The notes under the pieces: model-generated
The model's input: only the letters and a program-made list of their open reading frames with translations
Database searches by the model: none
Told to the model about the DNA's origin: nothing
Assembly (NCBI GenBank): GCA_937912125.1
Contig: CALDOK010000194.1
Span: forward strand, 17,284-81,283
Length of the DNA stretch: 64,000 nt
Source: an uncultured Pseudomonadota bacterium
Lineage (GTDB): Bacteria; Myxococcota_A; UBA796; JAFGLY01
Direction: 5' to 3'
Shown: positions 1-64,000 of the stretch, one piece after another
Layout: each line of letters begins with the position of its first letter
Position numbering within the stretch: position 1 is the stretch's first letter
Program-made: the position numbers and the translations under genes

Positions 1-575
1 GCGCAGTCGAGCTCGTCGGCGTAGTCGTAGTTGGCCTGCACCGCGCAGGTGGCCTTCATCATGTGGTGCGCCAGGTCGCCTTGCTTCGGCAGGTACTCGC
101 GCATCACCGCGTAGCGGCTCTTGGGCACCCAGCTGATGGCCTCGATGGTCGTGATGGGGCTGTAGCCGCAGGCCACCCAGTGCACTGGACGATCCTCGGC
201 GATGGCGAGCAGATCGTCGTTGAAGGCGCAGAGCTCGTCGCGGAGGGCCAACAGGCTGCGATGGGGAGAGCCTGACAGCTCCACCTGCCCCCCGGGCTCG
301 AGGGTGACGCAGGGGCCCTGGAGGGTGGGGGAGGGCTTGCCGCACAGGCCGATGAGCTTGCTGTTCTCGCGCACCTCACGCCAGCCGTTGCGGGCGCCAA
401 GGGCCGTGAGCAGATCCTGGATGCCGTGGGGCTCGAAGAAGCCGACGGGGCTGCCGTCGGGTCTGAGGGCCTGGCGCTCGAACTCACCTCCGACGAGCCA
501 CCGCTCGCTGGGCTGGCCATAGCCGTGGAACCGGTCGAGGAGCAGATCGCGAGTGAGGGGAGGCGTGGTGGTCAT
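1..575 (-). CDS. gshA: Glutamate-cysteine ligase, GCS2 family (N-terminal part; runs off the left edge)
   Basis: This gene is absent from the ORF track because it has no stop in the window; I read it from the reverse strand. It starts at the ATG complementary to 573-575 and 191 codons are visible. The visible protein has the GCS2 signatures: an N-terminal GGEFERQAL stretch, then VTLEPGGQVELSG, then HHMMKATCAVQANYDY. In this family these regions bind glutamate, Mg-ATP and cysteine. The enzyme makes gamma-glutamylcysteine, the first step to glutathione; a paralogue (EgtA) does the same for ergothioneine, and the visible part cannot separate them. No strong Shine-Dalgarno is visible. Confidence 0.85.
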   Translation of the reverse strand, partial: MTTTPPLTRDLLLDRFHGYGQPSERWLVGGEFERQALRPDGSPVGFFEPHGIQDLLTALGARNGWREVRENSKLIGLCGKPSPTLQGPCVTLEPGGQVELSGSPHRSLLALRDELCAFNDDLLAIAEDRPVHWVACGYSPITTIEAISWVPKSRYAVMREYLPKQGDLAHHMMKATCAVQANYDYADELDC

Positions 576-726
576 GGCGGGCAAGTTATCCACGGCGCGG
601 GGGAGTGGAAGGCCCCCATCGACGCGCCGGGCGACTAACTCGAGCGGCCCCGCGCGGAGGGCCAGAGGGAGCAACGGGGTGCGGATTCACACGAGCTGGG
701 GATACACTGCAGCGCCGGAGGTCCCG

Positions 727-1308
727 ATGCCCTTTCCGCTCCTCGCCCTGTTGGTGGCCTGCACCCCCCACCTCTACAGCCCCCCCGACACCGGGAGCGG
801 CGAGTGGAGCTGGGATGCCCCGGACAACGGCTGGTCCATGGGCGAGCCCCCCCAGGGGCTCGAGGGCGATGGCTGGCATGTGGGCGACGTGGTGCCCGAC
901 TTCCGGCTGATGGATCAGTTTGGCGCCGAGGTGTCCCTCTGGCAGTTCTACGGTCAGGTGATCGTGCTGGACCACTCTACCTATTGGTGTGCGGTCTGCC
1001 AGACCTTGGCTCAGGATGTGGACGAGACCTGGCTCGAGTTCGCCGACGACGGCTTCATGTACATCACGCTGTTGTCCCAGGACAACGAGGGCGCGGTGCC
1101 TACGGTGGATGTGCTCCAGAGCTGGGCCGACTACTTCGGGATCACCGCGCCTGTGTTGGCCGATGACGCGGGCATCGCCGCACAGGTGGTCGGCGCCGAG
1201 GGCTTCCCGCGGCTGCAGCTCATCGGCCGCGACATGCGGCTGTTGAACGACCAGATCGTCCCCACCGACGACGCCCAGATCCGCACCGAGGTCCAGGCCG
1301 CGTTGTAG
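727..1308 (+). CDS. Thioredoxin-fold (redoxin) lipoprotein
   Basis: 193-residue protein. I start it at the ATG 6 bases after GGAGG rather than at the upstream ORF start, because this gives a lipoprotein signal (FPLLALLVAC) with lipobox Cys. After a Ser/Pro/Trp-rich linker comes an AhpC/TSA-type redoxin domain (GDVVPDFRLMDQFG) with a CxxC in WCAVC, the expected redox-active pair on the first helix. It probably acts as a lipid-anchored thiol-disulfide oxidoreductase in the periplasm or outer membrane. It converges with the parvulin gene, with 9 bases between the two ORFs. The exact substrate cannot be inferred. Confidence 0.8.
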   Translation: MPFPLLALLVACTPHLYSPPDTGSGEWSWDAPDNGWSMGEPPQGLEGDGWHVGDVVPDFRLMDQFGAEVSLWQFYGQVIVLDHSTYWCAVCQTLAQDVDETWLEFADDGFMYITLLSQDNEGAVPTVDVLQSWADYFGITAPVLADDAGIAAQVVGAEGFPRLQLIGRDMRLLNDQIVPTDDAQIRTEVQAAL

Positions 1309-1317
1309 CGCCGATCG

Positions 1318-2157
1318 TCAGTCCACCCGCCGGATGACGTGGTAGCCAGCCCCTGTCTCGAAGGGGCCCGCGGTGGCCCCGGGCTCGAGGGCGAAGGCTT
1401 GGTCTTCCCAGTCTGGCAGGAACTGGCCGCGGGTGAACCATCCCAGGTCGCCGCCCCGGAGGCCGGCGGCGCCGTCGGAGAGCTCGGCGGCCACAGACCC
1501 GAAGGCTTCGCCGCCATCCAGGCGCTCCCTGGCCGCCTGAGCGATGGCCAGCGCCTGCTCTCTGGCCCGTCCCGTGCGGTCGCCCTGGCTGCCCGCGAAG
1601 CCCACCAGGATCTGCTCGACCCGGATCTCCATCAGAGGCTCACGGAGGATGATGTGGAAGCCGAACGGGCTCTCCACGACCCCGCTGGTCTGACCCTCGG
1701 CCAGGGCGAAGGCCGCGTCCTCGAAGGCTGGTTCCATGGTGCCCCGGTCGAAGCCCCCCAGGAACCCCCCTCGGGCACTGGTGGTGCAGTCGGACTCTGC
1801 CTTGGCCAGCTCCGCGAAGTCTTCGCCCCGGGCCAGCCGAGCCTCGAGATCCTCGGCCTTGGCCCGTGCTGCGGAGGCGCTGCGGTGCACGTGCATTGGG
1901 CGGTGCGCGGCGGCTTCGTGGGCCACCAGGATGTGGCGTGCGGCCATGCGATCCCCGCTGGCCCCGGGGGATGGGGTGGCGGTGATGGCGATGCTGGGCG
2001 TCACGGCTGGAGTGGGATCCGGCGCGGGGGCTTGCTGGAGGGGCTGTGGGGTGGATGGCGGCTCTGCGGGAGCGGGCGCGGGGGCCGTCTCGCAGGCCGT
2101 GCTGCCCATCGTCAGGGTGAGGATGAGCACCAGCAGCGGGATGAATGAACGCAGCAT
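1318..2157 (-). CDS. Parvulin-type (PpiC) peptidyl-prolyl isomerase lipoprotein, two domains
   Basis: 279 residues from the ATG at 2157, preceded by GAGG at good spacing; the ORF-track start is 11 codons further upstream and lacks a signal sequence. The signal peptide (SFIPLLVLILTLTMGSTAC) ends at a lipobox Cys, followed by a Pro/Ala-rich linker. Two rotamase (PF00639-like) domains follow: the first runs from RHILVAHEAA through GGFLGGFDRG to GFHIILRE, the second carries GGDLGWFTRGQFL and GYHVIRR. The family folds outer-membrane and periplasmic proteins (SurA/PrsA-like). It is divergent from the protease gene at 2233, leaving a 75-base shared upstream region. Confidence 0.88.
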   Translation of the reverse strand: MLRSFIPLLVLILTLTMGSTACETAPAPAPAEPPSTPQPLQQAPAPDPTPAVTPSIAITATPSPGASGDRMAARHILVAHEAAAHRPMHVHRSASAARAKAEDLEARLARGEDFAELAKAESDCTTSARGGFLGGFDRGTMEPAFEDAAFALAEGQTSGVVESPFGFHIILREPLMEIRVEQILVGFAGSQGDRTGRAREQALAIAQAARERLDGGEAFGSVAAELSDGAAGLRGGDLGWFTRGQFLPDWEDQAFALEPGATAGPFETGAGYHVIRRVD

Positions 2158-2232
2158 GGGGGCCTCGTGTCCTCTCGTGGTCGGGGACACTTATCCGTCA
2201 ACGGCGGGCTCCGCCGGTGATAGGAGACAGCC

Positions 2233-3354
2233 ATGCCCCCGCTGTCCCTGCTCTTCGCCTGCGCTCTGTTCTTATGCTCCAACGCAGGCGCCGCCCCGCA
2301 GGCCGCCTCGCAGGCCGCCATGCCCGACGCGCCGGTGGAAGCCTGGCTGGACAGCGTGCTGGTGCTGGTCACCGGCTCGGCCTGGTGCTCAGCCGTGTTG
2401 ATCGACGACCAGGGCACCGTGGCCACCGCCTACCACTGCATCGCGAGCGGTAGACGTCCCCAGCTCACCACACGGGATGGACAGCAGGTGCTGGCGCGGG
2501 TTGTGGCCACCGCACCCCGTGAGGATCTCGCGCTGCTGGAGGCGCCCGAGCTCGCGGGCCGGCCCTTCCTCGCGGTGCGCGAAGCGTCCGCCCAGCGGGG
2601 TGAGACGGTCTGGGCCCTTGGGCATCCGTTTGCACCCCAGGCGGACTCCAGCCCGCTGCTGGCCGGGACCCTCCAGTGGAGCGCCAGTCGCGGTGTGGTG
2701 AGCGGTGTCGGGGACCGCCTGGTGCAGATCGATGCGGCGCTCAACCCGGGAAACTCCGGTGGGCCCGTCGTGGACCAGATTGGTCGGATCGTGGGCATCG
2801 CCAGCCGCAGGCTGTCCGGCGACAACGTGGCCTTCATCACGCCTGCCCAAGGTCTGGCGGCCCTGGAGGACGAGCCGACCAAGGCGGCGCTGGGCGGCAC
2901 CTGGGGCGCCTCGGTGGTGGCGCTTCAGGGAATGGACATCCACGCTGCGCCCTCCCTCGGCGCCGCTCTCCAGCTCGGACTCAGGGATCGGGTGCTGGTT
3001 CGGGCTGGCCTGCTCTTTCCCATCAGCCAGCGCTGGACCGCCCTGTCCCTGGGCTCCTCGTCCTGGGCTGCTGGCGAGCTGGCCACCAGCCTGCGCCTTC
3101 GAGCTGGCCGAGGGCGCTGGAGCACGACCTTCGATCTCGGTGGCGCCTGCCTGCTCATCGAGGGCGTGCAGGCCCAGATCGACGAAGACGCCATCCACCT
3201 CTGGGCCGCCCCCACCGCCCTTCGGCCAGGAGGCGTCGTCGCCGTCGGCATGGCCGGGAGCAGCTTGCGCGTGCTCGTGGTCCATGGCGAAGATGGCTGG
3301 ACCTCCATGCTAGGGGTCGACCTGGGCTTTCCGGGGACGATGGGCATCTTCTAG
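2233..3354 (+). CDS. Trypsin-like (S1C/DegP-like) serine protease with an unknown C-terminal domain
   Basis: 373 residues with a signal peptide (LLFACALFLCSNAGA). Residues about 38-210 are a trypsin-fold domain with the complete triad: His68 in ATAYHC, Asp98 in REDLALLE and Ser175 in NPGNSGGP. A typical DegP PDZ domain is not visible. The last ~155 residues are instead a beta-rich region I do not recognise (ending LGVDLGFPGTMGIF) that may be a small barrel or sandwich. The ATG follows TAGGAGACAGCC, a good ribosome-binding site. It is probably an envelope quality-control or processing protease. It is divergent from the parvulin lipoprotein, so a joint folding/degradation role is plausible but inferred. 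Confidence 0.88.
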   Translation: MPPLSLLFACALFLCSNAGAAPQAASQAAMPDAPVEAWLDSVLVLVTGSAWCSAVLIDDQGTVATAYHCIASGRRPQLTTRDGQQVLARVVATAPREDLALLEAPELAGRPFLAVREASAQRGETVWALGHPFAPQADSSPLLAGTLQWSASRGVVSGVGDRLVQIDAALNPGNSGGPVVDQIGRIVGIASRRLSGDNVAFITPAQGLAALEDEPTKAALGGTWGASVVALQGMDIHAAPSLGAALQLGLRDRVLVRAGLLFPISQRWTALSLGSSSWAAGELATSLRLRAGRGRWSTTFDLGGACLLIEGVQAQIDEDAIHLWAAPTALRPGGVVAVGMAGSSLRVLVVHGEDGWTSMLGVDLGFPGTMGIF

Positions 3355-3429
3355 CCCGGCGCTGGCTGTGGGTGTCTCGCCGTCCTGCCACGCGGGGCGG
3401 GCGGACCGTGGGCGGGATATGTCCGTGGC

Positions 3430-6400
3430 GTGAACACAGAGGTCACCGGCTTCGCGATAGACGAGTTCCTCGGGTCGGGGGGGATCGCCGATGTATACCG
3501 CGCGGTCTCGGAGGCCGATGGCCGCATCGTAGCCGTCAAGATCCTGCGCGATCCCGAGCGTTCCCGGGCCAATGTCCGGCGCTTCCTGCGTGAGGGCTAC
3601 CTGCTCCAGCGCCTGGCTCACGACGGGCTCCCGCTCTGCTACGAGGTGCTCGAGGAGCCCCGGCCGGCGTTGGTGCTCGAGCTGCTCGAGGGCTGCACCT
3701 TGTCGGAGCGCCTCAGCCAGTCGGGCCCCCTGCCGCCGGACGATGTCTTCGCGGTGGCCCTCGCCATGCTGCGCGTCTCGGGCTTCCTTCACCACCGCGG
3801 CGTGATCCATCGGGACATCAAGTCCTCCAACATCTTCCTCTGCCGTGACGGCAGGGTGATGCTGATGGACCTCGGGCTGGCCATGGACCCCGAGGATCCC
3901 TTCACCACCACCCTCGGCGACGTGATGGGCACCTACGCTTACATGGCGCCCGAGCAGATCGCCGGCGCAGAGGTCGACCCCCGCAGCGACCTCTACTCCC
4001 TGGGCATCACGCTCTACGAGGCGCTGTGCGGTCGCCGCCCCTACTCGGCGCGGGGCACCGCCGGCTACCTCCGAGCCCACCGCGCCGGTGGGGCTCAGCC
4101 CCTGGCCGAGCGGGTTAGGGATGCGCCGATCCGGCTGATGGACTTCATCCACCAGCTGATGGCGCGCGACCCTTCAGCGCGCCCATCCTCCGCCGGCATC
4201 GCCGCCGCACTGCTCACCGGCCGCGAGGGTGGGCACAACGAGCTGCGCGCCCCCCCGCTGGTGGGCCGCTGGGCTGCCCGGGGCGCCATCGAGGCCGTGA
4301 TCGACGGCGCGGGGGTGGTGCACATCGTGGGCGAGATCGGCGCGGGCACGGGCCGAGTGGCGCGCATGGCGCTGCAGCTGGCCCACGACGCCGGCCTCGA
4401 GTGCATGGCGCTGCGCTTCAGGCCCTGGGGGGTCCAGCGCCACCTGCTCCCGCAGCTCGCCAACGCGCTCTCCCTGATCCTCGGTGACACGGTCTTGGCG
4501 CAGCTCGAGCCCGTGCGCGAGGGGCTGATCCAGATGGCGGCCGAGGGGCCCTTCCTGCTGCTGCTCGAAGACCTCCACCTCGTCACGCCCGAAGACCTCG
4601 AGCTGCTTCCGGTCCTGCTGGCGGTCGCCCCTGGCGCGTCGGTGGTCACCACCGCCCTGTTCGCACAGCCCGGCTTGCCAGGCCGCGAGCTCGCCCTGCG
4701 CAGCCTCGAGCGCGAAGAGGTCTCCAGCTTGGTGGCGCGGATGCTCGGCAGCTCCTCGCCCCCGGCCAACCTGGCGGGGATGCTCCACCGCGAGACGGGC
4801 GGGCTTCCGGCGCTGGTGGTCCAGGCCGTGCGGGAGCTGCACGGTCGCGGCGCGCTGCGCTGCGAGGGCCTGGATGACGATGGAGAGCCCCAGTGGACCC
4901 TCGACGCCAGCCCCGCCCATGTGGGCTCGTTCGGGCTCAGGCCGCTGTTCCGGCAGGCGCTCGCGGACTTGCCGCGCGGCAGCCAGCGGGTGCTCGAGGT
5001 GCTCGCCGTCGCCGGGGGGCCGGTGCCCATGGACCTGTTGATCGTCGCCTCGGATGTAGATCGGGCGGGGCTGGACGTCCACAACCTGCTCCGGCTGGGG
5101 TTGGCGTCCCAGCGCAGCGCGCCCGATGATGACTGGATCTCCATCCGGCGTCCCGCCCTCACGGCGCTGCTGCACGAGTCACTCCCGGCCGAGCGACAGC
5201 GCGCCATCCACTGCTCCCTGGCCGCCGCGCTCGAGGCCTACGCCTCCAGCCCGTGGCGGGACGAGGCGCTGGCGCTGCACGCGGTGCTCGGGGCTGACGG
5301 TGAGGGGAAGGTCAGCGAGCTGCTCACCCTGGGCAACAAGGCGCTGTTCCTGGGCGAGGTGGTGCGCACGCGGGTGATCCTCGATCACCTGGCCGAGCAG
5401 CCGCCCGAGGACTCCATCCTCAACGCCGAGGTCGCGCTGCTCCGCGGTCGGTTGATGCTGCGTGATGGCCGGCTCGAGGACGCCAGGGTGGCCTTCGTCG
5501 CGGCTCGCCAGCTGGCCCGTGAGGGCGGCGAGCAGCCTCTGGTGGGCTGGGCCACCCTCGGCCTGGCCAGGGTTCAGCTCGAGACCGGCTCTGGCATCCG
5601 CTGCGAAGCGCTCACCCTCGAGGCCGAGAAGATCTTCGCCCTGGGCGAGCCCGACCCGCTCGCGAGCGGCTGGTTGCTCTTCCTCAAGGGCACCTGTTCG
5701 TTCCATCGCGGGTCCGAGCGCAGCGCACTCGATCGCCTGCAGGCGGCCGCGCGCCAGGCCGAGGCTGCCGGTGAACCCGAGCTGCTCACGCGGATCCACT
5801 GCGGCATGGCGCTCGTCCACGGCTTCGGCGGTCGCGCCGATCAAGCCGGGCGATTTCTCGATGACACTCTCGCCAACAAGGAAGAGAGGCAGCCGAGTCC
5901 TGCCACTTGCTGCTTGCGCTTCCAGCTGGCTGGGATCCGTTGTGCCCAGGGCCGCCTGGGTGAGGCCATCGAGCTGCTGGACCATGCCATGCGCACGGCC
6001 CGTGCCCTGGGACATCCCTACCTCGAGGCTCGCATGGGGGTAGGGCGGGCGCGGGTGCACCTCGCCGCGGGCGATCTCCAGGGTGCCCAGAAGCTCCTTC
6101 GACGCTTCCGTGCAGCCCGCGAGCCACGCGCCGACGTCAACACGCGGCTGGCGCACCACGTCACCGCTGGTGAGCTGCGCTTCCTTTCCGGTGACCGGCA
6201 GGCGGCCCTGGCCTCCTTCGACCAGGCCACCGACCTGGCGCGGAAGCTCGGCCACGCCGTCATCGCCGCCTATGGAGAGGGCATGACCGGGGTGCTGACC
6301 GCCAGCGCGCACCCCCTCGAGGATGCCCTGGACGTGCTCGAGAAGGTCAAGGCGCGTCACTACATGGCGCGTCTGTTGTTGGCCGGTGCCGAGATCGTCG

Positions 6401-6621
6401 GTGACGCGGCCGCGGTGAGCGCAGCGGTGAAGGTGGCCCGCCAGGCTGGCGACAAGCCGGTGCTGCTGCGGGCCCTGCATGTGCAGGGCGGCGAGGAAGC
6501 CTGGGCGGAGGCCGTGGGGATCGCCATGGACCTGCGCGACGGGGCGGGTTCACTCCTGCTGCGGCACGTCTCGAGTCAGGCGGCCATGCGCTGGGCCCTC
6601 GAGGCCGAGCGCCGCACCTGA
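3430..6621 (+). CDS. Ser/Thr protein kinase - degenerate ATPase - TPR multidomain protein
   Basis: 1063 residues starting at GTG. Residues ~8-265 are a Hanks-type kinase: Gly loop GSGGIADV, ATP-binding Lys37 (VAVKIL), catalytic HRDIKSSN (Asp129), DLG in place of DFG (Asp147), and MAPEQ. Residues ~280-500 resemble the AAA/STAND ATPase of PknK-like kinases, but the P-loop reads GEIGAGTGR, lacking the lysine; a hydrophobic Walker-B-like LLLLLEDLH follows. Residues ~600-1050 are helical TPR-type repeats. The kinase looks active while the ATPase module looks degenerate. This architecture is common in Myxococcota. No transmembrane segment is evident, so it is probably cytosolic. The start codon lacks a clear ribosome-binding site. 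Confidence 0.9.
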   Translation: MNTEVTGFAIDEFLGSGGIADVYRAVSEADGRIVAVKILRDPERSRANVRRFLREGYLLQRLAHDGLPLCYEVLEEPRPALVLELLEGCTLSERLSQSGPLPPDDVFAVALAMLRVSGFLHHRGVIHRDIKSSNIFLCRDGRVMLMDLGLAMDPEDPFTTTLGDVMGTYAYMAPEQIAGAEVDPRSDLYSLGITLYEALCGRRPYSARGTAGYLRAHRAGGAQPLAERVRDAPIRLMDFIHQLMARDPSARPSSAGIAAALLTGREGGHNELRAPPLVGRWAARGAIEAVIDGAGVVHIVGEIGAGTGRVARMALQLAHDAGLECMALRFRPWGVQRHLLPQLANALSLILGDTVLAQLEPVREGLIQMAAEGPFLLLLEDLHLVTPEDLELLPVLLAVAPGASVVTTALFAQPGLPGRELALRSLEREEVSSLVARMLGSSSPPANLAGMLHRETGGLPALVVQAVRELHGRGALRCEGLDDDGEPQWTLDASPAHVGSFGLRPLFRQALADLPRGSQRVLEVLAVAGGPVPMDLLIVASDVDRAGLDVHNLLRLGLASQRSAPDDDWISIRRPALTALLHESLPAERQRAIHCSLAAALEAYASSPWRDEALALHAVLGADGEGKVSELLTLGNKALFLGEVVRTRVILDHLAEQPPEDSILNAEVALLRGRLMLRDGRLEDARVAFVAARQLAREGGEQPLVGWATLGLARVQLETGSGIRCEALTLEAEKIFALGEPDPLASGWLLFLKGTCSFHRGSERSALDRLQAAARQAEAAGEPELLTRIHCGMALVHGFGGRADQAGRFLDDTLANKEERQPSPATCCLRFQLAGIRCAQGRLGEAIELLDHAMRTARALGHPYLEARMGVGRARVHLAAGDLQGAQKLLRRFRAAREPRADVNTRLAHHVTAGELRFLSGDRQAALASFDQATDLARKLGHAVIAAYGEGMTGVLTASAHPLEDALDVLEKVKARHYMARLLLAGAEIVGDAAAVSAAVKVARQAGDKPVLLRALHVQGGEEAWAEAVGIAMDLRDGAGSLLLRHVSSQAAMRWALEAERRT

Positions 6622-6685
6622 GCTCTGATCGGCGCTGTTTTCTCGATCCGGCCAGCCGTCGCGAAAGCTGTTAGTGAAGCAGGAC

Positions 6686-6701
6686 CCCGCCCTACGGCGG
6701 G
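6686..6701. terminator. GC hairpin without U-tract between the kinase and DUF429 genes
   Basis: CCCGCC-CTAC-GGCGGG forms a 6-bp stem with a 4-base loop. The same core and loop recur in the strong terminator at 20361, but here no T-run follows, so termination is uncertain. It lies in the 143-base gap after the kinase gene; I see nothing else in that gap apart from the DUF429 ribosome-binding site. Confidence 0.35.
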
Positions 6702-6764
6702 ACCCGAAGTCTCCCCACAGGGGCGTCCAATGGGCGCCTCAACGCTCATCAGAGGGGTATCCGC

Positions 6765-7514
6765 TTGAAGAAGATTCGCTACTTGGGGCTCGATCTGGCC
6801 TGGGCTCCCCGCAACAGCTCGGGGGGCGCAGTCATGGAGCCGATGGACGATGGCAGCGTCCGCCTGGTCTCCACCGCCCACCTCCGCACCCACGAAGACG
6901 TGTTGGGATGGATCGCCCGCAACCGCGGCCGCCATGGCGCCATCATGTCCGTGAACGCGCCCATCATCGTCGAGAACAGCAGCGGCCGCCGCGGCTGCGA
7001 CGAGCTCATCAACCAGCACTTCGCTCGGCACCAGATCGACGATCACCAGGTGAACATCGTCGCTGCGGGGCATCCCCGCACCATGGGTCGCGCCATGATG
7101 CGCATGGGCTTCGATCCAGATCCGCAGGCCGAGGGGGATCGGGTCATCGAGACCTTCACCCAGCCGGCTCAGGTGTTGTTGTTCAACCTCGAGCGGCCCA
7201 TCCGGCTCAAGCACGGCCCCATCGGCGCCCGCAAGGATGCGGTGGCCCGCTACCGCGAGCTGCTGTCGCTGCACCTGCCCGAGGCCGTCCCCGCGCTCAC
7301 CAGCAGTCCTGCCCTCCGCGGCCTGCTCGAGCGGGATCTGGGAGGCCTCAACGGCACCCGCCTGGGCGAGCTCGAGGACAAGATCGAAGCGGTCATGTGC
7401 GCCTACGTCTCCGCCTTCCTGGACCTGCGCGGTCCCGAAGACTGCGCGTTCCTGGGCGACCTGTACGAAGGCTACATCCTGCTGCCCACTTCCGCGCAGC
7501 CCGGCGCCGAGTAG
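6765..7514 (+). CDS. DUF429 family protein (predicted RNase H-fold nuclease)
   Basis: 249 residues. The TTG start is supported by AGAGGGG 7 bases upstream and by the sequence (KKIRYLGLDLAW) matching the usual DUF429 N-terminus, where the first acidic residue of an RNase H-like fold sits. SVNAPIIVEN, the RRGCDELI stretch, AAGHPRTMGRAMM and ARKDAVARYRELL are typical family segments. DUF429 proteins are predicted nucleases without an established substrate. It stands alone between the kinase and the convergent NYN gene, so the context adds no functional information. The family assignment is from memory of the motif pattern. Confidence 0.75.
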   Translation: MKKIRYLGLDLAWAPRNSSGGAVMEPMDDGSVRLVSTAHLRTHEDVLGWIARNRGRHGAIMSVNAPIIVENSSGRRGCDELINQHFARHQIDDHQVNIVAAGHPRTMGRAMMRMGFDPDPQAEGDRVIETFTQPAQVLLFNLERPIRLKHGPIGARKDAVARYRELLSLHLPEAVPALTSSPALRGLLERDLGGLNGTRLGELEDKIEAVMCAYVSAFLDLRGPEDCAFLGDLYEGYILLPTSAQPGAE

Positions 7515-7588
7515 CCACGGTCGCAGCCGCCCCCCGGGCCCGCTGTGCGGGCCCAGGGTGCTCTGCGTGCAACTCCCAGAGGGGGCGC

Positions 7589-9109
7589 CTACTCTTCGGA
7601 CAGGGTCTGCTCGGCCTGCTCGGTGTCGGCCTGCTCGGTGTCGGCCTGCTCGGTGTCGGCCTGCTCGGTCTCGTCGGGGCCGGCGCTCTGATCGGTGGGC
7701 TGGAGCTCGGCGTCTTCGGGGATGTCGGCCTCGAAGCTGATCCATGCGAGCAGCTCTTCGATGCGCTGCCCGGCGCTGCTGTCGTCGAGCAGCAGCTCGG
7801 CCAGGGCCCCAGAGGACGGAGGCTCCTCGAGCCCGAGGTTGGCGAGCTCGCGGAGGTAGCACACGTCCATCAGATCGAGGATCGGATCGATCTCCTCGGT
7901 CTGCAGGGAGAAGTGCGCCCCCTCGGAGCGGACTGGAGTGCCATCGGCATGAAGGAAGGCGCCCGCTTCGCGGAGGGCTCGCATCACGGCGCGGGCCCGG
8001 TTGGCCGTGAGCGCGCTGTCATCGCTCTGCTTGACGCGGCGGACGATCTCGGACCGCAGGGTGTGCATGTTGGTGCGGCGCCGGCGTTCCTTGCGCTCGA
8101 GCACCAGGTCGATGACCAGGCCTACCAGGCGGGCACGGACGCTGCGGCTGAGGGGATCGAGGCCTTCGCCGGCGAGGGCCTCGCGGAGCACGCTGGCCTC
8201 GCGCCCCAGGGACGGCAGGCCCGGGGCGTCGGGCTCGCGGGAGCGCGTGGGCTGCGAGGCCGCGGTCGGTAGCTCGTCCTCGTGGGGGTGATCGCCAGCG
8301 ATGTCCACGGCGTAGCCGCCAGAGCGCTCGTCGCGACGGATGGCGACGAGGCCGAGCTTCTTGCCAGCCTCGAGAAAGCGGCCGAAGCTGGAGAAGCCAA
8401 GGTCGTTCTCGCTGAAGGCTGGCTCGCGGCGCGTCATGGCTGACTTGACGATGCTGGCCAGCACCCAGCCCTCGGTGTCCTGTCGCAGGCCCTCGATGGC
8501 CTCACTGAGGAGCGCGAAGGCCTGGTCTTTGTCGAGCCCACCCTCTGCAGGGCTGGGGTCGGCCTCGCGTTCGCGGTCGCGGTCGCGATCCCGCTCGCGG
8601 CGTCGGCCGCCGTTGTCACCACGGCTGGACTGCTGAAGTTGCTCCTGCTTCTTGATCAGGCTGTCGTAGAAGATGAACTCGTCGGTGGCCTGGACCAGCA
8701 GTTTGGAGGTGGAGCCGCGGGTGCCGACGCCGATGACGCGCTTGTTGAGCTCCTTGAGACGCAGCGCCAGGGGCGTGAAGTCGGAGTCTCCGGAGATGAT
8801 CACGAAGGTGTCGATGTAGTCGCGCGTGAAGGCGAGCTCCATCGCGTCGACCACCAAGGCGATGTCTGCGCGGTTCTTGTCGTTGCGCCCGTGGGAGGTC
8901 AGCTCGACCATGGTCACGCCCTGCTCGAGCAGCGGCGTCTTGAACTTCGCGAAGCGGCCCCAGTCTGCGTAGGAACGCGCGGTGACGATGCGACCGCGAA
9001 CCTTGAGGCGACGAAGAATGGACGCGATGTCGACTTTGCCGAGCTTCTCTTTGTCTACGCCGGCCGCGATGTTCTCGAAGTCGATCAAGACAGCTAAGTT
9101 CTGCTCCAC
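7589..9109 (-). CDS. NYN (PIN-like) ribonuclease-domain protein with OST-HTH/LOTUS-like C-terminal domains
   Basis: 506 residues. I start it at the GTG at 9109, preceded by GGAG at 5-base spacing and immediately followed by the domain (EQNLAVLIDFENI). Residues 1-~150 are a NYN/LabA-type PIN-like domain with the acidic residues expected for Mg-dependent RNA cleavage: DFEN, NRADIALVVDAMEL and SGDSDFTPL. A charged Arg/Asp/Glu linker follows, then one or two OST-HTH/LOTUS-like regions (TEGWVLASIVKSAM...SFGRFLEAGKKLGLV, and a second around LRSEIVRRVKQ), and a low-complexity tail of DTEQA repeats. It is probably a cytosolic RNA nuclease or RNA-binding regulator. It converges with DUF429. Confidence 0.85.
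   Translation of the reverse strand: MEQNLAVLIDFENIAAGVDKEKLGKVDIASILRRLKVRGRIVTARSYADWGRFAKFKTPLLEQGVTMVELTSHGRNDKNRADIALVVDAMELAFTRDYIDTFVIISGDSDFTPLALRLKELNKRVIGVGTRGSTSKLLVQATDEFIFYDSLIKKQEQLQQSSRGDNGGRRRERDRDRDREREADPSPAEGGLDKDQAFALLSEAIEGLRQDTEGWVLASIVKSAMTRREPAFSENDLGFSSFGRFLEAGKKLGLVAIRRDERSGGYAVDIAGDHPHEDELPTAASQPTRSREPDAPGLPSLGREASVLREALAGEGLDPLSRSVRARLVGLVIDLVLERKERRRRTNMHTLRSEIVRRVKQSDDSALTANRARAVMRALREAGAFLHADGTPVRSEGAHFSLQTEEIDPILDLMDVCYLRELANLGLEEPPSSGALAELLLDDSSAGQRIEELLAWISFEADIPEDAELQPTDQSAGPDETEQADTEQADTEQADTEQAEQTLSEE
7621..7665. repeat. 15-bp tandem repeat, three perfect copies, inside the NYN gene
   Basis: The unit CGGTGTCGGCCTGCT occurs three times head-to-tail, with partial copies on both sides. 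On the coding (minus) strand it encodes DTEQA repeats in the acidic C-terminal tail. Because the unit is a multiple of three, slippage would change tail length without breaking the frame. Confidence 0.9.
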
Positions 9110-9236
9110 GTGAGCTCCGGGATGCGAGGGAGGTGGGGGGCATGGGAGAAGCCCCCGGGGGGGGAGGCGGCGTTGTACATCTTGGGCGCCTCGTCGCGTT
9201 CCGTAATGGAAAGCTGGTTCGACGACAAGGGAGCGA

Positions 9237-10652
9237 GTGCTGGCCGGTCGGGATAGAAAGGTCGTCCACTGTCTGCGAGGCGGCACCTTGCGCACCCTCC
9301 TCAGTACCGTGCTCGCTGGGCTCTGCGCGGGGTCGCTGCTCGTGGCCTGCGGTCCAGGCTCGGCCGGCGATCGAGCGTGGGAGCGCGGCGACCTAGAGCA
9401 AGCCATCGCCCACTACCAGGCCTGCGCCGAGCTCGAGCCTGAGCGGCGGCTCCGCCTGGCCCGGGCGCTCTCGGGGACCGGCCAGCACGAGGCTGCCGCC
9501 GTCGAGCTCGCGGCGGTGCCCCAGGGCGCCTGGACTCCCGATGGCTTTATGGCCCAGGGCCTGCTGTCGATGGCGGCTGGGCTCCCGGCCGCCGCCGCCC
9601 AGGCCTTCGCCACCGGTGCTCGCCTCGGGGGGGACGCCGCGCTGTGGGTCAACCACTGCGGAGCGCTGCTGGCCGCGGGCACCCCCGATGCTTCCATATG
9701 CGCCGAGGCGCTGATGCGGGCTCCTCAGGATCCTGCGGCCATGCTGGGGCTGGCGGCCTCGGCACTGGCCGAGGACAACCGGGTGGTAGTCGAGCGCACC
9801 CTGGGCAACCTGCTCATCTCTCCCGAGGTCACCGAGATCCATGTGCTCGAGGCGGCCAGGATCTTCGTCGTGTTGGGGGATGGGGCCAGCGCCTGCGACG
9901 CCTTCGTCCAGGCGGGCGGGGGCGGTGTCGAGGGGGGGCGGGCCTGTGCCGCGGTGGGCCGACGCGACCTGGCGATGCAGATCCTGGAGCCCCTGGCCGA
10001 GCAGCCCCAGGCTGCATTCATGCTGGGCACCATGGCCCTCGAGCGCGCGCTGGCTCAGGTCATGCAAGGGGAGCGGGAGCGGGACGCCGCGGACGCCTGG
10101 CGACGCTTCCGCGCCTGCGCCGATCACTTCGCCCAGGACCCCAACTGGCACAACAACACCGGTCGGCTGCACGCCCTCGACGGCGAGGAGCAGCTGGCCG
10201 AGCTGGCCTTCCGCCGCGCCATGGAGCTGGATCCCGCCGCTCCCTACCCACCGCTCAACCTCGCGCGCTTGCTCGAGGCACGGGGTGAGCGCCACGAGAG
10301 CGCCCTGCTCCTCGAGCGGGTCTCCGAGCTGGGCGGCCTCACCGCGGCCATCGCCGGGTTGGACCTCGCCCGCCGCGCCAGGGCCGAGGGCAGGCTCGAA
10401 GAAGCGGTCGCGCGCGCCCGGGCCGTGCTCGAGGGGTGCTCGGGCGAACAGGCCGGCGCTTGCATGGTGGAGTCCTGCGTGGTGCTGGCCACCATGCTGG
10501 CAGCGACCGAGCCGGAGCAGGCGGTGGTCCTGCTCGAGCGGGCGGCCGAGATCGGAGGGCCTGGTGTGGCCGTTCGCCTGCGCGCCGAGCCTGATCTCGA
10601 GCTCCTCGGCGGCGACGAGCGCTACGCGTCCATCGTCGGCGCGTCTCCGTAA
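9237..10652 (+). CDS. TPR-repeat lipoprotein
   Basis: 471 residues from the GTG at 9237, which follows AGGGAG. An in-frame TTG at 9288, after GAGG, would give a cleaner lipoprotein signal (RTLLSTVLAGLCAGSLLVAC); either is possible and the mature protein is the same. After the lipobox Cys the protein is almost entirely TPR/Sel1-like helical repeats (RAWERGDLEQAIAHYQACAELEPE; AELAFRRAMELDPAAPYPPLNLARLL). Such lipoproteins usually scaffold envelope complexes. It is divergent from the NYN gene across a ~127-base gap. No specific function can be assigned. Confidence 0.8.
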   Translation: MLAGRDRKVVHCLRGGTLRTLLSTVLAGLCAGSLLVACGPGSAGDRAWERGDLEQAIAHYQACAELEPERRLRLARALSGTGQHEAAAVELAAVPQGAWTPDGFMAQGLLSMAAGLPAAAAQAFATGARLGGDAALWVNHCGALLAAGTPDASICAEALMRAPQDPAAMLGLAASALAEDNRVVVERTLGNLLISPEVTEIHVLEAARIFVVLGDGASACDAFVQAGGGGVEGGRACAAVGRRDLAMQILEPLAEQPQAAFMLGTMALERALAQVMQGERERDAADAWRRFRACADHFAQDPNWHNNTGRLHALDGEEQLAELAFRRAMELDPAAPYPPLNLARLLEARGERHESALLLERVSELGGLTAAIAGLDLARRARAEGRLEEAVARARAVLEGCSGEQAGACMVESCVVLATMLAATEPEQAVVLLERAAEIGGPGVAVRLRAEPDLELLGGDERYASIVGASP

Positions 10653-10718
10653 ACCCGCAATTGCCGGTTACTATCCAAGGTGTCCAGGCTCGAGATGCGA
10701 ACGAGCTGCCTCGGAAGC

Positions 10719-10747
10719 TTGCCACTGGGCGCGGCGCCTTGTACTTA
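10719..10747 (+). promoter_or_regulatory. Sigma-70-type promoter for tRNA-Gln (and possibly prs)
   Basis: TTGCCA and TACTTA are separated by exactly 17 bases, 18 bases before the tRNA. Position and spacing make this a plausible housekeeping promoter; it was identified only by eye. Confidence 0.6.
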
Positions 10748-10765
10748 GGCCATCGCCAGGCCTCT

Positions 10766-10837
10766 TGGGGCGTCGACAAGTGGTAAGTCATCGGGTTTTG
10801 GTCCCGACATTCGTGGGTTCGAATCCTACCGCCCCAA
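10766..10837 (+). tRNA. tRNA-Gln (anticodon UUG)
   Basis: A full cloverleaf can be folded. The acceptor stem is TGGGGCG/CGCCCCA followed by discriminator A. The D arm is next, then anticodon stem TCGGG/CCCGA with loop TTTTGGT, giving anticodon TTG. The T arm holds GTGGG-TTCGAAT-CCTAC. The unpaired-looking T-A first pair is typical of bacterial tRNA-Gln. The 3' CCA is not encoded, so it must be added by the CCA-adding enzyme. It sits 36 bases upstream of prs and may share its transcript. Confidence 0.95.
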
Positions 10838-10873
10838 CCCCCTTTCCCAGCGCCCGCGCGCACCGAGGGAACC

Positions 10874-11818
10874 ATGTACGGTGAGCTGAAGATCCTGGCC
10901 GGCAACGGCAACCCCGTCATCGCCGAGAAGATCGCCGACTATCTGGGGGTCTCCCTGGGGCAGGCGCGCATCTCCCGGTTCTCGGACGGCGAGATCAACG
11001 TCGAGATCCATGAAAACGTCCGCGGGCGCGACGTCTACCTGGTGCAGCCCACCTGCGCGCCGGCCAACGACCACCTCATGGAGCTGCTGATCATGGTCGA
11101 TGCCTGCAAGCGCTCCAGCGCTGGCCGCATCACCGCCGTGATGCCTTACTACGGCTACGCCCGCCAGGATCGCAAGGTCGCGCCGCGCGCCCCCATCTCC
11201 GCCAAGCTCGTGGCCGATCTCCTGGCCGCTGCCGGCGTCCAGCGGGTCCTCACCATGGACCTGCATGCGGGCCAGATCCAGGGCTTCTTCGACATCCCCG
11301 TGGACAACCTCTACGCCAAGCCGCGGCTGGTGGACTTTCTGGCGCGAGAGACCCATGGCCTCGACAAGGTCATCGTCTCCCCCGACGCAGGCGGCGCCGA
11401 GCGTGCGCGCTCCTACGCCAAGGCGCTCCGTGCCGACCTGGCCATCATCGACAAGCGTCGCAGCGGCCCGAACGAGGCCAAGGTCATGCACGTCATCGGC
11501 GACGTGAAGGACAAGCACTGCATCATCCTGGACGACATGGTCGACACCGCGGGCACGCTCTGCAACGCGGCCGGCGCCCTGCACGAAAACGGTGCCTCGA
11601 GCATCATCGCCTGCTGCACCCACCCCGTCTTCTCGGGGCCGGCCATCAAGCGCATCCGCGAGAGCAGGCTCGAGCGCATCGTTGTCGGCGACACCATTCC
11701 CCTGACGGTCGAGGCGCGCGACTGCGGCAAGATCCAGGTGGTCAGCGTCGCCGAGCTGTTCGGGGAGGCCATGCGGGCCATCCACTACCAGGACTCTGTC
11801 AGCCGCCTCTTCGTCTAG
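10874..11818 (+). CDS. prs: Ribose-phosphate pyrophosphokinase (PRPP synthetase)
   Basis: 314 residues, the usual bacterial class I length. It makes PRPP from ribose-5-phosphate and ATP for purine, pyrimidine, His, Trp and NAD synthesis. Visible signatures: the N-terminal [11 protein letters not shown], the flexible-loop/ATP region [26 protein letters not shown], and the PRPP-binding loop [14 protein letters not shown]. The ATG follows GAGGGAACC. It lies just after tRNA-Gln and 250 bases before rplY; the prs-rplY-pth order is common in bacteria. Confidence 0.97.
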
Positions 11819-11853
11819 GCCTCGACCACATTCGAGCCCTCGTCGTCGCTGGC

Positions 11854-11882
11854 TTGACACCGGGTTGCCCCATGAATAGGTG
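11854..11882 (+). promoter_or_regulatory. Putative sigma-70 promoter upstream of rplY
   Basis: A perfect TTGACA is followed after 17 bases by TAGGTG (weak -10). It lies in the 254-base gap between prs and rplY and would give a leader of about 180 bases. Confidence 0.5.
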
Positions 11883-11892
11883 GCGCGCCCTC

Positions 11893-12006
11893 GCGGGCCC
11901 TGCCCGCTTCGGAAATTTATCGTGACCGACCGTAAGCTGCGTTGGCCCTTGTGGGTCCATCGTCCGAGACGTGGCGCCAGGTGGGAGAACGGCGTGAGCC
12001 TTCTCC
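11893..12006 (+). promoter_or_regulatory. Structured rplY leader (two hairpins)
   Basis: Downstream of the putative promoter are GCGGGC-CCT-GCCCGC and a longer hairpin, GGAGAA-C-GGC-GTGA-GCC-TTCTCC (11984-12006), a 9-bp stem with one bulged C. E. coli L25 is known to repress its own mRNA through a leader resembling its 5S rRNA site. A similar role here is only an inference. Confidence 0.4.
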
Positions 12007-12072
12007 ACTCCGGCGGAAACACCGACTCGGGCGGGACGCAGTGAGCGCTCCAGCTTTGTGTCAGGAGGAATG

Positions 12073-12699
12073 ATGCAGGTGATCAAGCTGGCCATCGAGC
12101 CCCGCACCGATACCGGCAAGGGTGCCGCCCGCAAGCTCCGCCGCAGCGGCATGGTTCCGGCCGTGCTGTACCGCGACGGCAATGACCCCGTGATGTTCTC
12201 GTTCGATCCGGATGAGCTGGAGTTTTCGGTGCGCCGTGAAGGCAACCGGAACTCCCTGTTCGGCATCGAGCTGGAAGGCGTCGAGCGCGTCTGTCTCATC
12301 AAGGAGTTCCAGCGCCATCCGGTCAGCCGCCGGCTGCGCCACATGGACTTCTACGAGGTGGTGGCCGACAAAGAGCTCGTGGTCAAGGTCCGCGTCGAGC
12401 CCAAGGGCACGGCCGTGGGCACCAAGCTCGGCGGTCAGCTCAATGTGCTGCGTCGCACCCTGGACGTGCGCTGCTTGCCAGCCCACATCCCCGCCTCCAT
12501 CGTGATCGAAGTCACCTCCCTCGAGGTTGGCGACTTCGTCCGCGTCAACGACATCGTCGCTCCCGAGAACGCCGAGATCATCTACGAGTCCAACTTCAAT
12601 GTGGTCTCCGTGGTGGGCAAGCGGCTCGACGGAGACGAGGAAGAGGACGACGAGGGCGAGGAGGGCAGCGATGCCACCGACGCCCCCGCCGAGGCATAG
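12073..12699 (+). CDS. rplY: 50S ribosomal protein bL25, CTC/TL5 long form
   Basis: 208 residues. I start it at the second of two adjacent ATGs, 4 bases after a perfect AGGAGG; the ORF-track GTG start is upstream of that ribosome-binding site. The N-terminal domain (residues ~1-90, TGKGAARKLRRSGMVPAVLY) binds 5S rRNA, and a C-terminal TL5/CTC beta domain follows (VVADKELVVKVRVEPKG ... VRVNDIVAPENAEII). The last ~25 residues are almost all Asp/Glu/Gly/Ala, a disordered acidic tail. The next gene, pth, starts 24 bases downstream, so the two are probably co-transcribed. Confidence 0.95.
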   Translation: MQVIKLAIEPRTDTGKGAARKLRRSGMVPAVLYRDGNDPVMFSFDPDELEFSVRREGNRNSLFGIELEGVERVCLIKEFQRHPVSRRLRHMDFYEVVADKELVVKVRVEPKGTAVGTKLGGQLNVLRRTLDVRCLPAHIPASIVIEVTSLEVGDFVRVNDIVAPENAEIIYESNFNVVSVVGKRLDGDEEEDDEGEEGSDATDAPAEA

Positions 12700-12723
12700 C
12701 GCCTCGCGCTGCGAGGTGTGGTG

Positions 12724-13416
12724 ATGTGGCTCGTGGTCGGACTGGGCAACCCAGGCGCCAAGTACGAGGAAACCCGGCACAACGCCGGGTTCCTGGTCGT
12801 CGACGAGGTGGCCCGGCGCTGGGGAATGGGCAGCGGGAGGTCCCACCTGGGGGCCTCGACCATCCGTGGCACCGTCGCGCGCAGCGCTGTGTTGCTGGCC
12901 AAGCCCCAGACCTACATGAACCGATCCGGGGAACCCGCTGGGGCGCTGCAGCGCTTCCACGATGTGCCCCTCGAGCGGGTCGTGGTGGTCCACGATGATC
13001 TCGATCTGCCCTTTGGCTCCTTGCGCATCAAGCGTGGCGGCGGTCACGGAGGCCACAACGGCCTGCGCGACCTGCACGGCCACATCGGCGCCGAGTTCCT
13101 GCGCGTGCGCTTCGGGATCTCCAGGCCGCCGGCCGATCTGGACGCGGCCGACTATGTCCTGGGCCGGTGGGACGACGGGGAGCGCCAGGCGCTGCCCCTG
13201 GTCGTCGATCGTGGCGCAGACGCCGTCGAGGCCATCATCACGGATGGCCCGACAGTGGCGATGAACGCTTTCAATGTACGCCCTCGCCGCAGCAAGGCGA
13301 GTGGCGAGGAATCTGCCCCCTCGGACGACTCCGACGCCTCGGCCACCGCCGAGCCCGCCGCTGTCGTCCAGGATGGGGCTTCGAACCCCACCGCCCCCGA
13401 AGGGGCAAGGAGCTGA
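12724..13416 (+). CDS. pth: Peptidyl-tRNA hydrolase with C-terminal extension
   Basis: 230 residues against the usual ~185-195. Pth releases peptides from prematurely dropped peptidyl-tRNA. Hallmarks: [22 protein letters not shown] with catalytic His in [17 protein letters not shown], and [11 protein letters not shown]...[10 protein letters not shown]. The ATG follows GCGAGG at 7-base spacing. Residues ~190-230 are a Ser/Asp/Ala/Pro-rich tail absent from typical Pth. Its stop lies 2 bases before the hppA start codon, so the pair is very likely co-transcribed. Confidence 0.96.
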
Positions 13417-13418
13417 TC

Positions 13419-15524
<2,106 letters not shown>

Positions 15525-15545
15525 TCACAAGCTTGGGCGGGAGAC

Positions 15546-15570
15546 CCCCGCTCACCCTCCGCGGGGAGGG
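15546..15570 (+). terminator. GC hairpin after hppA, no U-tract
   Basis: Two alternative 6-bp stems overlap: CCCCGC/GCGGGG, and CCCTCC-GCGG-GGAGGG. There is no T-run, so it could be a weak or Rho-assisted terminator, or a leader element of rpsF. Confidence 0.3.
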
Positions 15571-15633
15571 GCTTCAGCGCCATTTCCGGCGTCGCACCTC
15601 CCCCTCAACGTCCAAGTGGAGGAACCCAGGACG

Positions 15634-16143
15634 ATGACTATTCACGAGTACGAGACCACGCTGATCTACCATCCGGAGACCCCGGAACCGGAGCTCCAGC
15701 GCATCACCGAGCGCATCGACGGCGTTATCGGTACCTTCGAGGGCCACAAGCTCTTCTACGACCCCTGGGGTGTCCGCAAGCTGGCCTACCCCATCCAGAA
15801 GCAGGCCCGTGGAAACTACTTCCACATGGGCTTTGTCGCGAATGCTGAGTGCATCGCCGAGCTCGAGCGCGTCCTGCGCATCGAGGCACACGTCATGCGC
15901 TTCCTCACTGTGCGCTTGTTCGAGGATGTCGACCTCGAGGAGCGGCAGCTCGCCGCTGCCAACCGGCAGGCCGTCATGAGCGCTGACAGCGCTGACGAAG
16001 AGGACGATCGTGGCCGTGATCGCGACCGCGATCGCGACCGTGACCGCGGAGACCGCGATCGCGATCGTGACCGCCGTCCCCCTCGTGGTGCCGACTCGGA
16101 CTCCGACGAGGTTGGCTTTTCACCCGATACCGACGAGTCATAG
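15634..16143 (+). CDS. rpsF: 30S ribosomal protein bS6 with an Arg-Asp repeat tail
   Basis: 169 residues; the S6 fold needs about 95-110. Start ATG 15634 follows CAGGACG and gives MTIHEYETTLIYHPE. The S6 core shows FYDPWGVRKLAYPIQKQARGNYFHMGF and ends near residue 105. The remaining ~60 residues are an acidic patch, then a run of alternating Arg-Asp dipeptides (broken by Gly), then a Ser/Asp end. S6 pairs with S18 on the small-subunit platform. In E. coli the S6 tail is glutamylated; whether this unrelated tail is modified is unknown. Operon: rpsF-rpsR-rplI, without ssb. Confidence 0.95.
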   Translation: MTIHEYETTLIYHPETPEPELQRITERIDGVIGTFEGHKLFYDPWGVRKLAYPIQKQARGNYFHMGFVANAECIAELERVLRIEAHVMRFLTVRLFEDVDLEERQLAAANRQAVMSADSADEEDDRGRDRDRDRDRDRGDRDRDRDRRPPRGADSDSDEVGFSPDTDES

Positions 16144-16152
16144 GAGGCTCCC

Positions 16153-16377
16153 ATGCGAAGAGGTCGCTCCCGTCGCAAGGTCTGCCGGTTCTGCGCCGAC
16201 AAGAAGACCACCATCGACTACAAGGATCCCAAGCTCCTGAGGTACTTCATCACCGAGCGCGGCAAGATCGTGCCCCGGCGTATCTCTGGCAACTGCGCCC
16301 GCCACCAGCGTGAGATGGCCTTGGCCATCAAGCGCGCCCGTCACATCGCGTTGCTGCCCTTCGTGGCCGCAGAGTAG
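16153..16377 (+). CDS. rpsR: 30S ribosomal protein bS18
   Basis: 74 residues, normal length. The N-terminal Arg-rich segment is followed by CRFC and later SGNCARHQ, so it may be a Cys-containing, zinc-binding form. The core [23 protein letters not shown] is typical. AGGAGG precedes the ATG at 6-base spacing. Nine bases separate it from rpsF. Confidence 0.97.
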
Positions 16378-16386
16378 GAGGTCGAG

Positions 16387-16830
16387 ATGAAGGTCATCCT
16401 TCAGCAGGACTTCGATGGGCTGGGCCGGATCGGTGACATTGTAAAGGTCTCCGATGGCTATGCCTTCAACTTCCTGATCCCCCGCGGCATCGCCATGCAG
16501 GCCGCCGAGAGCAACGTGCGCCAGATGGAGCACCTGCAGCGAATCACCGAGTCCAAGCGCAAGACCATGCTCGAAGCGGCTCGGGTCGAGGCGGATCGCA
16601 TCAACGGCACCGCCGTGTCGCTCAAGCGCCTCGCGGGCGAAGAGGACAAGCTGTTCGGTTCGGTCACCAACCGTGACATCGCCGAGGCCCTCGCGGCCGA
16701 AGGCATCGAGATCGACAAGCGCGACATCGTCCTCGAGGAGCCCATCCGCACGATCGGCGTCTACAACGTCTCCGTGCGCATCCATGCAGACGTAGAGGCC
16801 AAGCTCAAGGTATACGTGATCCGCGAGTAG
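16387..16830 (+). CDS. rplI: 50S ribosomal protein bL9
   Basis: 147 residues, normal length. It has the N-terminal rRNA-binding domain (MKVILQQDFDGLGRIGDIVKVSDGYAFNFLIPRGIA), the long connecting helix (residues ~42-75) and the C-terminal domain with LFGSVTNRDIAEAL. It is the last gene of the rpsF-rpsR-rplI run, and a strong hairpin follows. Confidence 0.97.
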   Translation: MKVILQQDFDGLGRIGDIVKVSDGYAFNFLIPRGIAMQAAESNVRQMEHLQRITESKRKTMLEAARVEADRINGTAVSLKRLAGEEDKLFGSVTNRDIAEALAAEGIEIDKRDIVLEEPIRTIGVYNVSVRIHADVEAKLKVYVIRE

Positions 16831-16848
16831 CCCCTCCATTGTCAGTGT

Positions 16849-16876
16849 GCGCCCGGCTGCTGCGGTGGCCGGGCGC
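16849..16876 (+). terminator. Hairpin between rplI and dnaB
   Basis: GCGCCCGGC and GCCGGGCGC form a perfect 9-bp stem around a 10-base loop, followed by TTCTACGTT. The U-tract is poor, so this may be a partial terminator reducing read-through into dnaB. Confidence 0.5.
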
Positions 16877-16905
16877 TTCTACGTTCAGCACAGGCTTTCG
16901 ACTCC

Positions 16906-18252
16906 ATGGACTCGACTCCAGCGTTGCCCCACTCCATCGAAGCCGAGCGTGCCGTCCTCGGCTCCATCCTGCTGGATCCCAAGCTGCTCGACCCCGTCAC
17001 CGAGGTGGTCGATGCGGACATGTTCTACAGGGACGCTCATCGCAAGCTGTTCCGCTTGTTGTCCGAGATGTCCGAGCAGGGGCAGACTCCGGATCCGCTC
17101 ACGGTCATCGACCGGGTGCTCGCGAGCGGAGACGAGCAGGGCTTCGGCGGCGCGGCCTACATCAGCTCTCTGCCGGAGCAGGTGCCCTCCACACAGAACG
17201 TGGAGGTCTATGCGCAGCTGGTGCGCGAGAAGGCGGTACGCCGGCGCCTGCTCGAGGTCGCCCAGCACATCGGTGAGTCGGTGCGCAGCGAGTCGGATCT
17301 CGAGCAGCTGCTGGACATCGCCGAGTCCAGCGTATTCGAGGTCTCGCAGAAGCGGGGCAACAAGGACTGGCATGCCCTGCCCATGCTGGTCGGCGATGAG
17401 TGGAAGCGCATCCAGCTGCTGGCTGAGCACAAGGGCTCGGTCACCGGCATCACCACCGGCTTCGTCGATCTCGACAACAAGCTCAGCGGCTTCCAGCGCA
17501 GCGACCTCATCATCCTCGCAGCGCGCCCCGCCATGGGCAAGACCGCCCTGGCGTTGAACCTCGCCCGGCATGCCGCCATGGAGGGCAAGGTCACCGTCGG
17601 CGTCTTCTCCCTCGAGATGCCCCGTGGCCAGCTGGCCACCCGCATGCTCTGCGCAGAGAAGGAGATCGACGCCTCCCGCGTCCGGTCCGGTCACCTGCGC
17701 CGGGACGTGGAGTGGCCCAAGCTGGCCGACGCCGTGGAGGCCCTCCACCAAGCGCCCATCCACATCGACGACACCCCGGGGCTCACCATCACCCAGCTGC
17801 GATCCAAGGCCCGAAGGCTCAAGTCGGAGTACCCTGATCTGGGGCTCATCGTGGTGGACTACCTCCAGCTGATGCAGGGCTCGGGCGGTCCCCGGGAGAG
17901 CCGGGAGCAGGCCATCTCGGGCATCAGCCGAGGGCTCAAGGGGCTCGCCAAGGAGCTGAACATCGCGGTGCTCTCCCTCGCGCAGCTCAACCGCGGCGTC
18001 GAGCTGCGCCCGGACAAGCGCCCCATGATGGCGGACCTGCGCGAGTCTGGCGCCATCGAGCAGGACGCCGACCTGGTGCTCTTCATCTACCGGGACGAGT
18101 ACTACAACAAGGAAGAGAGCGAGAAGAAGGGCGTCGCGGAGATCGTCATCGGCAAGAACCGCCACGGCCCCACCGGGTCCGTCGAGCTGGCGTTCAAGGG
18201 TGAGTTCCTGCGCTTCGACAACCTGGATCTGCGGCACGAGGGCTACGTGTGA
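16906..18252 (+). CDS. dnaB: Replicative DNA helicase DnaB
   Basis: 448 residues, typical length. It unwinds DNA ahead of the replisome as a hexamer. The N-terminal primase-interacting domain starts HSIEAERAVLGSILLD; the RecA-like domain has Walker A AARPAMGKTA, EMPRGQLATRM, the Walker-B-type LIVVDYLQLM, and GAIEQDADLVLFIYRDEYYN. No intein or insertion is present. The ribosome-binding site is weak. Linkage to rpsF-rpsR-rplI is conserved in many bacteria. Its stop overlaps the next start (GTGA). Confidence 0.97.
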   Translation: MDSTPALPHSIEAERAVLGSILLDPKLLDPVTEVVDADMFYRDAHRKLFRLLSEMSEQGQTPDPLTVIDRVLASGDEQGFGGAAYISSLPEQVPSTQNVEVYAQLVREKAVRRRLLEVAQHIGESVRSESDLEQLLDIAESSVFEVSQKRGNKDWHALPMLVGDEWKRIQLLAEHKGSVTGITTGFVDLDNKLSGFQRSDLIILAARPAMGKTALALNLARHAAMEGKVTVGVFSLEMPRGQLATRMLCAEKEIDASRVRSGHLRRDVEWPKLADAVEALHQAPIHIDDTPGLTITQLRSKARRLKSEYPDLGLIVVDYLQLMQGSGGPRESREQAISGISRGLKGLAKELNIAVLSLAQLNRGVELRPDKRPMMADLRESGAIEQDADLVLFIYRDEYYNKEESEKKGVAEIVIGKNRHGPTGSVELAFKGEFLRFDNLDLRHEGYV

Positions 18253-19061
18253 GAGCGTCGCTGTCAGTGCTGCTGCTGGCCTGCTCTGTGGTGGGCATGG
18301 CCTCGGCCGACGCGGGGGCCGCGCTGCCTGGGCTCAGCCCCGGGCAGGCCCTGTCCACCGTGGAGCCCGCTGCCCCGATGGAGACTACGCTGGTCCCCAT
18401 CCCGGTCATGCGCAGCGGCATCCCGTTGGACGTCGAGGTCATCGGCGGTCAGCACTATGTCGGCGCTTTCGCCGGCCTGCTGGACGAGAAGCTGCAGGTC
18501 TCCACCCACGACGGCGTGGTCGAGGTCCCCCTGCCTGTGGTGGTCGCCGTTCTGGTCGAGGGCGTCTCCTACGCACCGGAGCCCTTCTTGCTCGGGGTCC
18601 AGCGCTGGGGCCAGGAGCTCGTCGAGCAGGCGGTGCGAGTCCCGCGCCCTGCTCTCGTGGCCTGCTCGAGTGCCCTGTGGGCGGGGGCCGGTCCCGCGCT
18701 CCTGGGCGACTGGAAGGGCTTCGCGGCCTACTCGTTGCTCGAGGTCTCGTTCCTGGGCGCCGGCGCCGTGATGATCGTCAACGAGCAGTACGGGCCCCTG
18801 CTGCCCTTGGCGGCGCTCGAGGGCCTGCTGCATGTGTGGGCCGCTGGCGACAGCGTGCGAGAGTCCAAGCGCCGGCGAGCCCGGGCAGAGCTCGCGCTGC
18901 TCCCCACGCTGGTGCCTGGAGAAGGCTCCTCGGCCACCCTCGGGCTGGGTCTGGCGGTGCACCTGGGAGCTCCCACCACAGTGGGGCCCCAGGGAACGAT
19001 TCCGCGGACCGGAGCTTGCGTCGAGACGGGCTTGACAGGCCCCTGCCCATTCCCTTATTAG
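18249..19061 (+). CDS. Uncharacterised secreted/membrane protein
   Basis: 270 residues from a GTG that overlaps the dnaB stop by 4 bases. I do not recognise the family. A signal peptide is clear (LSVLLLACSVVGMASADAGA). A beta-rich stretch follows (IPLDVEVIGGQHYVGAF), then two or three hydrophobic segments around residues 135-200 (PALVACSSALWAGAGPALLG; FAAYSLLEVSFLGAGAVMIV; LLPLAALEGLLHVWAAGD), then a basic patch ESKRRRARAE. The arrangement suggests an inner-membrane protein with a periplasmic N-terminal domain. The 3' end of the gene contains the promoter of the FHA gene. Confidence 0.6.
   Translation: MRASLSVLLLACSVVGMASADAGAALPGLSPGQALSTVEPAAPMETTLVPIPVMRSGIPLDVEVIGGQHYVGAFAGLLDEKLQVSTHDGVVEVPLPVVVAVLVEGVSYAPEPFLLGVQRWGQELVEQAVRVPRPALVACSSALWAGAGPALLGDWKGFAAYSLLEVSFLGAGAVMIVNEQYGPLLPLAALEGLLHVWAAGDSVRESKRRRARAELALLPTLVPGEGSSATLGLGLAVHLGAPTTVGPQGTIPRTGACVETGLTGPCPFPY
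19032..19061 (+). promoter_or_regulatory. Near-consensus sigma-70 promoter for the FHA gene
   Basis: A perfect TTGACA is followed after 17-18 bases by TTATTAG (-10 read as TTATTA or TATTAG). It lies inside the last codons of the upstream gene. The expected transcription start, about 7 bases after the -10, falls on or next to the GTG at 19068. Confidence 0.6.
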
Positions 19062-19067
19062 CTGCCC

Positions 19068-20342
19068 GTGCCCCTGGGCCTTCGTCCAGGTGATGCGGCT
19101 ATTCCCAGGTGGGTAGAGAACCCCTCGTTCACCCTCCAACACTTCCTCGAGCTGGAGCGACGCGCGTACATGGAAACCGAAGCGATCCTCAAGGAGTTCA
19201 ACGAGTACCTCGAGCAGTACGCCACGCACCGTGGGTACATCGACCGTGCCCGGTCCCACGCCCACAAGTTCAAGCCCGAGGTCGTCGAGAAGGTCATCCT
19301 CGACCACGAGATCAAGTCCTCGGAGGTGGCTGAGCAGATCCTGCCCCTCGTGCCCCAGTTCCAAGAGGGTATGGCCGACCTCGACGCCCAGCGCGCCGAC
19401 ATCGACGAGAAGAAGGCCGGCTCGGAAGAGACCATGGAAGAGCTCACCCTCCGCATGGAGATCGGCGAGTTCACCGACGACGAGTTCGAGCAGGCTACCG
19501 GTGAGCTCAAGGCCGAGCTCGAGGTCGCTGCCGAGCGCCTCGAGGCCATCGCCGCTGAGTACACCACCCTCGAAGAGGCGATGAACAAGTGGGTCGAGTT
19601 GGCCGCGAGCGCTGACCAGGACACCGGCATCGTGGCTGCCGAGCCCGAGCCCGCCCTGGAGGCCGAGCCCGAGATCTTCATCGAGGCCGAGGCTGCGCCC
19701 GCCGGCGAGCTCGAGCCCGAGCTCGCCCTCGAGCCCGAAATCGAGCTGGACGAGGCTCCCATGGAGCCCGAGTTCGACGACGAGCCCATCATCGATGAGC
19801 AGGAAGGCATCCATGTGTCCGTGTCCGGCTCGGTCGAGGACGTCTCCATGGCCTTCGGCACCGACGAAGGCGAAGTGGTCGAGCTCGACGCGGCAGAGGG
19901 GTCGGGCGACGAGCCCTCCGGCGAGATCGATCTGGGCTTTGGCGACGACGGCGGCGAGGTCGAGCTTGCCCTCGTGGGTGAAGGCGCCTCCGAGATCGAA
20001 GGCGCCGAGATCGAGATCGCCACCGGCGACGACGGCGTAGACAACCGCCGGGCGCTGCTCCTCTACCAGGAGGGCACCCCCGAAGAGCAGATCTACCCCT
20101 TCACGGGCGATGTCATCACCATCGGTCGCGGCCGCGACAACGACATCCAGATCAAGAACGACAGCAAGGTCTCGCGCTACCACTGCAAGGTCTACCGCCG
20201 CGGCTCCAACTTCTACATCGAAGACAACAAGTCCTCGAACGGAACGCTGGTCAATGGCGAGCTGATCACCGAGCGGCGCCTGTTCGGCGGCGAAGAAGTC
20301 ATCATCGGTGAAACCTTCTTCCGGTTCCGCATCATGGAGTGA
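19068..20342 (+). CDS. FHA-domain protein with N-terminal helical region and acidic linker
   Basis: 424 residues from GTG 19068; a shorter form from ATG 19170 is possible. Residues ~20-180 are helical and coiled-coil-like (FTLQHFLELERRAYMETEAILKEFNEYLEQ). Residues ~185-320 are a Glu/Pro/Ala-rich acidic linker. Residues ~325-424 are a forkhead-associated domain with the phosphothreonine-binding signature: ITIGRGRDNDIQI, SRYHCKVYRR, DNKSSNGTLVNG. It should bind Thr-phosphorylated partners of Hanks kinases; the kinase at 3430 and the PP2C at 23053 are candidate system members. No Shine-Dalgarno precedes the GTG. A strong terminator follows. Confidence 0.88.
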   Translation: MPLGLRPGDAAIPRWVENPSFTLQHFLELERRAYMETEAILKEFNEYLEQYATHRGYIDRARSHAHKFKPEVVEKVILDHEIKSSEVAEQILPLVPQFQEGMADLDAQRADIDEKKAGSEETMEELTLRMEIGEFTDDEFEQATGELKAELEVAAERLEAIAAEYTTLEEAMNKWVELAASADQDTGIVAAEPEPALEAEPEIFIEAEAAPAGELEPELALEPEIELDEAPMEPEFDDEPIIDEQEGIHVSVSGSVEDVSMAFGTDEGEVVELDAAEGSGDEPSGEIDLGFGDDGGEVELALVGEGASEIEGAEIEIATGDDGVDNRRALLLYQEGTPEEQIYPFTGDVITIGRGRDNDIQIKNDSKVSRYHCKVYRRGSNFYIEDNKSSNGTLVNGELITERRLFGGEEVIIGETFFRFRIME

Positions 20343-20360
20343 GGCAGCGCCTTTCTCTGC

Positions 20361-20389
20361 GAGCCCGCCCTACGGCGGGCTCTTTTTTT
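20361..20389 (+). terminator. Rho-independent terminator after the FHA gene
   Basis: GAGCCCGCC-CTAC-GGCGGGCTC is a perfect 9-bp stem with a 4-base loop, followed directly by TTTTTTT. It is the clearest intrinsic terminator in the window. Confidence 0.95.
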
Positions 20390-20403
20390 GTCGGCCCTGC
20401 TCT

Positions 20404-20442
20404 CGCCTAATAGTATTGAGAGCTATAGTGATTAATCTGCCG
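20404..20442 (+). promoter_or_regulatory. AT-rich island, probable promoter zone of the HTH-receiver gene
   Basis: About 35 bases (CTAATAGTATTGAGAGCTAT and onward) are unusually AT-rich for this genome and contain TATAGT and TAATCT. I cannot fix a -35/-10 pair. An inverted CTCTC/GAGAG is present and could be an operator. Confidence 0.35.
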
Positions 20443-20535
20443 CTTCAGCCAGGCAGGCGCATGTCTGTGCGCCGTACTCGCGGCTAAGGTTCAGGTTCCC
20501 ACACGGCGTATACCTACAGTCTCGGAGAATGGGGA

Positions 20536-21156
20536 ATGGCCAGAAGGAAGACCGGAATCCAGGGGCCGCAGTACTTCACGACCTTCCAGGTCGCGAAGCT
20601 GCTCGGGGTCAGTCCGCCCGCGGTGGTCAACTGGGTCAACCAGGACCTCCTCAAGGCACACCGCACCCCGGGTGGGCATCGGCGCATCGCGCAGGACGAG
20701 CTCGTTCGGTTCGCCTTCGAGCACAACTACCCGCTCCCGCCCGAGCTGCAGTCTGCCGAGCAGCCCGTCAGCTGGAAGGTGCTGGTGGTGGACGACGAGG
20801 AAGACTTCTGCGAGATGGTGCGCGAGTACCTCGCCATCAAGGGTGGATTTCAGGTCGAGGTCGCCACCAGCGGCTTCGCAGCGGGGCTCACGGTTGCTCG
20901 CTTCTTGCCCCACATCATCTTGATGGACATCATGATGCCCGACATGGATGGCTTCGAGGTGCTGCACAAGCTGCGCTCGGACGAGGCCACCCGGGCCATC
21001 CCGGTCATCGCCTGCACCGCGTTCCGCGATCCCCTCATCGAGAAGCGCATCCAGGCCGAGAACTTCGACGGCTTCGTGCAGAAGCCCCTCAAGCTCGACG
21101 TGCTGCTCGAGGTCATCACCTCGCTCAAGCCGCTGCCGGACCACCTGGCGAAGTAG
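20536..21156 (+). CDS. MerR/excisionase-type HTH - response regulator receiver protein
   Basis: 206 residues. Residues ~13-60 are a MerR/excisionase-like winged helix (FTTFQVAKLLGVSPPAVVNW, TPGGHRRI). Residues ~78-200 are a CheY-like receiver domain with the acidic pair in VLVVDDEED, phospho-acceptor Asp131 in LMDIMMPDMDG, switch Thr in IACTAF and Lys in VQKPL. The order is reversed from most response regulators, where the receiver is N-terminal. No histidine kinase is adjacent (orphan). GGAG lies 8 bases before the ATG. It is probably a phosphorylation-dependent transcription or nucleoid-binding protein. Confidence 0.88.
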   Translation: MARRKTGIQGPQYFTTFQVAKLLGVSPPAVVNWVNQDLLKAHRTPGGHRRIAQDELVRFAFEHNYPLPPELQSAEQPVSWKVLVVDDEEDFCEMVREYLAIKGGFQVEVATSGFAAGLTVARFLPHIILMDIMMPDMDGFEVLHKLRSDEATRAIPVIACTAFRDPLIEKRIQAENFDGFVQKPLKLDVLLEVITSLKPLPDHLAK

Positions 21157-21198
21157 CGGCCCTGGGGCACTTCGTGGTGCCCATCCCTAGGTCGCGCG

Positions 21199-21990
21199 TC
21201 AGCTCCGGCCCGCACTCAGGGGCAGGGGAGGGCGGTCGACACCGTGTCTCACCCGCACCCACTCTGCAGCGACGCTGATGGCGATCTCCGCTGGAGTCTG
21301 GGCTCCGATGTCCAACCCCACCGGCGAGGAGATTCGGTCGAGCTGCTCCTGTGGCACGCCCTCGGCCCGTAGGGTCGCGAAGAACTTGGCCACCTTGCGC
21401 TTGCTGGCGATGGCACCCAGCCAGGCCAGGGGCTGGCCCACCAGGGCGCGCAGCACGTCCAGGTCCTGCGCGTGACCGTGGGTGACGATGAGCACCCAGG
21501 TGTCTGGGGTAGAGCGCAGGGTCGTGGCCACGTCCTTTGGCTGCTCGACCCGGAGCGTGCATCCTGGAAAGCGGCTCGAGGTGGCCTGCTCGGGCCTGGA
21601 GTCCACCACGGTGACCTGGAAGCCGAGCTGCAGCGCGACTGGCGCCACTGCGTGGGCCACGTGGCCTGCGCCGAACATCACGAGCTGTGGGGCGCGGACC
21701 AGCGGCTCGATGAAGATGTCCATCATCCCACCGCAGGCCATGCCCAGGTCCTGGGCCAGGTTGGGGGTGTAGCGCCGAGGCAAGCCTTCATCGATGGCGA
21801 CCATGGCCAGGTTCTGGGCCTCGTACTCGACCGCGCCACCACCGATGGTGCCTACGCCCGTGCCGTCGGCGTACACCACCATGCGGGCGCCAGCCTCGCG
21901 AGGCGCGGATCCCTTGGTCTCGACCACGGTGACCAGCGCGGCCGGGCGACCCTCCTTCATGGCCTTCAAGGCAGCTTCGAGGACTTCCAA
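21199..21990 (-). CDS. XdhC/CoxI family molybdenum-hydroxylase maturation factor
   Basis: 263 residues from the TTG at 21990, which follows GGAG at 7-base spacing and matches the usual family start (EVLEAALKAMKEGRPAALVTVV); an in-frame GTG at 22035 is the alternative. N-terminal part: VVETKGSAPREAGARMVVY and GTIGGGAVEY. C-terminal Rossmann-like part: LVMFGAGHVAHAVAPVALQLGFQVTVVDSR and IVTHGHAQDLDVL. XdhC proteins insert or protect the (sulfurated) molybdenum cofactor in xanthine dehydrogenase-type enzymes. No hydroxylase gene is adjacent; the start lies only 46 bases past the end of the M23 gene. See the selenium cluster near 55 kb. Confidence 0.9.
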   Translation of the reverse strand: MEVLEAALKAMKEGRPAALVTVVETKGSAPREAGARMVVYADGTGVGTIGGGAVEYEAQNLAMVAIDEGLPRRYTPNLAQDLGMACGGMMDIFIEPLVRAPQLVMFGAGHVAHAVAPVALQLGFQVTVVDSRPEQATSSRFPGCTLRVEQPKDVATTLRSTPDTWVLIVTHGHAQDLDVLRALVGQPLAWLGAIASKRKVAKFFATLRAEGVPQEQLDRISSPVGLDIGAQTPAEIAISVAAEWVRVRHGVDRPPLPLSAGRS

Positions 21991-22036
21991 TGTTCGCTCC
22001 GTTGAGTGGCGCCGTGACGGATGAGGGACCTTCACC

Positions 22037-23056
22037 CTAGGGCATGTACTCCATGGGGTCCACGGCCTGTCCGTCGATGGTGAGCTCGAAGTGCAGGTGG
22101 GGGCCGGTGGTGCGGCCTGTGGAGCCGATGGTGGCGATGCGGTCGCCCACATCCACCACGTCGCCTTCGCGCACGAAGTGGGAGGTGTTGTGGGCGTAGC
22201 GGGTCTTGACGCCGTGGCCGTGGTCCAGCTCGATCATGCGCCCGTAGCCTGAGTTGTAGCTGGAGAACGTGACCACTCCTGGAGCGACCGCGAAGATGGG
22301 GGTGCCGCGGGGGCCGGCGATGTCGATGCCCGAGTGGAACTTCCAGCGGCGCGAGAAGGGCGAGCGCCGGTAGCCGAACTCCGAGGTGAGCATGCCGTAG
22401 GCGGGCCAGATGGCGGGCAGGCATGCGCGGTAGGAGCGCCAGTCTTCCAGGTCCTGGACCATGGTGGACATGCGCGGCTCCATCTCGTCCACCAGCCCCA
22501 CCAACTGAACAGCGCGGGTCTCTACAGCCAGGGCCCACAGCTCGGTCGGTCGGATATCGGCGCTGCCGACGCCCGCGGACCCAGGCACGGACTCGGCTGC
22601 CTCGAGGCTGGGCAGCTCGGGGCGCCCGTCGGGGAGGGGAGGGGCATCGTCGCCCCAGATCTGCTCCCACTGCTCTTGCTCGCCCGGCTCCACTGGGCCG
22701 AAGCCTGGCAGGTCGGCGTCGTGGGAGAGGTGGCGGATCTGGGTGTCATAGAGCCGAATGCGGCGCAGGGCGTCGTCGACGCGCTCGAGCTGCTGGTCGA
22801 TGGACTCCAGGCGCTGGCGCAGGACCAGGTTCTCGTACACCAGATCGTCGTAGCCCCAGATGCGATTCCACAGCAGCCCCGCGGACACCATGATCAGCAA
22901 GGCGAACACGGCCAGGAAGGCGCCCAGGTACCTGGCCCGTCGCAGCTGCCGCCCTCGAATGTGCAGCTGGCGGACGTCGCGCGCGCCCTGGTCCGGTACG
23001 AGCAAGACCGTGATGCCCCCGCGATCGTGGCGATCCGGGGAGCTGCCTTGACTCAC
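22037..23056 (-). CDS. M23 (LytM-type) metallopeptidase, membrane-anchored
   Basis: 339 residues from a GTG overlapping the PP2C stop (GTGA). A cytosolic N-terminus is followed by one transmembrane helix (residues ~44-64, YLGAFLAVFALLIMVSAGLL), a coiled coil (~72-110) and a C-terminal LytM domain. Zinc-ligand motifs are complete: HSGIDIAG and GPHLHFEL. It should therefore be an active peptidoglycan endopeptidase rather than an EnvC/NlpD-like activator. It is inferred to act in cell-wall remodelling; coupling to a PP2C suggests phosphorylation-linked control. Confidence 0.9.
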   Translation of the reverse strand: MSQGSSPDRHDRGGITVLLVPDQGARDVRQLHIRGRQLRRARYLGAFLAVFALLIMVSAGLLWNRIWGYDDLVYENLVLRQRLESIDQQLERVDDALRRIRLYDTQIRHLSHDADLPGFGPVEPGEQEQWEQIWGDDAPPLPDGRPELPSLEAAESVPGSAGVGSADIRPTELWALAVETRAVQLVGLVDEMEPRMSTMVQDLEDWRSYRACLPAIWPAYGMLTSEFGYRRSPFSRRWKFHSGIDIAGPRGTPIFAVAPGVVTFSSYNSGYGRMIELDHGHGVKTRYAHNTSHFVREGDVVDVGDRIATIGSTGRTTGPHLHFELTIDGQAVDPMEYMP

Positions 23057-23808
23057 CGCACTTCCTCGACGCGGCAGATGACGGTGGTGATGTTGTCGTC
23101 ACCGCCACGGGAGCAGGCCAGCTCGATGAGGTCGCGGGCGGCGCCCTGGGGGGACGCCGACCGGATGGCTTCGCCCATCTCGGCCGTCTCGACCAGGTTG
23201 GACAGGCCGTCCGAGCACAGCATGAAGCTGTCGTTGCGCCGGATGGCTCGGACCTGGATGTCGACGTCTACGTCTTCCTGGTAGCCCAGGGAGCGGGTGA
23301 TGATGTTGCGGAGCTTGTGGGTCTTGGCCTCTTCGACCGTGAGCACGCCCGCCCGCACCTTCTCGTTGACCAGCGAGTGGTCCTCGGTGAGCTGCTCGAT
23401 GAGGTCGTCGCGGATCACGTAGGCGCGGGAGTCGCCCACGTGGGCCACGAACGCGTTGCCCGAGTCGATGAGAAGCACCAGCGCGGTGGTGCCCATGCCC
23501 TTGAACTCGGGCTCGGCCACGGCCTTCTCGTAGATGCGCTTGCCGGCAAGCCGGATGGCGTAGCGGATCTTCTCGCGGGTGGCCTCGATGGGGTCGTCGG
23601 GAAGCTCGGCTGCGGGGTCGGCCTCGATGTTGGAGAGCACCTCTTCGACCGTGTTCACCGCGATGCTGCTGGCTAGCTCACCGCCCACGTGTCCGCCCAT
23701 GCCGTCGCAGACCACGAAGAGGTTCAGCTCGTCGTTGATCAGGTAGGCATCTTCGTTGTTGGTGCGCTTCATCCCTACGTCGGTCATGCCACAGGACGTG
23801 ATGCGCAT
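23053..23808 (-). CDS. PP2C-type Ser/Thr protein phosphatase
   Basis: 251 residues, the size of bacterial PppA/PstP catalytic domains. Metal-binding motifs are complete: TNNEDAY, VVCDGMGGH, VAHVGDSRAY, LCSDGL and GGDDNIT. There is no transmembrane helix, so it is cytosolic. It should dephosphorylate Hanks-kinase substrates. GGAG precedes the ATG. It is the first gene of a minus-strand group, PP2C - M23 peptidase - XdhC. A 257-base gap separates it from the divergent secA; that gap must hold both promoters, but I could not define them confidently. Confidence 0.95.
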   Translation of the reverse strand: MRITSCGMTDVGMKRTNNEDAYLINDELNLFVVCDGMGGHVGGELASSIAVNTVEEVLSNIEADPAAELPDDPIEATREKIRYAIRLAGKRIYEKAVAEPEFKGMGTTALVLLIDSGNAFVAHVGDSRAYVIRDDLIEQLTEDHSLVNEKVRAGVLTVEEAKTHKLRNIITRSLGYQEDVDVDIQVRAIRRNDSFMLCSDGLSNLVETAEMGEAIRSASPQGAARDLIELACSRGGDDNITTVICRVEEVR

Positions 23809-24065
23809 GGAAGGCTCCGGGTCCAGTGGATCGGCGCTCCTTCGGGTTCGAGGCCGCCGTTCCGGTTTCGGCGCCCCCTTAACCCATCGCGCGCGGTCCG
23901 GAAGCGTCCGCCAATTCTCGGCGCAGCGACGGTGGAGTACGGCGTCCTCTGGGTTGGGCTCGGCCCTGTGGTGGTGAGACGCTTTCCATCCCTCGATGTA
24001 GGGTGGACCGGTGGCGGAAACGCCTTATCTTGGGGGGCCTCGAATTCCCGTCTGGAGCGTGCGCC

Positions 24066-26882
<2,817 letters not shown>

Positions 26883-27121
26883 CCACGCTTCCCAGAGCCT
26901 ATCGACTCCGAAAACCATTGCCATGCTGTTGCGCCCGCGATAACCAGCGGGCCCCGAGCTTCACGCACGGGTCATCAAGCACGCCGGAACACGCTGTCCA
27001 CTCCACGGTGCCTCCGCCCTCACGGGCCAGGGTCGGAGTGGGAGCCCGGCGGAAGTTCAACCACTCACATCGCAGCGCCCTTCACACGACACGCGTTCGT
27101 GCGCGCTGCGCGGAGTACATC

Positions 27122-27895
27122 ATGTCTGTTTCCCTCCGAGAGCTCCTCGAGGCGGGCGTCCACTTCGGTCACCAGACCCGTCGTTGGAATCCCAAGATGC
27201 GTCCGTACATCTACGGCCAGCGCAACGGTGTCCACATCATCGACCTCCAGAAGACCGCCAAGGCTCTGGTCGAAGGCACCCGCTTCATCTCTGCGACCGT
27301 GGCCAAGGGCCATAGCGTGCTGTTTGTCGGCACCAAGCGTTCCGCTCAGGAAATCGTGGCCGACGAAGCTCGTCGTTGCGGCATGTTCTACGCCAACAAC
27401 CGCTGGCTCGGCGGCACGCTCACCAACTTCCAGACCGTCCGCAAGTCCATCGAGCGCCTCAACCAGCTCGAGCGCGCTCGCGACGAGGGTCGCTTCGAGC
27501 TGCTGTCCAAGAAGGACGCCCTGCAGCTGCACCGCGAGATCGCCAAGATGAACAAGTCTCTCGGCGGTATCAAGGAGCTGCGAGGCCCCCCAGGTGCGCT
27601 GTTCATCGTGGACCCCAAGCGCGAGTACATCGCCACCCGCGAAGCCGTCAAGCTCAAGATCCCGGTGGTCGCCCTGTGCGACACCAACTGCAACCCCGAC
27701 GGCATCGACTACGTCATCCCCGGCAACGATGACGCCATCAAGTCCATCCATCTCTTCGTGGCTGCCATCGCTGACGCCTGCATCCAGGGTGCCAACATGA
27801 GCCGCGGCGACACGCCCATGGTCACGCCGGACGTCGATGAGAACATCGAGATCGTTCGCCGCGGTTCGACCGATGAGGCCGGCGCAGAAGAGTAG
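27122..27895 (+). CDS. rpsB: 30S ribosomal protein uS2
   Basis: 257 residues from ATG 27122 with GGAG 6 bases upstream; the 98-codon upstream extension in the ORF track is not S2. The sequence is typical (ELLEAGVHFGHQTRRWNPKM, GTKRSAQEIV, NNRWLGGTLTNF, PGALFIVDPKRE, ALCDTNCNPDGIDYVIPGND), with an acidic tail. The 239-base leader contains a small CCCGC/GCGGG hairpin. S2 autoregulates rpsB-tsf in E. coli through its leader; I cannot identify an equivalent element here. Confidence 0.97.
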   Translation: MSVSLRELLEAGVHFGHQTRRWNPKMRPYIYGQRNGVHIIDLQKTAKALVEGTRFISATVAKGHSVLFVGTKRSAQEIVADEARRCGMFYANNRWLGGTLTNFQTVRKSIERLNQLERARDEGRFELLSKKDALQLHREIAKMNKSLGGIKELRGPPGALFIVDPKREYIATREAVKLKIPVVALCDTNCNPDGIDYVIPGNDDAIKSIHLFVAAIADACIQGANMSRGDTPMVTPDVDENIEIVRRGSTDEAGAEE

Positions 27896-27928
27896 GTCAC
27901 TCTCCTTTCTCCCCACCCCACCCCACTC

Positions 27929-27944
27929 GCGCCCCAGAGGGCGC
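27929..27944 (+). terminator. Small hairpin between rpsB and tsf (attenuator-like)
   Basis: GCGCCC-CAGA-GGGCGC is a 6-bp stem with a 4-base loop, with no U-tract. It could attenuate transcription into tsf or protect the rpsB 3' end. The signal is weak. Confidence 0.3.
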
Positions 27945-28029
27945 AAGCCGGTCTGCAGGCGGCCGTGGATGGGTTACCCATTCATCCCGTGCCGCGGCGG
28001 CCTCAGGCTGGCGATCATTGGAGGAATTC

Positions 28030-28680
28030 ATGGTTTCTGCTAAGGACATCAAGGCTCTTCGCGAGCGCACTGGCGCCGGCATCCTCGACTGCAAGAAGGC
28101 GCTCGCCGAGGCCGAGGGCGACATGGAGGCGGCGGTCGACTGGCTGCGCACCAAGGGTATCGCTTCGGCGGCCAAGAAGTCCGGCCGCATCGCGGCTGAG
28201 GGCTTGGTGCATGCCTACATCCATGCCGGTGGCAAGATCGGCGTGCTCATCGAAGTCAACAGCGAGACCGACTTCGTCGCCATGACCGACGGCTTCAAGG
28301 AGCTGGTCCACAACATCGCCATGCAGGTCGCGGCCCACTCGCCGCTCTACGTGTCGGCCGATGACATCCCGGCCGAGGACATCGCCCGCGAGCGCGACGT
28401 CCAGCGGGCCCGCGTCATCGAAGAAGGCAAGCCCGCCGCCATGGCCGACAAGATCGTCGACGGCCGCATCAACAAGTGGCACAAGGAAGTCTGCCTGCTG
28501 GATCAGGATTACTTCCGTGACGAAGAGAAGTCCGTCCGCGACCTGCTCACCGACGCCGTCGCCACCATCGGCGAGAACATCAAGGTGCGGCGCTTCGTGC
28601 GCTGGAACCTCGGCGAGGGCCTCGAGAAGCGCTCCGACGACTTCGTGGCCGAGGTCATGAGCCAGATGAAGAAGGGCTGA
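28030..28680 (+). CDS. tsf: Translation elongation factor Ts
   Basis: 216 residues, the short form also seen in cyanobacteria and some other lineages (E. coli has 283). EF-Ts recycles EF-Tu-GDP. The N-terminal UBA-like domain and EF-Tu contact motif are clear (KALRERTGAGILDCKKAL), followed by GLVHAYIHAGGKIGVLIEVNSETDFVA and the core dimerisation region (WHKEVCLLDQDYFRDEEKSV). GGAGGAATTC precedes the ATG. It is second in the rpsB-tsf-pyrH-frr-uppS-cdsA-rseP run. Confidence 0.97.
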   Translation: MVSAKDIKALRERTGAGILDCKKALAEAEGDMEAAVDWLRTKGIASAAKKSGRIAAEGLVHAYIHAGGKIGVLIEVNSETDFVAMTDGFKELVHNIAMQVAAHSPLYVSADDIPAEDIARERDVQRARVIEEGKPAAMADKIVDGRINKWHKEVCLLDQDYFRDEEKSVRDLLTDAVATIGENIKVRRFVRWNLGEGLEKRSDDFVAEVMSQMKKG

Positions 28681-28733
28681 CGCCCTCTCCCGGGGGCCGG
28701 GCATGGCCTGGCCCCCATCACAGGAGCCCCCCC

Positions 28734-29480
28734 ATGGACGATCCGGCTGCAGCCAGCGGCGTCACGAGGATCCTGCTCAAGCTCTCGGGGGAGATGCTCG
28801 CCGGAGGCCGCGGGCTCGGCATCGACGCCAGCGTCCTCGAGCGCGTGGCGGGCGAGCTCGCACAGGTCGCTCTCAGCGGTGTCCAGGTGGGCGTCGTCGT
28901 GGGCGGTGGCAATATCTTCAGGGGCATCACCGCCGGGGCCATCGATCGGGTTCAGGGCGACCACATGGGTATGCTGGCCACGGTCATCAACGCCTTGGCG
29001 TTGGTGGACGCCATCAAGCGGGCGGGCTGCGAGGCGCAGGTGATGACCGCGCTGGACATCCAGCGTGTGGCCGAGCCCTTCGAGAAGCGCGCGGCCTTGG
29101 CCCACCTCAACCGAGGGGCGGTGGTGATCTTCGCCGCTGGCACCGGCTGTCCGTTCTTCTCCACCGACACCGCGGCCGCCCTGCGGGCCGCCGAGATCCA
29201 GGCCGACCTGTTGCTCAAGGGCACCAAGGTCGATGGCGTCTACGACAAGGATCCCGTCCGCCATGCCGACGCGGTGCGGTACGATCGCATCTCCTACGAT
29301 CAGGTGGTGCGCGACAAGCTGCGGGTGATGGACATCACGGCCACGAGCCTCTGTATGGACAACCACATCCCCATCACGGTCTTCGACATGAGCAAGCCGG
29401 GCAACCTGGCCCGAGTGCTCAGTGGAGAGGCCGTCGGAACCCGGGTCGGCAGCTTCGAAGCCGCCGTCACCTCCACCTGA
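28734..29480 (+). CDS. pyrH: Uridylate kinase (UMP kinase)
   Basis: 248 residues, normal length. It phosphorylates UMP to UDP. It belongs to the amino-acid kinase fold: LLKLSGEMLAGGRGLGID, VVVGGGNIFRG, DHMGMLATVINALAL, FFSTDTAAALRAAEIQADLLLKGTKVDGVYDKDP. GGAG precedes the ATG. It lies between tsf and frr, 17 bases before the frr start. Confidence 0.97.
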   Translation: MDDPAAASGVTRILLKLSGEMLAGGRGLGIDASVLERVAGELAQVALSGVQVGVVVGGGNIFRGITAGAIDRVQGDHMGMLATVINALALVDAIKRAGCEAQVMTALDIQRVAEPFEKRAALAHLNRGAVVIFAAGTGCPFFSTDTAAALRAAEIQADLLLKGTKVDGVYDKDPVRHADAVRYDRISYDQVVRDKLRVMDITATSLCMDNHIPITVFDMSKPGNLARVLSGEAVGTRVGSFEAAVTST

Positions 29481-29497
29481 GCCACCAGGGAGTAAGC

Positions 29498-30058
29498 ATG
29501 GAAGAGTACCTCGACAGCCTGAAAGACGACATGGCCAAGACCATCGATGCCTTCATGCGCGACCTGAGTACCGTGCGCACCGGGCGCGCGTCTCCGCAGC
29601 TGCTGGATGGCGTCCAGGTCCAGGTGGCCAGCTACGGCGCCACTATGCCGCTGAACCAGCTGGCCACGGTCACCGCGCCCGATCCGCGCCTGCTGGTGGT
29701 GAACCCCTGGGACAAGTCCACCCTGGGCGACATCGACAAGGCCATCACGGCTGCCGGCCTGGGGCTCAACCCCAACAACGACGGCACCATCATCCGGGTC
29801 CCCATCCCTGCGCTCACCGGCGAGCGGCGCCGGGAGATGGTCAAGCAGGTCGGTCGCTTCACCGAGGATGCGCGCATCCGAGTGCGCCGGGTGCGGCGCG
29901 ACTACAACGAGCTGTTCAAGTCACTCGAGAGCGACAAGGAGATCACCGAGGACGATCTTCGGCGGGCGCTGGACCTGGTCCAGAAGGCCACCGACGCTCA
30001 CGTCTCGAAGGTCGAGAGCATCGGTGACACGAAGCAGAAAGAAGTCATGGAGGTCTGA
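29498..30058 (+). CDS. frr: Ribosome recycling factor
   Basis: 186 residues, normal length. RRF splits post-termination ribosomes with EF-G. Motifs: STVRTGRASPQLLDG, the ATVTAPDPRLLVVNPWD region, NNDGTIIRVPIPALTGERRREMVK, and the helical tail VRRVRRDYNELFK. The ORF track shows it only as the end of a longer frame (28703..30058). The true start is ATG 29498, preceded by GGGAG. Confidence 0.97.
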   Translation: MEEYLDSLKDDMAKTIDAFMRDLSTVRTGRASPQLLDGVQVQVASYGATMPLNQLATVTAPDPRLLVVNPWDKSTLGDIDKAITAAGLGLNPNNDGTIIRVPIPALTGERRREMVKQVGRFTEDARIRVRRVRRDYNELFKSLESDKEITEDDLRRALDLVQKATDAHVSKVESIGDTKQKEVMEV

Positions 30059-30064
30059 CCCGGC

Positions 30065-30799
30065 ATGGATCGTCCCCTGCCTCGACACATCGCCATCATC
30101 ATGGATGGCAACGGCCGCTGGGCGAAGGCCCAGGGGTTGCCTCGCGTCGAAGGGCACCGAGCGGGTGCTCAGAGCGTGCGCGAGGTCGTGCGGGCAGCCC
30201 GTGCCCTCGGAGTGCAGGTCCTCACCCTGTACAGCTTCTCAACCGAGAACTGGAAGCGTCCCACCGACGAGGTGCGGGCGCTCATGTCCCTCCTCAAGCA
30301 GTACCTGCTCTCCGAGCGCCAAGAGATGCTCGACACGGGGATCAACCTGCGTCTGATCGGCCAGGTGGATCGCCTGCCCAAGCCCGTCCAGGCGGTCGCT
30401 CACGAGATCTGCCGCGCCACCAACACGGGGCGCACGGTGATGGATCTCAACCTGGCGGTGTCGTATGGCTCCCGAGCCGAGATGGTCGAGGCCGTCCGGT
30501 CCATCGCCGAGAGTGTTCGGCGGGGTTCTCTGCCTGTCAGCGCCATCGACGAGGCCCTGTTCTCGTCGCGGCTCCAGACCGCCGGCCAGCCCGACCCCGA
30601 TCTGGTGATCCGCACCTCAGGTGAGCTGCGCCTGTCCAACTTCCTGCTGTGGCAGGTGGCCTACAGCGAGATCTACGTGACCGACGTGTACTGGCCCGAC
30701 TTCCGAAAGCCGCAGCTGCTCGAGGCCATCGAGTCCTACCAGCGTCGCGAACGTCGCTACGGTGGCGTGGGCAACGAGCCCGGCCCCGGGGCGGGCTAG
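30065..30799 (+). CDS. uppS: Isoprenyl transferase (undecaprenyl diphosphate synthase)
   Basis: 244 residues. A cis-prenyltransferase that makes the C55 lipid carrier for peptidoglycan and LPS. Signatures: HIAIIMDGNGRWAK with the catalytic Asp, GHRAGAQSVREVVRAA, LTLYSFSTENWKRP, and the C-terminal RTSGELRLSNFLLWQ ... WPDF. It starts 7 bases after frr; its stop is immediately followed by the cdsA ATG. Confidence 0.97.
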   Translation: MDRPLPRHIAIIMDGNGRWAKAQGLPRVEGHRAGAQSVREVVRAARALGVQVLTLYSFSTENWKRPTDEVRALMSLLKQYLLSERQEMLDTGINLRLIGQVDRLPKPVQAVAHEICRATNTGRTVMDLNLAVSYGSRAEMVEAVRSIAESVRRGSLPVSAIDEALFSSRLQTAGQPDPDLVIRTSGELRLSNFLLWQVAYSEIYVTDVYWPDFRKPQLLEAIESYQRRERRYGGVGNEPGPGAG

Positions 30800-30800
30800 C

Positions 30801-31634
30801 ATGTTCCCACGCATCGCCGCCGGTCTGATCGGCGTGGCTGTCTTGGTCCCCTCGCTGATCTGGGGTGGGATCCTCACCGTGGACCTCTTCGTCTGGGCCG
30901 CGCTCGGCGTGGGGCTGTTCGAGTACGGCCGCATGGCCTTTCCCAAGGAGCCGGTGCTTCGCGCGGCGGTGGCCGCGGGCGGCGCGCTCGTCTACGCATC
31001 TCTGGTCTACCTGCAGCTGGTCGCGGTTGGGCCCCTGCTCATCGCGCTCACCCTGGGTGCCTTCCTGCTGGTCATGGCCGTCACTCCGAGCATGGAGGGT
31101 GCCGCCGACCGCGTGGGTCGTCTCCTGCTCGGCATGCTCTACGTGGGCGGGCTGATGGCGTTCATCCCCCTGGTGCGTCGACTGGACGACGGCGTCGGGT
31201 GGATCTTCGTGCTGCTGGCCGCCAGCTGGTTGGGCGACACCGGGGCCTACTTCGCGGGTCGCGCCCTGGGCAAGCACAAGCTGGCCCCAAGCCTCAGCCC
31301 CAAGAAGACCTGGGAGGGTGCCATCGGCGGCTTCTTCACCAGCATGGGCGGCGCGGTGTTGTTCGGCTGGCTCTTCGGTGTGGACGCATCATGGGTCATC
31401 CTGGCCGTCTTGGGTGGGGTGCTCGACGCCTTCGGGGTGCTGGGCGACCTGGCCGAGTCCATGCTCAAGCGCGCCTTCGGCGTCAAGGACTCGGGCGGCA
31501 TCCTCCCGGGCCACGGCGGCATCCTGGACCGAGTGGACTCCGTGTTGTTCGCGGCCCCGGTGCTGTACCTGGCGGTGCTTCTGCTCGTGCAGAATGGGCT
31601 GCAGCCCATTGTCTCCGCGGCGATTGGGAACTAG
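30801..31634 (+). CDS. cdsA: Phosphatidate cytidylyltransferase (CDP-diacylglycerol synthase)
   Basis: 277 residues from ATG 30801, one base after the uppS stop; the ORF-track start is inside uppS. A multi-pass membrane enzyme that makes CDP-diacylglycerol for phospholipid synthesis. Signatures: WLGDTGAYFAGRALGKHKLAPSLSPKKTWEG and the CdsA signature GDLAESMLKRAFGVKDSGGILPGHGGILDRVDS. The next gene is rseP, 10 bases on; dxr, which usually sits between them, is absent here. Confidence 0.96.
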   Translation: MFPRIAAGLIGVAVLVPSLIWGGILTVDLFVWAALGVGLFEYGRMAFPKEPVLRAAVAAGGALVYASLVYLQLVAVGPLLIALTLGAFLLVMAVTPSMEGAADRVGRLLLGMLYVGGLMAFIPLVRRLDDGVGWIFVLLAASWLGDTGAYFAGRALGKHKLAPSLSPKKTWEGAIGGFFTSMGGAVLFGWLFGVDASWVILAVLGGVLDAFGVLGDLAESMLKRAFGVKDSGGILPGHGGILDRVDSVLFAAPVLYLAVLLLVQNGLQPIVSAAIGN

Positions 31635-31643
31635 CCCTCATCC

Positions 31644-33380
31644 ATGGCGACACCCCTCACCATTTTTTTTGGCTTCATCGCGCTGGGGCTGTTGATCTTC
31701 GTACACGAGACCGGCCACTTCCTGGTGGCCAAGTTCTTCGGCGTACGGGTCATCACCTACAGCTTCGGCTTCGGCCATCGGCTCTTCGGTGTGCGCCATC
31801 GCGGCACGGACTACCGCGTCTCCATGATCCCCTTCGGGGGCTATGTGCGCATGTGGGGCGCCGACCCGTTCGAGGTCGACGAGGCCGAGGCGGAGGCCGA
31901 AGCCGAGCGCTCGGTGGCCGATGAGCTCGACCCCGCGCGTCCCCCTCGGCGGGGCGAGTGGGCCTTGCAAGACGTCTCCGTGTGGAAGCGGCTGCTCATC
32001 TACGTTGCGGGCCCCGCCGCCAACCTGGTGGTGCCGTTCTTCGTCTTCATGGTGCTCTTCATGGCGGGCGAGCCTCAGCTGGCCTCGGTGGTGGGCACAG
32101 TGGTGGGCGACAGCCCCGCGGCGCTGGCGGGTGTCCTGCCGGGCGACCGGGTGGTCGAGGTGGCCGGCCAGCCCGTCACCACCTGGGAAGAGATGGCCGA
32201 GCACTGGGAGCTGGCCGCCGCAGCCGGGAATTCAGTGGATCTGGTGGTCGAGCGCGGCGGTGTCCAGCTGGACTTCTCGCTGCCCAGGCCCGCCGAAGGC
32301 CTGACCACGGGCAGCGTCTACGACTTCGGCCTGCGGCTGGACGTGCCATCGGCGCATGTGGGCGTGGTCCACACCCTCTCCCCCGCTGGCCTCGCAGGCA
32401 TCGCCACCGGCGATCTGCTGGTCTCGGTGGGGGGCGAAGAGGTCGAGACCTGGCCGCAGGTGCGACGCCGGCTGGCAAAGGCAGGACAGCGGGTCGAGAT
32501 CGCCTGGCTGCACGGTGAGGAGGCCCACAGCGCCACCATGGAGGCGAGCGATGCCTGGGTGCCCCCCGCGGTGCGGGCGCTGCTGTCCGACCCCGCCGTG
32601 GACCGCTGGGGTCTTCAGACGGCCACCCTGTTCGTCGGCGGTTTCTCCGAGGAGTCCGCCGCGCTCGAGGCCGGCGTGGTCCAGGGCGGCTACCTGCTGG
32701 CCATCGACGGCAAGCGGGTGAACAGCTGGTTCGAGGTACTCCGTGCCGTCGCGGTCACGATGGTCGAGGACGGCGAGGAACGCCGGGCCACCGAGGTGAC
32801 GGTCACGGTGCTGCAGGGCGATGGCGCCTTCGAGCTGCCCATGTTGCCTGCGGTGCAGCGGGTCACCGACGCGCGGGGCCGCTACTACTGGCGCCCGCTC
32901 ATCGGTGTGGCCAGCCTGGGTGGCTGGGCCGAGAGCCCCAAGGTCAGGGTGTACTACTCGTTCCCACGGGCGGCCGCGCGGGCGGGGCGCGACTCGGTGC
33001 TCCTGGTTCGCTACACCCTCGAGCAGCTCTCGCTGATGGCCACGGGCGAGGCCTCCATGAAGGACAGCCTGGGGGGGCCCGTGGAGATCGTCCGCCAGAC
33101 TACCGAGGCCGCCAAGTCGGGCTGGATGTCATTCTCGCGCTTGCTGGGCATGATCTCCATCTCCGTGGGGATCTTCAACCTGCTGCCTGTGCCGGTGCTC
33201 GACGGCGGCCACATGCTCTTCTACGGTCTCGAGGCCATCCGCGGCCGGCCGGTCTCGCCCCTGTTCCGGGAGCGGGCCCAGATCGTAGGCGTGATGCTGC
33301 TGGTGGCGCTGATGATCTTCGTCCTGTACCAGGACCTCCTGCGCCTGCCCTTCGGCAGCCTCTTCGGGGGGGGCGAGTGA
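31644..33380 (+). CDS. rseP: Site-2 intramembrane metalloprotease RseP (M50)
   Basis: 578 residues, longer than E. coli RseP (450). The N-terminal helix carries the zinc motif HETGH (His21-His25); the C-terminal helix has NLLPVPVLDGGHML with the third ligand. Between them are two PDZ-like domains (VVGDSPAALAGVLPGDRVVEVAG; HTLSPAGLAGIATGDLLVSVGG) and perhaps a third degenerate one (EESAALEAGVVQGGYLLAIDG), which accounts for the extra length. Family role: regulated intramembrane proteolysis of anti-sigma factors and signal-peptide remnants. Its stop overlaps the tsaB start (GTGA). Confidence 0.95.
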   Translation: MATPLTIFFGFIALGLLIFVHETGHFLVAKFFGVRVITYSFGFGHRLFGVRHRGTDYRVSMIPFGGYVRMWGADPFEVDEAEAEAEAERSVADELDPARPPRRGEWALQDVSVWKRLLIYVAGPAANLVVPFFVFMVLFMAGEPQLASVVGTVVGDSPAALAGVLPGDRVVEVAGQPVTTWEEMAEHWELAAAAGNSVDLVVERGGVQLDFSLPRPAEGLTTGSVYDFGLRLDVPSAHVGVVHTLSPAGLAGIATGDLLVSVGGEEVETWPQVRRRLAKAGQRVEIAWLHGEEAHSATMEASDAWVPPAVRALLSDPAVDRWGLQTATLFVGGFSEESAALEAGVVQGGYLLAIDGKRVNSWFEVLRAVAVTMVEDGEERRATEVTVTVLQGDGAFELPMLPAVQRVTDARGRYYWRPLIGVASLGGWAESPKVRVYYSFPRAAARAGRDSVLLVRYTLEQLSLMATGEASMKDSLGGPVEIVRQTTEAAKSGWMSFSRLLGMISISVGIFNLLPVPVLDGGHMLFYGLEAIRGRPVSPLFRERAQIVGVMLLVALMIFVLYQDLLRLPFGSLFGGGE

Positions 33381-34063
33381 CGGCCGAGCCCCTGATCCTC
33401 GCGGTCGATACCGCGGGCCCGGTGGCTGGCCTGGCGCTGCTCCGGGGTGAGCAGCTCGAGGGCGCCTGGTGCGCCAGGGTCGTCCGGGGCGCCGAAGCGC
33501 GGCTGGCTCCGGCGGTGCAGGAGCTGCTCCAGGGCCGCCGGCCCGATGCCGTCGCGCTGGCCTCTGGGCCCGGCGCCTTCACGGGGCTTCGGGTTGGGGT
33601 GGCCACAGCGCTGGGCTTGGCCTCCGCATGGGGCTGCCCTGTGGTTCCCGTCTCGTCCTTGCTGGCGCGGGCGGCGCTGTCGCCTGGCCAGCCCCTGGTC
33701 CTGGCGCTGCTGGATGCGCGCAAGGGGCGCTTCTACGGCGGTCTGTTCGACACCCGCAGCCTCGTCCCCGCGCCGGTCGGTCCCGAGCGGGATCTGCCAC
33801 TGGCCGAGCTCCTGCCGTCCCAGCTCTGCATCGCCGTGGGGGAGGGGGCCGCGGTGAGCCGCGCCCAGCTGCTCGCCGCAGGCCACGGCCTCGCGATGCA
33901 GCCCGATGCCAACCCCGCGCCGGCCCTCGCGCGCCTTGGTGCCCACTTCCTGGCCCAGGGCCAGGGGCTGCCCGCCCACGCGGTGGCTGTCCGCTACCTG
34001 CGTCCACCCGACGCCGTGCCGCCCGCAGATGTGGTCGCGGCAGCCGCCGATCGTGGTGCATAG
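33377..34063 (+). CDS. tsaB: tRNA threonylcarbamoyladenosine biosynthesis protein TsaB
   Basis: 228 residues from a GTG overlapping rseP. TsaB is the non-catalytic ASKHA partner of TsaD in making t6A37 of ANN-decoding tRNAs. Signatures: LILAVDTAGPVAGLALL, ALASGPGAFTGLRVGVATALGLA and LLDARKGRFYGGLFD. No RimI is fused or adjacent. The end of the protein is Ala/Asp-rich. Confidence 0.93.
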   Translation: MTAEPLILAVDTAGPVAGLALLRGEQLEGAWCARVVRGAEARLAPAVQELLQGRRPDAVALASGPGAFTGLRVGVATALGLASAWGCPVVPVSSLLARAALSPGQPLVLALLDARKGRFYGGLFDTRSLVPAPVGPERDLPLAELLPSQLCIAVGEGAAVSRAQLLAAGHGLAMQPDANPAPALARLGAHFLAQGQGLPAHAVAVRYLRPPDAVPPADVVAAAADRGA

Positions 34064-34138
34064 TCACCCTCGCGCTCGCCCCTCGCGGGCCGTGCTATTC
34101 TCGTCCGAGACTACCCCAAGACACCCACCGGAGGACGG

Positions 34139-34369
34139 ATGAACGACGACGATCGCATCCTCATCGAGCGACTGGTTCCCACCAACGAAGAGCTGGAGGC
34201 GCTGGTCAAGGCTCACGAGGCCTTCGAGGGGCAGCTCGATGAGATGAGCAGTCGCCGCTACGTCACGGACGCCGAGCGGCTCGAGATCGCTCGCATCAAG
34301 AAGCAGAAGCTCCGCGGCAAGGACCGCATCCTCCAGATCCTGGCGGACCACCGCCGGGGCAACGGCTAG
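34139..34369 (+). CDS. Small DUF465 (YdcH-like) helical protein
   Basis: 76 residues, all-helical and highly charged (EELEALVKAHEAFEGQLDEM ... KKQKLRGKDRILQIL). The last segment matches the DUF465/YdcH pattern of a short coiled-coil protein of unknown function that is widespread in Proteobacteria. CGGAGGACGG precedes the ATG. It lies between tsaB and the Asd-like gene, 25 bases before the latter. Confidence 0.75.
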   Translation: MNDDDRILIERLVPTNEELEALVKAHEAFEGQLDEMSSRRYVTDAERLEIARIKKQKLRGKDRILQILADHRRGNG

Positions 34370-34394
34370 CCTCAGGGCCAGCGCGAGTGTAACG

Positions 34395-35417
34395 ATGTCC
34401 GAACGGAAGCTACGCATCGGCGTCACCGGCGCCACCGGAGCGGTGGGCCGCGAGATCGTCGCCATGCTTGGCCAGGTCGATCTGCCTGTCGGCGAGATCG
34501 TCCCCATGGCCTCCCCGGCCTGCACGGTCCACACCGTCGAGATCGGTGGAAAGAACGTCAGGATCGAGAACCTGAGCTCGGAGCTGGTCGCCAGCTGCGA
34601 TGTGGTCTTCATGGCCGTGCCGCCCGAGGTGGCCGGTGAACCCGTGCGGGTCGCCATGGACGAGGGCATCCCGTTGGTGGATCTCAGCGGGACCGTCGGG
34701 CCTGCGCAGGGCGTGCCCCTGGTGGTGCCCTGCGCCAACCGCATCGATCTGCAGGGGTTCAGGGAACACCAGGCGGTGGCTTCCCCCCGGCCCGACGTGG
34801 TCGGGCTCGCCACCTTACTGTCGCCCTTGATGGCTCAAGCGGGCGACCTTCGTTGCCGAGGCACCATCCTGCACAGCGCGGCTTCCGCGGGGCGCGCCGG
34901 CATCGAGGAGCTCTCGAACCAGGTGGTCTCCCTGTTCAACAGCCGCACGCCCCAGCGCAAGGTCTTCGAGCGAGGGCTGGCCTTCGACCTCGAGCCCACG
35001 GTCGGGACCGTCAAGTCCAGTGGCTGGACGGATCACGAGCTGCGGTGCGGGCTTCAGGTCGCCGACGTGCTTGGCCTCGAGGCGGATCGTGTCGCCATCA
35101 CCTCCGTGACCGGGCCCTGGTTCAACGGCATCTGCTTCGCGCTGCAGATCGAGACGGACGCGGGGCTGGACGCCGCCCAGGTCGAGGAGATCCTGGCCAA
35201 GTCGCCGAACATCCGCTCGAGCCTGTCTGGTGGAGAGTTCGAGACGCCGAGCCCGCGCTCCGCCGATGGGATCCCGGCCTTGTTGGTGGGCCGCGTTCGG
35301 AACGACCCCTCCGGGGGCATCATCCACCTGTGGGCGGCGGCCGATGAGCTGCGCTTCGGCGCGGCAGGCAACGCGCTCGCGCTGCTCACTGCGCTGCTCG
35401 AGGACGATCTGATCTGA
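34395..35417 (+). CDS. Aspartate-semialdehyde dehydrogenase-like protein lacking catalytic residues (Usg-type pseudoenzyme)
   Basis: 340 residues with the complete ASADH fold: NADP-binding GVTGATGAVGREIVAML, VFMAVPPEVAGE, and the C-terminal dimerisation half (LLVGRVRNDPSGGIIHLWAAADELRFGAAGNAL). The active-site loop NPNCST is replaced by SPRPDV (Pro133 at the catalytic Cys position), and the general-base GH motif reads TGPWFNG (Pro241 for His). It therefore should not form the thioacyl enzyme. E. coli Usg is a known Cys-less ASADH relative. Automatic annotation would call it asd; I advise against that. The function is unknown. Confidence 0.85.
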   Translation: MSERKLRIGVTGATGAVGREIVAMLGQVDLPVGEIVPMASPACTVHTVEIGGKNVRIENLSSELVASCDVVFMAVPPEVAGEPVRVAMDEGIPLVDLSGTVGPAQGVPLVVPCANRIDLQGFREHQAVASPRPDVVGLATLLSPLMAQAGDLRCRGTILHSAASAGRAGIEELSNQVVSLFNSRTPQRKVFERGLAFDLEPTVGTVKSSGWTDHELRCGLQVADVLGLEADRVAITSVTGPWFNGICFALQIETDAGLDAAQVEEILAKSPNIRSSLSGGEFETPSPRSADGIPALLVGRVRNDPSGGIIHLWAAADELRFGAAGNALALLTALLEDDLI

Positions 35418-35474
35418 CCTGACAGCTTGTCGGGGCCAGGGCCGCTCTGGCCGCTCCCTTGTCACGCTGTCAGG
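35418..35474 (+). terminator. Nested inverted repeat after the Asd-like gene
   Basis: CCTGACAGC and GCTGTCAGG form a perfect 9-bp outer stem starting one base after the stop codon; inside it GGCCAG and CTGGCC form a second stem. No U-tract follows. This is either a Rho-type/bidirectional terminator or a regulatory dyad. Confidence 0.5.
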
Positions 35475-35521
35475 TGGTGCCTCCGAGGCTCCTTGATTCC
35501 GGTGCTCGGAGGGCTCGCACG

Positions 35522-35552
35522 ACCCTGGCGTGGTTCTTGCAGACGCCAGGGT
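35522..35552 (+). promoter_or_regulatory. 10-bp hairpin in the leader of the surface/barrel fusion gene
   Basis: ACCCTGGCGT and ACGCCAGGGT form a perfect 10-bp stem with an 11-base loop, 36 bases before the start codon. It may be an operator or an mRNA leader hairpin. A TTGCAG and GATAGT 18 bases apart overlap its 3' arm and could be a weak promoter. Confidence 0.4.
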
Positions 35553-35587
35553 GCGGACTGGATAGTCATCGCCTGGAGGACCGCCTC

Positions 35588-38107
35588 ATGTGCACCATCG
35601 CAGCCATGGCTCGCAACTTCACCGCTCTCGCGCTGCTGGTTGCGTTGGCCCCACCGGCCTCTGCCGAGCCCACGCGGGTCGCGTGGAGTGAGGAACAGGG
35701 CACCGGCATCACGGATCTCTCCATCTCCGACGACGGGCGCTGGGTAGCGTTCATCGAGGAGGGTTCGGACGAGCTGCGCTTCCTGGACACCCACAGCTGG
35801 GAGGTCGTGGACGCGACGGCCGCCTGCGGCAACGGCAGTATCGGAGGCGTGGCTGTCAGCGGCCCAGACACGGACAACCTGTACAAGGTCTACGTGGGAT
35901 GCTCGGACGGCACCCTGGTGGGCGGCACGCTGGACGACTCCGGTCTCGCCAGCATCGGGGAGGGCTCCAGCTCCAGCGCCGACACGGGGGACGACACCAC
36001 CACCAGCAGCGGCGACTGGTCCACGCCCGTGACCCTCGACGGTGCCGGCGCGGTGCTCGCTGTCGAGACCGACGGCAGCTCCGTCTACGCCGTGGCCGAG
36101 GCCGACAGCGGCAACGAGCGCGTGCACAAGGTCGGGGTCGCTGACGCCACCGAGTCCACCAGCGGGTACCCGTCCACCTTCGGGCAGTCGGGCCTGGCGG
36201 ATAGCTGGCTGGGCACGAGCTACCTGTTCATCTCCCACGGTAGCCAGAAGGTCAGCAAGGTCCAGCTCTCCACCGGCTCCATCTCGCTGTCCAACGAGAA
36301 CATCAGCGCCGACATGGGCGACATGGACGCCGTCAACGACAACGCCGCCTTCCTGGCGGACGCGGACGGCGGCGTCATCCGGTTCAACCCCTCGGGGGGC
36401 ACCAACTCCTTCGACATCCTGTTGGATGACGTGGACGACGATCTGGTCAGCGTCCAGGCGCTGGTGATCGACGAGACCGAGAGCTTCCTGGCGGCCTACG
36501 ACAGCCTGGGGACCAGCACCGGTGAGGTGATCCTCTACTCCTTCCAGGCCAGCAACCTCAGCGTCGGTGACCAGGAGCTGCAGCGCTTCTCGGCCAGCCC
36601 CATCAACGAGATGGTGCGCCTGGATGGCTACGTGGTCGCCGGTGGTGAGACGGGTTCCCTGCAGGTCTTGACCGACCGCCCCTGGGTAGAGATCGAGGAC
36701 ATCGTCCCCGACGATCGGGTCATCTCCGGCCAGGAGGTCAACGTCTCCTTCACCTCGGACATGGCTGGCGACTGGGAGGTCTACCAGTCCTCGGCATCGA
36801 CCGGGGACACGGATCTGTTGGCCAGCGGGGACTGCGAGGCCGGCGTCGCCGCCCTCGCGAGCTTCACCGTGGGCTCGAGCTTCGACGAGGGCGACAACGC
36901 CCTGTTCGTGCTGGTCAGCTCGGACGGCAAGACGGGCCATGATCGCGGCACCGTGAACGTGGACAACCCGCCGAGCAAGGTGAGCCTGAGCGCCGAGGGC
37001 GTGGGCTTCGGAGACAGCCAGATCACCGTGGCCTTCGACGGGATCGACGATGCCGATCTGGGCTCCTACGTCGTCTATGTGACGGTCACGGAGTTCGAAC
37101 CATCCGACTGGCCCGAGGGCAGCTACGGCGGTCCGGACTTCGATGGCCCGGACGACCTGGACCTGCCCCTCGTGGTCACCGATGTCACGGCGGGCGAGGA
37201 TGTCTCCCGCACCATCTCCCCCGTCACCAACGAAGTTACATACTATGTGGCTGTCCGCGCCATCGACGAGGGCGGCCAGGAGAGCGCCATGAGCAATGTC
37301 GTCAGCGTCACCCCCCAGCCCACCATCGGCGCGGCCGAGCTGGCCGGCGAGACCGGTGGATACTGCGGCACCCGCAGCGCTTGGGGCTTGGCGGCCCTCG
37401 GCCTGGCCGGGCTGTTGGCCCTCGGCAGGCGTCGCGGTGTCGGCGTCGCCGTGCTGTTGCTGGCGCTGGCGGCTCCCAGGGCCGATGCGGCGGTGGACGA
37501 AGACGAGCACCCGCGCGCCAACGCCAGCATCGAGCTGCGCTATGGGCCTTTCTTCCCCAGCAACACGGCCGTCACCAGCGTCTACGGATCCTCGGGCCAC
37601 GGCGTGCTGTGGCTCGAAGGCGGCTTTCGTATCTCGCGCTTCGCAGAGCTCGACTTGGGGGCGGGGTTCTACCAAGAGCTCGGCACCAAGGTCAGCGTGA
37701 CCGACTCGACCTACCACTCCTCGGAACACACCATGATCACGGCCTGGCCCTTCACAGGGGCCCTCACCGTGCGACTGGACGTCCTGCACGAGCAGCTGCT
37801 CGTTCCCACCGCGCGCATCGGCATGGACTACTGGCTCTGGAAGGAGAACTGGTACGTAAACCCCGACGTGGGCGGCGACAGCAGCATCAGCGGCGGCGAG
37901 CTGGGATGGCACTGGGGCATCGGCGCCAACGTGTTGCTGGATCGTTTCGACTCCAAGCATGCCTCGTGGCTGGCCACCAGCACGGGCATCGACGACACCT
38001 ACCTGGTGGTGGACTGGCGCACCCAGAGCCTGGGGCAGTGGGGCGAAGACAGCTCGAGCATCCTGGATGGGTCCATGATCACCATCGGGCTCAAGCTGGA
38101 CATGTAG
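35588..38107 (+). CDS. Secreted FN3-containing surface protein with MYXO-CTERM-like motif, fused to an outer-membrane barrel-like domain
   Basis: 839 residues from ATG 35588 (GGAGG 8 bases upstream; ATG 35606 is an alternative). Order: signal peptide (FTALALLVALAPPASA); residues ~25-370, propeller-like beta repeats (SISDDGRWVAFIEEGSDELRF); a beta segment; an FN3-like domain (~465-580); then a MYXO-CTERM-like sorting motif: Cys593, hydrophobic helix (WGLAALGLAGLLALG), RRR. Such a motif normally ends a protein. Here the frame continues into a second signal-like helix (AVLLLALAAPRADA) and ~200 residues resembling an outer-membrane barrel with a terminal aromatic/hydrophobic pattern. It looks like two genes joined in frame. 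Confidence 0.75.
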   Translation: MCTIAAMARNFTALALLVALAPPASAEPTRVAWSEEQGTGITDLSISDDGRWVAFIEEGSDELRFLDTHSWEVVDATAACGNGSIGGVAVSGPDTDNLYKVYVGCSDGTLVGGTLDDSGLASIGEGSSSSADTGDDTTTSSGDWSTPVTLDGAGAVLAVETDGSSVYAVAEADSGNERVHKVGVADATESTSGYPSTFGQSGLADSWLGTSYLFISHGSQKVSKVQLSTGSISLSNENISADMGDMDAVNDNAAFLADADGGVIRFNPSGGTNSFDILLDDVDDDLVSVQALVIDETESFLAAYDSLGTSTGEVILYSFQASNLSVGDQELQRFSASPINEMVRLDGYVVAGGETGSLQVLTDRPWVEIEDIVPDDRVISGQEVNVSFTSDMAGDWEVYQSSASTGDTDLLASGDCEAGVAALASFTVGSSFDEGDNALFVLVSSDGKTGHDRGTVNVDNPPSKVSLSAEGVGFGDSQITVAFDGIDDADLGSYVVYVTVTEFEPSDWPEGSYGGPDFDGPDDLDLPLVVTDVTAGEDVSRTISPVTNEVTYYVAVRAIDEGGQESAMSNVVSVTPQPTIGAAELAGETGGYCGTRSAWGLAALGLAGLLALGRRRGVGVAVLLLALAAPRADAAVDEDEHPRANASIELRYGPFFPSNTAVTSVYGSSGHGVLWLEGGFRISRFAELDLGAGFYQELGTKVSVTDSTYHSSEHTMITAWPFTGALTVRLDVLHEQLLVPTARIGMDYWLWKENWYVNPDVGGDSSISGGELGWHWGIGANVLLDRFDSKHASWLATSTGIDDTYLVVDWRTQSLGQWGEDSSSILDGSMITIGLKLDM

Positions 38108-38124
38108 CGCGCGTCGCCTCGCCC

Positions 38125-38901
38125 ATGCCCAGCTACCGCCTGCTGCTCGAGTACGACGGCACGGGCTTCGTGGGCTGGCAACGGCAGTCCATCGGGGTGA
38201 GCATCCAGGGGCTGGTGGAGCAAGCCGTGGCCAGCGTCATGGGCCTGCCCAAGGTCTCCGTGATGGCCTCGGGTCGCACGGATGCCGGTGTCCACGCCCT
38301 GGGCCAGGTGGCCAGCTTCACCGTGCCGGTGGAGCGCGAACCGGGCTCCCTGCGCAGGGGCCTCAACGCGCAGCTGCCCTTGCAGGTGTGTTGCCAGGAA
38401 GCATCCTGGGTGCGCGATGGCTTCGACGCTCGCAAGCACGCCTGCGCCAAGCGCTATCGCTACCGCATCATGGATGGCGACCGGCGCTCCGCCATCCGGC
38501 AGCGCTACCTGGCGTACGAGCGCAGCACACTCGACGTCGCGGCGATGACGGAGGCGGGAGCCTTCTTGGTGGGCACCCACGACTTCACCAGCTTCCGCGC
38601 GGCGGGGTCCTCCGTGCCGACCTCCACCCGCACCCTGCACGAACTCAGCGTGGAGCGCAGGGAGGACGAGCTGTGGATCGAGGTCAAGGGCAGCGGCTTC
38701 CTGCGCCACATGGTGCGAATTCTGGTCGGCACGCTGCTCGAGGTCGGCCGCGGCCGCATGCTTCCACAGGAAGTGCAAGGGATTCTCTGCGCCCGTGACC
38801 GCACCCGAGCACCCAAGACCGCCCCCGCGAAGGGACTGTGCTTGGTCGAGGTCGAGTACCAGGGCGCGGACCAGCCTGTGGTGCCGCGCGGCGTCGGCTA
38901 G
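38125..38901 (+). CDS. truA: tRNA pseudouridine synthase A
   Basis: 258 residues from ATG 38125; the ORF-track frame begins far upstream inside the fusion gene. TruA converts U38-40 of tRNA anticodon stems to pseudouridine. Signatures: LLLEYDGTGFVGWQRQ, the catalytic GRTDAGVHA (Asp53), RYRYRI, GTHDFTSFRAAG, FLRHMVRILVGTLLEVGRG. Its stop codon shares CTAG with the convergent FYDLN gene. Confidence 0.96.
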   Translation: MPSYRLLLEYDGTGFVGWQRQSIGVSIQGLVEQAVASVMGLPKVSVMASGRTDAGVHALGQVASFTVPVEREPGSLRRGLNAQLPLQVCCQEASWVRDGFDARKHACAKRYRYRIMDGDRRSAIRQRYLAYERSTLDVAAMTEAGAFLVGTHDFTSFRAAGSSVPTSTRTLHELSVERREDELWIEVKGSGFLRHMVRILVGTLLEVGRGRMLPQEVQGILCARDRTRAPKTAPAKGLCLVEVEYQGADQPVVPRGVG

Positions 38902-39233
38902 TCGAAGTCGTAGTCTTCGTCGTTGCTCTCTGAGGAGGTCTCCTCGGTGAGCTCGCCGAGCTCCTCGACGTCATCTTCTTCCTCGTCCTCTTCCGTCGTC
39001 TTGTCACGCTCGCTGCCGAGGCCGAACTGCGGCTCGTCTTCGTCCGGGGTGCGCTTGCGGGGACCCTCGGCCTTGATGCGAGCCATCGCGGCGCTGCGGG
39101 GATCACCGTCTTCGGAGATGGCGGGAGTGCCGCAGCGCGGACAGCACGGTTCGGCCTTGCCGAGGTCGTAGTACTTGGTGCTGCAGGAGCTGCAGCAACG
39201 ACGGATGCCGAGGTTTCGCTGGCCGGTACGCAT
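38898..39233 (-). CDS. FYDLN-acid family zinc-ribbon-like protein
   Basis: 111 residues from ATG 39233, with GAGG 7 bases upstream (GTG 39239 possible). The N-terminus has Cys pairs and the family core RRCCSSCSTKYYDLGKAEPCCPRCGTP, a predicted zinc ribbon; the C-terminal 50 residues are extremely acidic. This matches TIGR02300-type FYDLN acid proteins, known from alpha- and delta-proteobacteria, whose function is unknown. It converges on truA with a 4-base overlap. The 245-base gap upstream (to 39479) contains a GGCGGGC/GCCCGCC hairpin at 39271-39286 and nothing else I can name. Confidence 0.8.
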   Translation of the reverse strand: MRTGQRNLGIRRCCSSCSTKYYDLGKAEPCCPRCGTPAISEDGDPRSAAMARIKAEGPRKRTPDEDEPQFGLGSERDKTTEEDEEEDDVEELGELTEETSSESNDEDYDFD

Positions 39234-39478
39234 GAGCACGCCTCGTATCGGGTAGGTGGACGTTCGAGAGGGCGGGCTGGCCCGCCGCTCTGAAGACAGC
39301 GCGTGGGTACGGCTGTGGACGGCGCGAATCCTAGTCGAAACGTGGATGCAGTCAAGCCCCGAGGTGCATTTTCCGACCTCCAAGTGGCGGTGAGCGGAAC
39401 CGGCACGGCTCCGCAGCGTCCTTTCTCCCTGGAGACACGCCGGGCACGGCCTGGAGTTAGAGGTGCCCAGGAGGAGCG

Positions 39479-40045
39479 ATGGCGGACCCATGGCCCGAAG
39501 CAGTGCAGCGGAGGAACAAGCTGAGGCCGCGGCCCGTAGGCATGGCCGGCGCGCTGTTGGCGCTGGTGGTGGCGGTGGTCATCTTCATCGGGCTGGTGCT
39601 CTGGTACACGGTCAACCCTGCGGACTACCAGCCAAAGACGCTGGCGGCGTACGAGCCGGTCCACGACCTGGCGGCCCAGTGCCACGACCGCTACCCTCAG
39701 GGGGCCCGCGGCGCTGAGGACCACCTCGCGTTGGCTCTGCCCATGCTGGAGCGAGCGCGCTTCGACACCTCCTTTCATGAGTGGGACGAGCTCGAGGCCC
39801 TGTTCTGCCGCGCGCTGGCGGTGGACGCCGAGAGCCTGCCCGCGGTGCTCGGCTGGGCGGAACTGACCGCGCTGGGTGCTCTGGCCAGCCCACCTCGAAG
39901 TGGGGATCTGGAGCGAGCCTGGGCCCTGTTGTTGGCGGCGCACCGCTTCCAGCCTCAGGCTTCGGGGCTCGCGCGGGTGGGGGCTGTGCTCCACAAGGCG
40001 AGAAGCCGTTCGAACACGCTTGACACCGAGCCCACCGTCCGGTAG
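39479..40045 (+). CDS. Small membrane-anchored TPR-like protein
   Basis: 188 residues; AGGAGG 4 bases before the ATG. A basic cytosolic N-terminus is followed by one transmembrane helix (residues ~22-44, [22 protein letters not shown]) and a helical periplasmic domain with TPR-like spacing ([38 protein letters not shown]). The family is not recognised. It lies 65 bases upstream of rplM and may be co-transcribed with it. Confidence 0.65.
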
Positions 40046-40110
40046 ATGGCCGGGGCTCGTTGCCAGCCCCTCAGGCTGGCTGCGCCCTTTGCGCCTCGAG
40101 GATGAATACT

Positions 40111-40545
40111 ATGAAGACCTACAGCGCTAAGCCTGGCGACGTGACCGCGCAGTGGTTCGTGGTCGATGCCGAGGGTCAGACCCTTGGCCGGCTCGCCACT
40201 CGCATCGCCACGGTTCTGCGGGGCAAGCACAAGCCCCAGTTCACCCCCCACGTCGACACCGGTGACTTCGTCATCGTGCTCAACGCGGAGAAGGTGGAGC
40301 TCACGGGCCGCAAGCTCGAGCAGAAGCACTACCACAAGTACAGCGGCTACCCAGGAGGCCTGCGCTCCCTCAGCGCCGCCCAGGTGCGCGAGACCGATCC
40401 CGAGCGCATGATCATGCACGCGGTCAAGGGCATGCTGCCCAAGAACCGCCTCGCTCGGCAGATCATCAAGAAGCTCAAGGTCTATGCAGGCCCTGAGCAT
40501 CCCCACGAGGCGCAGCAGCCCGTGGCGTTCCCGGACCACGTGTAG
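40111..40545 (+). CDS. rplM: 50S ribosomal protein uL13
   Basis: 144 residues, normal length. I start it at ATG 40111 ([10 protein letters not shown]), the universal L13 N-terminus, with GAGG 9 bases upstream, not at ATG 40102. Core motifs: [78 protein letters not shown]. The rplM-rpsI pairing is universal. Confidence 0.97.
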
Positions 40546-40554
40546 GAGCCCAGC

Positions 40555-40956
40555 ATGGCCACTCAGTTCACCCAGTTCTATGGCACCGGCCGTCGCAAGA
40601 ACGCCTGCGCTCGCGTCTTCCTCCGTCCCGGCGGCACCGGCCGCATCACGGTCAACGGTAAGGATGTCGAAGACTACTTCGAGCGTGAGACCGCCAAGAT
40701 GGTCCTGCGGGCTCCCTTGGTCATCACCGAGACCCACGAGACCTTCGACGCGTACGTGACCGTTCGCGGCGGCGGTAAGTCCGGCCAGGCCGGCGCCATC
40801 CGTCACGGCCTGTCCCGCGCGCTGGTCGAGTCCAACCCGGATCTCCGCCCCGCTCTCAAGAAGGCCGGCTTCCTTACCCGCGACGCCCGCATGGTCGAGC
40901 GCAAGAAGTACGGTCAGCCTGGCGCCCGCAAGCGGTACCAGTTCTCCAAGCGCTAG
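40555..40956 (+). CDS. rpsI: 30S ribosomal protein uS9
   Basis: 133 residues. Typical: [67 protein letters not shown], where the basic tail reaches the P-site tRNA. It starts 9 bases after rplM. Confidence 0.98.
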
Positions 40957-40974
40957 AACGCCGCAGTCGGCGCA

Positions 40975-41011
40975 TCGCAGGCCGTCCCTTCTCGGGGCGG
41001 CCTTGCTGCGA
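40975..41011 (+). terminator. Hairpin after rpsI
   Basis: TCGCA plus GGCCGTCCC pairs with GGGGCGGCC (one G-U) and TGCGA, with a 4-base bulge, around a TTCTC loop. This is a strong structure without a clear U-tract and a probable transcript end for the rplM-rpsI operon. Confidence 0.5.
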
Positions 41012-41031
41012 GTGGAGGTTAGCAGGGGACC

Positions 41032-44034
<3,003 letters not shown>

Positions 44035-44038
<4 letters not shown>

Positions 44039-44751
44039 GCGCGCCGCTGCTCCGTGCATGTGGGCTGCACAAGGCCTTCGGTGGCCGGGCCGTGGTCCAG
44101 GGCGTCGACCTCGAGGTCGGGGCTGGCGAGGTGGTCGGACTGCTGGGCCCCAATGGGGCCGGCAAGACCACGGTGTTCCGCATGCTCACGGGCCTGCTCG
44201 TTCCCGACAAGGGCGCCGTGTTCCTGGGGGAGCAGGACATCACGGGCCTGCCGCTGCATGCCCGCGCGCGCCGCGGCTTGGGCTATCTGGCCCAGCAGCC
44301 CACCGTGTTTCGTGGGCTGAGCGTGCGCGCCAACGTGGAGCTGGTCCTCGAGGCGCGGGGGCGGCCGCGCACCCTGGCCGACTCCTACCTGGCCGACGCA
44401 GGGCTCGAACACCTGGCTCGCGCCGCCGCCGAGACCCTCTCGGGGGGAGAACGACGACGCCTCGAGATCGCCCGCTGCCTGGCGGGGGAGCATGAGGTGT
44501 TGCTGCTGGACGAGCCCTTCGCAGGGGTGGATCCGGTGGCAGTGCAGGATCTGCAGAGGCGAGTGGTGGATCTGGCCCGGCGCGGGCTCGGCATCCTGCT
44601 GACCGATCACGCGGTGCGGGAGGCCATGGGGGCTTGCCAGCGCGTGGTGGTGATCGATGGGGGCGTCGTGCAGTGCACCGGCAGCCCGGAGCAGGTGGTG
44701 CTGGACCCCCGAGTGCGTGAGCGCTACCTCGGCCAGGATTATGTTCCCTGA
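44035..44751 (+). CDS. lptB: LPS export ABC transporter ATPase LptB
   Basis: 238 residues from GTG 44035 overlapping lptA. It powers LPS extraction by LptFG. Walker A GPNGAGKTTV, Q-loop LAQQPTVFRGLSVRANVE, signature TLSGGERRRLEIARCL, Walker B EVLLLDEPFAGVDPVAVQDL, H-loop LTDHAVREAM: all intact and typical of LptB. LptF/LptG are not in this window. Confidence 0.95.
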
Positions 44752-44826
44752 AGGCGCTCGAGGCTGATTTTCATCACGGGGGTTGCCGCCGGAGCATGGG
44801 GGGATTCCCTTCTGGGGTGCATGCTG

Positions 44827-44832
44827 TACAAT
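44827..44832 (+). promoter_or_regulatory. Possible -10 element upstream of rpoN
   Basis: TACAAT within the 213-base lptB-rpoN gap matches a sigma-70 -10 hexamer well, but no good -35 lies 16-18 bases upstream (TTCCCT at best). It is tentative. I see nothing else certain in the gap. Confidence 0.3.
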
Positions 44833-44964
44833 GAGTTCATCGAGGAGCCGAATGGTCCAGGTGTCAGCAGTGTTGCAGCTTTCCTGTCTCTGTAGCGGTG
44901 CCTCCGCAGCCCCAGGAACCTGGGGCACCTCCTACGAGCCCCCTCCCTCCGAGCGTTGGTGAAC

Positions 44965-46398
44965 ATGCTGCTCGAGCTCAAGCAGAGCCTGAAGCTCTCC
45001 CAACAGCTGGTCATCACACAGCAGATCCAGCAGGCCATCAAGCTGCTGCAGCTCACCCATCTCGAGCTGGTCACCGAGGTCCAGCAGGAGATGGTCGAGA
45101 ACCCCACCCTCGAGGAACAACCGGGCACCTCGTCCGCCACGGCCGTGAGCAGCGAGCTGCGTGACGCCCAGGTCCCCGACCGATCCAGCGAGCACGAGTC
45201 CGGGGCCGACGGGGGTGACAAGATCGACTGGGAGAGCTTCCTCTCCGGCTACACCTCCGGCCAGCGCACCGGGCCCAGTGCAGGCAACTACGAAGACCTG
45301 CCGCCCATCGAGGCCAACCTGGTCCAGGCCGACTCCTTGGCCGATCACCTGTCGTGGCAGCTCCAGATGCAGAGCGCCACGGACGACGAGCATGCGGCCG
45401 CCCGCACCATCATCCACAACCTCGATCACCGCGGCTACCTGACGGTGAGCCTCGAGGCCGTCGCCGACCAGGCTGGGGTGGACATGGATTCCGTCGAGGG
45501 CGCGCAGGAGATCGTCCTGGCCCTCGACCCGCTGGGCTGTGGCGCGCGGGATCTCAGCGAGTGCCTGCTGGTGCAGGTCAAGCTGATGCACCCCGAGGAC
45601 CCGTTCCTCCCCCTGATCATCCGCGACCACCTGGGCAACATCGAGAAGCGCAACTACAACGCCATCGCCCGGGACCTCGGCATCGAGCTCGAGGACGCCA
45701 TCGAGTACCACCGGATGATCCAGAAGCTGGAGCCCATCCCCGGTCGGAACTTCGCGTCCACCGATGGCCAGTACATCACGCCCGACATCTACGTGCTGAA
45801 GATCGGCAGCGAGTGGCACATCGTGCTCAACGAGGACGGGCTGCCCAAGCTGCGGGTCAGCCCCTACTACGAGCGCATGCTGCGAGGCGGCATCGCGACC
45901 AAGGAAGACCGCGACTACATCAAGGGGCGCATCCAGTCGGCCGCGTTCCTGATCCAGTCCATCCATCGGCGGCAGCGCACCATCTACCGGGTAGTCAAGT
46001 CCATCCTCGACAAGCAGATGGACTTCTTCGAGCATGGGGTCTCTCGCCTCAAGCCCATGGTGCTGCGCGACGTGGCCGAGGACATCGGCGTGCACGAGTC
46101 CACTGTCTCCCGCGCCACCACCAACAAGTACGTCCAGTGTCCGCAGGGCGTGCTCGAGCTCAAGTTCTTCTTCAACGCGGCCATCCCCAAGGTCGGGGGC
46201 GGCGACGTGGCGTCCGAGGCGGTCAAGAGCCGTATTCGACAGCTGATCTCCAAGGAAGACGTGAAGAACCCCTTGTCGGACCAGGCGCTGGTGGAGATGC
46301 TCCGGGCGGAGGGCCTCAAGGTGGCCCGACGCACGGTGGCCAAGTACCGCGACGAGCAGGGCATCCTGCCATCCTCCAGACGCAAGAGCGTCTTTTGA
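44965..46398 (+). CDS. rpoN: RNA polymerase sigma-54 factor
   Basis: 477 residues from ATG 44965; TTG 44956 and GTG 44959 are in-frame alternatives and no start has a good ribosome-binding site. Region I is Gln/Leu-rich (LKQSLKLSQQLVITQQIQQAIKLLQL) and binds bacterial enhancer-binding proteins; an acidic linker follows. The core-binding region is next, then the HTH (LRDVAEDIGVHESTVSRATTNKYVQCPQG) and the RpoN box ARRTVAKYRDEQ, which reads the -24 element. It is followed by hpf, as in many Proteobacteria. Confidence 0.97.
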   Translation: MLLELKQSLKLSQQLVITQQIQQAIKLLQLTHLELVTEVQQEMVENPTLEEQPGTSSATAVSSELRDAQVPDRSSEHESGADGGDKIDWESFLSGYTSGQRTGPSAGNYEDLPPIEANLVQADSLADHLSWQLQMQSATDDEHAAARTIIHNLDHRGYLTVSLEAVADQAGVDMDSVEGAQEIVLALDPLGCGARDLSECLLVQVKLMHPEDPFLPLIIRDHLGNIEKRNYNAIARDLGIELEDAIEYHRMIQKLEPIPGRNFASTDGQYITPDIYVLKIGSEWHIVLNEDGLPKLRVSPYYERMLRGGIATKEDRDYIKGRIQSAAFLIQSIHRRQRTIYRVVKSILDKQMDFFEHGVSRLKPMVLRDVAEDIGVHESTVSRATTNKYVQCPQGVLELKFFFNAAIPKVGGGDVASEAVKSRIRQLISKEDVKNPLSDQALVEMLRAEGLKVARRTVAKYRDEQGILPSSRRKSVF

Positions 46399-46444
46399 GA
46401 GACGTCTACATGAGACTACCCTTGGGTGGGGACAACCAGTCACG

Positions 46445-46463
46445 GCGCGAGCTCGGCTCGTGC
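46445..46463 (+). promoter_or_regulatory. Hairpin in the hpf leader
   Basis: GCGCGAGC-TCG-GCTCGTGC forms an 8-bp stem (one G-U) 12 bases before the hpf ribosome-binding site, with no U-tract after it. It is possibly an mRNA processing or stability element. Confidence 0.3.
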
Positions 46464-46485
46464 AATCAACCCTGAAGGAGACCCG

Positions 46486-46890
46486 ATGCGATTCGAGGTT
46501 ACGTTCCGCAACACCAAGACCACGGATGCCCTCGTACAACGCGCCGAGCGCAAGTTCGCCAAGGTGGCCAAGCACCTGCGAGAGCCCATCGACGCGCACA
46601 TGGTGGTCCAGGTGGACAAGCACCGTCACATGGCCGAGATCAACGTCACGACGGCGCGCGAGACCTTGAAGGTCCAGGAAGAGACCGACGACATGTACCG
46701 CACCATCGATCGGGTGATGCACAAGCTCGAGCGCGTCGCGCGCCGCCACAAGGAGCGGATGCAGGACCGCTGGCACTCGGCCGACCAGCCATCGGATGGC
46801 TTCACGCTGGCCGAGGCTCTGGCCGACGTCGAGGAGGGTGACTACGACCTCGATGAGATCCCCATGACCGAAGAGATCCCGAAGGGATAA
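46486..46890 (+). CDS. hpf: Ribosome hibernation-promoting factor (short form with acidic tail)
   Basis: 134 residues from ATG 46486, with AAGGAG 6 bases upstream. The S30AE/YfiA domain covers residues 1-~95 (FEVTFRNTKTTDALVQRAERKFAKVAKHL, HMVVQVDKHRHMAEINV, DDMYRTIDRVMHKLERVARRHKER). The tail is acidic (DVEEGDYDLDEIPMTEEIP) but too short for the dimerisation domain of long HPF. It should bind and inactivate or dimerise ribosomes in stationary phase. Confidence 0.93.
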   Translation: MRFEVTFRNTKTTDALVQRAERKFAKVAKHLREPIDAHMVVQVDKHRHMAEINVTTARETLKVQEETDDMYRTIDRVMHKLERVARRHKERMQDRWHSADQPSDGFTLAEALADVEEGDYDLDEIPMTEEIPKG

Positions 46891-46927
46891 CGCTACCGTT
46901 CGGCGTGCCTGGTCGCGCGGTCGTCGC

Positions 46928-47026
46928 GGCTGGGTGATGCAGCCCACCGGCTGGCCTGTTCGGTGCCTTGCCTACCCAAATGGAGTGGCATATTGGGCAC
47001 CGCTTCCACGGGCCCTGGTGGGCTGT
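46928..47026 (+). promoter_or_regulatory. Structured metK leader with mutually exclusive helices (candidate regulatory RNA)
   Basis: CAGCCCACC (46940) pairs perfectly with GGTGGGCTG (47017-47025), extendable to 12 pairs with two G-U. The same CAGCC instead pairs with GGCTG at 46928. Nested inside, CGGTGCC (46961) pairs with GGCACCG (46996-47002) and TGCC with GGCA; alternatively CCCAA (46975) pairs with TTGGG (46993). A CCTC at 47040-47043 can face the GAGG ribosome-binding site of metK. It does not match a SAM riboswitch class I recognise. The alternative reading is a promoter: TTGCCT and TATTGG at 17-base spacing lie inside. Confidence 0.4.
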
Positions 47027-47071
47027 TCTTTCGTGGAGACCTCTCCCCCGAGCTACCGAGGAAAATGAAAC

Positions 47072-48238
47072 ATGCCGGGTCGCACCTATCTCTTCACCTC
47101 CGAGTCTGTCTCCGAAGGCCACCCCGACAAGATGTGCGATCAGATCTCTGACGCCATCCTGGACGCGTACCTGGCGGGCGATCCCAACAGCCGCGTCGCC
47201 TGTGAGACCCTGGTGAAGACCGGCTTGGTCCTCTGCGCCGGCGAGATCACCTCGAAGGCCGTCATCGACCACAACACCATCATCCGTGGCGTGGTCAACG
47301 ACATCGGCTTCGACCACAGCGACACCGGCTTCGACGGCAACACCTGCTCCGTGCAGCTGGCCATCGTGCCCCAGTCCCCCGACATCTCCCAGGGCGTCAC
47401 CGAAGGCGACGGCCTGCACAAGGAGCAGGGCGCTGGCGACCAGGGCATGATGTTCGGCTACGCCTGCGACGAGACCCCCGAGCTGATGCCCATGAGCATC
47501 CACTACTCCCACCGCCTGGTGGAGTACATGGCCGCCCGTCGCAAGGCCGGCGACGCCCCATGGATGCGGGCCGACAGCAAGAGCCAGGTCACGGTCGAGT
47601 ACGTGGACGACAAGCCCACCCGCATCGACTGCGTGGTCATCTCCACCCAGCACTCCGAAGACGTCGAGTGGCAGACTATCCACGACTTCATCGTCGATGA
47701 GATCATCCGCAAGGTCATCCCGGCCGAGCTGATGGACGACAACACCACCTTCCACATCAACCCCACGGGCAAGTTCGTCCAGGGCGGCCCCTACGCCGAC
47801 TGCGGGCTCACCGGCCGCAAGATCATCGTGGACACCTACGGCGGCCACGGCGCTCACGGTGGCGGTGCCTTCTCCGGCAAGGACCCCTCCAAGGTCGACC
47901 GCTCCGCCGCCTACCTGGGCCGCTACGCCGCCAAGAACCTCGTGGCTGCCGGCGCCTGCGGTAAGTGCCTGGTGCAGCTGGCCTACGCCATCGGCGTGGC
48001 CGAGCCCGTCAGCGTCATGGTCGACACCTACGGCACTGGCAAGTTCTCCGACGAGAAGCTCGCCGCGTGTGTGCGCGCCGTCTTCCCCACCAAGCCCGCC
48101 GACATCATCAGTCAGCTGCGGCTCAAGCGTCCCATCTACCGCCAGACCGCGGCCTACGGACACTTCGGGCGTGAGCTGCCTGACTTTACCTGGGAAAAGA
48201 CCGATCGAGTTGAGGCCGTCAAGGCCTTCCTCGGCTAG
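47072..48238 (+). CDS. metK: S-adenosylmethionine synthetase
   Basis: 388 residues, normal length. It makes SAM from methionine and ATP. Signatures: [34 protein letters not shown], the loop [44 protein letters not shown] and [23 protein letters not shown] lies 9 bases before the ATG. A 181-base leader with strong internal pairing precedes it. Confidence 0.98.
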
Positions 48239-48251
48239 GCGTTTCCCGTGT

Positions 48252-48296
48252 GAGGCCAGCTTCGCCGGGGCGCAACACCCGCGCGTCGCTGGCCTC
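48252..48296 (+). terminator. Hairpin between metK and sucC
   Basis: GAGGCCAGC and GCTGGCCTC form a perfect 9-bp stem around a 27-base GC-rich loop, followed by TTCGCTTG. It is probably a terminator of the metK transcript; the U-tract is poor. Confidence 0.5.
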
Positions 48297-48342
48297 TTCG
48301 CTTGTCTGGACACCAGCTTCTTCCCCACGACCGGGAGCGACC

Positions 48343-49587
<1,245 letters not shown>

Positions 49588-49589
49588 TC

Positions 49590-50480
49590 ATGGCCATCCT
49601 CGTCAACGAGAACACCCGCGTCGTCGTCCAGGGCATCACCGGTGGCGCTGGCAGCTTCCACGCCAGCCAGATGCTCGAGTATGGCACCAAGCTCGTGGCC
49701 GGCGTCACCCCCGGCAAGGGCGGCCAGGTCTTCGAGGGCAAGGTGCCCATCTTCCACTGCGTCAGAGACGCCGTGGAGCAGACCGGCGCCAACGCTTCGG
49801 TCATCTTCGTTCCCCCGCCCTTCGCGGCCGACGCCATCATGGAAGCGGTCGATGCCGGCGTCGAATTGGTCATCCCCATCACCGAGGGCATCCCGGTCAA
49901 CGACATGCTCAAGGCCTGGGCCTTCGTCCGGGCGCGCGGCGCCCGCATGGTGGGCCCCAACTGCCCGGGCGTGATCACCCCCGGCGCCCGCGCCAAGCTG
50001 GGCATCATGCCAGGCCACATCCACAAGCCCGGTCGCATCGGCGTGGTCTCCCGCTCCGGCACGCTGACCTACGAGGCGGTGGGCCAGCTCTCCGAGCTTG
50101 GCCTGGGCCAGTCCACCTGCGTGGGCATGGGCGGTGACCCCATCGTGGGCACACGCTTCATCGACGCCCTCGAGCTCTTCCAGGCGGACGACGAGACCGA
50201 CGCGGTCATCATGATCGGCGAGATCGGAGGCACCGCCGAGGAGGAGGCCGCTGCGTGGATGCAGGCCACCATGACCAAGCCTGTGGTGGCCTTCATCGCT
50301 GGGGCCACGGCCCCTCCGGGCCGTCGCATGGGTCACGCCGGTGCCATCATCTCCGGTGGCAAGGGCACGGCCGAAGACAAGTTCCAGGCCCTCGAGGCCG
50401 CCGGGGTGGCGGTGGTCCGCTCTCCTGCGGGTATGGGTCTGCGCATGCAGGAGCTCCTCCGGGAGCGGAAGCTCATCTAG
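49590..50480 (+). CDS. sucD: Succinyl-CoA synthetase alpha subunit
   Basis: 296 residues. It has the CoA-binding N-terminal domain ([35 protein letters not shown]), [11 protein letters not shown], and the phosphorylated His in [16 protein letters not shown]. The true ATG is 49590, immediately after sucC, with GGGGAG as ribosome-binding site; the ORF-track start is inside sucC. It forms the catalytic heterodimer with SucC. Confidence 0.97.
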
Positions 50481-50499
50481 GAAACCACAGGAAACGAAC

Positions 50500-50913
50500 A
50501 TGGAACGCACTTTCTCCATCATCAAGCCCAACGCCGTCCGCAAGAACGTCATCGGGCCCATCGTCCAGCGCTTCGAGAGCGAGGGCCTGCGCATCGCCGC
50601 CATGCGCATGGTGCACATGTCTCGGGCCGAGGCTGCCGGCTTCTACGCCGAGCACGAAGGCAAGCCGTTCTTCGAGAACCTGATCGCCTTCATGACCTCC
50701 GGCCCCTGCGTGGTCATGGTCCTCGAGGGTCCCGGCGCCATCCTGCGCAACCGTGAGATCATGGGCGCCACCAACCCGGCCAACGCTGCCGAGGGCACCC
50801 TGCGCAAGCTGTACGCCGACAGCTTCACCGAGAACGCCGTGCACGGCTCCGACGCCCCCGAGACGGCGGCGCGGGAGATCGCCTGGTTCTTCCCGGCCAG
50901 CCAGGTGTTCTAG
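50500..50913 (+). CDS. ndk: Nucleoside diphosphate kinase
   Basis: 137 residues, normal length. It equilibrates NDPs and NTPs by a phospho-His intermediate: His115 in [20 protein letters not shown]. Other hallmarks: [18 protein letters not shown] and [19 protein letters not shown]. It lies 19 bases after sucD, so it can pass on the triphosphate made by succinyl-CoA synthetase; such linkage is known in other bacteria. Confidence 0.98.
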
Positions 50914-51040
50914 GGCTCGATGTCCGCAGAGCTCGTCGGCCGATGCCGCCCATGCGGTCTCCGGCCCTGTGAAGCCCATGACCACTCCGCGGTGGTCAGG
51001 GGTGGTAGGGTAGTGCAGATCGTCCGTGATCGGAGGCAGC

Positions 51041-51841
51041 ATGGCCGAGACCAAGCGCGATGAGTGGCACCTGACCCTTTCCGTCCACCGCGAGCTGTTC
51101 GATCAGATCGTGGCCGGGGTGTTGCCCATCAAGGTGGGCAAGGGGCGCTTCAACGTCCTGCGCGATGTCCGGGGTGCGGTGGCTCGGCTCGAGGTGCGGC
51201 AGAAGGTGAAGGGCTTGATCGAGGACCGCCACCCCCCCCAGGTGCTGGTCCGGGCCCGTGAGCGAGCTGTGGCTGCCTGGCAGGACCGCCGTGAGGACGT
51301 CCACAAGCGCATCGACGAGCTGCTGCATGTGGAGGGCGAGTGGCGGGTGCAGGTGGACCAAGACGGCTCGAACCTCCGCTATGGGAACCAGAGCGTCGGC
51401 CTCGAGGCCCGCGTGCGCATGTCCGCAGAGGGCACCGCCCAGCTGCTGGGTGAGGGTCTGGAGCTGCCGTTCTCCCTGCACAAGTTCGTGGCCGCCAGCC
51501 TCGAGCTGGGCAACATCCACTACGACCGCAACCGCCGCGCCATCGTGGGCGAGGTGGGGCGACCTGTGGTGGATCTGGGTGAGCATGTCCTGCTGCAGCT
51601 GGCCAGCCAGGGGCTCGAGTACGCCCTCGAGAAGCAGCTGTTCCGGGTCAATCCCGTCACCATCCTGGCCCGCGATCAGGTCGAGGGCATGGTCACCCCG
51701 GCCAGCGAGAGCCTCAAGCTGCAGATGGGGGTCGAGGACATGGCCCTCGAGGTCACCGACAGCGCCATCACCCTCAAGGCGCGCTTCGGCTTCACCCAGC
51801 GGCAGATCGACCAGGACCCCGAGCCAGCTCAGATCGGCTAG
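51041..51841 (+). CDS. Uncharacterised protein
   Basis: 266 residues; GGAGG 5 bases before the ATG confirms the start over the upstream ORF start. I do not recognise the family. No signal peptide or membrane helix. Residues ~5-65 form a mixed alpha/beta region (WHLTLSVHRELFDQIVAGVLPIKVGKG), residues ~70-100 are helical and charged, and residues ~105-250 are a long alternating beta pattern (EGEWRVQVDQDGSNLRYGNQ; ASESLKLQMGVEDMALEVTD). That shape recalls lipid-binding tubular or beta-taco proteins, but no motif proves it. Its stop shares CTAG with the convergent SPase-like gene. Confidence 0.6.
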   Translation: MAETKRDEWHLTLSVHRELFDQIVAGVLPIKVGKGRFNVLRDVRGAVARLEVRQKVKGLIEDRHPPQVLVRARERAVAAWQDRREDVHKRIDELLHVEGEWRVQVDQDGSNLRYGNQSVGLEARVRMSAEGTAQLLGEGLELPFSLHKFVAASLELGNIHYDRNRRAIVGEVGRPVVDLGEHVLLQLASQGLEYALEKQLFRVNPVTILARDQVEGMVTPASESLKLQMGVEDMALEVTDSAITLKARFGFTQRQIDQDPEPAQIG

Positions 51842-52491
51842 TTCCGGGGCCGCGCGCCCTGCAGCCCCTCGGGGACCTGGTAGGGTAGCTGCGGGATCTC
51901 CGGCCTCACCGTCTGGCGGGGGCGGAAGACCATGGCGCGCCAACGGTCCGAGCGCCCCACCCGCAGGAGCACTTTCTCGAGGGAGGAGGTGGGCATCGGT
52001 CCCCAGTGGCGGGAGTCCAGGGCCAGATCCCGGTGGTCCGCCACCAGGAACAGGTGCTCGGCGGGGACGGTGACCGGCTCGGCGTGGAAGCGGGTGGGCT
52101 CGAGGGAGACGGCCAGCAACCAGGCGTTGTTCTCCATGAGGATCATCTCGCCGTCGTGGTCCTCCATGATCGCGTGCTTGAGCGCCCGTTTGCTCAGGCG
52201 GGGCTGATGGCCGCTGAAGGAGATCCGCTCGCCCGGCTCGGCCAGCACGCGCCGTAGCACGGTGCGCTGAGGATCGAGGGGATCCACCAGCTGCACCACG
52301 TCGCCCCGGGTGGGCTCGCCAGGCCCTAGCAGCAACCAGTCTCCGGGCTGGATGGAGGGCGCCATCTCGTCGCTCGCGACGCGCAGGAGGTGGTAGCCGT
52401 TGAGCGCCGCGAAGCCGACCGTGACCCCGAGCACCGCGGCCAGCGAGATCGCGGTGATGAGGACAGGGCGAAGCCGACGGGAGGGAGGCAT
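51838..52491 (-). CDS. Signal peptidase I-like protein lacking the catalytic Ser-Lys dyad
   Basis: 217 residues from ATG 52491 (no clear ribosome-binding site). One N-terminal membrane helix (LITAISLAAVLGVTVGFAAL) is followed by an S26 fold. Box B reads ASDEMAPSIQPGDW: Glu42 where the catalytic Ser of SGSMxPT should be. Box D reads TVLRRVLAEPGE: Arg80 where the general-base Lys of xKRxxGLPGD should be. Box E (VADHRDLALDSRHWGPM) is well conserved, so the fold is secure. It is predicted to be catalytically dead or to use other chemistry. It lies downstream of the sulfatase-fold gene in the selenium operon and converges with the gene at 51041. Confidence 0.8.
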   Translation of the reverse strand: MPPSRRLRPVLITAISLAAVLGVTVGFAALNGYHLLRVASDEMAPSIQPGDWLLLGPGEPTRGDVVQLVDPLDPQRTVLRRVLAEPGERISFSGHQPRLSKRALKHAIMEDHDGEMILMENNAWLLAVSLEPTRFHAEPVTVPAEHLFLVADHRDLALDSRHWGPMPTSSLEKVLLRVGRSDRWRAMVFRPRQTVRPEIPQLPYQVPEGLQGARPRN

Positions 52492-52571
52492 GGGAGCAAG
52501 CGTATCAGGACGCCAGGGCTTGGGCCTCGAGGGCTGGTCGGCAGGACGCCTCCACGCGACCGGGCTCCTGC

Positions 52572-54632
52572 CTAGGGACAGCCCTCGATCCCGGCGCAAG
52601 CCTCCCGATGGGGCTGCGCGAGATCCTCCCGTCCCATCGCCAGGTAGGATCGGGCCGCCAGGGCTTGCCAGCGCGGTTCGTTGGGCTGCATCGCCAGCAG
52701 GGGGCGGATGGTCTTGACGGCGTCCACGTTTCGCCCGTGTTCGCTGAACAGCGCGTACAGATCCAGGCGGCCCGCCAGGTTGTGGGGCCGCCAGGCGAGC
52801 TCGGTGCGGAGCAACTCGATGGCTTCCTCGGGACGACCGGCGGCGGCGAGCAGGCGGCCGGCCTGTTGTGGTAGGCGCGGCTCGTAGGGACGCTGCCTGG
52901 CCAGCGCGGCGACGATGTCGGGCCAGTCTCCCAGGGGCTCTCCGTCCACCAGGGCCAGCTGGGCGCGGCTGGCCAGCAGGCTGCCGTGGTCGGGCGCATC
53001 CAGCAGGGCCATGTCCGCGAAGGCGCGGGCCTCGTCGTACAGACCCAGCTGCACCAGCGCCTCGAGCTCGCCCGCCCGGGCGGTGAAGGAGCGAGGGTCG
53101 TGGGCGCTGGCCTCGCGGAACCAGTGCAGCGCCTCACCGAAGTCGCCGGCTCGCATCCAGAGCTCACCCATGGTGACCGCGGCGGTGCTGTCCGGGACCT
53201 GGGCGTACAGGGTGGCCAGCTCGCCCATGGCCTCGTCCAGCGCTCCGGCGTTGGACAGCAGCATCACCAGGCGGAAGCGGGCGTCGCGGAAGCCCGGGTT
53301 GTCCTCCAGCAGCGCTCGCAGTTCCTGCTCCTGCTCGGCGGGCGGGAGCGCGCCCAGTTGCCCGAGGCGCTTGACCGCATGGATGCCGTCGCGAGGGTCC
53401 ACTGGCTCGGCGCCGGCGGTGGAGGCCAGGGGTCCGCCCAGGTAGCCCAGCGTCTGGAGCTGCTCGATCTGCGCCAGGTCCAGGGTGAGGGGTTCCGGTT
53501 CCCAGCGTGGGGTCCCGAGGGCACCCCGCTCGAGGGCCAGGAACATGTTCGAGCTCACCTGTCCCTCCAGGCTGTCGCGGGTGCCTCGCACGACCCGGCC
53601 GTCGGGCCCGATCAGGCTGCGCAGGGGTGCCCAGCCGTAGTGGGACTGGCCGTACAGGGTCTCGGAGTACACCCCCGGCCGGCTGCTGGGGGCGAACAGG
53701 TCGGAGCCATCCACGTCGGGCTCGGCGGGCAGTCCGAGCAGCTGGAGCAGGGTGGGGGCCACGTCCACCAGGCTGACAGGTCGCTCTTCGACGCCCACGG
53801 GCACGCCGGGACCGGCCAGGATGAGAGGGACGTGCAGGGTGGCGTCGCTCAGCAGCAGGCCGTGTTGTTCCTCGCCACCGTCACCCAGGCCCTCGCCGTG
53901 ATCGCCGGCCAGCACCACCAGGGTCTCGGGAGGCAAGCCGGCGAGCAGGCGGCCCACGTGGTGGTCGAGGGTGGCGATCTCGCCGTCGTAGGGGCGGTCG
54001 GGGTGGCGGCTGCGGAAGGGCTCGGAGGGCTCGTAGGGGGAGTGGGCCTCGAAGAGGTGGACCCACAGGAAGTCGGCGCCGTCGGCGAAGGCCTCGAGGG
54101 CTTGATCCACCACCTCGCCGCCGTCGCGCTCGGCGCGCCAGGAGAGGCGGTCCGAGGGCACCCCAAGCTCGTCGTCGTAGCCCTCGAAGCCCTGACCGAA
54201 GCCCCAGTGGGCCTGGGTGACGAAGGCGGCCACCGAGGCGTGGGTGTGCCAGCCCGCTTCCGACAGCCGCTCGGCCAAGGTGGTGGCCTCGAGGGACAGG
54301 CGCTGATCGCCGTTGTCCCGCACGCCGTGATGGGGGGGCAGCAGGCCGGTGAACAGGCTGGAGTGGGCGGGGATGGTGAGGGGCACCGGCGTATAGGCCC
54401 GCGCGAAGCGTGTGCCGCGCGCGGCCAGGGCGTCCATGGCCGGCGTCTCAGCCAGGGTGTAGCCGTAGCAGCCGAGGCGATCGGCGCGGGTGGTGTCCAG
54501 GGTGATGATCACCACGGGACCGCGCGGGCTGGGCGCCTCCGCCGGATCTTCCGGCGGTGCCGGCGGGGCGTCGGGCGGTGGCTCGGGCGCCCCAGAGCAG
54601 GCCAGGAGCAGCGGAAGAAGGAGCCCAGCCAC
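52572..54632 (-). CDS. Sulfatase-fold (alkaline phosphatase superfamily) lipoprotein with C-terminal TPRs, Thr-type active site
   Basis: 686 residues from a GTG whose G is the last base of the selD stop (TAGTG). Lipobox signal: AGLLLPLLLAC. Residues ~30-400 have the sulfatase fold: VVIITLDTTRADRLGCYGY (metal Asp), LVVLAGDHGEGLGDGGEEQHG and HVPLIL. The nucleophile region is VPLTIPAHSSLFTGLLP: Thr replaces the formylglycine Cys/Ser of CxPSR, as in phosphoglycerol- and phosphoethanolamine-transferase relatives, so a true sulfatase is unlikely. Residues ~430-680 are TPRs. It is inferred to be an envelope phosphotransferase or phosphohydrolase. Its place in a selenium operon is unexplained. Confidence 0.85.
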   Translation of the reverse strand: MAGLLLPLLLACSGAPEPPPDAPPAPPEDPAEAPSPRGPVVIITLDTTRADRLGCYGYTLAETPAMDALAARGTRFARAYTPVPLTIPAHSSLFTGLLPPHHGVRDNGDQRLSLEATTLAERLSEAGWHTHASVAAFVTQAHWGFGQGFEGYDDELGVPSDRLSWRAERDGGEVVDQALEAFADGADFLWVHLFEAHSPYEPSEPFRSRHPDRPYDGEIATLDHHVGRLLAGLPPETLVVLAGDHGEGLGDGGEEQHGLLLSDATLHVPLILAGPGVPVGVEERPVSLVDVAPTLLQLLGLPAEPDVDGSDLFAPSSRPGVYSETLYGQSHYGWAPLRSLIGPDGRVVRGTRDSLEGQVSSNMFLALERGALGTPRWEPEPLTLDLAQIEQLQTLGYLGGPLASTAGAEPVDPRDGIHAVKRLGQLGALPPAEQEQELRALLEDNPGFRDARFRLVMLLSNAGALDEAMGELATLYAQVPDSTAAVTMGELWMRAGDFGEALHWFREASAHDPRSFTARAGELEALVQLGLYDEARAFADMALLDAPDHGSLLASRAQLALVDGEPLGDWPDIVAALARQRPYEPRLPQQAGRLLAAAGRPEEAIELLRTELAWRPHNLAGRLDLYALFSEHGRNVDAVKTIRPLLAMQPNEPRWQALAARSYLAMGREDLAQPHREACAGIEGCP

Positions 54633-55924
54633 TAGCGCAGCGACACCTTGGAGGGCCCCTGGAGGACCTGGCCGACGATGGCCGACGCCGGGAGCTCGAG
54701 GACCAGCTTGTGGGCCTGGTCGGCGGGCAGGGCGAGCAGGAGCCCGCCGGAGGTCTGGGGGTCGAGGGCCACATCCACCAGCAGTGGGTCGGCGCCTGGC
54801 CCGAGCTCGAGCAGCCCGGCCAGGCTCTGGCGGTTCTTGGCGGTGCCCGCCGGCACCAGCCCCATGCCCGCGGCGTCGCGGGCGCCGGGCAGCAGCGGGA
54901 GCGAGTCGAGGTCCAGCGCGATGGCCACGTCGGACGCCTCGGCCAGCTCGGCGGCATGCCCGGCCAGGCCGAAGCCGGTCACGTCGGTGGCGGCGTGGAT
55001 GTCGAGCTTGCGGGCTGCGTCGGCGGCGCGCTTGTTGAGGGTGGACATCCAGCGAATGGCCATGGCCAGGTGGCCCGGATCCGTGAGCTCGGCCTTGGCT
55101 GCCGTGGTGATGAGGCCCGTGCCCAGGGGCTTGGTGAGCACCAGCAGATCGCCGGGGCGTGCGCCACGGTTGCGCCAGATGCGGTCGGGGTGTACCCGGC
55201 CGGTCACGGCCATGCCGTAGAGCAGCTCGTCGCCTTCGATGGTGTGGCCGCCCGCGAGCACGGCACCGGCTTCCTCTAGGGCCGTCAGGCCACCCCGCAG
55301 GATCTCTCTGAGCACCGCCTTGCCCAGGGCCTCCATGGGGAAGCTGACCAGGTTCATGCCGCCCATGGCCTCGCCTCCCATCGCGAAGACATCCGACAGG
55401 GCGTTGGCCGCGGCGATGCGCCCGAAGCTGTAGGGGTCGTCCACAAGGGGGGGGAAGAAGTCCACCGTGTGGATGATGGCCAGATCGGGTGACACCCGGA
55501 TCACACCCGCGTCGTCTGCGGTCTCGATGCCCACCAGCAGCTCGGGGCTGGAGAGCCGTGGCAGGCCGCAGAGGATGGAGGACAGCAGGCTCTTGGAGAG
55601 CTTGGAGCCGCAGCCTCCGGCTGTGCCGCCGCGGGTGAGGGCGACCTTGACGGGCGCGAAGGGTGCGTCCAGGGAGGTGGGCAGCCAGGTGGCGCCTTGG
55701 AGCCGCCAGGCCGACTGGTGTGCGAGGCCGGCGGCCTCGAGCGCCGCCAAGAGCTCGCGGGCCTGGCCCGTCCTGGCCTCGAGCACCATGCCGCACTCGG
55801 AGCTCACAGCCCGGGGAGCGGGGATGACGTCCACGTCGAGTCCGTGTTGGCGAGCGCTGCGCTCGGCTCGCATGACGCGCTGTACGGTGCCGAACACCAG
55901 GAGGAGGTCGCGAGGAGTGCTCAT
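54632..55924 (-). CDS. selD: DUF3343 (Se/S carrier-like) - selenide, water dikinase fusion
   Basis: 430 residues from ATG 55924 with GGAG 5 bases upstream. Residues ~5-75 match DUF3343/PF11823 (LLLVFGTVQRVMRAERSARQHGLDVDVIPAP ... SSECG, Cys44 as candidate carrier residue). Residues ~90-430 are SelD, which makes selenophosphate from selenide and ATP. Active-site GGCGSKLSKS keeps the catalytic Cys105 and Lys108; the second Cys of the usual CGCK is Ser. IIHTVDFFPPLVDDPYSFGRIAAANALSDVFAMGG is canonical. It is a Cys, not Sec, form. It follows the EF2568-type desulfurase and is coupled to the sulfatase-fold gene. Confidence 0.93.
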   Translation of the reverse strand: MSTPRDLLLVFGTVQRVMRAERSARQHGLDVDVIPAPRAVSSECGMVLEARTGQARELLAALEAAGLAHQSAWRLQGATWLPTSLDAPFAPVKVALTRGGTAGGCGSKLSKSLLSSILCGLPRLSSPELLVGIETADDAGVIRVSPDLAIIHTVDFFPPLVDDPYSFGRIAAANALSDVFAMGGEAMGGMNLVSFPMEALGKAVLREILRGGLTALEEAGAVLAGGHTIEGDELLYGMAVTGRVHPDRIWRNRGARPGDLLVLTKPLGTGLITTAAKAELTDPGHLAMAIRWMSTLNKRAADAARKLDIHAATDVTGFGLAGHAAELAEASDVAIALDLDSLPLLPGARDAAGMGLVPAGTAKNRQSLAGLLELGPGADPLLVDVALDPQTSGGLLLALPADQAHKLVLELPASAIVGQVLQGPSKVSLR

Positions 55925-55993
55925 GGTCTCTCCACGCCCGGCTGGGAGCACGCCGGGAAGCTGGGATGTATCACCGTGGGCGCGGGAGCCCCA

Positions 55994-57157
55994 TCAAGCC
56001 TGCGCTTGGGTGCGCTTGGGGAACGAGGCGACCGCGGCCACCAGGCCCTGGGCGTGGGCGACGGTGTTGAACGGGCCGAAGCCTGCGCGCAGGGTGCCGG
56101 CGGGGAAGCTGCCCAGGCGACGATGGGCGGCTGGGGCACAGTGCAGCCCGGGCCGCAGCTGGATGCCGTGGCGGCGGTCCAGCCACAGGGCCAGCTCACC
56201 GTTGTCGACGCCCTGGACCCGGAAGCTCAGGGTGCCGGTGTGGGGCTGCTGGGGGTCGAAGCCGATCAGCTCCACGTCGGGCAGCCCGGCGAGCCCCTGG
56301 GCCGCGATGGCCAGCAGCTGGTTCTCGTGTGCCTGGATCGCCGCGACGCCGCGCTCTTCGAGCCAGGCACAGGAGGCCTCGAGGCCGGCGTAGCCGGGGC
56401 TGTTGGGGGTGCCAGCCTCGAGCGCATCGGGCAGCAGAGAGGGCATGAGCTCGCTCTCGGATCGGGACCCCGTGCCCCCGTGGAGCAGGGGAGGCGGCGT
56501 GAGCTGGTCGTCCAGCAGCAGCACGCCTACGCCAGGTGGTCCCAGCAGGCCCTTGTGGCCCGAGCAGGCCAGGGCGGCGACGCCCAGCTCGGCGAAGTCG
56601 ATGGGCACGCTGCCCGCGCTCTGGGCGGCGTCGACGATGACCGGCACCGGAGCCACCGCCCGGGTGATGGCCGCCACGGGGAGCACCGCGCCGGTGACGT
56701 TCGAGGCGTGGGTGATGACCACCAGCTTGGTGGGGGCCAGGACGACGGCGGCGCGCAGCTCGGCTGGGGTGGGCACGCCCCAGGGATGGGCGGCCGCGAC
56801 GGAGTGGACGATCACACCGCGCTGGGCCTCGAGCCAACGCAGGGGCCGCATCACGGCGTTGTGCTCGAGCTGGGAGCAGACCACCCGGTCTCCCGGCTCG
56901 AGCAGGCCCTGGAGCAGGGTGTTCAGCCAGAAGGTGCAGCCAGGGCCCAGCAGCGTGCGCTCCGGGTCGGCGCCCAGCAGCTGAGCGACGGCGTCACGCG
57001 CGCCCTCTACGGCCCGGCTGGCGGCGACGGCCAGGCGGTGGCCGCCCCGACCGGGGTTTCCGGCGCTGGTGTCCAGAAACGAGGCCACGGCTCGCGCCAC
57101 ACCGGGCGGCTTTGGGAAGCTGGTGGCCGCGTTGTCCAGGTAGGCTGGCGTGGTCAT
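55994..57157 (-). CDS. Class V aminotransferase, cysteine desulfurase/selenocysteine lyase-like (EF2568 type)
   Basis: 387 residues. PLP enzyme with AYLDNAATSFPKPPGV, the schiff-base Lys in ACSGHKGLLGPPGVG, and a Cys-containing active loop near the C-terminus (LRPGLHCAPAAHRRLGSFPAGTLRAGFGPFNT). The overall pattern fits the TIGR01977/EF2568-like branch found in selenium clusters rather than housekeeping IscS. It is predicted to release S or Se from (seleno)cysteine and pass it to DUF3343-SelD or YedF. Its ATG overlaps the yedF stop (ATGA). Confidence 0.9.
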   Translation of the reverse strand: MTTPAYLDNAATSFPKPPGVARAVASFLDTSAGNPGRGGHRLAVAASRAVEGARDAVAQLLGADPERTLLGPGCTFWLNTLLQGLLEPGDRVVCSQLEHNAVMRPLRWLEAQRGVIVHSVAAAHPWGVPTPAELRAAVVLAPTKLVVITHASNVTGAVLPVAAITRAVAPVPVIVDAAQSAGSVPIDFAELGVAALACSGHKGLLGPPGVGVLLLDDQLTPPPLLHGGTGSRSESELMPSLLPDALEAGTPNSPGYAGLEASCAWLEERGVAAIQAHENQLLAIAAQGLAGLPDVELIGFDPQQPHTGTLSFRVQGVDNGELALWLDRRHGIQLRPGLHCAPAAHRRLGSFPAGTLRAGFGPFNTVAHAQGLVAAVASFPKRTQAQA

Positions 57158-57768
57158 GGGCGGATCACGCGGGCAGTGGCGCTCAAGGTGCTGACGATCT
57201 CGAGCATGTCGGTGACCCTCCCGACCGCCAGCTGACCGGCCAAGCCATAGAAGTTCAGGCAGGTGCCGCAGGCGATGATGCTGACGCCTGCGGCGTCAAG
57301 GGCGCGCAGGTCTTCGAGGACGACGGAGCCACGGCAGCACAGGTTGACTGCGCCGTTGTAGCAGATCACCGTGTCCGGTGGCGGCTGCACCTTGGAGAGG
57401 GTCTTGATGAAGCCCCGCAGGAGCAGGGCACCCAGCTCGTCGTCTCCCGAGCCCATGGTGGCGGAGTCGAGCTGAACCACCAGGGGGCCTGCGCTGCTCG
57501 TGGCGGGTGTGAGAGGAGCGGGATCGGCATGGGTGAGCGCGTCGGCGTCTTTCGCCTCGGTGACCCGTACGGTCACCAGGAAGCCGCCCTGGGAGGGCTC
57601 GGTGGAGACTTGAGCCCCCCTGCTGACTGCGAAGCGCGTGACATTGCTGCGCGCCAGCTCGTCGGCCACACACAGCGTCGCTGTGCTGACGCCGGCGTCG
57701 AGGAGCTTGCGCAGCTCGATGACCGGGCCGGGGCAGGCGAGGGAGCGCACATCGAGGGTGTCAGGCAC
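57154..57768 (-). CDS. yedF: Selenium-metabolism sulfurtransferase-like protein YedF
   Basis: 204 residues from the GTG at 57768, with GGAG 5 bases upstream. The N-terminal TusA-like domain has the persulfide/selenide Cys12 in RSLACPGPVIELRKLL; the C-terminal DsrE-like domain has VICYNGAVNLCCRG and ACGTCLNFYGL. This two-domain form is the TIGR03527 selenium_YedF type, restricted to genomes with selD. It is first gene of the yedF - desulfurase - selD - sulfatase-fold operon. The 261-base gap upstream separates it from the divergent radical SAM gene and contains a CTCGCC/GGCGAG dyad (57821-57842). Confidence 0.93.
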   Translation of the reverse strand: MPDTLDVRSLACPGPVIELRKLLDAGVSTATLCVADELARSNVTRFAVSRGAQVSTEPSQGGFLVTVRVTEAKDADALTHADPAPLTPATSSAGPLVVQLDSATMGSGDDELGALLLRGFIKTLSKVQPPPDTVICYNGAVNLCCRGSVVLEDLRALDAAGVSIIACGTCLNFYGLAGQLAVGRVTDMLEIVSTLSATARVIRP

Positions 57769-58029
57769 TGAAACTCCATCCGTTCGCGCACAGCAGGCAG
57801 GGTATCCAGTTGCCCATCCTCTCGCCTCCGCGGCTCGGCGAGGGGCGGCTCTCGAGGGCACGCTGCACCACCGGCGCCGGGGAGCTTGCAGGCTTGACGG
57901 TTTCTTGGAGGGCCGAGAACTGGGCTGCCATCGGGGGATCGGGGCCGAGGTACCTCAGTGTGGCGCGCGGAAGCTGCGCCATCGCTGCGGACCGGGCATG
58001 GTAGCCTTATTCATGTGTTCGGAGGCCCA

Positions 58030-59259
58030 GTGGACTTCTTCGACCAGCTCTCGCGAGACGACCTCCCCAGGGTGGCCCATCCATCCCTGGCCGAGGACCG
58101 TCGTCTCAGCTCCAAAGCAGTCATGCCGCTGGTGCGCCTGTTTCGGCGCCGGCTCGAGCCGCTCAAGCCGCTGGCCATGGTCAACGGGATGGTGGCCTAT
58201 GACCTCACCCAGCCGCCCCTGGGCTCCGAGCCCTCCATGCGCATCATGCGCACGGCATTCCGTCACCGCTTCCTGCGGCAGGAAGCCCGTCCCATCACTC
58301 TGGTGCTGATGACCACCGCGGCCTGCAACATGCGCTGCCGGCACTGCTCCGCCGAGCGCACCATGAAGCACGGCGGCAACAGCCTGAGCTACGAAGAGCT
58401 CTGCGACGTCATCGACCAGTTTGTGGAGCTGGGCGGGGCCTCGGTGGTCTTCTCGGGTGGCGAGCCCACGCTGCACCCGCGCCTGCTGGATCTGGTGGCC
58501 CGCGTGCCGGCCGACAAGGCCATCACGGCCATGTTCACCAACGGCTCGCGCATCGATCGCGCCTATGCGGACGAGCTGTACAGCGCCGGGATGTACTCGG
58601 TGCTGGTGAGCGTGGACTCTCCCGATTCCTGCGAGCACGACGCCCGCCGCAACACCGAGGGTGCCTTCGACCAGGCCGTCCAGGCCGCCAAGACCGTGCG
58701 CGAGGCCGGGATGCTGGCGGGCCTGTCGTCCTACATGAGCCGCGGCGATCTGGTCACCGGCGGCTTCCAGAAGCTCACCCGTTTGGCCGAAGACGTAGGG
58801 GTTCACCAGCTCTTCCTCTTCGACGCCGTGCCCACCGGCGCGCTGCTGCACGACACCGAGATGATCCTCGGGCCGGGCAACCGCGCCAAGCTGCGCGACC
58901 TGGTCTCGTCCTACAATGGCCTGCCTTACGGGCCGGGCATCATGGGCCAGTCCTGGGTCAACTCCAGCGAAGGCTGCGGCTGCTTCGCGGGTTTCTACCA
59001 GTGCTACCTCACGGCCTCCGGTGAGTTCACCCCCTGCGACTTCACGCCCATCTCCTTCGGCAACGTGCGCGAGGCGCCGCTGCTCGACCTCTGGCGGGCC
59101 ATGCGGGCCAGCCCCGAGTGGAGTGAGCGCTTCGGTGAGTGTCGCATGCAGGACCCCGAGTTCCGCCGCGTCAACATCGACGTCATCCCCGACGATGAGG
59201 CCCTGCCCGTGCGCTATGAGCGCGTGAAGAGCCTGGGGCGGGAGCGCGGAGTGTCCTGA
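58030..59259 (+). CDS. Radical SAM enzyme with SPASM-like C-terminal domain
   Basis: 409 residues from GTG 58030, 4 bases after GGAGG; the longer ORF start lacks support. Residues 1-85 are an N-terminal region. The [4Fe-4S] SAM cluster motif is Cys99-x3-Cys103-x2-Cys106 (ACNMRCRHCSAE), followed by VVFSGGEPTLHPRLLDLV. The C-terminal region has several Cys (EGCGCFAGFYQCYLTASGEFTPCDFTP), typical of SPASM/twitch auxiliary clusters. MoaA/PqqE-like family members modify peptides, proteins or cofactors. No precursor peptide gene is recognisable. It overlaps the hydrolase gene by 1 base (TGATG) and is divergent from yedF. Confidence 0.9.
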   Translation: MDFFDQLSRDDLPRVAHPSLAEDRRLSSKAVMPLVRLFRRRLEPLKPLAMVNGMVAYDLTQPPLGSEPSMRIMRTAFRHRFLRQEARPITLVLMTTAACNMRCRHCSAERTMKHGGNSLSYEELCDVIDQFVELGGASVVFSGGEPTLHPRLLDLVARVPADKAITAMFTNGSRIDRAYADELYSAGMYSVLVSVDSPDSCEHDARRNTEGAFDQAVQAAKTVREAGMLAGLSSYMSRGDLVTGGFQKLTRLAEDVGVHQLFLFDAVPTGALLHDTEMILGPGNRAKLRDLVSSYNGLPYGPGIMGQSWVNSSEGCGCFAGFYQCYLTASGEFTPCDFTPISFGNVREAPLLDLWRAMRASPEWSERFGECRMQDPEFRRVNIDVIPDDEALPVRYERVKSLGRERGVS

Positions 59260-60125
59260 TGCAGGTGAAGCGGCGTCGGCTGGAGCGGCCGGCTCCGCCT
59301 GGCCAGCTGGTGGAGGTGCTGGGAACGCCGCTGCACGTGGTGCGAGCGGGCGCCACGCCGCCCCGCGTGCTCCTGCTGCACGGCTACCTCTCCCACACGG
59401 GCGCCTGGAGCCACGTCATGCCGCTGCTCGCCGAGCGCGGCGGTGTGGCGGCGGTGGACCTGCCCGGCCACGGCTACTCCGACATGTCCGAGCGCATCCC
59501 TGCCAGCCCAGGGGAGATGGCCCGGCTGCTGCCAGGTGTGCTCGACCACCTGGGCGTGGAGCGGGTGGTGTTGGCCGGGCACTCCCTGGGGGGCGCGGTG
59601 GCCTTGTTCGCCGCGGCCCTCGCGCCCGAGCGTGTGGCGGGCCTGGTGCTCATCTCGCCCTTCGTCTACCCCCAGCCCGCGCCGCCGGGCCTGCGCATGG
59701 CCGCCCGCTGGCCCGATCTCTTTCGGCGGCTCTTCGCCAGCCCGCCGGGTCGAGCGGGGGTGGGCTACCTGCTGCAGCGCGCCTCGAGCGTGCCCCCGGG
59801 CGAAGACCCGCGGCTGCGGGCCATGACCCTGCTCGCGCACCTGGACGCGCCCGGCGGGTGGCGCTCGGCCCAGCGCACGGGGGTGGCGGCGCTCACAGAG
59901 ATCCCGGACAGCGCACTGGTGGCCGGGGTTCGGCAGCCCTGCCTGGTGTTCTGGGGGCTGGCCGACGCGGTCCGTCCTGTGGAGATGGGCGCGCGGCTGT
60001 GCTCGGAGCTGGGGGGCGAGTCCAGCCTGGTGCAGGTCCAAGGCGTGGGCCACAACCTGCACGAAGAACAGCCCGCGCTGTTCGCCCAGCGCGTGGTGAG
60101 CTGGGCGGACGAGCGAGGGCTGTAG
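59259..60125 (+). CDS. Alpha/beta hydrolase
   Basis: 288 residues, starting at the A of TGATG shared with the radical SAM stop. It has the alpha/beta-hydrolase fold with oxyanion segment LLLHGYLSHTGAW, nucleophile elbow AGHSLGGAV (Ser), probable acid Asp in VFWGLADAVRP and catalytic His in VQGVGHNLHEEQ. No signal peptide. The substrate is unknown; tight coupling to the radical SAM gene suggests the same pathway, for example hydrolysis of an ester or thioester made or used by that enzyme. Confidence 0.88.
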   Translation: MQVKRRRLERPAPPGQLVEVLGTPLHVVRAGATPPRVLLLHGYLSHTGAWSHVMPLLAERGGVAAVDLPGHGYSDMSERIPASPGEMARLLPGVLDHLGVERVVLAGHSLGGAVALFAAALAPERVAGLVLISPFVYPQPAPPGLRMAARWPDLFRRLFASPPGRAGVGYLLQRASSVPPGEDPRLRAMTLLAHLDAPGGWRSAQRTGVAALTEIPDSALVAGVRQPCLVFWGLADAVRPVEMGARLCSELGGESSLVQVQGVGHNLHEEQPALFAQRVVSWADERGL

Positions 60126-60173
60126 CTGGGGGTCGGAGGCTGCTGCGTGCGCAGGAGGACCCGAGGTCCCGCC

Positions 60174-60689
<516 letters not shown>

Positions 60690-60848
60690 GGCGGCTCCTT
60701 CCTGCGGGGGTGTGGGGTAGGGCGGCGCCGATGCGGCACCGGCTGGCAGGGGTCCTAGCACGGAAGCGAGGGCTTCACCACGGACCCCCCCCACGCGGCA
60801 GACAAGTGGGATATGCTTGCCGCCAGCCCCCGGTCATGGAGAGTCAGG

Positions 60849-61304
60849 ATGAGCCAGATCATCGAAGCCTGTGTCGCGTTCTTCGAGACTGACGAGTGGC
60901 CCCACGAGCGCATCGAAGAGCTGCCCATGGTCCGCAGCCGCTACGCCGGCCGCAACGGTAACTACGACTGCTGGTTCCAGGCGCGCCCCGCCGAGCAGCA
61001 GATGATGTTCTACAGCCGCGCGCCCATCAACGCCGGCCCCGAGAAGCGCGCCGCGCTGGCCGAGTTCTTCACCCGCGCCAACTACGGCATGGTCATCGGG
61101 AACTTCGAGCTGGACATGAACGACGGCGAGATGCGCTACAAGGTCAGCGTGGATGTCGAAGGCATCGAGCTCACCCACACCTTCCTCAAGAACCTGGCCT
61201 ACACCGCGGTGGTCACCCTGGACCGCTACCTGCCTGGCATCATGAAGGTGGCCTACTCCGACGTCGAACCGGCCGCAGCCGTGGGTGAGATCGAGGGCGC
61301 GTAG
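60849..61304 (+). CDS. YbjN-domain protein
   Basis: 151 residues from ATG 60849 with GGAG 7 bases upstream. The sequence (IIEACVAFFETDEWPHERIEE, CWFQARPAEQQMMFYSR, EFFTRANYGMVIGNFELDMNDGEMRYKVSVDVEG) fits the YbjN/type III chaperone-like fold. YbjN proteins are small regulators or chaperones of unclear mechanism. The stop TAG shares its G with the GTG start of the sensor kinase, so it is co-translated with a two-component system. Confidence 0.82.
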   Translation: MSQIIEACVAFFETDEWPHERIEELPMVRSRYAGRNGNYDCWFQARPAEQQMMFYSRAPINAGPEKRAALAEFFTRANYGMVIGNFELDMNDGEMRYKVSVDVEGIELTHTFLKNLAYTAVVTLDRYLPGIMKVAYSDVEPAAAVGEIEGA

Positions 61305-62404
61305 TGCCCGGGGCTCCGGCCTCTTCCGTACCCGTGAGCCCGGCCCCACAGGCGGCTGCGCTCTTCGTCCAGACGTTGCGAGCCCTGGCCGCGCCCCGTC
61401 GTGCTGCGCCCATCCTGCTGGTGGTGGTGCCCCTGGTGCTCGCCCAGTATCGGTTCTCTCCCAGCGGCCAGGCCGTGTGGGTGGCGCTGCTGATGTGCGG
61501 GCTGTTCCTGGCCCTGGCGCCGTTCTCTTGGCGGCTGCTGGTGCGTCGAGGCGCCAGCCGCAGGGTGCAGCCGCTGCTGCTGCTGGCCTACGGCTTCATC
61601 GGCGGCCTGCCCGCCGCCGTGGGGTGGCTGCTCCCCGAGGCCTTCGGCTTGGGTGAGACCTTCCTCACCGCGGGCATCAACCTGTTCGTCTCCGCGGCTC
61701 TGTTCTGGGTCGGAGGCTGGGGCTTGGCCCGAGACATCGACCTCGAGCTGGGCCTGGAGCACGAGCGCGCCCGGGCCCTGGCCCTCGAGCGCGAGGCCGA
61801 GCGCTCTCAGCTGCTGGCCATGCGGGCCCACCTGGACCCCCACTTCTTGTTCAACACGCTCAACGCCATCGCCGAGTACTGCCGCGAGGACGGTGAGCTG
61901 GCCGAGCGCGCCATCATTCAGCTCTCGGCCTTGCTGCGCAAGGTGCTCCAGGGGGCCCAGGCGCCCACCTGGCCCCTCGTCGACGAGCTCGATCTGGCCC
62001 GGGATCTGCTGGAGCTGCACCACCTGCGGGGCCCGGAGCGCTTCTCCCTGCGCTGGCAGGTCGCGCCGGGCTGCGAGGCTGTCCGGGTGCCCCCCATGCT
62101 GGTCTTGCCCCTGGTCGAGAACGCCATGAAGCACGGGCCAGGCGCCGGCCATCGAGGCGAGGTGAGCCTGGTGGTGGAGGCAAGCGAGGGCGAGCGGCTG
62201 CGGCTGCGGCTGGTCAACCCCGGGCCCTACACCGGGCCCAGGGAGGGCGGCCAGGGCATCGACACCGTCGAGCGCCGGCTGGCCTTGGCCTATGGCGACG
62301 CAGCCAGCCTGGCGATGGAGCAGCGAGAGCTCGAGGGTGTGGCCTGCACCGTGGCTGAGCTGTGGCTGCCGGCGAGCGGCCCCACCGAGGAGTCCCCCAC
62401 ATGA
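61304..62404 (+). CDS. LytS/YpdA-type sensor histidine kinase
   Basis: 366 residues from GTG 61304. Four hydrophobic segments between residues ~35 and ~145 anchor it in the inner membrane. The His_kinase (PF06580) domain follows with His180 in AHLDPHFLFNTLNAIAEY, and an HATPase with PLVENAMKHG and GGQGIDTVERRL. No periplasmic sensor domain of note, so it may sense a membrane or cytosolic signal. Its stop overlaps the response regulator start (ATGA), making a cognate pair. Confidence 0.93.
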   Translation: MPGAPASSVPVSPAPQAAALFVQTLRALAAPRRAAPILLVVVPLVLAQYRFSPSGQAVWVALLMCGLFLALAPFSWRLLVRRGASRRVQPLLLLAYGFIGGLPAAVGWLLPEAFGLGETFLTAGINLFVSAALFWVGGWGLARDIDLELGLEHERARALALEREAERSQLLAMRAHLDPHFLFNTLNAIAEYCREDGELAERAIIQLSALLRKVLQGAQAPTWPLVDELDLARDLLELHHLRGPERFSLRWQVAPGCEAVRVPPMLVLPLVENAMKHGPGAGHRGEVSLVVEASEGERLRLRLVNPGPYTGPREGGQGIDTVERRLALAYGDAASLAMEQRELEGVACTVAELWLPASGPTEESPT

Positions 62405-63126
62405 CCGACCTGCGCGTCCTGATCGCCGAAGACGAGGCCACCGCCCGCCGCCGCCTGCGCCGGCTGCTGCTGGAGCTGGGCGGGGTGGAGGTGGTGGGCG
62501 AGGCCGAGGATGGCGTACAGCTGCTCGAGAGCGTGCGCAGCCTGGAGCCGGATCTGGTCCTGCTGGACATCCACATGCCCAGGCTGTCGGGCATGGACGC
62601 CATGGCCCTGCTGGACCCCGACGGCCCTCAGGTGGTCTTCACCACCGCCTACGCCGAGCATGCGGTGCGCGCCTTCGAGCAGGGAGCTGTGGACTACCTG
62701 CTCAAGCCCATCGAGTCCGAGCGCCTGGCCCAGGCCTTGGAGCGCGTCCGGGCTCGGCTAGGCGTCAGCGCCGCGGCCGAGGTACCCGGGCTGCCCACCC
62801 GCATCGCGGTGCCCACCCGGCGGGGCCTTGTGTTGCTGCGCCCGGACGAGATCTCCCACGCCGTGCTCGAGGGCGCCTCGTGCATCGTGGTGGCCGGTGG
62901 GCGTCGCTACGTCACGGACTTCCGCATCAGCGAGCTCGAGCGGCGCCTGCCCGCACAGCGGTTTCGCCGCGTACACCGCCAGGTCCTGGTGGACCTCGAG
63001 CGGGTGGAGCGGCTCGAGCCCAACGCCAGCGGCGGCTATGTGGCGCACCTCGAGGGTGGGGCGGAGGTCCCGGTCTCTCGCCAGGAGGCCCGGCGGCTGC
63101 GGCGGGAGTGGGAGCTGCCCAAGTAG
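62401..63126 (+). CDS. LytTR-family response regulator
   Basis: 241 residues from ATG 62401. Residues ~4-118 are a receiver domain with Asp56 (LVLLDIHMPRLSG), the acidic pair in IAEDEA, and FTTAYAEHAVRAFEQGAVDYLLKPI. Residues ~138-240 are a LytTR DNA-binding domain (RIAVPTRRGLVLLRPDEISH, FRISELERRLPAQRFRRVHRQVLVDL). It regulates transcription after phosphorylation by the adjacent kinase. The convergent outer-membrane lipoprotein gene starts beyond it. Confidence 0.95.
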   Translation: MTDLRVLIAEDEATARRRLRRLLLELGGVEVVGEAEDGVQLLESVRSLEPDLVLLDIHMPRLSGMDAMALLDPDGPQVVFTTAYAEHAVRAFEQGAVDYLLKPIESERLAQALERVRARLGVSAAAEVPGLPTRIAVPTRRGLVLLRPDEISHAVLEGASCIVVAGGRRYVTDFRISELERRLPAQRFRRVHRQVLVDLERVERLEPNASGGYVAHLEGGAEVPVSRQEARRLRREWELPK

Positions 63127-63139
63127 GGCTCGCGGGCCG

Positions 63140-63988
63140 CTACCAGGTGGCGGACAGGCCCAGGTTCGGGGCCAGCACCAGCCCGCTCATGGTGCGCTGC
63201 TCGTCGAGGATGGTGGGGTGGAAGCTCATCCAGAACACGTCCAGCTCCAGCACCAGGAACACCCAGCGGTAGCCCACCATCAGCCCGTTGGTGCTGCCGA
63301 AGTAGCTGATGGCCTCGTCGCCCAGGATGTCCGAGGGGCGGTAGTCGTCGATGGTGGCGGGCAGGTTGTCCTCGATCATCCCGTCGAGCTTGGGCTCGGT
63401 GCGAATCCACGAGCGGATGAACCTGGGCCCCAGCCACAGCCGCAGGACCCGGCCCTCGCTCCAGCCCCAGGTGGCGGCCAGATCCAGGTCGTGCCGGCTG
63501 AAGCTGGTGAGGCTGAGCCACTCCACGAAGCCGCTGGTGAGGTCGAAGTGGTAGCCGTAGCCGGCGTGCAGGGCGGCGGCGAAGCGCGCCTCGGGGCTCT
63601 CCCAGACCTGCAGCTTCAGGTCGCCCTTGATCTCGGAGAAGTTGGTGCGCAGCCCCAGGTCCAGGCCCTGGGCCAGCTTGTCGGTCAAGCCCACGCGCCC
63701 CATGATCTCGTAGCTGGCGCCGGGACGGAACAGGGCCCAGGCCAGCCCGGTGTCGAGCAAGGTGCGCAGCTCGTCCTCGCTCAGCTCCCCGGGCTCCTCC
63801 TCGCCCATGTAGCGCTCCCACAGGTCGGCTCCAGACTGGATGGACTTGCTGGCCGCCACGCTGTTGGCATGCCCGGTCCAGGCCCCCGACACCTGCCAGT
63901 CGCCGGGCTCGAGGGCCTGGGGCGTGGTCATGTGGGTCATGGAGGTGGCGCAGCCGCACAGCAACGGGAGCAGGACCAGGGCGCGCAT
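63140..63988 (-). CDS. Predicted outer-membrane lipoprotein, barrel-like
   Basis: 282 residues from ATG 63988, with GGAG 5 bases upstream. Signal and lipobox: ALVLLPLLCGC. After the Cys the chain is rich in amphipathic beta strands with aromatic residues (GASYEIMGRVGLTDKLAQGLDLGLRTNF; ALHAGYGYHFDLTSGFVEWLSL; LAATWGWSEGRVLRLWLGPRF) and ends NLGLSATW, a typical barrel-like terminal Trp/Phe pattern. The family is not recognised. It could be a surface lipoprotein or a small porin-like barrel. It may belong to an operon that continues beyond the right edge. Confidence 0.7.
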   Translation of the reverse strand: MRALVLLPLLCGCATSMTHMTTPQALEPGDWQVSGAWTGHANSVAASKSIQSGADLWERYMGEEEPGELSEDELRTLLDTGLAWALFRPGASYEIMGRVGLTDKLAQGLDLGLRTNFSEIKGDLKLQVWESPEARFAAALHAGYGYHFDLTSGFVEWLSLTSFSRHDLDLAATWGWSEGRVLRLWLGPRFIRSWIRTEPKLDGMIEDNLPATIDDYRPSDILGDEAISYFGSTNGLMVGYRWVFLVLELDVFWMSFHPTILDEQRTMSGLVLAPNLGLSATW

Positions 63989-64000
63989 GATGACTCCGGG

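Follow-up and report, generated by a model that had tools for sequence, protein, structure and literature searches.

A probable polyprotein of the Myxococcota with an internal MYXO-CTERM-like tag, a second signal peptide and an outer-membrane barrel

Two otherwise separate surface proteins are probably produced in an uncultured member of the Myxococcota as a genuine polyprotein, a single chain which, judged from its sequence, would be cut by two membrane proteases. The gene lies within the window, the whole 64,000-nucleotide stretch of DNA analysed here, translation of which gives a single open frame of 839 codons and a stop at 35588-38107, with a good Shine-Dalgarno-like GGAGG 8 bases 5' of the ATG at 35588. 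The preliminary description of this DNA had noted an internal cysteine, hydrophobic helix and triple arginine, from which the frame ran on through a second signal-like helix into a barrel. Both observations hold: the first agrees with the translation, the alignment of relatives and the structure model, and the second with an A632-x-A634 site and eight modelled strands. The features of the locus are these:

34395-35417, plus strand: asd-like gene, upstream neighbour, in conserved synteny with the locus throughout the phylum
35588-38107, plus strand: gene for the putative MXAN_2561-MXAN_2562 fusion polyprotein, 839 aa and a stop codon (translation and orthologues)
35588-35665, plus strand: N-terminal signal peptide, residues 1-26, ending PPASA/EPTR (sequence; short N-terminal signal peptides occur in most intact relatives)
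35666-36697, plus strand: beta-propeller domain, about residues 27-370 (AlphaFold2 pLDDT mostly >90; Foldseek matches to WD40-type propellers and BamB)
36698-37315, plus strand: Ig-like and fibronectin-III-like domains, about residues 371-576 (structure model and profile match; the NF045522 match, 472-612, starts here)
37364-37435, plus strand: internal MYXO-CTERM-like sorting tag, Cys593, helix 598-613 and Arg614-616 (sequence, alignment, AlphaFold2)
37427-37489, plus strand: putative internal signal peptide, with the Arg cluster as n-region, hydrophobic residues 618-630 and an A632-D-A634 site (sequence, alignment)
37490-38104, plus strand: predicted mature outer-membrane beta-barrel of the MXAN_2562 family, residues 635-839, strands 646-838 (NF040596, 8-strand model, Foldseek)
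38125-38901, plus strand: truA-like gene, downstream neighbour, in conserved synteny with the locus throughout the phylum

A minus-strand open frame of 832 aa (35462-37960 of the window) also runs antisense to the fused gene and is probably a side effect of G+C-rich codon usage.

AlphaFold2 models the whole protein with a mean pLDDT of 87.7. Its folded parts are confident, residues 614-641 fall below 50, and the two junction helices, at 598-613 and 621-627, lie within a low-confidence stretch flanked by confident domains. Modelled alone, the barrel has eight strands spanning 646-838 (pLDDT 89.7, pTM 0.83), for which Foldseek finds OmpA, OmpW and NspA. The match of the window protein to NF040596, the profile of the MXAN_2562 barrel, covers positions 3-208 of 208 in the model (E 8.5e-25) at 87.6 bits, under the curated cut-off of 100, and the same profile was matched by all 39 members. 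The ectodomain part matches NF045522, the MXAN_2561 profile, with E 9.1e-8 and 31.9 bits, under the curated cut-off of 150, as do 37 of the 39 members at E up to 0.1; the proposed orthology of the N-terminal part to MXAN_2561 rests on synteny and pairing. A Pfam search of the window protein gave nothing useful and a PDB sequence search with the barrel returned no relative. The profile NF053801, for the Bd0486 family of outer-membrane barrels, was also matched by 37 of the 39 members of alignment A1, and BamM by one; given the NF053801 matches, the barrel family may reach the Bdellovibrionota.

The junction between the two parts reads ...GETGGYC593GTRSAWGLAALGLAGLLALGRRR616GVGVAVLLLALAAPRADA634/AVDEDEH..., with the predicted cut at the slash. 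Cys593, encoded by TGC at 37364-37366, sits in a Gly-rich linker, and a short acidic linker separates Ala634 from the barrel. Across residues 577-678 of 50 aligned fused proteins, conservation reaches 90% in five columns alone, C593, R614, R615, A632 and A634, which are the very residues that typify a MYXO-CTERM tag and a signal peptidase I site. Cys593 is kept in all 50 of these relatives and is the sole invariant column between 577 and 631; in A1 both Cys593 and Ala632 are invariant. The motif is no accident of sequence. More broadly, the Cys, the helix, 2-5 basic residues, the second helix and a small-x-small site are retained by 78 of 78 fused proteins analysed, the site being AxA in 73 (a scripted pick of the cleavage site sometimes fell a few residues early, as in the window protein, where the alignment gives 632-634). 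The internal segment has the basic n-region, hydrophobic h-region and small residues at -3 and -1 that mark a signal peptidase I substrate. Selection acts on the junction, the dN/dS of which is 0.19-0.48 in 12 of the 13 close pairs compared, the remaining pair being saturated.

The first of the two signals has the layout of a MYXO-CTERM tag, with a Cys signature, a hydrophobic helix and an Arg cluster. Against TIGR03901 it reaches 11.5 bits, short of the cut-off of 20, and that profile was matched by 8 of 39 relatives at E up to 0.1 (best E 8.5e-4). TIGR03901 places the tag at the extreme C terminus, whereas here it is internal, with 223 residues downstream of the Arg cluster; among the other MYXO-CTERM matches of the same genome, the best 90 all end 0-38 residues from the stop. 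About 76 matches in this genome (G000) lie above the cut-off, a large set for one genome, and many of these tags carry a GCGC signature as against the one Cys in the tag of the fused protein. The genome also encodes a myxosortase (Mrt_core 108.8 bits, above the cut-off of 100), whose nearest equivalog is MrtP (138.7 bits, cut-off 250), and a myxosortase core protease scores above the cut-off in all 44 genomes tested, this one included. Cleavage of the fused protein by myxosortase and its anchoring at the surface are predicted. The low TIGR03901 score of this copy and its lone Cys would also suit partial processing, with signal peptidase I cutting alone and a vestigial or uncut MYXO-CTERM segment holding the ectodomain on an inner-membrane hairpin. 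Such an outcome is unlikely in view of the invariance of Cys593 in the aligned fused relatives and its retention in fused members beyond the class.

Natural variation at the locus supplies a second body of evidence for two working signals in the proposed polyprotein. MXAN_2561, which is MYXO-CTERM-anchored, and MXAN_2562, an outer-membrane barrel, represent two known orthologue families, and in other Myxococcota their orthologues are adjacent genes that often share an ATGA overlap (a four-base overlap in 11 of 21 split pairs), with the asd-(locus)-truA setting common to fused and split forms. In the split pairs of other classes and families, the N-terminal part ends in RRRR directly before the stop and the barrel begins with M, next K or R, and then a hydrophobic signal. 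In genus g8, which the barrel tree nests inside the fused family f2, the stop falls just after the Arg tail and is followed by an ATG and a signal peptide; in three g8 genomes this ATG lies within about 10 bases of the stop with the frame unchanged, as expected if a fused gene split later. A tree of 111 barrels requires at least 10 changes between the fused and the split state on well-supported branches, a count that gives no direction, and the switch point always lies between the two signals. Comparison of the two forms thus indicates that, wherever a stop comes between them, one segment works as a C-terminal tag and the other as an N-terminal signal; where there is no stop, both retain the same residues. 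In families f8 and f9 the arrangement of the N-terminal part contrasts between L129, L131 and L134 on the one hand and L128, L130, L132, L133 and L135 on the other: a full N-terminal part ending in a MYXO-CTERM is found by itself between asd and truA, and a second, shorter N-terminal part adjoins the barrel elsewhere in the genome, which suggests duplication and separation.

The split orthologues also bear on whether the protein might stay whole, its helices forming an ordinary transmembrane hairpin that joins ectodomain to barrel. The two helices and basic turn of the AlphaFold2 model would make such a hairpin, and families f11 and f34 include fused variants that lack the Cys. A plain linker, however, would have no need of an invariant Cys or of an AxA site, the roughly 12 residues from the second helix to the first strand cannot bridge the inner to the outer membrane, and in split orthologues the same segments serve as a genuine tag at the C terminus of one protein and a genuine signal at the N terminus of the other. 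An uncut protein is accordingly very unlikely, and the ordinary linker that the preliminary description had envisaged in homologues is not borne out. In the Cys-less variants themselves (L124 and L141 of family f34, L125 of family f11), the barrel is fused to an upstream part through a longer hydrophobic helix with basic residues, a further way of joining the two at this locus. Loss of myxosortase was considered as their cause and rejected, as those genomes have both the protease and MYXO-CTERM proteins.

An ATGA overlap is a sign of translational coupling, and the coupling of translation in split relatives, together with in-frame GTG, TTG or ATG codons in the interval of some fused genes, could point to separate translation of the barrel by re-initiation, from a start codon within the fused frame. 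The positions of these codons are not conserved, however, and 39 of 78 fused genes have no start that would leave at least 16 residues ahead of the cleavage site. In 10 of the 78 there is no ATG, GTG or TTG at all between the Arg cluster and the cleavage site, so that a separate barrel start by a common codon is impossible there. Re-initiation is thus highly improbable.

The polyprotein reading is strengthened by the spread of the continuous frame. The locus is present in 60 of 63 genomes of the same order, and in 27 of 27 of high quality; 55 of the 60 have the frame uninterrupted, the other five being the split genus g8. About 24 genomes of other classes have the same continuous frame and architecture, including G141, G077 and G191 of family f16, each a single-contig genome. 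Chance stop-to-stop joins of both parts (L110, L116, L123 and L145) were left out of the fused count, and the contig profile scan of genomes used a closer alignment, A2, A1 being too diverse. Although the window comes from a fragmented assembly of 527 contigs, the chance that a sequencing or assembly error deleted a stop/start region, as had first been entertained, is practically nil, because independent assemblies by the dozen, single-contig ones among them, show the same open frame. The fusion is ancient in its own order and recurrent elsewhere in the phylum, with both signals intact. Fusion by loss of a stop, another of the three options first offered, is correct in the evolutionary sense that MXAN_2561 and MXAN_2562 have been joined, and incorrect as a recent or accidental event; the separate adjacent genes sought in relatives do exist without making the fusion a recent one. 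The third option, a polyprotein, is the best supported, and from it we infer cleavage and equimolar output.

In the proposed mechanism, Sec would export the fused chain until the first helix halted transfer, leaving the Arg cluster in the cytoplasm, and the second helix would then restart export. Signal peptidase I would cleave after Ala634 and free the barrel for insertion into the outer membrane, a cut that would be nearly forced because the first barrel strand follows Ala634 after only about 12 residues, not enough for an uncut chain to span the periplasm. Myxosortase, acting at a lipidated Cys593, would cut the ectodomain from the hairpin and leave it lipid-anchored and bound for the cell surface, and the hairpin of about 40 residues would be thrown away. 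A single Arg cluster would thus double for the sorting tag and the signal peptide, and two products would come from one message, the equivalent of the ATGA-overlapping gene pairs of other Myxococcota. Lipidation, export by the type II secretion system (T2SS) and the order of the cuts are presumed for the fused protein.

Processing of polyproteins by membrane proteases of the host is typical of viruses, and bacterial polyproteins of this kind are, to our knowledge, rarely documented. The Bradyrhizobium fbcH product, a cytochrome b/c1 precursor, is a bacterial polyprotein that is cleaved at a signal peptide within the chain; unlike the fused protein here, it involves one protease, has no sorting tag and gives rise to respiratory inner-membrane proteins. 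Literature searches found no paper on MXAN_2561/2562, nothing on the Bradyrhizobium precedent and nothing useful on bacterial polyproteins. The bunyavirus Gn/Gc and flavivirus envelope polyproteins are chains cut at the internal signal peptide of the next protein (PMC5113920, PMC7601889), although by the eukaryotic signal peptidase complex and in unrelated proteins.

A close likeness is MXAN_5598 of M. xanthus, in which an internal MYXO-CTERM also precedes an outer-membrane barrel and the N-terminal part is proposed to be processed and anchored (PMC11980579). That protein, with an adhesin and an OmpA domain, is described as atypical and as a possible gene fusion, and internal MYXO-CTERM motifs are reported to be rare (PMC11980579). 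It is a single case, whereas the locus here belongs to the MXAN_2561/2562 families, a distinction drawn from the description of MXAN_5598; what is new by comparison is conservation over the order, recurrence in other classes, and one Arg cluster for two signals, with a defined second signal and cleavage site. The MXAN_2561 and MXAN_2562 families themselves (NF045522, NF040596) share the two modules and the asd-truA setting, but differ in that here there are one frame, a shared Arg cluster, an N-terminal part with a propeller and scores below the cut-offs. TraA and TraB, to which the same source likens MXAN_5598 (PMC11980579), are likewise a MYXO-CTERM surface protein and its partner with overlapping genes, although they are two genes without fusion and are likened here by description. 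Myxosortase action has been demonstrated experimentally for TraA of M. xanthus, which was also expressed in E. coli with and without a myxosortase, and lipidation and T2SS export are proposals or findings for other substrates (PMC11980579).

A broader interpretation, plausible if short of probable, is that this is a phylum-wide natural polyprotein in which back-to-back signals on one Arg cluster serve two unrelated proteases, the propeller and barrel being made 1:1 and assembling as a complex, and in which selection couples the products either as one chain or as ATGA-linked genes, with at least 10 switches between the two. That propeller and barrel form a complex at the surface is conjectured because they occur as a pair. 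For annotators, the locus is a caution that MYXO-CTERM can be non-C-terminal. The locus would represent a bacterial polyprotein conserved at the level of the order or wider, for which split genes in the same neighbourhood act as natural controls. It opens three questions to direct test: does myxosortase require a free C terminus, can a sorting tag and a signal peptide both rely on one Arg cluster, and why are propeller and barrel produced together?
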